This document shows positions 1 to 48,414 of a stretch of 48,414 nt of DNA, one piece after another. The DNA comes from Mycoplasmatota bacterium (GTDB lineage Bacteria > Bacillota_I > Bacilli_A > Izemoplasmatales > Izemoplasmataceae): the NCBI GenBank assembly GCA_030600605.1, contig JAUVLT010000006.1, forward strand, positions 1 to 48,414, in the 5' to 3' direction. Position 1 is the first letter of the stretch, and each line of letters starts with the position of its first letter. The position numbers were made by a program, and so were the translations under genes. The notes under the pieces are model-generated. The model was not told where the DNA came from, ran no database searches, and was given only the letters and a program-made list of their open reading frames with translations.

Positions 1-382
1 CAGTTCCTGAAGCATGATGATCGATTACCGTAGTAATACCATTTTTCAAGAATTCAACACCGCTAACCAAAGCACTATAATAACTTACCTCGTTATTAAT
101 ATGATAATCTAATCGCCACCACATTTGTTCCAAGATTTCTATGAAGTTTGCGGGATTATAAGGTACTCCTAATCCACGGGCAAATGTTGAATAAATATGA
201 GTATGTCCGTTCACAAGACCAGGCATGACAATCGCGCCACTGGCATCGATTGTTTCAAGATTATCATATGTCATGTCTTTCATGTCTCCGGTTTCGATAA
301 TTGTATTATCAAATAAAATATACTGGTTTTTCTTCAATGTCGCAAAATCGTATGTTATCGCATTGATAATAACTTTTCTCAT
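1..382 (-). CDS. ssnA: SsnA/guanine-deaminase-like amidohydrolase (N-terminal part, runs off window)
   Basis: Not in the ORF track. The reverse strand reads MRKVIINAITYDFATLKKNQYILFDNTIIETGDMK...GAIVMPGLVNGHTHIYSTFARGLGVPYNPANF; PGLVNGHTH is the amidohydrolase metal-binding motif. ATGA overlap with the next gene. Confidence 0.75.
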   Translation of the reverse strand, partial: MRKVIINAITYDFATLKKNQYILFDNTIIETGDMKDMTYDNLETIDASGAIVMPGLVNGHTHIYSTFARGLGVPYNPANFIEILEQMWWRLDYHINNEVSYYSALVSGVEFLKNGITTVIDHHASGT

Positions 383-1686
383 TCAGTTTCACCTCGCTTA
401 ATATAATGTCCCTGATGGGGGATTATTTTGCCATTTCGGTAGATGAATTTACCTCTGGACATCGTCATAATAACTTCCCCTTTGACTTTGAATCCCTGAT
501 AAATCTCATGATCCGTCATGCCATGATGATGAGTGATTTCACCATCTTTAAGCTGATAAACAAATAGATCAGCGTCACTATTTTGCTGGATGATTCCTTT
601 TTTTGGATAAAGTCGATGATGTCTAGCAACATTTTCCGTCATCTTTGGAATCACCTTATCCCCAAACAATGAGTACATTATGCTGAAACTATGCTCAATT
701 CCTGCAATCCCCAGGGGCATCTTTTTCAACTGCGTATAATCTTTGTCTACTTTGTTGAAGCTGCAGTGATCGGTACCAATCGTATCAACATCATCGATAA
801 GTGAATGCAGTAGACCTACTTCCATTTTGGATCTTAATGGCGGTGCCATCGTATAGAGGTTACCATCTTCCCTATCCAATATCGAATTGTCAAACACAAA
901 ATAATGGGGACAACTTTCAATGATAAAATTCTGATGAATTATATCATTGAATTTTTCCTTCAGTTCTGCCAGAGTATTTCCGCTTGACAGATGAACCATA
1001 TATAGATTACCACCAGTTTCTTTCGCATACTGTGCTAATTTAAGCGCTTCAGATGTTTCGCTAATTGTTGGTCTACTGATTGGTAAATCACGATAAGTAT
1101 ATTCATCACTTAAAGTAATTAAATCATCATTTTCAATGTGCGCAAGCACAGTAAATTGGTGGTATTTCGACAGTTCTAATAATTCCTTTATTTCATTGTC
1201 ATAAGTTCGCCGACCCGAATCGGAATAGGTAGTAAATAGCTTTACAGTGTTCATCCCCAGTTCTAACATCTTCTTCGTGATACCTTCGACTTGGTTTCTT
1301 GGATTCATCACACAGGCATGAAAGGCGTAATCAATTAGACTCGGTTTCGCATCGGCAAGGCGAGTATTAAACGCCACAAGTAAATCAGATTCATTATTGA
1401 CAGGTGCTAAAAAATCAATGATGGTTGTTACCCCACCATAGGCAGCGGATATTGTTCCTTGAGAAAAATCATCACGTGATGTGATGTTTGGTAAGGCTAG
1501 TTTGAAATGGGTATGAGGATCGATGATTCCCGGAATTACTAAGTTGCCTTCGCAATCGATAACTTCTTTCGCTGGATATAAATCAATCGAAACAAGCGCT
1601 ATTTTACCTGCTTCAACATACACATTTATTTTCTGAAACAATCCTTCATAAAAGACATTCCCGTTAATTAAAACAATATCATACAT
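379..1686 (-). CDS. Dihydropyrimidinase / D-hydantoinase-like cyclic amidohydrolase
   Basis: 435 aa; NLVIPGIIDPHTHFKL, NTVKLFTTYSDSGR, ESCPHYFVFD, TIGTDHCSF motifs; located in a purine catabolic operon. Confidence 0.85.
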   Translation of the reverse strand: MYDIVLINGNVFYEGLFQKINVYVEAGKIALVSIDLYPAKEVIDCEGNLVIPGIIDPHTHFKLALPNITSRDDFSQGTISAAYGGVTTIIDFLAPVNNESDLLVAFNTRLADAKPSLIDYAFHACVMNPRNQVEGITKKMLELGMNTVKLFTTYSDSGRRTYDNEIKELLELSKYHQFTVLAHIENDDLITLSDEYTYRDLPISRPTISETSEALKLAQYAKETGGNLYMVHLSSGNTLAELKEKFNDIIHQNFIIESCPHYFVFDNSILDREDGNLYTMAPPLRSKMEVGLLHSLIDDVDTIGTDHCSFNKVDKDYTQLKKMPLGIAGIEHSFSIMYSLFGDKVIPKMTENVARHHRLYPKKGIIQQNSDADLFVYQLKDGEITHHHGMTDHEIYQGFKVKGEVIMTMSRGKFIYRNGKIIPHQGHYIKRGETE

Positions 1687-1709
1687 TGCTTCACCTCTTT
1701 TCTAAGTAA

Positions 1710-2186
1710 TTAGTCTACATCAATTAAGTTATACTCTTTTATGTTGTATTTCTTGATAATCTTTTCTAATAATCCTTTTCTAATTGTTACAAAAATATCT
1801 AATCCTGAATCAAGCATCTCTGTAAAGATATTATGAAAACATAGATTTTCTAATTCTAAAAGTCCAACTTCGTCTAAAAACAACGGAGATACTTTGTTAG
1901 TAATCAGTTCTCTTATTGTGTCTTCAATATAATCTACAATTTTTGTTGAGAATAAGTAAGGTCCTATTTGACAACAAGCTTCTTCTTTATCCTCACTGTA
2001 GATATCTCTTATGACTAATCTTCTTCTTTCGTTAGTAGCTAAACGTAATACATCATAACTATGAACAAGGTGTCCGTTCATGGTTTTGAGTGAGATAAAT
2101 CCATCTCCCTTGTTTAGCGAATTATAAATCTCAGTAATCTTTGTTGTCTTACCGGAATTAATCCTCCCAGTAACGATATTTAGCAT
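1710..2186 (-). CDS. Small P-loop NTPase, THEP1/nucleoside-triphosphatase-like
   Basis: Walker A VTGRINSGKTTK, Walker B-like PLFLDEVGLLEL; start overlaps the end of the xdhC gene. Confidence 0.6.
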   Translation of the reverse strand: MLNIVTGRINSGKTTKITEIYNSLNKGDGFISLKTMNGHLVHSYDVLRLATNERRRLVIRDIYSEDKEEACCQIGPYLFSTKIVDYIEDTIRELITNKVSPLFLDEVGLLELENLCFHNIFTEMLDSGLDIFVTIRKGLLEKIIKKYNIKEYNLIDVD

Positions 2187-3003
2187 TTTTAATACTCTCT
2201 CTCATATGATTGTGCCCTTCTTTACCATAGCCAATTGCTAAGATTTCTGCCGCTATTGATATCGCAATTTCTTCAGGACTTCCTCCACCTGTATCAAGAC
2301 CAATTGGGGAATAGAAATTTTTAAGATTAATATTTTCTCCAAATTGTTCATGTGTCGTTTTTAAGTAATCCATTAGTTTTTCTGGAGAACAAAGCATTCC
2401 CATATATTTTGGATTAATCTTTAATTCAATCACTTTATTAATAACATTATAATCATGTTCATGAGATGGTGTACAAACAACAATATAGCTACCTTCTTTA
2501 ATACCATCTTCTATAATATAATCGACAAATGATTTATGAACTTTTACGTTTGCACCAGAAAAAGCATCGTAAACTGACTTACGTTCATCAATAACAGTGA
2601 TATGATAATTCATTTTATTTAAAACGTTAGTAAGAGCTTGTCCAACATGACCTGCCCCAAAGATATAGATATGATTTTTTACTCCAACGAACTCATAGAA
2701 TAAAGTAACAATTCCACCACAAACCATTGTTAAAGCCTTGGCATCTTCAACAAATTCTCCACCATTTAGTGAATATTTTTCTAATAAGCTTTCACGTTTT
2801 TTAAGGAGTGTTTTACAATTTTCTCTAGCAACATATTCAATTTGTCCACCGCCGACAGTACCATATGCAATCCCTGATTCACTAACAACCATTTTCTTAC
2901 CAATTTCAACAGGTCCGTCACCTTTTTTATCAACAACTGTTACTAAGATACATGCTTCTCCTCTGTTTTTAAAACGCATCATTTCATCAAAAACTTTACT
3001 CAT
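2158..3003 (-). CDS. xdhC: XdhC/CoxI-family molybdenum hydroxylase maturation protein
   Basis: GTVGGGQIEYVARE, HIYIFGAGHVGQAL, SPIGLDTGGGSPEEIAISIAAEI motifs. Confidence 0.85.
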   Translation of the reverse strand: MSKVFDEMMRFKNRGEACILVTVVDKKGDGPVEIGKKMVVSESGIAYGTVGGGQIEYVARENCKTLLKKRESLLEKYSLNGGEFVEDAKALTMVCGGIVTLFYEFVGVKNHIYIFGAGHVGQALTNVLNKMNYHITVIDERKSVYDAFSGANVKVHKSFVDYIIEDGIKEGSYIVVCTPSHEHDYNVINKVIELKINPKYMGMLCSPEKLMDYLKTTHEQFGENINLKNFYSPIGLDTGGGSPEEIAISIAAEILAIGYGKEGHNHMRESIKNAKYRYWED

Positions 3004-3084
3004 ATTATCACAACTTTCTTAGTACATTATTTAAGTAACGACCAGCCAAAACATCATTAAACGTGTTTTGGCTAACAATCTTTT

Positions 3085-3717
3085 TTAAAGCATAAATGTA
3101 GCAAATACCGCCATTATTAACAACGTCGCTGCATAAACTGGTTTAATTTCCCATTTAAAATTCAATTTAGAAAAAATTATATTAGTTATGTACGTTAATA
3201 CAACCACCATTAACCCACTAACAATTCCTAAAACAATTAGATAATTAAATCCTAATGCCCAAGTAGATAAATATCGAACAGGAACTCCTGAAACAGCCAT
3301 AAAACCAAACATGTAAAATACAAATACACTTCTCCAACCAATACTTGCAGTTAAAGCTGCTCCGATATTATGAGTAATTTTATCACTAGTTAAATATGTT
3401 ACTACAGCTACTACAAGAAATGATTCTATGATAATAGCCATCATTGGATTGAATGTTTTTCCAACACTAATAGCAGGAAGCAAAAAGTCAATTGATTTCA
3501 CCATAGCAGCTAATAATCCAATGTATAATAGTGCAACTCTAGAATTTGTTTTATTGTAAGCTCTTATCAATATTACAGTAGCGATAGGAAACATGATTGT
3601 TCCAGAGATTATCGCAGGTAAATACTGAAGAGAATACCCGATTGTTGCTTCTAAAAAGCCCCATATTGCACCGTAAAAAATAATTTGTGTAAAAAATGTA
3701 AATTTCTTGTTTTTCAT
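3085..3717 (-). CDS. Polytopic membrane protein in xdh operon, possible transporter component
   Basis: 210 aa with several hydrophobic segments; co-oriented between xdhC and the molybdenum-binding subunit gene. Confidence 0.5.
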   Translation of the reverse strand: MKNKKFTFFTQIIFYGAIWGFLEATIGYSLQYLPAIISGTIMFPIATVILIRAYNKTNSRVALLYIGLLAAMVKSIDFLLPAISVGKTFNPMMAIIIESFLVVAVVTYLTSDKITHNIGAALTASIGWRSVFVFYMFGFMAVSGVPVRYLSTWALGFNYLIVLGIVSGLMVVVLTYITNIIFSKLNFKWEIKPVYAATLLIMAVFATFML

Positions 3718-3719
3718 AA

Positions 3720-6035
3720 TTAATTTTCTCCTTTTTCTTTTTCTTTTATTGCCATAAGTATTTTTTCAGCAGTAATTGGTAATGTTGTAATTCTTACACC
3801 AACTGCGTTGTATACTGCATTAGCTAAAGCTGCGGGTGGAGTATCAATTCCGATTTCTCCAACACTTTTAGCTCCATAAGGACCAGATTTTTCATAACTA
3901 TCAGCAAACTCTGTTGTTAGTTTATGAATTTCACGACGAGTTGGAATTCGATAATTCATTAAATCGTTTGTAACTAATTTCCCTTTTTTTGTATAAAGAA
4001 CCTCTTCATACATTGCCATTCCAATCCCCTGTACAATTCCACCTTCAACTTGCCCTCTAGCAAGCATTGGGTTAATTGTAGTACCACAATCAACTATACT
4101 TATATAATCAATTATATCTACTTCACCAGTTTCTTTGTCAACATCAATTTCGACAAATCCTGCCATAAATGGTGGTGGTGATTTAGTTCCATAATAACTA
4201 CTTGTAACTTGTAATTGTTTTTGATCTTCATTATAAAATAATCGATTAGATAAATCCTTAAGTGTTATTTCTTTATCTTTTGTTTTTAAAACAACCCCAT
4301 CATACTCAATATCTTCAACCTTAACATCGAATACTTTCGCTGCTTCATCGATAATTAATTGTCGCATTTCTTTTCCTGCTTTTAAGACAGCATTTCCTGA
4401 AACATATGTTGTACTCGATGCATAAGCTCCTGTATCGTAAGGCGTTAAATCTGTGTCTGATGAATAAACAATGACTTTATCTAATGTTGTTCCTAGTGCT
4501 TCTGCAGCTATTTGAGCTAAGATAGTATCACTACCTTGGCCAATGTCTGTTGCCCCTATCAATAGATTATAAAATCCATCATCATTAAGTTTTATTGTAG
4601 CTGCTGCCATATCAATATATGGTATTCCTGACCCTTGCATCGCAATTGCCATTCCGACGCCTTTTACCTTTGAGTTACCTAGTTCTTTTCTAGGAAATAG
4701 TTCTTTCCATTTAACTAACTCTGCTCCTCTTTTTACACAATACTCAAGTTTACATGATTCCATAAACATTTCAATACCTTCAGTTCCTTCACCCATAATT
4801 TTAAAAATTGGTGAAGTTTCTGTTTCTCTAATCATGTTCTTTTGTCTAAATTTAACAGGATCAATATTTAATTTATGACAAAGCATATCGATTGATGATT
4901 CTAATGCGAAGTTACCTTGAACTGCTCCATACCCTCGATAAGCTCCAGCTGGTGTGTGGTTTGTATAAACGACATTACCATGAAATCGAACAGAATCTAC
5001 TTTGTTATAAAGTGGGAACACTTTAGCTGCTGCTACCATAAAGACTGTTAAAGCATGCTCACCATAAGCTCCCGTATCAGAAATAACAAAACAATCAATA
5101 GCTTTTAATACTCCATCTTTTGTTGCTCCTAGTTTTATATCAAACCGCATAGGATGTCTTGAATAACTTGATTCAAATACTTCTTTTCTTGTATATATCA
5201 TTTTTGAAGGTTTACCAGTTTTTATAGTAACTGTTGAAACTAACAATTCACCATGAATTGCTTGCTTTCCTCCAAAGCCCCCACCAACACGCGGTTTAAT
5301 AATGCGAATTTTACTAAGAGGATAATCTAGTGCTTGGGAAATAATTCTTCTAATATGAATAGGTGTTTGAGTTGAAGAATATATCATTAAACGACCTTGA
5401 TAATCCATACGAGCATTTACGTTATGAGGTTCAAGCATCACATGAGCCTGTGCTTGAGTATAAAAACTTTGTTCAATAACAACCTCAGATTCTTCTAATG
5501 ATTTTGATACGTCTCCAACATGCATGTGATAAGATGCTGCTAAATTCTTTTTAGGGTTAAAACCAATTGGAAACATTTCATGAATTTCTGGTTCCATATG
5601 CACTAATACTTCATTTTCAAAAGCTGTTTCAAAATCAAGTACTGGCTCTAATACTTCATATTCAATATCAATCAGCTTTAAAGCTTTGATTGCTATTTTT
5701 TCAGTTAATGCTGCAACTGCTGCAGCTTCATCACCAATATATCTCACATAATTATCTAAGACAAATTTATCATGAGGAGAAGGTTCAGGATATCCTTGAC
5801 CTGCTCTTGTAAATGGTCTTCTTTCGAAATCCTTGTATGTTAATACTAGTTCTACTCCTTCTAAAGCTTCTGCTTTAGAAGTATCAATTTTAACAATTTT
5901 TGCATAAGGATGAGGACTTCTTAATACTTTAACAATTAAAGAATTGGGTTCAGCTAAATCATCAGTATAAGCTTTTTTTCCCATCATTAATCCTTTTCCA
6001 TCAATCGATGGAAGTGCTTGATTAACTACTTTCAT
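3720..6035 (-). CDS. Xanthine dehydrogenase-family molybdenum-binding subunit
   Basis: 771 aa; PRVGGGFGGKQ, GAYRGYGAVQGNFALES, GATDIGQGSDTILAQIAAEALG, KSVGEIGIDTPPAALANAV. Confidence 0.92.
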   Translation of the reverse strand: MKVVNQALPSIDGKGLMMGKKAYTDDLAEPNSLIVKVLRSPHPYAKIVKIDTSKAEALEGVELVLTYKDFERRPFTRAGQGYPEPSPHDKFVLDNYVRYIGDEAAAVAALTEKIAIKALKLIDIEYEVLEPVLDFETAFENEVLVHMEPEIHEMFPIGFNPKKNLAASYHMHVGDVSKSLEESEVVIEQSFYTQAQAHVMLEPHNVNARMDYQGRLMIYSSTQTPIHIRRIISQALDYPLSKIRIIKPRVGGGFGGKQAIHGELLVSTVTIKTGKPSKMIYTRKEVFESSYSRHPMRFDIKLGATKDGVLKAIDCFVISDTGAYGEHALTVFMVAAAKVFPLYNKVDSVRFHGNVVYTNHTPAGAYRGYGAVQGNFALESSIDMLCHKLNIDPVKFRQKNMIRETETSPIFKIMGEGTEGIEMFMESCKLEYCVKRGAELVKWKELFPRKELGNSKVKGVGMAIAMQGSGIPYIDMAAATIKLNDDGFYNLLIGATDIGQGSDTILAQIAAEALGTTLDKVIVYSSDTDLTPYDTGAYASSTTYVSGNAVLKAGKEMRQLIIDEAAKVFDVKVEDIEYDGVVLKTKDKEITLKDLSNRLFYNEDQKQLQVTSSYYGTKSPPPFMAGFVEIDVDKETGEVDIIDYISIVDCGTTINPMLARGQVEGGIVQGIGMAMYEEVLYTKKGKLVTNDLMNYRIPTRREIHKLTTEFADSYEKSGPYGAKSVGEIGIDTPPAALANAVYNAVGVRITTLPITAEKILMAIKEKEKGEN

Positions 6036-6484
6036 TCTTCATCCTCCAAGCATAATTTTATAGCTCTATGTTGAGCTTCATATCCAGTGCAACGACATAA
6101 ATTACCTACTAAATATTCTTTTATATCTTCATTTGTTGGATTTTTAATTTCAGTTTTCATTGCATGAACTGTTAAAGCTAAAGAAGAATTACAATACCCA
6201 CATTGATCAGCACCTTGATGTCCAAAATGTTCACTTAATTTTTTGGCTTCTTCTTGATAACCTTCTATAGTTGTAATTTCATGTCCATCTGCCTTAACAC
6301 TTAAAAGTGTACATGACTGAACGGCTTTTCCATCCAATAAAACAGTACAAACACCACAACTTGAATTATCGCAACCTCTTTTAATACTATAAAAATTATC
6401 AGCTCTTAATGTATCAAGCAAATATTCATCAGGGGCAACATCATAAACCTTTTTATAACCATTAACAATAATCTTAACTTTCAT
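6032..6484 (-). CDS. Xanthine dehydrogenase-family 2Fe-2S subunit
   Basis: Cys motifs GCDNSSCGVCTVLLDG and QCGYCNSSLAL...GNLCRCTGYE. Confidence 0.93.
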   Translation of the reverse strand: MKVKIIVNGYKKVYDVAPDEYLLDTLRADNFYSIKRGCDNSSCGVCTVLLDGKAVQSCTLLSVKADGHEITTIEGYQEEAKKLSEHFGHQGADQCGYCNSSLALTVHAMKTEIKNPTNEDIKEYLVGNLCRCTGYEAQHRAIKLCLEDEE

Positions 6485-7278
6485 TATTTTGTCACCTCTT
6501 TCAATCCACGTTTAACATATACTTTAGTTAATTCAATTCGATACTCTTTTGATGCTTTACTATTAGTTCCAAACTTTAATTCTTCAACTACGATTTGTGC
6601 AGTATCTTCAATTACTTTTGGAGTAATAACTTTTTGATTGTTAATGTATTCCATTGCAGATGTAGCATATGCAGCAAGACTTGGTCTTGCTCCAACTACA
6701 ATTTTATAATACCCATTTGTCTTTGTTACTCCAACATTTATTACTGCGAAATCAAGTCCAGTCTTTTTCATTTTGTAGTAATAACCTAAGACCTTTTCTT
6801 TTTTAATAATTATTTTTAATAATATATCCTTTTCTCTAGTTCTCAATTTTAAGAAATCTTCTAAGGCCATTCTACCTGCTTTATACATTTCTACTTCAGT
6901 ATTCACAGCTAATAATGGTGTTATAAAATCCGAAAAAGAATACTTACCAAATATACTTCCTCCTACAGTAACCAAATTTCTTAAAGCCACTCCCATTATT
7001 CCACTTATTCCCTTATTTATAATACTACTAAAAAGGTTAGCTAGTGCTTCATTTTTTTCAACTTCTCTTAAAGTAACATATGCATCAATTTCTATAGAGT
7101 TTTTTGTTTCTTTGATTTGATTTAATCCTACATGTTCTAAATCAATCGCAGTATTTACAATCTTTGAAGATAACCTAAGCCATGCTCCACCACCAATTAT
7201 GAGATTTGATGGATCTTCGTTTAATTTTTGATAAGCTTCTTCAATTGTTTTCGCCTTAAAATAATTAACTATCTCCAC
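6484..7278 (-). CDS. Xanthine dehydrogenase-family FAD-binding subunit
   Basis: LIIGGGAWL, ALRNLVTVGGSIFGKYSFSDFITPLLAV; adjacent to the other two subunits. Confidence 0.88.
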   Translation of the reverse strand: MEIVNYFKAKTIEEAYQKLNEDPSNLIIGGGAWLRLSSKIVNTAIDLEHVGLNQIKETKNSIEIDAYVTLREVEKNEALANLFSSIINKGISGIMGVALRNLVTVGGSIFGKYSFSDFITPLLAVNTEVEMYKAGRMALEDFLKLRTREKDILLKIIIKKEKVLGYYYKMKKTGLDFAVINVGVTKTNGYYKIVVGARPSLAAYATSAMEYINNQKVITPKVIEDTAQIVVEELKFGTNSKASKEYRIELTKVYVKRGLKEVTK

Positions 7279-7297
7279 AATATTTCAATCCTTTCTT

Positions 7298-7852
7298 CTA
7301 TTTCTGTTTTAACAATAAGTAGTCATCTAATGTATCAATATCAAAAATTACTCCCCTATCAGATGTATCTACATAATTAACTTCATGTTTATCTCTAAAT
7401 AATTTTAAATTAGAGTCTTCTGGTTCATTTAAAAGTGACTCAATTAAATCTTTACTTATAAAAATTGGATGTCCTTTTCGATTATTATATTTTGGAACCC
7501 TAATTATTCCTTTTGCATTGATCAGTTCTTGATACGTTTCTTTTTTAATAAATGGATAATCTCCCGGTGTTAAAAAAAAATCACTATTTATCTCTTTCAC
7601 TCCAGTAATTACCGAACTAAACATCCCTAAATGGTAATCATTATTACGCACTACAATAACTTTTTTATATTTTTTAACGACTTCAATAATTTCATCATGG
7701 TAATGTCCTGTCACCACGATAATCTTCGAACAGTATCCCTTCATAGCTTCAATAACATTACAAATGATAGGTAAATCATTATAAATCAGCACCATTTTGT
7801 TAGTGTTCATTCTACTAGAATACCCTCCTGCTAAAATAATTCCTTCAGTCAT
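7298..7852 (-). CDS. mocA: MocA-like molybdenum cofactor nucleotidyltransferase
   Basis: ILAGGYSSRMNTNK, TPGDYPFIKKETY, GHPIFISK. Confidence 0.8.
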   Translation of the reverse strand: MTEGIILAGGYSSRMNTNKMVLIYNDLPIICNVIEAMKGYCSKIIVVTGHYHDEIIEVVKKYKKVIVVRNNDYHLGMFSSVITGVKEINSDFFLTPGDYPFIKKETYQELINAKGIIRVPKYNNRKGHPIFISKDLIESLLNEPEDSNLKLFRDKHEVNYVDTSDRGVIFDIDTLDDYLLLKQK

Positions 7853-8022
7853 ATTTCACCTCTTTCGATAAAACGCTTACAAATTTGGATAAAAAAATAT
7901 CATAATTTGAGCTCTAGTTCATCATTATAAAGTATATACATATGTTAATATTGTATATATTATACCATATAGAGGTCATTTTTTCCACCATTTGTTGAAA
8001 TCAAATGGTTAGATTTTTAAAC

Positions 8023-8053
8023 AAAAAAAGATGGAAAATTCCCATCTTTTTTT
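8023..8053. terminator. Bidirectional intrinsic terminator
   Basis: aaaaaaagatggaaaattcccatcttttttt. Confidence 0.8.
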
Positions 8054-8061
8054 CGTCAATA

Positions 8062-8559
8062 TTAAATATCTTTTTCGTATTTACTTGCTAATTCGTGAAG
8101 TTCTTTTCCATCTAATCTAAATTTAATCCATTCCTTCATTGGAGTAGCATTTAATTTCTCATAAATAGAAATAGAAGGTTTGTTCCATCTTAAACAAGAC
8201 CATTCAAATCTTACACATTCTTTAACAAGAGCTGTTTTAGCTAAATACGCTAATACTTGTTTCCCATAGCCTCTTCCACGCATACCATTTTCAATAAATA
8301 AATCCTCTAAATATAGTACCGATTTTCCAATAAACGTTGAAAAAGAGTAAAAATAAATTGCAAATCCAATTTCTCTTCCTTCTGCTTCCATAAAGATAAC
8401 TCTTGCATACCCTTTATCGAATATATTTGTAATAATATCTTCTTCGGTAAGAGTAACAAGTTTTGACATTCTTTCGTACTTCGCAAAAGCTTTTACAAAC
8501 TCCAAAATTTTTCCTGCTTCTTCTCTTTTAGCAAGTCTAATGCTTAATTCTTCTCCCAT
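8062..8559 (-). CDS. GNAT-family N-acetyltransferase
   Basis: LYLEDLFIENGMRGRGYGKQVLAYLAK acetyl-CoA motif; internal ATG at 8559 is preceded by AAAAGGAG and is preferred over the ORF-track start. Confidence 0.8.
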   Translation of the reverse strand: MGEELSIRLAKREEAGKILEFVKAFAKYERMSKLVTLTEEDIITNIFDKGYARVIFMEAEGREIGFAIYFYSFSTFIGKSVLYLEDLFIENGMRGRGYGKQVLAYLAKTALVKECVRFEWSCLRWNKPSISIYEKLNATPMKEWIKFRLDGKELHELASKYEKDI

Positions 8560-8802
8560 TTCTCTCTCTCTCCTTTTCATATAATGTATTAATAATTTTT
8601 CGAAGAACAATCTCTTATTTATTCTACTTACAATAGTATTTTACCATAAAATACTGTTATTTCATATTATAAAAATAATAAATAATCAGTTTAATGTTAA
8701 GTTGTCTGAAAAAAAAATTAAAATCTCTTTTCAAACCAAAATATTGTGTTATAATATGAGTGCTTGAAAGCGTTTTTACTATATCAGCTAAGGAGATTTA
8801 TT

Positions 8803-10236
8803 ATGTTTAAAAACATTAAGGAAATGATGAATTATTGCAAAGAAAACAGTGTTGAAATAATCGATTTAAAGGTTATAGACATGAAAGGAAGATGGCATCG
8901 TCTTTCGATTACAACACAAAAATTATCTGAAGATATTATGAAAAAGGGAATAGGATTTGATGGCTCAAGTTATGAGTTTTTAACTATTGAAAAATCGGAT
9001 ATGATTATGATTCCCGACTTATCTTCTTGTTATATTGACCTTCACAAAAATCATAAAACTGTTGTTTGCATTGCCAATATTTATATAATTGATGGAATGC
9101 ATTTAAAAAGATTTGAAGATGACCCTCGTTATATAGCAGAAAAAGCTGAAAATTTTATGATAGAACACGATATTGCAGATACTTGTTTACTTGGTCCGGA
9201 ATTTGAATTTTTTGTATTAGACCATGTCTCATTTAAAAATACTAATCAACATATGGAAGTTAAATTAAATTCCGAACAAGCAAATTGGAATATGGGTGAT
9301 GACTCAAAACAAAACATTGGTTTAAAAGTCGCTCATCACGGCGGATATCATTTAGATTCTCCTTTTGATACAAGTTATGAATTTAGAACAGAAGCAGCAC
9401 TTGCTGCAGAGAAAATTAATATTCCGATTAAGTATCATCATAGTGAAAATGGTGGCCCAGGACAAGTTGAAATTGAAGTAAATTTTGCGGGAATAAAGGA
9501 AATGGGTGACCGCACAATGAAACTTAAGAATCTTCTAAACCTTACTGCTGTAAAACTAAGAAAAACTGTAACCTTTATGCCTAAACCTTTTGTTGATGAA
9601 GCAGGTAGTGGGATGCATGTTCATATCCAACTGAAAAAAGATGGAAAATATATTATGTATGATGAAAAGGGATATGCAGGATTATCTAAATTAGCTCTAT
9701 ACGCAATTGGAGGAATACTAACACATGCAAAGGCCTTAACAGCAATTACTAATCCTTCAACAAACTCATTCAAAAGATTGGTTCCTGGCTATGAAGCTCC
9801 TGTAACAATTGGATATGCAACTAGTAATAGAAGCGCTGGAATAAGAATTCCAGGATATGCTATTACTCCTGATGAAAAAAGATTTGAATTAAGAAGCCCC
9901 GATGCTACTTGTAATCCATATTTAGCTTATTCAGCCATAATGATGGCAGCATTCGATGGTATTATTAATAAGATTGATCCTAGTAAAAAAGGTTTTGGAC
10001 CATATGATATTAACCTTTATAATCTAACTAGGAAAGAGCAAAGGAAAGTAAAAACTTTACCAACAAATTTACTAGAAGCTGCACATTCTCTAGAAAAAGA
10101 TTATAAATTTTTACTAGAAGGTGGAGTATTCTCAGAAACAATGATTAACAATCATATCAAGAGAATCAAAAAAGATCATTACTTAGTTAATAGAATGCCA
10201 CACCCTATTGAATTTGAAATGTATTATGATTTATAA
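8803..10236 (+). CDS. glnA: Type I glutamine synthetase
   Basis: GIGFDGSSYEFL, GPEFEFFVLD, NPSTNSFKRLVPGYEAP, RIPGYA...FELRSPDATCNPYLAYSA; start at MFKNIKEMM with SD aaggag. Confidence 0.93.
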   Translation: MFKNIKEMMNYCKENSVEIIDLKVIDMKGRWHRLSITTQKLSEDIMKKGIGFDGSSYEFLTIEKSDMIMIPDLSSCYIDLHKNHKTVVCIANIYIIDGMHLKRFEDDPRYIAEKAENFMIEHDIADTCLLGPEFEFFVLDHVSFKNTNQHMEVKLNSEQANWNMGDDSKQNIGLKVAHHGGYHLDSPFDTSYEFRTEAALAAEKINIPIKYHHSENGGPGQVEIEVNFAGIKEMGDRTMKLKNLLNLTAVKLRKTVTFMPKPFVDEAGSGMHVHIQLKKDGKYIMYDEKGYAGLSKLALYAIGGILTHAKALTAITNPSTNSFKRLVPGYEAPVTIGYATSNRSAGIRIPGYAITPDEKRFELRSPDATCNPYLAYSAIMMAAFDGIINKIDPSKKGFGPYDINLYNLTRKEQRKVKTLPTNLLEAAHSLEKDYKFLLEGGVFSETMINNHIKRIKKDHYLVNRMPHPIEFEMYYDL

Positions 10237-10266
10237 AAAAAATCTACATTATTGTAGATTTTTTTA
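10237..10266. terminator. Intrinsic terminator of glnA
   Basis: aaaaatctacattattgtagattttttt. Confidence 0.8.
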
Positions 10267-10329
10267 TTTCATTGTTCAAGAAGACTCCCACTTCAAATGT
10301 ATATTACATTAAGTGGTGGGAGTGGTTCA

Positions 10330-12249
10330 CTAGATTAGTTGTTCTTTAGCCGTTTTCTTTTGTGTCAAAAGCGATACAATAATAATTGTAATGAAACTTA
10401 AAGGAACACTTATAATTGCTGGGTTATTTACTGGCATTGGCGAAGTAACATCAATTAAATGATAAACTCCGTCAAATACTTTTTGAGACAATAAGATAAT
10501 TGTCATTGAACTCACTAACCCTACTGCAATAGATGAAATAATTCCCCATGCGGTAGTTTTCTTCCAAAATAATATCATAATAATTGCTGGTAAGTTTGCA
10601 CTAGCTGCAACAGCAAATGCCCATCCAACTAAATAAGAAACATTCATGCCTTCAAATATAATTCCTAAAATCATTGCTAGAATACCAACTGCAATAGCAG
10701 TAATTTTACCAGCCCAAACTTTTTGAGTTTCTGTCATTTTTATTCCCATAAAGCGATCCATAATGTCATGAGCTACTGCACCACTTGACGCAACAATTAA
10801 TCCGCTTACTGTACCAAGTACAGTTGCAAAGGCTATTGCTGATATTATTGCAAATATCCATATTCCAAATGCCTGAGCAAGTAATGGTGCACTCATATTT
10901 GAATTACTTAAATCAATTGTACCGTTAACCATTGCTCCTAGTCCCATAAACATTGTTAAAATGTAGAAAAATCCTATCGCAGTAATTGCTACAATCGTTG
11001 ATTTTCTAGCTGCTGCTGGGGATGAAACTGTATAATATCTAATCAAAATATGTGGTAATCCTGCAGTTCCTAAGAACAATGCAAGCATTAAAGAAATAAA
11101 ATCTAAACGATCTGTAAAAGTCGCTCCTTTATCACTATCAACTTTAAATTGTAATCCTGGAATCAATACTTCAGATCCATCTATTTCATTTTGATAAAAT
11201 ACTGTTAGAATACTACTTCCATCTTTAATAACAACTTTTTCCCAAAGGATAACCTTACCTTCTCTAATTGCTTTTATAAATTCAAAAACACCTAAAGAAC
11301 CAGTATCTCCATCTGTACTACCATCTACTTCACTCATATGTCCTACTAAGAAAAATTGTGCATCTTCTCTTGGAGCTCCGTTAAACAATGTTTCTCCATC
11401 ACTTAACTCAGTAATAAATAAAGTTTCTTTTAACACATTTTCTTCTACGTTAACTTCCCAAATAGTTTCTTTACTTCCATCCATTATTCTAACAAACCAA
11501 TAACTATCAGTTTTTATTGTGTCAGAAATCACATAAGAAGTATCATCTAATGTGACAGTATCACCATTAATACTTGCAATATCAAGTTCAACAAATTCAT
11601 GATATTCTCCATAATTACTATCTGGATTTGTTGATATCCCTTTATTTAAAATCATAACTGTCAAAATAACACTAAAGACAATTAGTAACCCACCTTTTAA
11701 AAATTGAACATAAGTTGTACTTGTCATTCCGGCAGTAGCTACAATCAAGATGACAATAGTCCCAACCATTAATACTCCACTCCAATATGGAATACCAAGT
11801 AATGGTTCAACTAAAGACCCTGCTCCAACCATTTGTGGTATTAAATAAAACATTGAAACAATTAGTGTTGAAAGAGCTGCGAATAATTGAATCCCTTTAC
11901 TATTAAACTTAGCATCTAATGCATCAGCAAAAGTATATTTTCCTAATTTTTTCATTGGTTCAGCAACAACAAATAATGCTACAATCCATCCGGATAAGTA
12001 TCCAATAGAATAAAGGAATCCATCATATCCGAAAAAACTTATCATTCCACAAATTCCTAAGAATGATGCAGCACTTAAATAATCTCCAGCAAATGCAATT
12101 CCATTAACACCCCAGTGGATATTTCCTCCTGCTTTAAAATATCCATCAGCTGTTTTTGCTTTTTTAGCATAATAATAAGATATAAACAAAACAAAGGCAA
12201 CAATGAATAAGAAAATTATTACCGCTAATAAACTAGCTTCATATTTCAT
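10330..12249 (-). CDS. Sodium:solute symporter, cation/acetate symporter-like, with a large hydrophilic insertion
   Basis: AFAGDYLSAASFLGICGMI, ADALDAKFNSKGIQ, GTAGLPHILIRYYTV, ATVLGTVSGLIVASSGAVAHDI. Confidence 0.85.
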   Translation of the reverse strand: MKYEASLLAVIIFLFIVAFVLFISYYYAKKAKTADGYFKAGGNIHWGVNGIAFAGDYLSAASFLGICGMISFFGYDGFLYSIGYLSGWIVALFVVAEPMKKLGKYTFADALDAKFNSKGIQLFAALSTLIVSMFYLIPQMVGAGSLVEPLLGIPYWSGVLMVGTIVILIVATAGMTSTTYVQFLKGGLLIVFSVILTVMILNKGISTNPDSNYGEYHEFVELDIASINGDTVTLDDTSYVISDTIKTDSYWFVRIMDGSKETIWEVNVEENVLKETLFITELSDGETLFNGAPREDAQFFLVGHMSEVDGSTDGDTGSLGVFEFIKAIREGKVILWEKVVIKDGSSILTVFYQNEIDGSEVLIPGLQFKVDSDKGATFTDRLDFISLMLALFLGTAGLPHILIRYYTVSSPAAARKSTIVAITAIGFFYILTMFMGLGAMVNGTIDLSNSNMSAPLLAQAFGIWIFAIISAIAFATVLGTVSGLIVASSGAVAHDIMDRFMGIKMTETQKVWAGKITAIAVGILAMILGIIFEGMNVSYLVGWAFAVAASANLPAIIMILFWKKTTAWGIISSIAVGLVSSMTIILLSQKVFDGVYHLIDVTSPMPVNNPAIISVPLSFITIIIVSLLTQKKTAKEQLI

Positions 12250-12536
12250 TATTTGTCACCTTCTTTATTTAATAACGCCATTTCTTTTTCTTTCTTTGTA
12301 CAAAAATGATTATATATTAGCGCCATAACTAACGCTAAAATAATTAACCCTATACCATAAAAAATAGCGAGATTCACTTTAAGAATCTCTACTCCCATTA
12401 ATTTTGGATTAATTGTATTGATTAAAATAAAACCAGAATATATAACGAAATAAAACACAAACATCTTCACTCCAAGTCTTGCTTTATAGTCGCTACTTCC
12501 ATCTTCTTTCCATTCAGTACTTGGTCCATGCTCCAT
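12249..12536 (-). CDS. Small two-TM partner membrane protein of the symporter (DUF485/DUF4212-like)
   Basis: 95 aa, two TM segments, 1-nt overlap with the SSS symporter gene. Confidence 0.65.
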   Translation of the reverse strand: MEHGPSTEWKEDGSSDYKARLGVKMFVFYFVIYSGFILINTINPKLMGVEILKVNLAIFYGIGLIILALVMALIYNHFCTKKEKEMALLNKEGDK

Positions 12537-12748
12537 ATCAAATCTCTCCTATCATTTTTTTACACTAAGACAATAATACACTTCTTAATAACAAAACTCA
12601 AAATGATTATTAATAATTTTTAATAATATTTTATAATACCATTTCTAAGCAAGCCTAAATATCTAATAAGAGAAAACAAATCATAAATGTGTTATACTAA
12701 TGGTGATATGATATAGCTACTAAATATAAAAAATAGGAGTGATTTACT

Positions 12749-13663
12749 ATGAAAAAAGTGTCAAAACTGTATTTGTTCTTCACATCTTTATTCTTTTTGT
12801 TCTCACCATTCTCGTTGGGTTTAGTAGCCATTTACTTTGAAGATAGCAACTTAGAAGATGAATTTAGTGGCTTAATAATGAATGTAGGGCTTGTTATTAT
12901 TTTAGGAATAGTTATGGGTTCTATGATAGCTAAAGAAAAACTAGAAAAGCCAAATATTAACGAAATTAAGCTTTTAATCTTTGGGGCTCTTTCAAACATC
13001 GTTATTTATTTTTATGTTTTTCAAAATGCTTTAAATATTGATGACTTTGTTACAATTTACTTCGCAATGATCCTAATTCTATTCTTATATCTAATCATTA
13101 TTGATCATGTGAATCTTAATTATGAATTATGGATATTTGCAATATTATTTTTTACAGTAGATTTAATATTCTTTACTTACATCGGAACTCAAGGTGATAC
13201 ATATTTTCACAATGACGTTCCTGCCAATTTCATTCAAAGATTATTCTTCATTACCGTGCCTCTTACTACTTTAATCCTATTTATATCAAAAATTAGAAAG
13301 TATGACGTTATTGATACTTTCACAAAAATATTTATTGTTATTACTATTTTAGTTGGTCTTGTGTTTTTCGAAGGAATAGATGTAGAAGATAAATTCATAC
13401 TCACACTAAACTTAATAGTTCCATTCATAATTATAATTGATTTTATACTTTCGATAATATATAAGCGCTTTGACCCATATAAGCTTACTTTCTATCTTCG
13501 AATGGGAACTTTTATACTATTAATTTATATCTATGATGGTATTAGCTATTTTGTAATGAGTTCATACAGCGATCATAATTTAGCTGAATTAGTAATGATT
13601 ACTTATGTAGTAATAGTTTGTAACTTAATTGAGTATCTTATTCCAAACAAAAAGATAAACTAG
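12749..13663 (+). CDS. Polytopic membrane protein of unknown function
   Basis: 304 aa with multiple TM segments; ATG preceded by aataggagtgattt. Confidence 0.6.
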   Translation: MKKVSKLYLFFTSLFFLFSPFSLGLVAIYFEDSNLEDEFSGLIMNVGLVIILGIVMGSMIAKEKLEKPNINEIKLLIFGALSNIVIYFYVFQNALNIDDFVTIYFAMILILFLYLIIIDHVNLNYELWIFAILFFTVDLIFFTYIGTQGDTYFHNDVPANFIQRLFFITVPLTTLILFISKIRKYDVIDTFTKIFIVITILVGLVFFEGIDVEDKFILTLNLIVPFIIIIDFILSIIYKRFDPYKLTFYLRMGTFILLIYIYDGISYFVMSSYSDHNLAELVMITYVVIVCNLIEYLIPNKKIN

Positions 13664-13665
13664 TA

Positions 13666-13697
13666 ATAGCCATCAACAATAATGTTGATGGCTATTT
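13666..13697. terminator. Intrinsic terminator
   Basis: atagccatcaacaataatgttgatggctatttt. Confidence 0.8.
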
Positions 13698-13799
13698 TAA
13701 CACAATAGAAATGTGAAAAATCTATTTTCTTTTTAAACTATTAGTGTTAAAATAAAATGTTAATTTTTATTCTATTGAGAATTTATGAGAGGTGACACT

Positions 13800-15374
13800 A
13801 TGAAAAAATTATTTTTTATCTCATTACTATTTATAATGAGTACCACACTTTCAGCTTGCGACACTACTGTTAACCGTGAACCAGTTGATTGTGAATTATA
13901 TCCAACACACGTAGATTGTTTAGAAGATGAGGACCCAGTTTTAGATTGTGATCTTGATCCTGATAATGAATTATGTCCAGATACTGATCCTTCTGAATTT
14001 CTAGATATTTACTACATCAATGATTTACATGGAGCTATCTTACCAGATAGCGATCAACTAGGAATGGCATATATTGCAAATTTTTTAGTTACAAAAAAGG
14101 AAGAAAATCCTGATAATGTTATTATTTTAGCTGGTGGTGATATTTTACAAGGAACTGCATTATCTAATTACTATAATGGTGAATCAACTATTAATATGAT
14201 GAATGAAATGTATTTCGATGCATTTACATTGGGTAATCATGAATTTGATTGGGGACTTGGTGTTGTGACTAATTATTTTGATGAAGATGAAACTAATGGT
14301 GAAGCAGATTTTCCACTTCTTGGAGCTAATGTTTTCTATGAGGGAACATCTACTATTCCTGACGGGATTGAACCTTATACAATTATCGAAAGAGGAGACC
14401 AAAAAATCGGGATTATTGGTACAATGGGATATGGTCTTGAAAGTTCAATAGCAACAAGCAAAATTTCTGGTTATGAATTTGGTGAACCAGTAGCAATTAT
14501 TGAATTTTATGCATATCATTTAAGAACTGTTGAAGATGTTGATTTAGTTCTTGTTGTAAGTCATGATAGTGGAAACATTAATGACGGAGTTGCTGCTTTA
14601 ACTGGAGATTACCGTGTTAACGCAATCTTTAATGCTCATTCACATAGTACCTACGCTCAAGTCAATTTAGGACTGCCAGTAGTTCAATCTGGTGCTAATG
14701 GTGAATATGTTGGTCATGTTAGATTTACTTTTACCGATGGAGCATTAACTACTTACTCTGCTGAAAATTTAGATTTTTACGATAGTGTTTTATTTCACAC
14801 TCAAAATACTATTGTTCAAGATTTAATTGATACATATCAACTTGAAACTGATAGTCTATTTAATACCCCAATCCTAGTAGCTGGTGAAGATTTATCTCAA
14901 GGTGAACTTACACTCTGGATTGCAAAACTAATGAGAATTACAACTGGTAGTGATATTGCATTTCATAATATTGGTGGTACAAGAACAGATATTGAAGATG
15001 GCGACATGATAAACTTAGGTGTTTTATATCAAGTTTGGCCATTTGATAATGTTGTTAAAACTACCTGGCTTAAAGGTGCTCAAATAAATGCTTTTAAAGC
15101 GAGTGCTGGATCCTTTTATGATACTGAAATAACCATATTCGATAATGATACATACTATAAAGTAGCTACAAATGATTATGTCTTTGATAAAGAATATTAT
15201 CCATTTGTTGATGGATTAAATTCGGTTAATACTGGAATACTTTTAAGAGATATTGCAGTAAGTGAACTAGAGCTTCAATACATTCTTTATTCTTCATTCT
15301 TAGTTACTAACACTATTTTATCGACTTCGTTAGTTCCCGAAGAACAACCCCCTGTTGTAAACGCAAATAATTGA
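13800..15374 (+). CDS. Lipoprotein, 5'-nucleotidase / metallophosphoesterase family
   Basis: MKKLFFISLLFIMSTTLSAC lipobox; YYINDLHGAILP, GGDILQGTALSNYYNGE, TLGNHEFDWG, HSHS motifs. Confidence 0.85.
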   Translation: MKKLFFISLLFIMSTTLSACDTTVNREPVDCELYPTHVDCLEDEDPVLDCDLDPDNELCPDTDPSEFLDIYYINDLHGAILPDSDQLGMAYIANFLVTKKEENPDNVIILAGGDILQGTALSNYYNGESTINMMNEMYFDAFTLGNHEFDWGLGVVTNYFDEDETNGEADFPLLGANVFYEGTSTIPDGIEPYTIIERGDQKIGIIGTMGYGLESSIATSKISGYEFGEPVAIIEFYAYHLRTVEDVDLVLVVSHDSGNINDGVAALTGDYRVNAIFNAHSHSTYAQVNLGLPVVQSGANGEYVGHVRFTFTDGALTTYSAENLDFYDSVLFHTQNTIVQDLIDTYQLETDSLFNTPILVAGEDLSQGELTLWIAKLMRITTGSDIAFHNIGGTRTDIEDGDMINLGVLYQVWPFDNVVKTTWLKGAQINAFKASAGSFYDTEITIFDNDTYYKVATNDYVFDKEYYPFVDGLNSVNTGILLRDIAVSELELQYILYSSFLVTNTILSTSLVPEEQPPVVNANN

Positions 15375-15379
15375 TAAAC

Positions 15380-15419
15380 AAAAGGCTAGAATAGTATTTT
15401 TACTATTCTAGCCTTTTTT
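15380..15419. terminator. Intrinsic terminator
   Basis: aaaaggctagaatagtatttttactattctagcctttttt. Confidence 0.85.
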
Positions 15420-15435
15420 ATATATTCAAATTTCT

Positions 15436-16623
15436 TTACAATAAAAATAATAGTCCAAGCAATATCCCTAAGAAAGTACCGATCGCGTATCCAATAGAAC
15501 CGGTAATCAATCCTGGAACAGTTAAATCATCATTCTTTATTTGCCTTGTAATTGCGGGTATAAATGCAGGACCATATAGCCCTGCCGTTAAAGTAACAAT
15601 TGTACAATCAACATCAACATTTAATAGTTTACTTATTAATGTATGTAATACCAACACACCAATTGTAATTGTTCCAAATAATACTAAAATACTTCCAAAT
15701 ATTCCTTTCATCATTGTGAAATCAAGTGATGATGCAAGAGCAAATGAAAATACTAAAATAAAATATTGCCCCATTACATTCATTCCTTTTGTATTGCGTA
15801 TCTTTTCATTAAACGATGCCACTACACCAAATACAGTCACTGTAATCATCATTACAGGAACTAGTAAATCAGTCATTTTACCATCTTGACTTCCCATAAT
15901 AATCCATAGTAGAATTCCGAATAATGCACCTGATATAGCTATTCCAAATGCTAGTAAAAAACGATAAAATAATTTTTTAGAAATTTTAAATCCTTCAATA
16001 TCCAAATCTTCAATATTTTCAATATCAGATAATTCTGTTACATATTTTTCATGATCTGATGGACGTAAAAATCGTGATAACACAGGTTTTGCAAGTGTTA
16101 ATAAAAAGAAATAAAAGATAGCTCCAATTATCATTTCTGATAGATTAGCAACTCCTAAAGTTGTAGAATCAAGTCCAAAGATTTTTGCTATAGCATTTAG
16201 GTTTGGAGTTCCTCCAGTATATACACCAATTGCCATTGCTGATAACTCTGCACCAAATGTAATTGTATTTCCGTAAATATAAAAAGTTAATGTTGTTATC
16301 ACAATTGCTGAAATAATTAAACTCAAAAATGAAAGTAATACTACCTTAGAAAGTTTCTTTGCTTCTTTCAAATTAGCACTAAATAGTAATAACGGTATAG
16401 CAATACCAATAGCTATGTGACTTCCAATCTCACCGATATCAGAATTTTGTACAATACCTAATCCAATAGCTTGAAGACCAAATATCAAAAGAGCTACTAA
16501 AATACCTAGAAAATATGCAGTTCCAATTGATCCAAGCCATTTTGTAATAATAAAATTATGATATCTAATTATAAATATCGGAACTAAAAAAATTGATAAT
16601 AATTGAACAATACTAAATATCAT
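15436..16623 (-). CDS. DUF819-like polytopic membrane protein
   Basis: 395 aa, many TMs; GVYTGGTPNLNAIAKIFGL and GLYGPAFIPAITRQ motifs. Confidence 0.7.
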   Translation of the reverse strand: MIFSIVQLLSIFLVPIFIIRYHNFIITKWLGSIGTAYFLGILVALLIFGLQAIGLGIVQNSDIGEIGSHIAIGIAIPLLLFSANLKEAKKLSKVVLLSFLSLIISAIVITTLTFYIYGNTITFGAELSAMAIGVYTGGTPNLNAIAKIFGLDSTTLGVANLSEMIIGAIFYFFLLTLAKPVLSRFLRPSDHEKYVTELSDIENIEDLDIEGFKISKKLFYRFLLAFGIAISGALFGILLWIIMGSQDGKMTDLLVPVMMITVTVFGVVASFNEKIRNTKGMNVMGQYFILVFSFALASSLDFTMMKGIFGSILVLFGTITIGVLVLHTLISKLLNVDVDCTIVTLTAGLYGPAFIPAITRQIKNDDLTVPGLITGSIGYAIGTFLGILLGLLFLL

Positions 16624-16625
16624 TA

Positions 16626-17717
16626 TTATAGCTCCTTTCCATAAATTCGGTATGTTTTAATAATTTCTCCACCAAACTTTTTGAATGCATTTATAGGTTT
16701 GGGATTATTTTCCATCATTGTTCCAGCTTCAAATTCAGTAATACCTATTGCCTCTAATTCATCAAATAACACTTTGAAAATATGGCCAATTAATCCAGTA
16801 TTCTGATATTCCGGAATGATATACTGCATTGTTCCCCTTGCTTTAGTGATTCGTTTCTTTTCTATCAATATTTTCAGAGGTTTAATTCGACCTTTAGTTT
16901 TTTTAAATACTTGATTAAAGTCAGGTAATACTAAACAAAACCCAATTGGTTTATTCGTTTTATTTTCCCTAGCGATTTTTATCAAATTAGGATTAATAAA
17001 AGCTTTTAAAGATTTCGCAACTTTGGCAATCATATCAATAGAAGGAGCATCTTGATAAATTATTTCATTAGTTGCAACTACAAGTATTTGATGTATATCT
17101 TCCATATCTCGATCTAATTCTTTCCAATTTATCGAATCTACTCTAACATCATTAGATTTTAAAAAATATTTCGAAATCGTGTTTAATCGCTTTTTAGATT
17201 TTTCACAAACATCAGCATTCAAACTGACTGTGTCAATTTCCTTTGTATATCCAACGGCTTCTAGTAATTTACCATAATATTCATAGTTATATGCTGTGAA
17301 AATTGTTGGAGGAATATCGAACCCATTAACCAGCACACCTCTTCTTGTATCAGGATCATAAGGTGCAAAAGCACCTTCAGAATATTTAACATTATTTGTA
17401 ACCATATCTTTTTCCATATAATCGAATAATTCTTTTACAACATCATTATCATCAATAGCATCAAAAAATGAAAAATAACATATTCTTTCATTTCTTTTTT
17501 TATTATTGTCATATGTATAGAGAAGTCTACCTTGAATTATTTTATCTTTTATTGATAAGATTGCTGTATAACTATAATCTTCTAGTACAAGCTTTTTTAG
17601 TTCCTTTTTTAATGCATAAAAAATTGGAAAAACATAGTGTTTATCATCTTTATATAAATCTTCTATATAATAAATGAAACGAGATAAATCTTTCTTAGTC
17701 TTGACAATTTTTATCAT
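16626..17717 (-). CDS. GNAT-like acetyltransferase domain protein
   Basis: 363 aa; KARGTMQYIIPEYQNTGLIGHIFKVLFDEL near the C-terminus; next to DUF819 gene. Confidence 0.55.
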   Translation of the reverse strand: MIKIVKTKKDLSRFIYYIEDLYKDDKHYVFPIFYALKKELKKLVLEDYSYTAILSIKDKIIQGRLLYTYDNNKKRNERICYFSFFDAIDDNDVVKELFDYMEKDMVTNNVKYSEGAFAPYDPDTRRGVLVNGFDIPPTIFTAYNYEYYGKLLEAVGYTKEIDTVSLNADVCEKSKKRLNTISKYFLKSNDVRVDSINWKELDRDMEDIHQILVVATNEIIYQDAPSIDMIAKVAKSLKAFINPNLIKIARENKTNKPIGFCLVLPDFNQVFKKTKGRIKPLKILIEKKRITKARGTMQYIIPEYQNTGLIGHIFKVLFDELEAIGITEFEAGTMMENNPKPINAFKKFGGEIIKTYRIYGKEL

Positions 17718-17833
17718 TTTTAATCCTCCGTATCTTTCGAAGTATTTAATTATTATGTTTATTATTCTAGCATATTATATAGTTCATAACAAGTTTTAAC
17801 AGCTAGTACAAATTTTTCTATTATTTCTTAAAT

Positions 17834-17871
17834 AAAGCCCAAGTCACTGTCTGTGTGATTTGGGCTTTGTT
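17834..17871. terminator. Intrinsic terminator
   Basis: aaagcccaagtcactgtctgtgtgatttgggcttt. Confidence 0.75.
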
Positions 17872-17875
17872 ATCA

Positions 17876-19711
17876 TTAATTAATGTTATCTTCTTCTACT
17901 CTATTTTCCTTACTTGCTCTTTTACGGTCTTTTTCGTCCAGTATTTTTTTACGGAGCCTAATTGCATCTGGAGTTATTTCTACTAATTCATCACTATTAA
18001 TAAACTCTAGTGCCTCTTCTAAAGTAAATCTTCTTGGATCAAGAAGTTTTACCGCCTCATCAGTTCCACTTGCACGAACATTTGTTAATTGTTTATTTTT
18101 ACAGGGATTTACAACTAAGTCATTTTTTCTTGAATTTTGTCCTACTATCATGCCAGCATAAACTCTAATAGCAGGATCAACAAACATTTTTCCTCTTTCA
18201 CTTAAACTAAATAAAGAGTAAGCCATTGTTTTACCGCTAACTTTTGATATAAATACACCGTTTCTGGTTGATGGAATATTCCCTGCATAAGGTTGATAAG
18301 AATCAAATGATTTTTCAATAGTTCCTTGTCCTTTTGTAGTATTAATAAATTCGCTTCGATATCCAATAAGACCTCTAGTAGGTACTAAATATTCTACTTT
18401 TGTATATCCGTTCTCACTATTCATGTATTGTATTATCCCTTTTCTTAAATTCATTTGCGAAATTATACTACCAGCAAATAAATCAGGAACTGATACATTA
18501 ACTTTTTCAAAAGGTTCATGTTTTACTCCGTTAATTTCGCGATACAAAACTTCTGGTTTTGAAACACTTAGTTCAAATCCTTCTCTTCTCATACTCTCAA
18601 TTAAGATAGATAAATGCAATTCTCCTCTACCATTAACTTTATACCCATCAAGATCTTCTAATTCAGATACTTCAAGTCCAACATTAGTTTCAAGTTCCTT
18701 TAACAATCTTTGTCTAATTTGACGTGTTGTAACAAGTTTCCCACTCTGTCCTACAAATGGTGAACTGTTCACTAAGAAATTCATTGAAAGGGTTGGTTTC
18801 TCAATGTCAATCATTTCCATAGGATCAATATGTTCAACATCACAAACTGTTTCACCTATAACGATATCCGGGATTCCAACAATGCTTACGATATCCCCTG
18901 CATATACTTCTTGTTTTTCAATTTTTGATAATCCTTCATTTACGAATAATTTAGATATTTTTCTTTTTACTACTTCACCATCTCTTTTACTAATTGCTAT
19001 AATACTATTTCTCTTAATTGTTCCTTTTGTAACTCTACCAGTACCTAATCTTCCTAAATAATTATCATATCCTAATGTTGAAACCTGCATTTGTAATGGT
19101 TCTGTCTCACTATATGGATATAATCCAACGTGATTAAGTAAAAGATCAAATAGAGGATCCAAATTTTTTGATTCATCTCCCATATCAAGCATAGCAATTC
19201 CTTCTCTAGCAATTCCATAAACTATTGGAAAATCCAATTGTTCATCAGTTGCCCCTAATTCAACAAATAAATCAAAGCTTAAATTTACTACTTCTTCAGC
19301 TCTTTCATCTTTTTTATCAATTTTATTTATAAATAAGATTGGTTTTAATCCTTGCTCTAATGATTTTTGTAATACTACTCTCGTTTGAGGCATTGGCCCT
19401 TCACTTGAATCAACTAATAATATAACAGTATCAACTGTTTTCATAATACGTTCAACTTCACTTGAAAAATCAGCATGTCCTGGAGTATCTACTATATTTA
19501 TTTTAGTTCCATTATGTTCAATAGCACAATTTTTAGAATAAATCGTAATTCCTCTTTCACGTTCAAGATCGTTACTATCCATTATTTGCTCTACGACAAC
19601 TTCATTTTTATGAAATACTCCACTTTGATTAAGTAAAGCATCAACTAAGGTTGATTTGCCAGCATCAACATGAGCTATTACAGCCACATTTATTACTCTT
19701 TGTCTTTTCAT
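17876..19711 (-). CDS. typA: TypA/BipA ribosome-associated GTPase
   Basis: [36 protein letters not shown]-terminal [14 protein letters not shown]-type region. Confidence 0.93.
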
Positions 19712-19852
19712 TGTATACCTCCAAACTTCTTTTTCCAGTTTTTCTTATAAAAATATATTCTTTTAGTCCAAATAACACTATACCACATTTAGAAAATAAT
19801 GCACTATATATTACTCGTTTACTAAAAGTATTAATCAAGTATCTATATATCA

Positions 19853-19884
19853 AAAAAAAAGACAGACAAATTTTTTGTCTGTCT
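19853..19884. terminator. Intrinsic terminator of the EF-G-like gene
   Basis: aaaaaaagacagacaaattttttgtctgtct. Confidence 0.75.
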
Positions 19885-19893
19885 AAAATGTTA

Positions 19894-21969
19894 TTACTCG
19901 TCTTCGTTAAGTGAACTAATTATTTTTTCTTTCAAATACTCAGGAACTTCCTCATAACGCACAAATTCACGTTGGAATACTCCTGTACCTTGTGTCATTG
20001 CCATAAGATCAATAGTATAACTAATAATTTCTGCTTCGGGAGCTTCAGCAATAATTTTTTGCTTTCCACCAAACATCGGATTCATTCCTAAAACTTGACC
20101 ACGTCTTTTGTTAATGTCCCCCATAACGTCTCCAACGTAGCTATCTTTAATAATAATTTCAAGTTTCATTATTGGTTCTAAAATTGTAGGAACACATGTT
20201 TTACAGGCGTTTTTAAATGCTAACGCAGCAGCTAATTTAAATGAAATTTCATTTGAATCTACCGCATGATAAGATCCATCATATAACGTTGCTTTAACGC
20301 CAATAACTGGGAATCCAGCAAGTGGACCCTTTTGGAATGTATCAATCAAACCTTTTTCAACAGCAGGAAAATATCCCCTTGGAACACTTCCGCCATGAAT
20401 TTCCTCAGTAAACTCAAATTCACTTTCATTTGGATTAATTGGTTCAAAACGCATTTTTACAACACCAAATTGACCAGAACCACCAGATTGTTTTTTATGG
20501 CGTCCTTCTGCTTCTACCTTCTTCTTAATACTTTCACGGTAAACAATTTGTTGATTTTTCAAATCCACTTCAACACCAAATGAATTTTTAAGTTTTTCTA
20601 ACATATAGTTAATGTGTGTCATTCCTTGCCCACCAATTAAAAGTTGAGCTGTTTCTCTATTACGTTTGTATTCAAAAGATGGATCTTCTATTACTAATCT
20701 ATGAAGAGCAGTTGAAATTTTGTCTTCATCTTTTTTCTTTTTTGGATGAATAGCAACATAGATCGTAGCTGAAGGGATTTCTGGCCCATCAAGAACTATT
20801 GGATTCTTTAAATCAGCTATAGTACAACCAGTATACATTTCATCAATTTTGATAACAACACCTACATCACCAGCATCAAGTGATTCAACACTGATTTGTT
20901 CTTTTCCTCTCATAGTCGAGATTGTCCCTATTTTTACAGTTTTATTTGTATTTGTTACAACTACTTTTTGGCCACTTACTAATGATCCAGAAAATACTTT
21001 AATAAAATTGATTGAACCAATAAATGGATCGATAATTGTTTTAAACACATATGCTGAGAATGGTTCATCAATTGTTGTTTTACGACTTACTGCTTCATCA
21101 GTTTTTGGATCTTTGCCCACTTTTGGCTTAAGATCATTAGGTGCTGGCATAAACTTTCCAATCATTTCAAGTAGATCTCTAACTCCAATATCCTTTAATA
21201 CAGAACCAATAACAACTGGTTTAAGATCACCCGAAAGAACACCTTGACGTAGCCCATCACAAATTTCATCATATGTAAGTTCTTCCCCTGAAAAATATTT
21301 ATCAAGTAATTCTTCCGAAGCCATTGCTACTGCTTCTACGATTTGTTCTCTTAATTCTCTAACTTTATCAACTAAATTTTCAGGAATTGGTTTTTCAACC
21401 AGTTTTCCATTTTCTAATACAATGGCTCTCATGTCAATTAAATTGATATACCCTTTAAAGTCATTATTTTCGATAACCGGCCATAAAAATGGAACAGCTT
21501 TATTTCCAAGTAACTTTTGAAGTCTTTCAAGAAGTCCATCAAACTTAATATTATCTTTGTCCATTTTATTAACAAAGATAATCGTTGGAATATTTCTTTC
21601 ACTAACGTCATCTAAAACTAATTCAGAACCAATATCAATTCCTTTACTTCCATCAATCATTACTACTGCACCTTTAACAACAGAAAGTGCTTGATACACT
21701 TCACTTACTAGTTCTCTATTCCCTGGTGTATCCAAAAAGTTGAATTTATAACCATCGTGTTCTACAGGAATTAAACTAGTAGAAATTGAAGTAAGATGGT
21801 TTTTCTCTTCTGATAGATAATCAGAAGTTGTACTTTTATCCTCTACTCTACCCTTCTTTGTTTTCGTACCAGTTACATAAAGTACTGATTCCATAAAAGA
21901 GGTCTTCCCTGAGCCAGGATTACCTACAACTGCAATGGTACGTAAGTGTTCAATGTCATATTTTTTCAT
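19894..21969 (-). CDS. EF-G-like translational GTPase (divergent EF-G paralog)
   Basis: GNPGSGKTSFMESV, DTPGNRELVSEVYQAL, VNKMDKD; EF-G domain IV SGGSGQFGVVKMRFEP; YVGDVMGDINKRRGQVLGM. Confidence 0.88.
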   Translation of the reverse strand: MKKYDIEHLRTIAVVGNPGSGKTSFMESVLYVTGTKTKKGRVEDKSTTSDYLSEEKNHLTSISTSLIPVEHDGYKFNFLDTPGNRELVSEVYQALSVVKGAVVMIDGSKGIDIGSELVLDDVSERNIPTIIFVNKMDKDNIKFDGLLERLQKLLGNKAVPFLWPVIENNDFKGYINLIDMRAIVLENGKLVEKPIPENLVDKVRELREQIVEAVAMASEELLDKYFSGEELTYDEICDGLRQGVLSGDLKPVVIGSVLKDIGVRDLLEMIGKFMPAPNDLKPKVGKDPKTDEAVSRKTTIDEPFSAYVFKTIIDPFIGSINFIKVFSGSLVSGQKVVVTNTNKTVKIGTISTMRGKEQISVESLDAGDVGVVIKIDEMYTGCTIADLKNPIVLDGPEIPSATIYVAIHPKKKKDEDKISTALHRLVIEDPSFEYKRNRETAQLLIGGQGMTHINYMLEKLKNSFGVEVDLKNQQIVYRESIKKKVEAEGRHKKQSGGSGQFGVVKMRFEPINPNESEFEFTEEIHGGSVPRGYFPAVEKGLIDTFQKGPLAGFPVIGVKATLYDGSYHAVDSNEISFKLAAALAFKNACKTCVPTILEPIMKLEIIIKDSYVGDVMGDINKRRGQVLGMNPMFGGKQKIIAEAPEAEIISYTIDLMAMTQGTGVFQREFVRYEEVPEYLKEKIISSLNEDE

Positions 21970-22166
21970 CGTATACTTCCTTCCATAAATTGCTTTTATT
22001 TTTTATGACTTCTCCTTATTATATCATATCAATTTATTAAACAATGTTTTTTGTTAAAAAAATAAAAAATAATATTTAGACAAAATATATTGCAAGTATA
22101 TCTATCAAAAATAACTACATATTCAAGTGTTCCTATCATTGAATATGTAGTTATTTTTTCATCTTT

Positions 22167-22769
22167 TTATAGTGGTTCACAAATATACCAAGCAGCTTGT
22201 TTTTTTACATTTATGACTCTAACAGATTTAAAATTTTCAGTTAATTCAGTCTTCACATTTTTGATAAAATTAAAATAATCTCCACCTTCAAACCACTCAA
22301 TGAGATTAGTAAAAAATGCTCGTTCTTCATTATAATCATGAATGACAACAAAATGTTTAGTAAGTCTACTCATTTCCTGATACATTTGTATTCTTTCTTC
22401 TTTTTTTAATCCATGCGCAACATAAGACGCAATTGACAAATCAAAACTCTTATTAGGAAATGGTAGTTTTGAACAAGTATTACATCTCACAAAATTTATT
22501 GCTTTATTCCCAGGTTTTTTAATTCCAATTTTCAACATCTTTTCTGCTGGTTCTATCCCTGTAACCTGTAATCCTTCTTGATTTAAAGCTGAGCATAAAG
22601 CTCCTGTTCCACAACCAACATCAATGATAGTTTGATATTTCGAATAATCTATATCATTACGCATTTCATCAATTATTACAAGGTAATTTTTCTTTTGAGA
22701 ATTATAAAAAAGCCCATAAATAGGTGCTATAAAATTGAATAGAAAATTCTTTTTTCTCTTTTCGCTCAT
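22167..22769 (-). CDS. Class I SAM-dependent methyltransferase
   Basis: IIDVGCGTGALCSALNQEGLQVTGIEPAEKML. Confidence 0.8.
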   Translation of the reverse strand: MSEKRKKNFLFNFIAPIYGLFYNSQKKNYLVIIDEMRNDIDYSKYQTIIDVGCGTGALCSALNQEGLQVTGIEPAEKMLKIGIKKPGNKAINFVRCNTCSKLPFPNKSFDLSIASYVAHGLKKEERIQMYQEMSRLTKHFVVIHDYNEERAFFTNLIEWFEGGDYFNFIKNVKTELTENFKSVRVINVKKQAAWYICEPL

Positions 22770-22992
22770 AATTACAGTCTCCTTAAATATTCAATAAACA
22801 CAATATTAATTTTCTCTTGTTTTTAATTATATGTGAAAAAACTAAAAATGTAAACATAAGATTATTTGGCTTTATCAATCGATAATATTTCTACTAACAC
22901 AGATAATAATCATAATTTTTTTCCTTTATTCGTATTAGTAAGTTTAAAATAATATATAGTCTTTTTTCTTCACATTATTAAGATTTCTATAT

Positions 22993-23023
22993 AAAAAGTC
23001 TATTCCGGTTGGAATAGACTTTT
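22993..23023. terminator. Intrinsic terminator
   Basis: aaaaagtctattccggttggaatagactttt. Confidence 0.7.
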
Positions 23024-23053
23024 CTAACACTATATACTCAATACGAAATATAT

Positions 23054-23671
23054 CTACTTTTGTAATTTTTCGTAACGTGCTTCAATAGTATCACAAATTC
23101 TCTTAAATTCTTTAGCCTCAAACATATTACCTATATTTAAATAGAGAATCTTTTCTTGAGGAACTTGATAATTCTTAAAGATGCGATCTAATACATCAAA
23201 GTAATTCTTATAATGAAATTTCAAATAGTCATGTTGATCTTTTTCAATGTCTCTACCACGTTTTCTAACGTTATCAAATAATTGATCTTCAGTTCGAACT
23301 AAAACAAGATGAATGTCTACATCTGGTAAACGTTTTAAATGCTCATCAGCAATAGCATATGTTAATGCAACTTCATATGCTGACATAATACCTTCTAAAC
23401 GCAATAATTCTGTAAACACAAGATTAGAAAATAATGTTGAATCAAAAATACAAGATTTAAAAGATTTAGAATTCCACATTAATAAAAATAATGATGAATA
23501 AAAAGCGTTTTGACTTAATAAAGCAAAGGTTTTTTTATTTTCGTAAAACAAAGGTAAATACTCGTTTTTTTCAACTGGTTCAGCTACCATTGGAACCTTG
23601 TAATGCTCTGATAATAATTTAGATAAAGTTGATTTCCCAGAACCAATTGGTCCGATTATTCCTATTCTCAT
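23054..23671 (-). CDS. Deoxynucleoside kinase (dAK/dGK family)
   Basis: RIGIIGPIGSGKSTLSKLL, VAEPVEKNEYLPLFYEN, RGRDIEKDQHDYLKFHYKNY. Confidence 0.85.
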   Translation of the reverse strand: MRIGIIGPIGSGKSTLSKLLSEHYKVPMVAEPVEKNEYLPLFYENKKTFALLSQNAFYSSLFLLMWNSKSFKSCIFDSTLFSNLVFTELLRLEGIMSAYEVALTYAIADEHLKRLPDVDIHLVLVRTEDQLFDNVRKRGRDIEKDQHDYLKFHYKNYFDVLDRIFKNYQVPQEKILYLNIGNMFEAKEFKRICDTIEARYEKLQK

Positions 23672-23909
23672 ATTAATCTCCTTAGTGTAAAACTATAAAA
23701 TAATTATATATAAAATATATTACTAAGTCAAAGCTAACTTGTTATTTTGTGTTTTATATGTAATCTTTATGTATTTGTTACACATCACTTAATACTGCCG
23801 TTTATATAAAATATGCTGTGAAGCAATATAAGATAATCAAATTGGAGAAGTTTAAAATCCCTAGAAGATAACCGCATCCATATAAAAAAATGTAATTAAT
23901 AATGATAAT

Positions 23910-24146
23910 TCAATTAAATATATTTAGTAGTTGAATGTTTTTATATACTACTTCTTTCCCTACTCTTTCAGAAATAATAAATCCTTCAGCTTCTAAGCTT
24001 TTTAAATATTTTGTCGCTGTTGGTCTCGATATATTAAGTTCACTCCTAAAGAATTCATTTTTAGTATATAGATATCCAAATAAGTGATTCACCATCTCTT
24101 CAGAGTAAATACTAGGCAAACGTAAATTCATTTCTATTTTTGTCAT
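23910..24146 (-). pseudogene. C-terminal winged-helix remnant of a Fic-family protein
   Basis: 78 aa: LPSIYSEEMVNHLFGYLYTKNEFFRSELNISRPTATKYLKSLEAEGFI resembles the Fic C-terminal wHTH; no Fic core (HPFxxGNGR) upstream. Confidence 0.6.
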
Positions 24147-24221
24147 AAATTGTAGTATTCATTTTTGTTGTCAAATATATTGTATCCCATTGAGGTAGCT
24201 CTTTGACACTCCTTTTCAAAC

Positions 24222-24316
24222 AAAAACCCAGAAATCTTATTACGACTAACCAAAGCCATATGATTTTCCAGGACGCGGGTACTATTGGTGGAGTTGAGTT
24301 TGGACCAACCCCTTTC
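24222..24316. repeat. Island repeat unit A: tmRNA-3'-end-like sequence joined to terminator-like hairpin (att-like, distal island boundary)
   Basis: ggacgcgggtactattggtggagttgag; shares 13 bp tggtggagttgag with the tmRNA 3' end. Read on minus: CTCAACTCCACCA-ATAGTACCC-GCGTCC-hairpin-TTTTTG. Confidence 0.65.
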
Positions 24317-24443
24317 ACAATAATAAACAGAAATACTTATGATTAACTATTCTATTCACATCATAATTTGGAAATCGCATTATGACCACGTTACCTAGGT
24401 TTAATTTCAAAAATAGTTTATAATAGGATAATTGTACAATATA

Positions 24444-24503
24444 TCGCTAATACTTGACTAAATGTCGCTAATACTTGACATTTATTGAATGAAATGATAT
24501 TCT
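24444..24503 (+). promoter_or_regulatory. Promoter with two 15-bp direct-repeat operators for the XRE operon
   Basis: tcgctaatacttgac at 24444-24458 and 24465-24479 (21-bp period); -35 TTGACA 24475-24480, 17 bp, -10 TATTCT 24498-24503. Confidence 0.65.
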
Positions 24504-24524
24504 TTTATTGAAATGAGGTGTGTT

Positions 24525-24842
24525 ATGGATAAGGAAAAGATTCTACAAAAAGCACAAAAAGATCAGAATGATGAACGATATAGAGTAATAATGACGAAGG
24601 GGACCTTGGTTGGTCTTGGGATGATGCTGGTAACTGTATTATTTCTAATTGTTTGGAATTTAATACAAGGTGAATTGATTTATGACTATATGTTAATTGT
24701 TTCATCACAATTAGTTGCCTTCAGTGTATTCCAATATATGAGAATGCCTGAAAAGAAAATATACGTATTATTAATTGTAGTCTTATCGTTGTTATTTATT
24801 GCAAATTTAATAGTCTATATAGCAAGTTTTGGAGTGATTTAA
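24525..24842 (+). CDS. Small membrane protein preceding an XRE regulator
   Basis: MDKEKILQKAQKDQNDERYRVIMTKGTLVGLGMML...; SD gaggtg; two base pairs before the next gene. Confidence 0.6.
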   Translation: MDKEKILQKAQKDQNDERYRVIMTKGTLVGLGMMLVTVLFLIVWNLIQGELIYDYMLIVSSQLVAFSVFQYMRMPEKKIYVLLIVVLSLLFIANLIVYIASFGVI

Positions 24843-24843
24843 T

Positions 24844-25062
24844 ATGAAGAAAAACGATCAATTACTCTTACATAATAGATTAAAAGTTGCTCGTGCTGAA
24901 AAAAGCATCACACAATTAGATTTATCAAAATTGGTGGGAGTATCACGCCAAACTATAAACTCAATTGAAAAAGCACAATTTAATCCATCAGCAAAACTAG
25001 CATTATTAGTCTGCATCGCATTAGATAAGAAATTTGAAGAACTATTTTATTTTGAAGTGTAG
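24844..25062 (+). CDS. XRE-family (Cro/CI-like) small transcriptional regulator
   Basis: RLKVARAEKSITQLDLSKLVGVSRQTINSIEKAQFNPSAKLALLVCIALDKKFEELF. Confidence 0.88.
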   Translation: MKKNDQLLLHNRLKVARAEKSITQLDLSKLVGVSRQTINSIEKAQFNPSAKLALLVCIALDKKFEELFYFEV

Positions 25063-25073
25063 GGGGGATATTT

Positions 25074-25862
25074 ATGTCATTTATTAAAAAGAATATGGAT
25101 TGGTTTCTTGTAGCATTTTATGCTCTTGCAACATTGTCATATCCAACAATCAAATTCATTACAGATATGTTACATTTTATTAACAATCACGGAAGTGAAA
25201 AAAAGAGCATAATGTTTCTATGGCGTTACATGTTATTAGATTCAGGTATGTCGGACTATCTTTATTCAGTAATGTTTTTTGTTTTACTATTACCAATACC
25301 TATTGTGATTCTTTCATCATATAGATTTCAGAAAAATGTTAATGAGAAAAATCTAATCCAGGATAATTTTAGCAAAGAAAATAATCAAAAGATTTTTAGA
25401 GAATTATTATATGCATATAAGAGAGTTATAATCTATATTTCTATTATTTCTTTATCAATGCTGCTTATTATCATTATTATCCCAAATAGTGGTCTTTACC
25501 TAAAAGGAGGTAACGAGGTAGGAGATGCCTTAAAAATGAACTTAGGACTACTTTTATTTGCATTAATAGTTACAAATGTGAGTGTAATTATTGTGAGATT
25601 CAGCAAAAAATATCGATACACTTTAATTATAAGCGTTTTAGGTTTTGTAATTGGAACACTATTGATAGGATTATTATTCGAAGGAATTAGAAATGCTGTT
25701 GGATTTGATTCGTTTTACCCAACGTTCATTTTGTATAATTTGATTTGGGAAACAAGAGGAATAACATACTTGATAGAATTATTTAATGGTGTTGTTACAT
25801 TCTTTATTACAGGATACGTAATTTACTTGCTCTATGTTGGAGACAAGTCCATTGAAGAATAA
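25074..25862 (+). CDS. Polytopic membrane protein, unknown function
   Basis: 262 aa with about six TMs; operonic with XRE regulator. Confidence 0.55.
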   Translation: MSFIKKNMDWFLVAFYALATLSYPTIKFITDMLHFINNHGSEKKSIMFLWRYMLLDSGMSDYLYSVMFFVLLLPIPIVILSSYRFQKNVNEKNLIQDNFSKENNQKIFRELLYAYKRVIIYISIISLSMLLIIIIIPNSGLYLKGGNEVGDALKMNLGLLLFALIVTNVSVIIVRFSKKYRYTLIISVLGFVIGTLLIGLLFEGIRNAVGFDSFYPTFILYNLIWETRGITYLIELFNGVVTFFITGYVIYLLYVGDKSIEE

Positions 25863-26111
25863 ATAAAGACAAGTAGTTAAACAAATACGATCTATTTATC
25901 AGGAGTTTCATAACGATGATTTCTATCTATTAGGGTGTTGATTTCTTTAAAGGAATCACACCTTTTTTTATTTCTATTTTCTCATTACATTTTATAATTA
26001 TCTTAACTCCCTATACTCCCTCGGTTTTTTTACAAGTAAGTTTTCTAATCTTAGTATAATTATCTTTAAACATCTTTATATAGATATTAACAGAGGTTAT
26101 TAACAATGATA

Positions 26112-26442
26112 TTGGACGCGGGTTCGATTCGCTAAAAACTCACTCCAACCCCTGTTGCAATAGGGTCCGAACGAAAAAACACCGATTTTGAAGCATGTTT
26201 TTCCTGTATTTTTGGGTAAATAAAAAACCGGAGATTCCATTAACGGCTATTTAAAGCCATCTGAAATTCCCGGACGCGGGTACTATTGTCTTGTCTTACC
26301 CGTGTTGCACGCACTTTCGCGCTGTCTTTCGGGTATTGCTTCCTAACACAAATTAAAGAAACGGCTAGTTTAGGTAAAACTGTGTTGTAAACACCTATTT
26401 AACCCCCTGTCCAACAAGGGGTGGAGTTGGGGGGTATTAAAC
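26112..26442. repeat. Island repeat unit B (long form, about 330 bp)
   Basis: TTGGACGCGGGTT...AACCCCCTGTCCAA inverted ends; internal terminator-like hairpin 26228-26273; block 26272-26347 closely matches 31148-31223; ends with ggggtggagttgggggg. Confidence 0.65.
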
Positions 26443-26475
26443 TTTTTGTTTCTTATGCATTTTGATTTGTATTTT

Positions 26476-27318
26476 TTATTCTTCCTTCAATGTATTAAGC
26501 AAACTCTTTATTGCATCAATTGTTTCCTCAAACTTCACATCTCCCGTGTATATATTTTGAGATGTATAATTTCCCCATTCAGTACGCATTTTCTCACTTT
26601 TTTCTATCCCAGTTAATATATCATAAATTCTATCCATATTCTTAATTGTTTTTCTATGATTCATTGTCTTAGCTAGTGCTTTAATTAAAAGGTCATTATC
26701 TATACTATCTATATATATCTTTAAAATGATATATACATCATAGAAATCTTTAGATCTTGTGTTTAATTCTCCCCTTGATAAAATTGTTTCAAGTTTCTCT
26801 GCAAGGATAGTTTCAGTATTATAACTCCATAATTCAATATCACTACTTTCAAAAAGTGATAGTATTGTTTTTAGAATCGGATTAGGAGTTACTATATCTC
26901 CAGTTGAAAAATCAAGTTTGAAGTGAACTTTTAGTGTTTTAAATTTACCAAGTACTGTTAGTCTGAGCCCAGCGTATTTATCATCTTCTCGTATATCTTC
27001 ACTTTTTACAATTACTAGTTTCACTCCATCTGCTACATCAACTTCAATTATTTCATTTACTATTTTTGTTACTTCTTCTTCAACCATTTTAATACCATTT
27101 ATAGTCATATCAATATCCATAGTTGTTCTTGACTCGATTCCAATCATTGAAGAAATTAAGAAACCCCCTTTAAGTATGAATTTACTCTTATATTTTGATA
27201 TACTCAACCGTTCTAGAAATCTTTCAAACATAAAATGCTGATATAATATTTGATGTGGTATATTTTTATCTTCTGAGTAATTTTTAATTAAGTTTTTTAA
27301 CTTCCCAACTGTCATCAT
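26476..27318 (-). CDS. abiEii: AbiEii-type nucleotidyltransferase toxin
   Basis: YKSKFILKGGFLISSMIGIESRTTMDIDMTI (GG...DIDM NTase motif); overlaps the AbiEi-like gene. Confidence 0.8.
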   Translation of the reverse strand: MMTVGKLKNLIKNYSEDKNIPHQILYQHFMFERFLERLSISKYKSKFILKGGFLISSMIGIESRTTMDIDMTINGIKMVEEEVTKIVNEIIEVDVADGVKLVIVKSEDIREDDKYAGLRLTVLGKFKTLKVHFKLDFSTGDIVTPNPILKTILSLFESSDIELWSYNTETILAEKLETILSRGELNTRSKDFYDVYIILKIYIDSIDNDLLIKALAKTMNHRKTIKNMDRIYDILTGIEKSEKMRTEWGNYTSQNIYTGDVKFEETIDAIKSLLNTLKEE

Positions 27319-27908
27319 AAAAGTACCTCCATATAAGTTCTAGCTTTTTCATCCACTTTAAGTTTCTTAGCAATTTCGAACAAAGTATATAAATCTTTAT
27401 TTTTCATTTTCGAATATGTTTTAAAAGCATTTGTTGCTTCTTCACTGCTTACATGACTATGACTCCTTAAAATATCACACAATGTTCTTTCGATACTATA
27501 TACATTAACTACATTATCATTCATCGTATTTATCTTTGTTAACCCAAGAGTATAATACTTATCAACTACCCTGTATACTTCTATATTGTTGTTTTTTGCA
27601 TTTGTAATATTATAATTCAAAGGAAATGTCATTGTATATTTCAAGGGTGTTCTATCTGTAAGACCAAAAAGAAATAGTGCTGTCCCATGTGAGTAAATAC
27701 CTTTCTTAAATCTGTGTTGCATACTGAACATCTCATCATCAAAAAAGTTAACAAGCATATATACTCCTCGTTCTACTCTTTCAATTAAACCTTTTTTAAC
27801 TAATCCTTTTAAATATTCTCTATGAATACCAAGCTTTGTTACTTCTTTTGATGTAATATATCCATTGTTTTTTTTAGCTAATTTGATCAACATGTTATAA
27901 TTGTTCAT
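27315..27908 (-). CDS. abiEi: AbiEi-type antitoxin
   Basis: MLIKLAKKNNGYITSKEVTKLGIHREYLKGLVKKGLIERVERGVYML wHTH; GTALFLFGLTDRTPLKYTMTFP. Confidence 0.8.
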   Translation of the reverse strand: MNNYNMLIKLAKKNNGYITSKEVTKLGIHREYLKGLVKKGLIERVERGVYMLVNFFDDEMFSMQHRFKKGIYSHGTALFLFGLTDRTPLKYTMTFPLNYNITNAKNNNIEVYRVVDKYYTLGLTKINTMNDNVVNVYSIERTLCDILRSHSHVSSEEATNAFKTYSKMKNKDLYTLFEIAKKLKVDEKARTYMEVLL

Positions 27909-27927
27909 ATCATCACCTCTTGACTTA

Positions 27928-27966
27928 TATGCATATAGTTTATCATATGTTATGCATAATTGTCAA
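27928..27966 (-). promoter_or_regulatory. abiE promoter/operator region
   Basis: Minus strand TTGACA-18 bp-TAAACT flanked by two TATGCATA palindromes (27928-27935 and 27951-27958). Confidence 0.5.
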
Positions 27967-27994
27967 ACAATAATATAGATATGAAAGGAATAAT

Positions 27995-28429
27995 ATGTAT
28001 AATGAAATATCAATTAATTCAAAATTAGAAGTTGTAGATCAATTTGTCAATGGAGTATCTGTAAAAGAAATACTTAAAACAAATAATATTAGTAAAAGTA
28101 CAGTATACAATTGGATTCATCAATATAAGAACATTGTTCATTACCCCAATATTGAATATAGAATTAAAAGAGTTTCTGATTTAGAAAAAATAATAGAAAA
28201 TCTAAGGATTGAACTTGAAATATTACAAATAGTTTCACCTATTTCAAATTATTCCAATATTAATAAAGTGAAAATAATTGATAACTTAAAATCAAAATTC
28301 TCAATTCAATCGCTTTGTAGAGCATTAGATATAAGAAAATCAATATACTATTATCATTCACAAAAGAAGGAAACGTATATTGAAAAAGAAGAGTTATTCT
28401 ATTTAGATTATTCCGATTTCAAACAATAG
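27995..28429 (+). pseudogene. Truncated IS3-family transposase (N-terminal helix-turn-helix part only)
   Basis: VKEILKTNNISKSTVYNWIHQYK...SIQSLCRALDIRKSIYYYH parallels 36229-37344 but lacks the DDE catalytic core. Confidence 0.7.
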
Positions 28430-28437
28430 AGTCCAAA

Positions 28438-28467
28438 TAAAAAAATCTGGAATATTCCAGATTTTTG
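28438..28467. terminator. Intrinsic terminator
   Basis: aaaaaaatctggaatattccagattttt. Confidence 0.7.
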
Positions 28468-28496
28468 TGTACAATTTTCTATACATAGTCGGAAAA

Positions 28497-28535
28497 TGGT
28501 GGAGTTGAGGGTCCCTGAACGATACCCTCGTCCAC
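28497..28535. repeat. Island repeat unit C: tmRNA-3'-end-like
   Basis: tggtggagttgagggtccctgaacgataccctcgtccac; right 38 bp nearly identical to unit D. Confidence 0.7.
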
Positions 28536-28579
28536 AAGTTTTCAATCTAAATTGATGTGATAAAACTAGAGGAGTGTTC

Positions 28580-29488
28580 CTAATTTGTTTTCAATAGAGT
28601 TTCAAGTTTTTCAATCGATTTGATTAACTGATTAAGGTTCAATTTATACCACTTTGTTTTGTCCCAATTTCTAGTTTTATGGGCACTTACAATCCCTAAA
28701 TAGTTGTTTAATTTTGCACATTCATACTCTAAAAGAAATCTCTCATATGTTAACTTGAAAATTTCTTGATTTATCGAATCATAATATATTTTAATAATAT
28801 CATTTTCCCACGCTTCATTTATCCAAGGTATTGTTTTGTTAAAATCGCCAAGCAATCTGCCTAAATCAAGAATATATGGACCATTTCTGCCTGTCTCCCA
28901 ATCAATTACTTTCACATCGCCATCATAAGATACAACAAAATTTAATGGAATCAAATCACCATGAGTAAAAGTTGTTCTTGAGTTACCTAGTATTTTTTGT
29001 GATTTCTTAATTGTATTGATGTAATGTTGTGTGAGATCATTATCCAGTAACTTATCAATTTCTCCATCTTCTCTTTTTTCCCATTGTTTAATATTTGAAA
29101 GTCCTTTATCGTTATTTCCAAAAAAAGAATGAATATTGGCAAGCTTTTTCACTAATAATTCCACGCTACTTTTATCAAGCGGTGAGGTCTTCTCATCAAT
29201 ATATTCCATTGCAATCCAAATGTTATCCTCTTCCTTTTCTATAAAATATATTTTTGGCACAATTCTATTTTCATAATATTCTAACAACTTATATGAGTTG
29301 ATTTCATTTTGGTCAATTGCTTTCTTTAATACTATTTTTATTTTATTTGATTGTATCACAAACACGTCGTATTCCCTCTCATATTCCTCAGAGTAAAATT
29401 GTTTTACTGTAAAGGGGGTACTTACCAAATCGATTAATTTCTTATTCTGAAGTATTTTACTATATAATTTACATTTAATAAGTATCAT
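28580..29488 (-). CDS. APH-family phosphotransferase
   Basis: TFTHGDLIPLNFVVSYDGDVKVIDWETGRNGPYILDLGRLLGD (HGD...N and DWE motifs). Confidence 0.8.
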   Translation of the reverse strand: MILIKCKLYSKILQNKKLIDLVSTPFTVKQFYSEEYEREYDVFVIQSNKIKIVLKKAIDQNEINSYKLLEYYENRIVPKIYFIEKEEDNIWIAMEYIDEKTSPLDKSSVELLVKKLANIHSFFGNNDKGLSNIKQWEKREDGEIDKLLDNDLTQHYINTIKKSQKILGNSRTTFTHGDLIPLNFVVSYDGDVKVIDWETGRNGPYILDLGRLLGDFNKTIPWINEAWENDIIKIYYDSINQEIFKLTYERFLLEYECAKLNNYLGIVSAHKTRNWDKTKWYKLNLNQLIKSIEKLETLLKTN

Positions 29489-29582
29489 ATTAATCTCCTT
29501 TGTACAAGTATAGTATTCTGTTATTGGTTATTATACCACATCTTATTGAAATAAAACTTTTGGATTCAATATTCAACACTAC

Positions 29583-29792
29583 TAGACAGGGGTTCAAAGA
29601 GCCAAAAACTCAAACTCACCTTATTGCAACATAAAACCAACTCAACAACACCAATATCAGTGTCCATTTCACAACCAAAAATCAGTAAACAAAAACCGAG
29701 AAATCTATACACAGCTATAACTAGCCATTAAATCTCTCGGACGCGGATACTATTGGTGGAGTTGAGAGTCCCTGAACGATACCCTCGTCCAC
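29583..29792. repeat. Island repeat unit D: hairpin plus tmRNA-3'-end-like sequence
   Basis: tagacaggggttcaaag...ccgagaaatctatacacagctataactagccattaaatctctcggacgcggatactattggtggagttgagagtccctgaacgataccctcgtccac. Confidence 0.7.
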
Positions 29793-29794
29793 TT

Positions 29795-30292
29795 TTATTT
29801 GATTACTTTATAGATCAGGTTCTTCTCTCCTTCTTCGATAATTTCATCAATCAAAATACCAGCATTATTCAATATGACTTTCTTACTGGCAATATTGTTT
29901 TCGAGACAGGTAATGATCACAGGATAGATTTTAAGATTTTTTGTGATTTGTATAGCTTCTTTTAATACTAATGTTGCATAGCCTTTTTTTCTTTCACTTG
30001 GTCTTATTGAGTAGCCAATATGACCTGCAGTATACCATTCTTTGGGTAAATTAAGCCTGATATCTATCATCCCAACCATTTTGTCGTTTTCTATACAAAC
30101 ATATGTGTATGACTGTATTCTCTTAGTTGATTTTCCTAATACTATTTTATCAAGTTCATCAAACCAATCATCAATATTTAGATAATGATGTATTCCACAT
30201 CCACCATTAACTTTATTATGGTATTTCAAATATTCATTTTTATAATCTTGTATCATTTCTTTATGTTTTCTTGCTACTTGAATTAATTTCAT
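29795..30292 (-). CDS. GNAT-family N-acetyltransferase
   Basis: HIGYSIRPSERKKGYATLVLKEAIQ acetyl-CoA binding motif. Confidence 0.85.
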   Translation of the reverse strand: MKLIQVARKHKEMIQDYKNEYLKYHNKVNGGCGIHHYLNIDDWFDELDKIVLGKSTKRIQSYTYVCIENDKMVGMIDIRLNLPKEWYTAGHIGYSIRPSERKKGYATLVLKEAIQITKNLKIYPVIITCLENNIASKKVILNNAGILIDEIIEEGEKNLIYKVIK

Positions 30293-30337
30293 AAATCTTA
30301 CCCCATTTTTATATTTTTTACTTTCTAGCTTAGTTTT

Positions 30338-30604
30338 TCACATTCTCTTTAATATATCGTGATGACCTATATCTAACATTAAAATTAAATTATCATTTTG
30401 ATAAGTCCAAATCACTCTTATTGACATATTTATACTTGACTCAAACAATATTTTACTACCTTTAATCTTTTTTGATCGAAGACTTGGATGTTTATGATTT
30501 TCTACAAATATTGTTAATTTCTTATAGAATATTTTCTTTTCTTGCTCTTGTAACTTAGAAAAAGACTTTTTGAATCTACTTGAAAATAGTAATTCATATT
30601 TCAT
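30338..30604 (-). CDS. RelE/ParE-superfamily toxin-like protein
   Basis: 88 aa: FSSRFKKSFSKLQEQEKKIFYKKLTIFVENHKHPSLRSKKIKGSKILFESSINMSIRVIWTYQNDNLILMLDIGHHD. Confidence 0.7.
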   Translation of the reverse strand: MKYELLFSSRFKKSFSKLQEQEKKIFYKKLTIFVENHKHPSLRSKKIKGSKILFESSINMSIRVIWTYQNDNLILMLDIGHHDILKRM

Positions 30605-30900
30605 TACTTTTTCTCGTTTTCTTTTACATAATTATCTTCATCCGGTTCTTCAAGATAATTGATGGCTTCTTCTACAGATTTAAATGGACCAACATTATAC
30701 TCAGTTGATTCTTCATTTATTCTCATAACAGTATCCTCTAATTTCTTAATATAGGATTTTGAATATACTGCAACAGGTTCGATGACAATCAGACCATCTT
30801 TTACTGAAATATCAAGATGATCCCCCTCATTAAGATTTAACTCAGTGACAATTTCTTTAGGTATTGTAACTTGTGATTTTTTTCTTAACTCAATAATCAT
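30604..30900 (-). CDS. AbrB/MazE-like swapped-hairpin antitoxin
   Basis: IELRKKSQVTIPKEIVTELNLNEGDHLDISVKDGLIVIEP; overlaps toxin start. Confidence 0.8.
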   Translation of the reverse strand: MIIELRKKSQVTIPKEIVTELNLNEGDHLDISVKDGLIVIEPVAVYSKSYIKKLEDTVMRINEESTEYNVGPFKSVEEAINYLEEPDEDNYVKENEKK

Positions 30901-30990
30901 GAAATCAACTCCTTTTCTTACTTTCCTACTTTCTTACTTAATTTTAGCACTTATCTAAATTTATTGCAACAAATTAAAAAAATTGGTTGA

Positions 30991-31319
30991 TTGGACAGGG
31001 GTTCAGAGTGCCAAAAATTGATTCAAACCCTATTGCAACTATAATCAAGCAAAAAAGCAAATAAATCGCACTTGTTTTTAGTGTGATTTTATTCCAAACA
31101 AAAACCGAGAAATCTATACACAGCTATTATTAGCCATTAAATCTCTCGGACGTGGATACTATTGTCTTGTCTTACCCTTGTTGCACGCACTTTCGTGTTG
31201 ACGATAAGGCATTGCTTCCTAACCCTATAATGAGTTAAGCACTAAAATAGGTAAATATATTTTCAAAACTCCTTGCTTAACCCCTGCCCAACAAGGGATG
31301 GAGTTGAGGGGTGTTAAAC
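30991..31319. repeat. Island repeat unit E (long form, about 330 bp)
   Basis: TTGGACAGGGGTT (30991-31003) inverted to AACCCCTGCCCAA (31279-31291); terminator-like hairpin 31105-31149; shared 76-bp block with unit B; ends atggagttgaggggtgttaaac. Confidence 0.7.
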
Positions 31320-31368
31320 TAATACAAAGTACACTAGAGTTTTGAATTCACACATAACTCACAAACTC

Positions 31369-33753
31369 CTAAATGTTATTCCCTTTGATAGTATCTATTA
31401 AAGTAAGTGATTTCATTTTTTTGTATGGATTCAATATAGAAATCAAAGTAAAACCAACTGAACTAATTCCTAGAAGGATTACCATCCTTAAATCAAACTT
31501 AATAATCGAAAGTTTATCATCACCACTTGATACTAATAAATTTAAAAAATGAATTCCAATTGGCTGTAGTAATACTGCTCCAATGAAAGCTATTGTTGTT
31601 ATCAACATAATTTCAAGTATAAATAATTTGAATATTTGTTGCTGTTTGATTCCTAAAGATCTAAATAATCCAATTTCTTTCTTTTTATTCATTATATCTC
31701 TTGAAAGTAGATTGTTAAACAGTAACACTGAAAATACAATAAATAGTCCACTTACTGAAAATGCAATTACTGACAATATATAACCATCCTCGTCCATATA
31801 TTTTATAATACTATTTGATAAATGCGATTCATAGAAATAACCATTTTCTCTAATTACTCTTAATGCATTTTCATTTAATAATGAATTATCTGTAATTGGT
31901 ATTATAAGTGAAAAGTTGTTCTTAAATCCCTCATTATATATTGAACTATCAATATACATATTAGACACAGGATGATCTGTATTAACAATTCCCTTTATCA
32001 AAAATTCTCTTGTATTTATATTAAAAGAATCCCCATTGTTAAGATACATCTGTGACTTGGTTTCAAATGCTATAGTAATGCTTTCACCTATAATATGTGA
32101 TGTTATTTCTTCTTCATTCAAAGCCCAATACGAGATGAATTCCTCATAACTATTTAAGTCATAATTAGAATCATCTAAAAGGAGTTCAAATAGCATATAT
32201 TTTGATATATATAAGTCATTAGTATTTTGAGTTGTTTCACTAAAAGTAGTTAACATGTCAATTCCTATTGAATTTCTTGGATATAGTTTCCCACTAATAG
32301 ATCTATTGTCATTTGAACTATCAACAACACCATTTAACCCAATATTACTTAATGAAAAATCAAAAGATTCTGAGATATATGCTACAGAATAAAATTCATC
32401 TATCTTATAGTTTAATTCATTCTTGTCGTTTTCAGAAAAATCCTCAGAATACATATAATAATTATTACCTTCTAACATACTAGAGTGTTTTAAATAATCC
32501 GTCTTAAATATACCAATAATAATTAGCTCAGTACTAGGTATGTTTTTATTTAAAACACTTTCAATATTTGTTCCGTCTATAATTTCATTCTGTAATAGAC
32601 TCTCAGCATAATAATCTGATACAATAATTTCATTATTAAATACCGGCAAATTCCCCGCTAATAATTCAACATCTTGATTTATATTCATAAAAGCATTTAT
32701 TGTTGGCTTATAATTAACGTCCATAAAGGGTTTTCCTGAATTGTCGTATAAATGTAAAGAGAAGTCGTTATGAGTTACTCGTACACTGCTACTTATATTT
32801 TCCTGCCATTCTGAAAAATCTTCACCGTCGTAATATTCATTACCTGGTGATTTAATAAAAACATATTCCATCCCAGTAGAAATGAAAGTATCACTTGCAA
32901 TTGAAAACTCATTTGTAAATAATGTCGAAAACCCAAGTCCTACCATAAATAGAGTAATCATTAATAAAAATGAATACTGGATAATTTTGAAAACTTTTCT
33001 TTTAAAAAGACCAATGACCAGACGGAATAGTTGATGATTCTTAAGTTTTAATGATGTTCCTCCAATTATCTTCTTCCCAATTACTTGTGTATTATTTAGA
33101 TGTTTAGTATTATTAAAAATATTCATATTCTTTAATGTAAATATTTCATCACTGTATGTCTTTGCATTTTCTTTGTCATGAGTAATCATAAATACAAGTT
33201 TTTCTCTTGAGACCTCTTTTAGCGTTTTGAGCACCGTTATTGCACTCTCTTCATCTAAACTTCCAGTAGGTTCATCAACTAGCAATACTTTCGAATCCTT
33301 TAATAATGCCCGAATAATTGCAATACGCTGTTTCTCACCACCAGATAATTCATGTGGGTATTTGTCAATTTTATCTTCTAGTCCAAACTTTCTCAGTTTA
33401 TTCAATACTAGCTCATAATTATCATTTTTCATTACGAAATTTAAGTTCTCATAAATATTAAAATCTTCTATAAGATTATCTTCTTGAAAAATAAATGAAA
33501 TATACTGACTTCTTAAGATATCCCAGTCAGAATCATTTAAATCACTATACTTAATACCCTGAAGTAAAATTTCTCCATTATCAAACGTATCTAATCCACC
33601 AAGTAAATTTAGAAAAGTTGTTTTTCCACTTCCTGATTTTCCAATTAGAGAAATAAATCCCTTTTTTGGTAAGTTTAAATCTATATCTTTTAAAACAACA
33701 ACATCTCCACTCTTAGAGCTGTAGGTTTTTGATAGTTTTTTTATTTGTATCAT
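31369..33753 (-). CDS. Fused ABC transporter ATPase + FtsX-type permease
   Basis: LIGKSGSGKTTFLNLLGGLD Walker A; HELSGGEKQRIAIIRALLKDSKVLLVDEPTGSLD; C-terminal permease KKEIGLFRSLGIKQQQIFKLFILE; start taken at MIQIKKL. Confidence 0.88.
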   Translation of the reverse strand: MIQIKKLSKTYSSKSGDVVVLKDIDLNLPKKGFISLIGKSGSGKTTFLNLLGGLDTFDNGEILLQGIKYSDLNDSDWDILRSQYISFIFQEDNLIEDFNIYENLNFVMKNDNYELVLNKLRKFGLEDKIDKYPHELSGGEKQRIAIIRALLKDSKVLLVDEPTGSLDEESAITVLKTLKEVSREKLVFMITHDKENAKTYSDEIFTLKNMNIFNNTKHLNNTQVIGKKIIGGTSLKLKNHQLFRLVIGLFKRKVFKIIQYSFLLMITLFMVGLGFSTLFTNEFSIASDTFISTGMEYVFIKSPGNEYYDGEDFSEWQENISSSVRVTHNDFSLHLYDNSGKPFMDVNYKPTINAFMNINQDVELLAGNLPVFNNEIIVSDYYAESLLQNEIIDGTNIESVLNKNIPSTELIIIGIFKTDYLKHSSMLEGNNYYMYSEDFSENDKNELNYKIDEFYSVAYISESFDFSLSNIGLNGVVDSSNDNRSISGKLYPRNSIGIDMLTTFSETTQNTNDLYISKYMLFELLLDDSNYDLNSYEEFISYWALNEEEITSHIIGESITIAFETKSQMYLNNGDSFNINTREFLIKGIVNTDHPVSNMYIDSSIYNEGFKNNFSLIIPITDNSLLNENALRVIRENGYFYESHLSNSIIKYMDEDGYILSVIAFSVSGLFIVFSVLLFNNLLSRDIMNKKKEIGLFRSLGIKQQQIFKLFILEIMLITTIAFIGAVLLQPIGIHFLNLLVSSGDDKLSIIKFDLRMVILLGISSVGFTLISILNPYKKMKSLTLIDTIKGNNI

Positions 33754-33837
33754 ATATGTTCCCCCTCTATGCAACTATGTAAATTATACCATAAAAATAT
33801 CGAGATACCATACTCATTATTATCAATAATTGATTAA

Positions 33838-33868
33838 CTACTCCACTAATTATTAATTAGCGGAGTAG
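33838..33868. terminator. Bidirectional intrinsic terminator
   Basis: ctactccactaattattaattagcggagtag. Confidence 0.75.
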
Positions 33869-33877
33869 CATTTTAAT

Positions 33878-34330
33878 CTAAGAAATTGCCCACCATTTTA
33901 CGTCTAGATAAGTACTACTTCCAAACCAATTAGATGGATTTTGAACTTTAAGTCTGTATGTATAACCAGCATATATTGGTGTTACAATATCCACTATACC
34001 ACCGGTTCCTGCTGATGATGAAACGCGTTTTACCTCTTGCCAATTACCTGAATGATACACTTCTAAAATATAATTTACATTGACACTGTTACTTTTGTAA
34101 TTAATCTTTACTTTAACAAAATTATGAGCTAAAAACATGTCAATTTCTGTTTCGTCTGTGTTCCCATTATAGCTATAGTATCCCTCAACCAACCAAGTTT
34201 CTCCATCAGAGATTTTTTCTGTATCCATCATGTCAATATATGGTGATTCTACTGCTGCAGCAACACTTTGCACTGACAACATCATTAACCCTACGACCAT
34301 AATTAATCCTAAACTTAGCATTTTTTTCAT
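33878..34330 (-). CDS. Small secreted protein of unknown function (signal peptide)
   Basis: Start re-assigned to MKKMLSLGLIMVVGLMMLSVQSVAAA (SD gaagggggtg); mature part is polar and rich in Trp/Tyr. Confidence 0.75.
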   Translation of the reverse strand: MKKMLSLGLIMVVGLMMLSVQSVAAAVESPYIDMMDTEKISDGETWLVEGYYSYNGNTDETEIDMFLAHNFVKVKINYKSNSVNVNYILEVYHSGNWQEVKRVSSSAGTGGIVDIVTPIYAGYTYRLKVQNPSNWFGSSTYLDVKWWAIS

Positions 34331-34378
34331 TTTTTCACCCCCTTCCCAAAAATAGAATATAATTTCTATAGTGGTTTT

Positions 34379-34404
34379 ACCACAGCACATATGTCATATA
34401 TTTA
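34379..34404 (-). promoter_or_regulatory. 26-bp operator-like sequence upstream of the secreted-protein gene
   Basis: Minus strand TAAATATATGACATATGTGCTGTGGT, identical to 35340-35365 on plus; 48 nt before the ATG. Confidence 0.8.
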
Positions 34405-34418
34405 AAAACAACAAACAA

Positions 34419-35330
34419 TTAACCTGTTTGTTGTTTTAATTTTTCTAAATAGAAATCTCTTGCATTTTTCATAGTATCTCTTAATATTGTTTCTTCAAAC
34501 TTTGTCCTTTTCTCTGCTACAAGCATATTTACAATTTTGATTGTATTAAACAATTCACTCTCAAAATCAATAGTATTCCCTAACTTATAGTGTGCTAAAG
34601 CTTTATAATAATAAAAATACTCTAATAAGTATAAAGTGAATTTTCTTCTACAATAAGCTATTGCTTCGCCTGAACTTTCAATTACTTCTTCAAGCCTTTT
34701 AAGTCTGCCTAGATTCTTAATTATCCAAAAATATATTTGAGAGTTATAAAGTCTATTTCCAGATGTGAATATTTTCTTTTCCTTATTCAGAAATAATATT
34801 CTATTTAGAATAAGTTCACGATCATTATCACTATATTCCATTATTAACCCTAACATATACAATTCAATATCATGTAAAAAATCAAGTTTAATTATTTTAT
34901 CAAATACTATAGTGTTTTTCAATACAAATATCAATTCTCTTTTTGAGATTACATTTGTGTAAAAATCATACAATGTTTTTCCTAATGACATGAATTTTTT
35001 ATTCTCTTTATCCTTAATAATCATTTTTGATAAAAGACTAAACAATACTTGAGCCTCATCTAATTTCTTATTGATTACACAATTAAAGTATTGTTGTACT
35101 TGTTTATTCTCTTTTTCTGTATCTACAATAAATTTTTCTATCAATCTATCAATCGAAATATTCAACTTCTTCGATAATTTTAATACAATATCAAATGGTG
35201 GTTCTGATTCTCCATATAAATACCTATAATACTGTCTTTGTGAAATAACATCATGTAAATATTCTTCTTGATTAATATTTCGATCATACCTTAAACTATC
35301 CATAAAGTTTAATAATCTTACAATATCCAT
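34419..35330 (-). CDS. RRNPP/Rgg-like peptide-responsive transcriptional regulator (HTH + helical repeat domain)
   Basis: ISQRQYYRYLYGESEPPFDIVLKLSKKLNISIDRLIEKF HTH; remaining about 240 aa all-helical TPR-like; SD aggaggg. Confidence 0.75.
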   Translation of the reverse strand: MDIVRLLNFMDSLRYDRNINQEEYLHDVISQRQYYRYLYGESEPPFDIVLKLSKKLNISIDRLIEKFIVDTEKENKQVQQYFNCVINKKLDEAQVLFSLLSKMIIKDKENKKFMSLGKTLYDFYTNVISKRELIFVLKNTIVFDKIIKLDFLHDIELYMLGLIMEYSDNDRELILNRILFLNKEKKIFTSGNRLYNSQIYFWIIKNLGRLKRLEEVIESSGEAIAYCRRKFTLYLLEYFYYYKALAHYKLGNTIDFESELFNTIKIVNMLVAEKRTKFEETILRDTMKNARDFYLEKLKQQTG

Positions 35331-35339
35331 GATCCCTCC

Positions 35340-35365
35340 TAAATATATGACATATGTGCTGTGGT
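35340..35365 (+). promoter_or_regulatory. 26-bp operator-like sequence upstream of the pro-peptide gene
   Basis: TAAATATATGACATATGTGCTGTGGT, perfect inverted copy of 34379-34404; 46 nt before the ATG. Confidence 0.8.
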
Positions 35366-35411
35366 TTAATCCCTTCCGAAAAATTATTATGAAGTTGAAG
35401 GAGGGGATGAA

Positions 35412-35555
35412 ATGAAAAAATATGTGTTAGTTTTCTGTCTTCTGTTTATATTTTCAATAATGAGTACTTATTCAACTTCTGCTTACAACAACTTGAATAC
35501 AGTACAGTATATTGATTATGAAGATGAAGATATACCTGAATTAGTAAACTTATAA
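35412..35555 (+). CDS. Unannotated 47-aa secreted pro-peptide, candidate signalling pheromone precursor
   Basis: MKKYVLVFCLLFIFSIMSTYSTSAYNNLNTVQYIDYEDEDIPELVNL; SD gaaggagggg; absent from the ORF track (below length cut-off). Confidence 0.7.
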   Translation: MKKYVLVFCLLFIFSIMSTYSTSAYNNLNTVQYIDYEDEDIPELVNL

Positions 35556-35568
35556 GGTGGTGATTATT

Positions 35569-35844
35569 TTGAGTATTCAGCAATTTGAGATTGAAGTAAA
35601 CGGTATAATTGGGACTATAACAAATTATACTAAAAATCCATATATTGTTGGTTATACAAACTGTTTAAGAAAATATGTGAACGAAAATGAAAAAGATATG
35701 GTTCTTTTGATAATTAAAAAACTTATTGTATGGTATACAATGAATATAGATAGTATATTAAGTAATGAATACATAGCCAATAAATCTGAGCATATTTCAA
35801 CTAAAGAATTACTAGAGCTCACGTTTAAAGAGTTATCAAATTAG
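35569..35844 (+). CDS. Small hypothetical protein, likely co-transcribed with the pro-peptide
   Basis: Probable TTG start (SIQQFEIEVNGIIGTI...) with SD aaggtggtga; the ORF track uses GTG at 35557. Confidence 0.5.
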   Translation: MSIQQFEIEVNGIIGTITNYTKNPYIVGYTNCLRKYVNENEKDMVLLIIKKLIVWYTMNIDSILSNEYIANKSEHISTKELLELTFKELSN

Positions 35845-35872
35845 ACAATATACTTTCAAGTAAAAAAATAAT

Positions 35873-35895
35873 TAAACGCTTCTTAGCGTTTTTTT
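35873..35895 (+). terminator. Intrinsic terminator of the peptide operon
   Basis: aaacgcttcttagcgttttttt. Confidence 0.7.
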
Positions 35896-36228
35896 ATATT
35901 TTTAAAATTGATTTATCGAGTAGACTATTTCCATCAAATTCATCACCTTGATATTATTTGTTTATATCTTAGGGTGATTCTATAACCCTAACATTCTTAA
36001 ACTCAGCCATTTGACATATTGATAATCCCACAACCTATTCAGAATGGCTCAAATTAATTTCAGTCCTTGCTCAATTGTCTATTAAAATTTATTATTAATT
36101 TTATTTGCTCATAGTCTTTACATCCTTAATTTATTATATCATATATCTAAGAAGGGAAAATATTAAGTTAGTAATTTTATTATCTTACCTTTCGTGTATA
36201 ATGACTTCTAAAATGAAAGGTGGTAATT

Positions 36229-37344
36229 ATGAATTACACAAGCAAAGAAAAACAATTTATTGTTAACAAGTATTACGAAGGAATTCCTGCTTCTAATATA
36301 GCTAGAGAACATAACATCTCAAGATCTACAATTTATAATTGGATTACTGATTTCAAGAAAATACCCATTAATGAAATGAACATTAGTAAGAATCAACTTC
36401 ATAAAGAAAAAATGAAGCTTGAAAGATTAGAAAGAGAAAACAACATCTTCAATTATGTGATTAAAGAGTTAAATCTATCCAAAAATAAAAAAATTGAATT
36501 TGCTACTTCATTGGATAATGATTATCCCATTCATACTATATGTAGAGTCTTAGATTTACATAGAGCTACTTACTATCATCATAAATATCGAAAGCCTAAA
36601 GTTAAAACAATAGAACTAGATGATCAAATTTATAAGCCCATTATCAAGAAGATTTTCGATAATTCAAAAGGTAGACTAGGTGGAAGGAAAATTAGAAAGA
36701 TAATGATTAAGGATGGATATGAAATTAGTGAGAAAAGAATCTTACGATTAATGAGAGAAATGAAATTAATAGTCAATCAAAAAAGTGATGACTATAATGA
36801 TGCTCATAAGAGAAAATATTTCTATAAACCTAATATTATAAGTAAACTAGATTCAAATACTACACTTAATATGATTTGGGTAAGTGATATTACATATATT
36901 AAAGTGAATTCTGAGCACTACTATTTACATGTGGTTATTGATTTATATTCAAGATTCATTATTGATTACTCTTTAGAAAATCATATGGAATCTACAATTA
37001 TGGTTGAGTTGTTTAAGAGAGCTTATACTAAAAGAAAAAATCCTATAAATCTAGTATTTCACAGTGATCAGGGAGGACAATACAAGTCAAAAATATTTAG
37101 ACAAACTTTAAAAGAATATAATATTACTCAGTCCTTTTCAAAAACTGGATGTCCATATGATAATGCGGTATGCGAAAGCACATTTGCTAGTTTAAAGAAA
37201 GAAGAAATTTATAGATTTATATATAAAGATTTCGATGAATTAGAAGTTGCAATTTATGAATATATTCATTACTTCAATTTCAGTCGTCCACATGCTTCAC
37301 TTAATTATATGACTCCAAATGAATATGAGAATGCCGCTAATTAA
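36229..37344 (+). CDS. IS3-family (IS150-like) transposase, single uninterrupted ORF
   Basis: HTH NIAREHNISRSTIYNWI; HTH_21-like domain; DDE core MIWVSDITYI, HVVIDLYSRFI, VFHSDQGGQYKS, YDNAVCESTFASLKKEEI. Confidence 0.9.
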   Translation: MNYTSKEKQFIVNKYYEGIPASNIAREHNISRSTIYNWITDFKKIPINEMNISKNQLHKEKMKLERLERENNIFNYVIKELNLSKNKKIEFATSLDNDYPIHTICRVLDLHRATYYHHKYRKPKVKTIELDDQIYKPIIKKIFDNSKGRLGGRKIRKIMIKDGYEISEKRILRLMREMKLIVNQKSDDYNDAHKRKYFYKPNIISKLDSNTTLNMIWVSDITYIKVNSEHYYLHVVIDLYSRFIIDYSLENHMESTIMVELFKRAYTKRKNPINLVFHSDQGGQYKSKIFRQTLKEYNITQSFSKTGCPYDNAVCESTFASLKKEEIYRFIYKDFDELEVAIYEYIHYFNFSRPHASLNYMTPNEYENAAN

Positions 37345-37437
37345 CGACGTAAAAAAGGCCATCAATAACTGATGGTCTTTCGTTTAAATAGTAATGTGTC
37401 CAGTTTTTACTGTCCAATTTACTATCCGCAATCCAAA

Positions 37438-37785
37438 TGGTGGAGTTGAGGGGATTTGAACCCCTGTCCAAAACAGCCGAAACTAAATTTTCTACATGCT
37501 TAGTTCATCAATTATTTTAATTAATAACCAAGTGACAAACAGCCAAGTTATTAACGAGTCCTATTAAATTCTTTTCAAATAGTTAAGACTGCACTATTTA
37601 AATATATTCTACTAACTGTTCTCCATCCTTAAGTCGTAGACTCCAAAAGGGGGAGATCGCGCTTATTATTAAGCTGCGAAAGCGTAATTTTGGTTTCCGG
37701 TTATAATTAACCTAGTGTTTTTACTTGCACAACCAAGGCATGCTTATCAAGCTCTAACTACCCTGTCGAATCCATAAACAACCCC
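37438..37785 (-). ncRNA. ssrA: tmRNA
   Basis: 5' GGGGTTG pairs with 3' CAACTCC-ACCA; reading frame GCA AGT AAA AAC ACT AGG TTA ATT ATA ACC GGA AAC CAA AAT TAC GCT TTC GCA GCT TAA TAA; T-arm AGGGGTTCAAATCCCCT; smpB nearby. Confidence 0.95.
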
Positions 37786-37812
37786 ATGTTTAAAAGTGAT
37801 TTTATCCTTTCA

Positions 37813-38007
37813 TTACAAAAGTGTAATTCCAAACCCTATTACTAAAGCACCTATAATAAAATAGTATACTCTTGCACCTGTTTTTCCTAGTAAAGCTTCT
37901 AGACGTTTACCTCTTGTAGTGTTTAAAACTGTCCCAAGTACTGAACCAAAAACAATAATTAAGGTTCCAAGTAGAATCATTATAATTCCGGCTAACATCA
38001 TTATCAC
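37813..38007 (-). CDS. Small two-TM membrane protein
   Basis: 64 aa, two hydrophobic segments; upstream of ssrA. Confidence 0.5.
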   Translation of the reverse strand: MIMMLAGIIMILLGTLIIVFGSVLGTVLNTTRGKRLEALLGKTGARVYYFIIGALVIGFGITLL

Positions 38008-38059
38008 CTCTGTTTATATTATATCACGTATCAAGCAATAAATGAAGAATACTGATTGT

Positions 38060-38506
38060 TTAGTAACGTTCCTTCAATGTTTTTTCAACTCTCCTTAAAG
38101 AGTCTTTTTCTTTTAAGCTTTGTCTCTTATCATAGTTCTTTTTACCTTTAGCAAGTGCTATTTGCACTTTACATAATCCTCGCTCAATATAAACTTTAGT
38201 TGGAACTAAAGTTAAACTATCTTGATTTAATTTGTTTGAAATTCTAATGATTTCTTTCTTATGTAATAATAGCTTTCTACTTCTTGTTTCGTCATGATTA
38301 AAAACATTTCCGTGACTATATTTAGATATATGCATATTAACTAGAAATATTTCTCCATCTTTGATCCTAGCATAAGAATCACTAATATTAACTTTATTAG
38401 CTCTAACACTTTTTATTTCTGTCCCTTTTAAGACAATACCTGCTTCATATTTTGTTAGTAAGAAATAATCATGACTGGCTTTTTTATTCGTAGCAACTAT
38501 CTTCAT
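38060..38506 (-). CDS. smpB: SsrA-binding protein SmpB
   Basis: NKKASHDYFLLTKYEAGIVLKGTEIKSVRANKVNISDSYARI; C-terminal KKNYDKRQSLKEKD. Confidence 0.95.
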   Translation of the reverse strand: MKIVATNKKASHDYFLLTKYEAGIVLKGTEIKSVRANKVNISDSYARIKDGEIFLVNMHISKYSHGNVFNHDETRSRKLLLHKKEIIRISNKLNQDSLTLVPTKVYIERGLCKVQIALAKGKKNYDKRQSLKEKDSLRRVEKTLKERY

Positions 38507-38520
38507 ATAATCACCTCCAT

Positions 38521-40620
38521 CTAGATTATTTTGAAATCAATATCTCCATCACTAATATGAGTTTTCATCACTTTAACTTTTACTTTATCCCCAATACGGA
38601 ATATTCGACGTTTACGCTCTCCAATTAAAATCATTAAGTTTTCATCGTATATATAGTAATCATCTCTTAATTCCGAGATATGAACCAATCCTTCAACTGT
38701 ATTAGGTAGTGTAACATATAAGCCAAAGCCAGTTACACTACTTATTATACCATCAAAAACTTTATTGATAAACTTAGAGATATATTCAGCTTTTTTCATA
38801 TCAACTACTTCTCTTTCAAGTAAGACTGCCTTTCTTTCGTTTTCACTAGTTGATGCGGCAATTGCTTGCATATGTTCAAGATAGTAATCAATCACCTTTG
38901 TTGATTGATTACCTTTAAAGAAATACTCTCTTAGTAATCGATGTACAATTAAATCAGGATATCTTCTTATTGGTGAAGTAAAGTGAGTATAATAATCAAA
39001 GGCAAGTCCATAATGTCCAATATTTTGTTCACTATAGATAGCTTTTTGCATACTTCTTAACATCAATAAGTTAATTCCTTTTTCGGCTGAAGTATCTTTC
39101 ACATTTTCAAGTAATTTTTGAAGCTCAAAATGACTAATTTCATTTTTACCTTTTACTTTATATCCAAGAGCATTACTCATTTTCAGTAAACGATGCAATT
39201 TTTCTTCTTTTGGTTTATCATGAACACGATAAATAAATGGTAGATTTAACCAATACACATGTTCAGCTACAACTTGGTTTGCTTTTAACATAAATTCTTC
39301 GATAAGTTTCTCACTAATTCCTCTTTCTCTTACAATAACATCTTCTGCTTTTCCATTTTCATCCAAAATAATATATGCTTCATCTGTTTCAAAATTGATA
39401 CTACCGATGGTATCTCTTTTCTTTTTAAGAATTTTTGCAAGATTTCGCATATCATAAAACATTTCAATTAAATCAACATATTCATTATTAAGATCAACAT
39501 CTCCATTGAATATTTTATTAATCTTTGAATAGGTCATTCTTTTATACGATTTAATAACACTAGGATAAATCTCATAATTAACCACTTTACCCTTATGATC
39601 TATTTCCATATCACAACTAATTGTTAAACGGTCTTTACCCGGAACTAATGAACAAATATTATTACTTAAGTTAACTGGTAACATTGGTATTACCATTCCT
39701 GGTAAATAAATACTTGTTCCCCTTTTATAAGCTTCTTGATCTAGTATTCCGTCTTTTGTAACATAATTACTAACATCAGCAATATGAACACCTAAATGAT
39801 AATTACCATTATCCTTTTTCTTTACGATGACAGCATCATCAAAATCTTTTGAATCTTCTCCATCAATAGTAATAATCATTTCGTCTCTTAAATCTCTTCG
39901 ACCTTCAAGGTCTTCTTTTTTCACTTTAACGTACTTTTTAGCAGTATCAATTACCAAATCACTAAAAACAGGATCAATATTATGTTTTAAGATTTTACTA
40001 ATTATATCGACACCTTTTTCATTTATGTTTCCAATTATACTTGTTATGGTGCACTCAATTTTACCTTTGTAAGCATAATTAATTATTTTCGCTCTTACTT
40101 TGTCAAATTTTCGAGCCCCATTGTAATTTTCTTTTCGAACAATAATACTTTGCTTTATAGTTTTGTCATCACTAATAATATACCCCATACCATCACGATA
40201 TTGAAGTGTACCTATGATGTGAGTATACTTTCGTTCAATAACTCTTCTAATTTCACCCTCAGGTCTAGTTCCTCGTCTATTTCGCGATACAAAAACTAAT
40301 ACCTTGTCTAAATTCATAGCCCCATTCATTGCGTCTCTTGAGATAAAAATATCATCACCTTGAGTATCAACTGGAATTACAAATCCAAATCCTTTTTCTT
40401 TTAAATCTAAATGACCAACAACAAAATCACTATATTTAATAAGGCCATACTCATGAGACTTATTTTCAACAATTAGTGCTTCTTTTGTTAATTGGTTCAT
40501 TGTTTTTACAAGCTCTTTAAATTCAGAACTTGAACTTATTTTAAATATTTCTTTTAAATCATCTATCGATAATTTTCTTGTTGTTTCTTGATTTAATAAT
40601 TCTAGTATTTTATTTTTCAT
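38521..40620 (-). CDS. rnr: Ribonuclease R
   Basis: RNB signature TIDGEDSKDFDDAVIV, HIADVSNYV, YYTHFTSPIRRYPDLIVHRLL; C-terminal S1 domain. Confidence 0.94.
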   Translation of the reverse strand: MKNKILELLNQETTRKLSIDDLKEIFKISSSSEFKELVKTMNQLTKEALIVENKSHEYGLIKYSDFVVGHLDLKEKGFGFVIPVDTQGDDIFISRDAMNGAMNLDKVLVFVSRNRRGTRPEGEIRRVIERKYTHIIGTLQYRDGMGYIISDDKTIKQSIIVRKENYNGARKFDKVRAKIINYAYKGKIECTITSIIGNINEKGVDIISKILKHNIDPVFSDLVIDTAKKYVKVKKEDLEGRRDLRDEMIITIDGEDSKDFDDAVIVKKKDNGNYHLGVHIADVSNYVTKDGILDQEAYKRGTSIYLPGMVIPMLPVNLSNNICSLVPGKDRLTISCDMEIDHKGKVVNYEIYPSVIKSYKRMTYSKINKIFNGDVDLNNEYVDLIEMFYDMRNLAKILKKKRDTIGSINFETDEAYIILDENGKAEDVIVRERGISEKLIEEFMLKANQVVAEHVYWLNLPFIYRVHDKPKEEKLHRLLKMSNALGYKVKGKNEISHFELQKLLENVKDTSAEKGINLLMLRSMQKAIYSEQNIGHYGLAFDYYTHFTSPIRRYPDLIVHRLLREYFFKGNQSTKVIDYYLEHMQAIAASTSENERKAVLLEREVVDMKKAEYISKFINKVFDGIISSVTGFGLYVTLPNTVEGLVHISELRDDYYIYDENLMILIGERKRRIFRIGDKVKVKVMKTHISDGDIDFKII

Positions 40621-40677
40621 AAATACAACCTCCTTCTATTGTTTTTTTTGAGAAAAAAAAGAACACTTTTTGTGTTC

Positions 40678-40899
40678 TTAAGATACCATTGCCCAAACGC
40701 TAAGCATTATAAATACTACGCTCGTTACAGCAGTAACGCGACTCATAACCAATTCAAACCCTCGTTGTTTTTGGTTGTTGAAAAGTTCACTCTTTTCACC
40801 ACTAAATGCGTTATTAATATTATCTTTTGAACTTTGTAGCACTACTAGTGTAATTAAAAACAATGCTACTATTATTAAAATAATGTCGTTAAAATCCAT
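40678..40899 (-). CDS. secG: Preprotein translocase subunit SecG
   Basis: 73 aa two-TM protein with VVLQSSKDNINNAFSG; syntenic with rnr. Confidence 0.85.
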   Translation of the reverse strand: MDFNDIILIIVALFLITLVVLQSSKDNINNAFSGEKSELFNNQKQRGFELVMSRVTAVTSVVFIMLSVWAMVS

Positions 40900-40911
40900 A
40901 ATTCTTTCCTC

Positions 40912-41922
40912 CTATAAGCTTAATCCAATGTATACAAAATAGCTAGCTAGTATTAAAACACTTGGAATAATGTATGTATAAATACTCAAAGATTTCTTTC
41001 TTAGTAAAGCTATCATTAATATTATAGAGTTTATCAGACCTAAAATCAAGAGTAAAGAAATATTTTCTCTTAAGGCTTGATCTGTTACTAAAACATTATA
41101 AATATTTTCTTTATAATTAATGATATCAACAACACTAATTATCGTTAAATTAAAAACATTTGATCCAACAATATTTCCTAGAGCTGCTTCGTAATTTTTA
41201 AGTTTCATTAAAGTAATAACAGCTGTTAATTCTGGTAAACTAGTTGCAACACCTAAGAATATTGCTCCTGCAAAACTAGTACTTAAGTTAAGCTCTGTAG
41301 CTAAATTATCAGTAACGATTGTCACAAAATAACTCGACCCAATAACAACTAAACTCCAAAGAATAAACATAATTGTGATTTTCTTATAAGATAAATCACT
41401 AATTCCATCATCATTTGTGCTTTCTTCTGAATTCATACTTCTAATACTTAAGAAGTAAATAATAATAATTAATAAAGAAATAATATTAAACGTTACCCCA
41501 ATTGATATCCCAATAGTATCGTAATCTAACCAACCAAATCGATTCAACAATAATGGTAAAGCAAATATTACATACATAATAATGATTAATCCGTTAGTTC
41601 TTCTTCCTGATTTTACTTTATTAAAAAATAAATGTTTAATAAAAAATAAATCAGCAACTGCCAGTATTACTATATTAAATATATTACTACCTAAAACATT
41701 ACCAAAAGCTAGTCCTGGTTTAGCCAGTATAACTGTTGATGTAATACTTGTTATAAATTCAGGCATAGACGTAATTGTAGCAAGTAAAACCCCGCCAATT
41801 ACTGCACCGCTAATATTACTTTTCTTATCAAGTTCATCAACAAAGTAACTTAGTTTACTTGTAGCATATATTACTACAAAAGCTAATAAAAAGTACTGAG
41901 CAAAAAGAATACCTGTGTCCAT
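40912..41922 (-). CDS. Na+/Ca2+ exchanger-family (CaCA) protein
   Basis: Duplicated alpha repeats TSMPEFITSI...GNVLGSNIFNI and TSLPELTAV...GNIVGSNVFNL. Confidence 0.9.
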   Translation of the reverse strand: MDTGILFAQYFLLAFVVIYATSKLSYFVDELDKKSNISGAVIGGVLLATITSMPEFITSITSTVILAKPGLAFGNVLGSNIFNIVILAVADLFFIKHLFFNKVKSGRRTNGLIIIMYVIFALPLLLNRFGWLDYDTIGISIGVTFNIISLLIIIIYFLSIRSMNSEESTNDDGISDLSYKKITIMFILWSLVVIGSSYFVTIVTDNLATELNLSTSFAGAIFLGVATSLPELTAVITLMKLKNYEAALGNIVGSNVFNLTIISVVDIINYKENIYNVLVTDQALRENISLLLILGLINSIILMIALLRKKSLSIYTYIIPSVLILASYFVYIGLSL

Positions 41923-42050
41923 GTAATCACTCCTTAAAAACTATTATATTATATATCAACTCAGATAAAAAGTCTATCTATCTTTTTTATACTATAGACT
42001 TAATTAAAAATATAATCTCAATAAAAAAAAATCATTTAGAAGACTTCTTT

Positions 42051-42653
42051 TTACTCAATAACAACATATTGGAACCTAGTAACACTGCGAATTAAAACTA
42101 TCGCTCCAGCAAATCCGACTAGATCTAAATATATAGAAGGAATACTCGAAATCTCAAAATCATTTAATACAAATAATAACATTAATAATAAATATATTAT
42201 ATGTGGTAGATAAAAGAATTTCTTCTTATTAGCACGTGATGAATTTAATTTCTTAATCATCTTTATTGAAAAGATAATAGTATATAAACTTAATAAATGC
42301 AGAGCCATATTAATATAAGTAAGACTACTTAATGGATCATTTAAATCAAATTCTTTAATATTAAAGATATAAAAGAATATTGGAGTTAGTGTAAGAATAA
42401 ATATCGATAAAACAAGATACATAAATACTTTAGTTTGTTTTTGATGATTTTTTAAATTACGGCAAATTAAAAAATATGCTAGTGCAAAGAGCATATACCT
42501 ATTAGAAAAATTAATAAACAGCGCTAAATAAAAAGCTGATGAAGCAAAATAGTTAATTATTTGAAGTGTAAGATAAGACAAAAATATAATAACAATTGTG
42601 TTTCTAACTCTAAGCATTTGACTCTTAGTCATAAATTTCACCACCTCCTTCAT
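42051..42653 (-). CDS. Polytopic membrane protein, hypothetical
   Basis: 200 aa with about six TMs. Confidence 0.5.
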   Translation of the reverse strand: MKEVVKFMTKSQMLRVRNTIVIIFLSYLTLQIINYFASSAFYLALFINFSNRYMLFALAYFLICRNLKNHQKQTKVFMYLVLSIFILTLTPIFFYIFNIKEFDLNDPLSSLTYINMALHLLSLYTIIFSIKMIKKLNSSRANKKKFFYLPHIIYLLLMLLFVLNDFEISSIPSIYLDLVGFAGAIVLIRSVTRFQYVVIE

Positions 42654-42698
42654 TATATAAAAAAAAGGACTAATTTAATAGTCCTTTATTTTAATGTG

Positions 42699-44018
<1,320 letters not shown>

Positions 44019-44116
44019 TTATAAATATTCTCATACATTGTTATTATAGAATAAATAGCTTTATTTTACAAACAATATTATCTTTGTGAAAACACTTTCA
44101 AAACAAAAAAAGAGGC

Positions 44117-45640
44117 TTAAACCTCTTTCTTAATAACTAAACTTTTACCTGTCATTTCTGCTGGTTGCTTTACCCCTAATAATTCAAGAAGAGTTGGTGC
44201 AACATCAGCTAATACTCCTGAGTCTCTCACAATAATATCTTTTTTTGTAATAATAACTGGCACTTTATTTATTGTGTGAGCAGTGAATACTTCACCTTTT
44301 TCATCAAGCATCTTTTCAGCATTTCCATGATCAGCTGTAATAATAGCTACACCATCTTTATCTAAAATAGCATCAACTACCTTACCAACACATTCATCAA
44401 CCACTTCAACTGCTTTAACTGCTGCTGGGATAACACCGGTATGTCCTACCATGTCACAATTTGCAAAGTTAAGAATGATTACATCATGTTTATTTGTAGC
44501 AATTTCATCTAATATTCGATCAGTTACTTTATAAGCACTCATTTCGGGTTGTAAATCGTATGTCGCAACTTTTGGAGAAGCAATTAAAGCTCGATCACTG
44601 TTTTTAATCTTTTTATCTAATCCTCCATCAAAGAAAAATGTTACATGAGCATATTTTTCAGTTTCGGCGATACGTAATTGATTTAATCCGGCTTTACTAA
44701 CAACATCACCAAACATATTACTAAGTTCAATCAATTTAAAAGCAATTTCACCAATAACATTTTCACTATATGACATTGTACATACAAACGTGATATCATC
44801 TGGTCCTTTACTGTAATCTAATCCAGACTTTGTTGGATTAGACATCGCAGTTCCAATTTCAATTGCTCTATCAGGTCTAAAATTAGCAAATATAATACTG
44901 TCTTTATTAGTAACAATTCCCTCTTTCACAACATTAAAAGGATATACAAATTCATCTACTACTCCTTCTTTATAAGAAGCTAACACACCTTCGGTTGCAC
45001 TTTTAGCACTTTTTCCAATTGCGTTACAAATAATATCATATGAAGGTTGAACACGATCCCAATTTTTATCACGATCCATTACGTAATATCTTCCGTGAAC
45101 ACTCGCTATTTTACCATAGTGAATTACACTCATATGATTTTCTAATTCTTCAATATAACTAACTGCTGATTTAGGTGGAACATCTCTTCCATCTAAAAAG
45201 GCGTGTACATAAGTTTCTTTAACTCCCATATCTTTAGCCATATCAATTAAAGCTTTAATATGTTTAATGTGAGAATGTACTCCTCCATCACTTAATAATG
45301 CAAAGATATGAAGTTTTGAATCATTTTTTAAAACATTATTAATTGCACTTACATAAGCTTTATTCGTTTGGAAACTACCATCTTTAATAGCATTATTAAT
45401 CCTTGTTAATGATTGGTAAACTATTCTTCCAGCTCCTAAGTTTAAATGACCTACTTCACTATTACCCATTTGCCCTTCAGGAAGGCCTACATGTAGTCCA
45501 TGCGCACTTAAATAATTCATTGGATATTCTTTCATTAATAAATCTAAGTTAGGAGTGTCAGCCATCTTGACTGCATTACCTTCTACTTGTTCACTAATTC
45601 CAAATCCATCCATTATTAATAATAATACTGGTTTTTTCAT
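44117..45640 (-). CDS. gpmI: 2,3-bisphosphoglycerate-independent phosphoglycerate mutase
   Basis: LLIMDGFGISE, GQMGNSEVGHLNLGAGRIVYQ, FLDGRDVPPKSA, ITADHGNAE. Confidence 0.96.
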   Translation of the reverse strand: MKKPVLLLIMDGFGISEQVEGNAVKMADTPNLDLLMKEYPMNYLSAHGLHVGLPEGQMGNSEVGHLNLGAGRIVYQSLTRINNAIKDGSFQTNKAYVSAINNVLKNDSKLHIFALLSDGGVHSHIKHIKALIDMAKDMGVKETYVHAFLDGRDVPPKSAVSYIEELENHMSVIHYGKIASVHGRYYVMDRDKNWDRVQPSYDIICNAIGKSAKSATEGVLASYKEGVVDEFVYPFNVVKEGIVTNKDSIIFANFRPDRAIEIGTAMSNPTKSGLDYSKGPDDITFVCTMSYSENVIGEIAFKLIELSNMFGDVVSKAGLNQLRIAETEKYAHVTFFFDGGLDKKIKNSDRALIASPKVATYDLQPEMSAYKVTDRILDEIATNKHDVIILNFANCDMVGHTGVIPAAVKAVEVVDECVGKVVDAILDKDGVAIITADHGNAEKMLDEKGEVFTAHTINKVPVIITKKDIIVRDSGVLADVAPTLLELLGVKQPAEMTGKSLVIKKEV

Positions 45641-45786
45641 AAAATCACCTCTACAGCGAGTATTATACTACTTTTAATTACCAATTTAAAGCATAACACC
45701 TCTTGCGGTAGCGTTTTCATGTTTTATATTTTAGTTTAATTTATTATTTTTTTATTATATAATATAATTTGAAAGAAGTTGATACT

Positions 45787-47868
45787 ATGGCACAGTTAAT
45801 GTTAGAAAAACTACTTAGAACATTAAATAAGAATCAAGGGACAGATACATATAATTACACAATTCCAGATTTATGGAATTGTTTTGATTACGATAAATCT
45901 AAATTTATTAAAACTCCATCACATGAATTGATTGTTAATCCATATGATTTTTATAGTTCTGTCATAAAAGATTATATTTTACCAAAAAAACAAAAATCTC
46001 TTAATTACCAAATTTCTTTATCTAAAACAATTGATAAAAAACATCCTAAGGCTTATCGTGGAGGAGATTGGATTAAAGAAAGTGTTGTTTATTCAACAAT
46101 GATTCGTACTAGTTCTGCATGGGATAGTGATCGTTCAGGAATACTTGAAGACAAAAACCTTTACCAAATGTCAGAAACTGGTTCATTTGTAAAAATGTTA
46201 TCGCTTCTTCCTTTACTTAAAAAAATGGGTATTGACACTGTATATATGTTACCAATATCAAAGTTTAGTCAAAAAGATAAAAAAGGTGATTTAGGTAGTC
46301 CTTATGGTGTATCAAATTTTAACGAACTAGATCCAAATTTAAAAGATCCGCTAACAAAAGACGACATGACTTTAGATGAAGAATTCAAAGCTTTTGTTGA
46401 AGCATGTCATATTTTAGATATGCGAGTAATGATTGATATAATTCCAAGAACAAACGCAGTTTGTAATGATCTTATTAAAGATTACCCAGATTGGTTTTAT
46501 TGGATTAAGGCTAGTGAATATAATAATTATATGGTTCCAAAAATAAATAATATCGATAATACTTCTATACCATCTGTTAAATTAATGGAGAAAGTATATC
46601 AAGAAGAAGACACTTATCGTCATATTAACATGTTTCAATATGATCCAAAAACACAGAATGAAAAACTCTGGAATGAAATAAGAAATGACATTCCTTTAGC
46701 AGCTTCTATCGAGAAACATTTTGATTTAAGAATTGCCCCAGCATTTAGTGACCACATCAATGACGCACAACCACCATGGACTGATGCAACATTTTTTAGA
46801 ATGTATCTGGATTTTCCTAAAGAAACAATTTCTTTCTTAGATACAATTGACCGTCCTCCATACATTCTATTTGACACAATTAAGTCAAATATGTATCATG
46901 GAGCTGTTCCGAATATTAAACTTTGGGAGAAACTTGCTGACATCGTTCCAAGCTACCAAAGACGATTTGGAATTGATGGAGCACGTATTGATATGGGTCA
47001 TGCTTTACCAGCAAAATTACTAGATATGATTATCTCAAAAGCACGTGAAATTGATTCTGACTTTTCATTTATCGCCGAAGAACTTCAACCTACTAATGCT
47101 CAATTTGCACACGACGCAGGATATAATATGATAATTGGTAATGGTTTCATAATGGAACCAAGAGTATTTGAAGGAGCCCTTCACGAGTTCATGTATAAGT
47201 CTGTTAACCTACCTTTACCAGTGTTTGCGGTTGGTGAAACACATGACACTCCTAGACTTGCTTCAAGAAACGGCAAAGAACAACTTTCTAAGCTTTTAAC
47301 TGTTTTGAATATGTTCATGCCTAACGGAGTCCCATTTATAAATAGTGGTCAAGAAATATTTGAAAGACAACCAATGAATACTGGACTTGATTGTTCAAAA
47401 TATGAACAATTTAGTTTAGATCGAGACGATCCATATAATGGTAAACTAGCACTATTTGATAAATATCAATTTCACTACATTAACCCCCGTCGTTGGGAAA
47501 TTCCTGATATCCTCGATTTCATTAAACCAATAAGAAAAAAATGGCTTAAACAAATTACAAACAAACGCCTTTTTGTTCCAATATATAGCGTTGACCACAC
47601 AAGAACATTCATTGGCGTGGCATACTATAAAAAGAATAAAAAAAGACAAGATAACTGTTTGCTTATACTAGCAAACGGAGATTCTTTTAATCAACAAGTA
47701 TTGAAACCAGATATCACTAAATTAAGAAAATTATCAGGTAATAACCAGCTGATTGGAAAATTACTTTTCTCAACCCATGAAGATCCCCGTAAATTTACTC
47801 AATTTTACGACCTTAATACAATTGATTTACATTTAGGTGCAGGAGAAATTAAAATAGTAGAACTTTAG
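45787..47868 (+). CDS. GH13-like alpha-amylase-family glycoside hydrolase
   Basis: GSPYGVSNFNELDPNL, VMIDIIPRTNA, GIDGARIDMGHALP, FIAEELQP, VGETHDTPRLA (GH13 region-like motifs); start ATG at 45787 with upstream gaaagaag. Confidence 0.7.
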   Translation: MAQLMLEKLLRTLNKNQGTDTYNYTIPDLWNCFDYDKSKFIKTPSHELIVNPYDFYSSVIKDYILPKKQKSLNYQISLSKTIDKKHPKAYRGGDWIKESVVYSTMIRTSSAWDSDRSGILEDKNLYQMSETGSFVKMLSLLPLLKKMGIDTVYMLPISKFSQKDKKGDLGSPYGVSNFNELDPNLKDPLTKDDMTLDEEFKAFVEACHILDMRVMIDIIPRTNAVCNDLIKDYPDWFYWIKASEYNNYMVPKINNIDNTSIPSVKLMEKVYQEEDTYRHINMFQYDPKTQNEKLWNEIRNDIPLAASIEKHFDLRIAPAFSDHINDAQPPWTDATFFRMYLDFPKETISFLDTIDRPPYILFDTIKSNMYHGAVPNIKLWEKLADIVPSYQRRFGIDGARIDMGHALPAKLLDMIISKAREIDSDFSFIAEELQPTNAQFAHDAGYNMIIGNGFIMEPRVFEGALHEFMYKSVNLPLPVFAVGETHDTPRLASRNGKEQLSKLLTVLNMFMPNGVPFINSGQEIFERQPMNTGLDCSKYEQFSLDRDDPYNGKLALFDKYQFHYINPRRWEIPDILDFIKPIRKKWLKQITNKRLFVPIYSVDHTRTFIGVAYYKKNKKRQDNCLLILANGDSFNQQVLKPDITKLRKLSGNNQLIGKLLFSTHEDPRKFTQFYDLNTIDLHLGAGEIKIVEL

Positions 47869-47897
47869 AAAAGGATGGAAATTTCCATCCTTTTTCA
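47868..47897. terminator. Intrinsic terminator
   Basis: aaaaggatggaaatttccatcctttttc. Confidence 0.75.
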
Positions 47898-47939
47898 TAT
47901 ATTCTTTTCTACATTCAAACAAAAAGATAACCATTTTGG

Positions 47940-48413
47940 TTATCTTTGTTTAGCAAGATTTAAATTCCAGACAATAACTCTTTTGAATAGAATATCCAAT
48001 ATTAATACTTGTATTGGTAACTTAATAATTAATGTCGCAATTCTAAATGGTAAACTTGCAAGTCCTCCTGCTCCAAAAAACAAATATAGCTGAAAAGTAT
48101 TAATAGAGAAACAAAGGATACTCGTAAGCAATACAGTAAAAACAATTCTTCCCATTGATAATTCTTTTCTTCCAAATAGTAATAACCCGGGAATAATTCC
48201 CCATAACATTGAAGATAAAGTAAACAGATTAACCCCCATTGCCAGATTTGGTACTAAGATATTAAACCAATCTACAATTAGACCGCTTAATCCACCAATT
48301 ATTGGCCCAAACATTATCCCAGTTATCATTAATGGAATATCATAAAATGTAAATCTAAAATCGGATAATGTAAATGAGAAAAACGATTTTAATAAAAAAC
48401 TCATTGAAATCAT
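47940..48413 (-). CDS. ECF transporter S component, possibly folate family (may extend past window)
   Basis: FRFTFYDIPLMITGIMFGPIIGGLSGLIVDWFNILV...; 5' end lies at the window edge. Confidence 0.65.
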   Translation of the reverse strand: MISMSFLLKSFFSFTLSDFRFTFYDIPLMITGIMFGPIIGGLSGLIVDWFNILVPNLAMGVNLFTLSSMLWGIIPGLLLFGRKELSMGRIVFTVLLTSILCFSINTFQLYLFFGAGGLASLPFRIATLIIKLPIQVLILDILFKRVIVWNLNLAKQR

Positions 48414-48414
48414 C

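Follow-up and report, generated by a model that had tools for sequence, protein, structure and literature searches.

In the PlcR-PapR system of the Bacillus cereus group, the PapR peptide is ADLPFEF and the PlcR box reads TATGnAnnnnTnCATA. The mature pheromones known from RRNPP systems have a length of 5-10 aa (PMC11343458). Those of the Rgg-SHP and ComR-ComS systems of streptococci are short hydrophobic peptides, which leave the cell via PptAB and for which no duplication was found (PMC9765709). Propeptides with several copies, up to six, were described for NprR, Rap-Phr, AimR and PlcR systems (PMC9765709; PMC11343458). The RRNPP_detector survey covered complete Firmicutes genomes and viral genomes, using TPR HMM matches for the receptors and propeptides of 10-100 aa (PMC10075063). 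No Mollicutes, Tenericutes or Izemoplasma are named in the text of that paper (PMC10075063), and the same was seen for RRNPP surveys. Our searches of the open-licence literature (RRNPP with Tenericutes, PlcR with Acholeplasma) revealed no description of RRNPP signalling in Mycoplasmatota/Izemoplasmatales. Since only open-licence literature was searched, an undetected description is possible.

Gene organization and distribution of the locus

The window, i.e. the whole analyzed stretch of DNA with 48,414 nucleotides, is contig C63 of a 1.5-Mb genome. We interpret the locus described here as an RRNPP-kind peptide quorum-sensing cassette with a full loop of export, re-import and activation, and estimate the probability of this reading at about 0.87. 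An RRNPP interpretation had already been put forward in an initial annotation and is supported and largely upheld by the analysis. The three genes on which it was built, a regulator, a small ORF with a good Shine-Dalgarno sequence and a gene for a secreted protein, are all present where it had placed them. The locus consists of the following genes and a terminator:

34419..35330, minus strand: RRNPP-type receptor and probable transcriptional activator, 303 aa, with an XRE HTH and a helical (TPR-like) repeat domain according to the predicted fold
35412..35555, plus strand: pheromone precursor, 47 aa, with a signal peptide and a single C-terminal unit (region IDYEDEDIPELVNL); direct reading
35569..35844, plus strand: third cassette gene, about 91 aa, predicted four-helix protein; listed as an ORF from GTG 35557, whereas TTG 35569 matches the aligned starts
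about 35862..35895, plus strand: intrinsic-terminator-like hairpin (AAACGC TTCTTA GCGTTTTTTT) with a T-run, ending the pheromone operon; direct reading
33878..34330, minus strand: likely regulated output, 150 aa, with a signal peptide and the second receptor box directly upstream

In a class-wide search, the receptor family was found in 63 of 395 genomes. Relatives occur in Candidatus Izemoplasmatales/Izimaplasma, the Mycoplasmatota zrk strains, Haloplasmataceae and Paracholeplasma as well as in Acholeplasma (A. laidlawii, A. oculi, A. equifetale and A. granularum). The genome of Mycoplasmatota bacterium CSMAG_300 is a near-twin, with a receptor that is 98% identical.

In the neighbourhood of the cassette, a transposase ORF with the look of the IS3 family (HTH and integrase-like core) adjoins the pheromone operon at 36220-37344. 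Further away, at 30338-30900 on the minus strand, two adjoining small genes (98 aa and 88 aa) resemble an AbrB/RelE-type toxin-antitoxin pair, judged by eye only.

Receptor

Single-sequence searches told little about the receptor. Only HTH_3 scored above the Pfam cut-off, and no Pfam TPR model matched the window receptor, i.e. the repeats are not visible by sequence HMM alone. Comparison of single sequences to the PDB by phmmer revealed nothing relevant, and Pfam, NCBIfam and PHROGs gave HTH or weak matches only. We therefore turned to a family profile and a structure model. The profile, built from 38 relatives, matches Rgg2, ComR and PlcR chains with E-values from 1e-4 to 6e-3 (PlcR 0.006). 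Within the family, RNPP_C matches one relative (9.9e-11) and RapH_N four. The AlphaFold2 model is all-helical (pLDDT 91.7) and consists of an HTH followed by a helical-repeat fold. Its top match in Foldseek is PlcR in complex with PapR7 and DNA (E 1.6e-7), and further matches are PlcR-PapR (TM 0.64/0.68), PlcR, ComR, Rgg2/Rgg3 and PrgX.

On the basis of this model, the fold of the receptor is the RRNPP fold. With 303 aa, the protein also fulfils the size and domain criterion of RRNPP receptors (250-500 aa, N-terminal HTH except in Rap, TPR-type superhelical domain), with the fold taken from AlphaFold2 and Foldseek. The regulator had initially been termed "RRNPP/Rgg-like". The structure comparison, in which the best matches are RRNPP receptors, bears out the first part of this term, but Rgg as the closest relative has to be given up, since the best structural relative is PlcR. 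The moderate TM-score to PlcR (0.59-0.64) and an identity of 16-17% place the receptor in a distant subfamily.

Weak matches to phage repressor profiles could also suggest a phage-repressor-like or toxin-antitoxin-like HTH protein, beside which the small ORF lies without any relation to it. We regard this as hardly credible, given the RRNPP fold matches and the conserved peptide, boxes and outputs described below. No relative turned up in a search of viral contigs, and a phage-type repressor was rejected on the grounds of this result and of the fold matches.

Some loci carry altered or additional receptors. In the twin genome (G002), the receptor frame is broken (L034, 954-1861) and the gene of the secreted protein contains one in-frame stop (L111, 1953-2402), while the pheromone gene is intact. 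These are either assembly errors, or the strain is a signal producer that no longer responds. At L154 and L157, a paralogous receptor (514-1431 and 2035-2934, respectively) directly adjoins a complete cassette but lacks its own divergent peptide ORF; these extra receptors are possible "eavesdroppers" or partners.

Predicted pheromone precursor and repeat units

The 47-aa ORF follows a good Shine-Dalgarno sequence (AAGGAGGGG) and encodes a KK N-terminus, a hydrophobic core and an A-x-A-like site, a layout which is the same in relatives. By its sequence, the precursor is of the Sec type and not a short hydrophobic peptide of the Rgg type. The ORF does not occur by chance, because it is unchanged in the near-twin genome (L034) and a peptide of the same type is found at the same location in relatives whose receptors are only 43-48% identical. 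By a fixed criterion, a divergent exported-peptide ORF accompanies 53 of the 61 related receptors, compared to a background of 7 of 196 other genes. The pairing of regulator and small ORF, for which a comparative search had been suggested, is therefore widely conserved. In a Haloplasma MAG (L047, 3857-3940), the receptor and a box-like element are conserved, but the precursor ORF ends after 27 codons, before the peptide part.

In the receptor's own clade within the Izemoplasmatales, the signal peptide is followed by a unit of the form [DG]-F-[DE]-[DE]-x-x-x-P-[ED]-[YFLH]-[VI]. The window precursor contains one such unit, IDYEDEDIPELVNL, as does the precursor of L035 (LGFDDDDIPEFINF), and the Acholeplasma precursors have a single copy of a related form, e.g. 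VDFKDVRNPDLGLPYGPVNP. Many relatives encode 3-12 tandem copies of the peptide within one precursor. Examples from single relatives are LDFDDPDLPELVN in six copies, LDFDDEDFPEFIN in ten (with I for L in the first unit), DFDDRDEPEFINI in nine and NIDFDDDDLPELI in eleven, the last array reaching the contig end. L044 has three units with unrelated spacers between them, which delimits the unit as DFDDHHIPEHVTV, and L042 contains three successive small genes in place of one array. Most precursors finish in a complete unit; some relatives have a C-terminal tail. The RRNPP criterion of a neighbouring gene for a small exported propeptide, with the pheromone located in or close to the C-terminus, is fulfilled. 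On the receptor tree, four changes between single-unit and multi-unit states are needed.

For counting silent and replacement changes, the arrays were tiled by a fixed period without sequence selection of units. Tandem units differ by 144 silent and only 6 amino-acid changes, where 28.6 silent changes are expected (P~1e-94). This purifying selection demonstrates that the ORFs are translated in relatives and that the peptide sequence itself is selected, in agreement with the initial annotation. The selected unit comprises about 13-14 aa (IDYEDEDIPELVNL region) and not the 5-10 aa assumed there. Because this is longer than the usual pheromone, further trimming is likely.

Predicted receptor boxes and promoter geometry

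The following elements were identified in the two promoter regions:

35340..35365, plus strand: predicted receptor box of the pheromone promoter, sharing all 26 bp with the second box; no binding data
34379..34404, minus strand: second receptor box, upstream of the secreted-protein gene; predicted at the sequence level only
35385..35390, plus strand: -10 hexamer TATTAT on the pheromone side, 36 nt from the G of GACATAT
34354..34361, minus strand: -10 region upstream of the secreted-protein gene, either TATATT (offset 34) or TATTCT (offset 36)

Both promoter regions have 26 bases in common, TAAATATATGACATATGTGCTGTGGT. For the inner 22-mer, no match is expected in shuffled windows, and the 19-bp core occurs only at these two sites of the 1.5-Mb genome when 3 mismatches are allowed. 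The 26-bp element belongs to a conserved type of box with the consensus GACATATnyGCGCTGT. The pattern RYGACATATVYGCBNTG revealed 44 boxes in 25 of 61 relative genomes and the reversed pattern none; matches inside genes at L093 and L101 are probably due to chance. In 32 of 37 loci, the distance between a box and the receptor start is 12-39 nt (shuffle mean 0.015). Behind the receptor, 25 of 36 loci have a second box at a distance of no more than 400 nt (shuffle mean 0.24). Variant bases are common to both boxes within one species. In the Acholeplasma genomes, wider pattern searches found a palindromic box at the pheromone promoter only, and we therefore claim no regulon in this genus.

In 32 of 55 boxes, a -10 hexamer starts exactly 36 nt from the G of GACATAT, and no other offset averages above a zero score. 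With this geometry, the box covers the -35 position, and TGTTnn is found there in place of TTGACA. The shared operator proposed earlier is thus a conserved box with a fixed promoter geometry in relatives, and a receptor box at both the pheromone and the target promoter, as required for RRNPP systems, is present as far as can be judged without binding data. As the spacing between box and -10 is fixed to the base across very divergent lineages and TGTTnn is found at -35, the promoters appear to be of the activator type. The natural reading of the box is that of a putative class-II activator site, with the effect itself inferred.

In the rival reading, the box-bound receptor is a repressor of both promoters and the peptide lifts the repression, following an Rgg3- or AimR-like logic. 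Peptides inhibit the receptor in some RRNPP members (PMC11343458), and a repressor bound over the -35 region would also block RNA polymerase, so that the position of the box alone cannot fully exclude this. However, we consider repression unlikely, since the base-fixed spacing and the -35 sequence are those of an activator-dependent promoter and the closest fold, PlcR, is an activator.

Likely regulated genes

Behind the second box, the window and its twin encode the secreted 150-aa protein. It shows no Pfam family above the cut-off, and among the 61 genomes homologs were found only in the twin and in strain zrk2 (76% identity), where no strict-pattern box was detected upstream. In the window, the gene is followed by a fused ATPase-FtsX-type ABC transporter (31369-33774, minus strand); an ABC transporter gene likewise follows the homolog in strain zrk2 (L153/L173).

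In most relatives, the genes downstream of the second box encode c-di-GMP enzymes (GGDEF/EAL, HD-GYP), assigned at the family level. One large group has a PAS/GGDEF/EAL or EAL protein and the group nearest to the window an HD-GYP-type (HD_5) protein. Relatives appear to use the peptide system for c-di-GMP control. Further boxes lie upstream of genes for a C39-peptidase ABC exporter, another ABC transporter, secreted proteins and a SLATT_4 protein. The latter gene, which codes for a SMODS/SLOG-associated 2TM effector, was observed in one relative (L082, 778-1323, minus strand). SLATT domains are known from anti-phage defence systems.

With ABC transporters among the box targets, one of them with a C39 peptidase domain, and a secreted protein as output of the window, the exported peptide might also be an effector, e.g. 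a bacteriocin-like or structural repeat, which is merely regulated by the HTH protein and is not its signal. Secreted repeat peptides can indeed be antimicrobial or structural. Nevertheless, most targets found are c-di-GMP enzymes, the regulator has a peptide-receptor fold, paralogous receptors each have their own divergent precursor and the unit is kept intact at the amino-acid level. An effector function is therefore improbable.

Third gene and paralogous cassettes

A third, conserved gene belongs to the peptide operon and is absent from the initial annotation. Judged from the aligned starts, its start codon is probably TTG 35569. The four-helix gene lies behind the pheromone gene in many lineages and is present in 35 of 61 relative genomes. 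The Acholeplasma cassettes and part of family f3 showed no such gene. The AlphaFold2 model of the protein consists of four helices (pLDDT 93.3). A comparison to the PDB gave no significant fold match, and therefore no function was assigned. From its position only, we suspect a modulator of the receptor. The gene is also found beside paralogous receptors, each of which has its own divergent precursor of ~45 aa. These cassettes have their own promoter element, which is often dyad-like, e.g. GGGTCATATATGAACTTTTC.

A second cassette was observed in the window's own genome (G000, contig C20, L108), with a receptor at 3480-4388 (minus strand), a precursor at 4463-4606 (plus strand) and the four-helix gene from 4708 onward. 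Its peptide (...EDHGYGDLPPSLPVGDVTS) and its promoter element differ from those of the window cassette.

A broader proposal is that these loci form an undescribed multi-channel family of three-gene peptide quorum-sensing cassettes (receptor, Sec-exported and often tandem precursor, dedicated four-helix partner), which is widespread in Izemoplasmatales and their Acholeplasma/Haloplasma relatives. Paralogous cassettes would differ in operators and peptides, c-di-GMP turnover would be a usual output and the four-helix protein would represent a functional component not known before. We put this forward tentatively, with slightly less than even confidence. If it is true, the four-helix protein could set a threshold or insulate the receptor from freshly made precursor.

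Proposed signalling loop

In the activation loop that we favour for the window cassette, the signal peptide would direct the export of the 47-aa precursor, and trimming would leave a C-terminal peptide of roughly 7-14 residues, acidic at first and then hydrophobic. This peptide would return to the cell through an oligopeptide permease and be bound by the helical-repeat domain of the receptor. Loaded with the peptide, the receptor would then bind the GACATAT box, which covers the -35 position at two promoters, and activate transcription of (i) the pheromone operon, which amounts to positive feedback, and (ii) the secreted-protein gene. Sec export, processing, re-import, peptide binding, activation and positive feedback are all inferred by analogy; the steps match the established RRNPP scheme (PMC11343458). 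A permease binding protein of the SBP_bac_5 (OppA) type is encoded in the genome (E 1.4e-83), but OppA-like proteins are common and not specific. The absence of an experiment, the moderate TM-score, the low identity, the missing Pfam TPR match and the 13-14-aa unit were counted against the RRNPP reading.

RRNPP signalling seems to be common in free-living marine and sediment relatives of mycoplasmas and is also found in cultivated Acholeplasma. Since the tandem peptides are identical with only silent differences, the signal sequence of each species can be read directly. Receptor-ligand pairs and boxes are readable from genomes and hence testable. Through the link to GGDEF/EAL and HD-GYP proteins, density sensing would be coupled to c-di-GMP in this group.

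Comparison with known systems

The closest resemblance is to PlcR-PapR. Both combine an HTH and helical-repeat receptor, for which PlcR is the best structural match, with a neighbouring Sec-type precursor, which is similarly long and carries its pheromone at the C-terminus. In both, boxes are located upstream of secreted-protein genes and the pheromone gene, and the acidic-hydrophobic peptide has a D-L/I-P core. In contrast, the window family is only 16-17% identical, has a divergent gene order and belongs to a different lineage. Its unit of 13-14 aa is often repeated in tandem, there is an additional third gene (about 91 aa) and the outputs are often c-di-GMP enzymes. Membership of the PlcR-PapR subfamily is therefore not fulfilled, given the box GACATATnyGCGCTGT, the profile E-value of 0.006 and the low identity.

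With Rgg-SHP and ComR-ComS, the family shares a ~300-aa HTH receptor beside a peptide gene with a promoter box, as well as structural matches. However, its precursor carries a signal peptide and frequently contains repeats, and the 47-aa window precursor with its signal-peptide features does not fulfil membership here either. The NprR, Rap-Phr, AimR and PlcR systems with repeated propeptides are alike in their multi-copy pheromone precursors, whereas the window family has up to 12 or so units, which are mostly uninterrupted and identical in amino acids. It also differs in the geometry of the DNA box and in the outputs, and it is not phage-borne. The layout of receptor and adjacent exported propeptide is common to the subfamilies found by RRNPP_detector; measured by the criteria of that tool, the receptors are mostly without TPR matches and many precursors exceed 100 aa. 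We therefore file the locus as a new subfamily, which is RRNPP by fold and layout and lies outside the PlcR, Rgg and ComR subfamilies.
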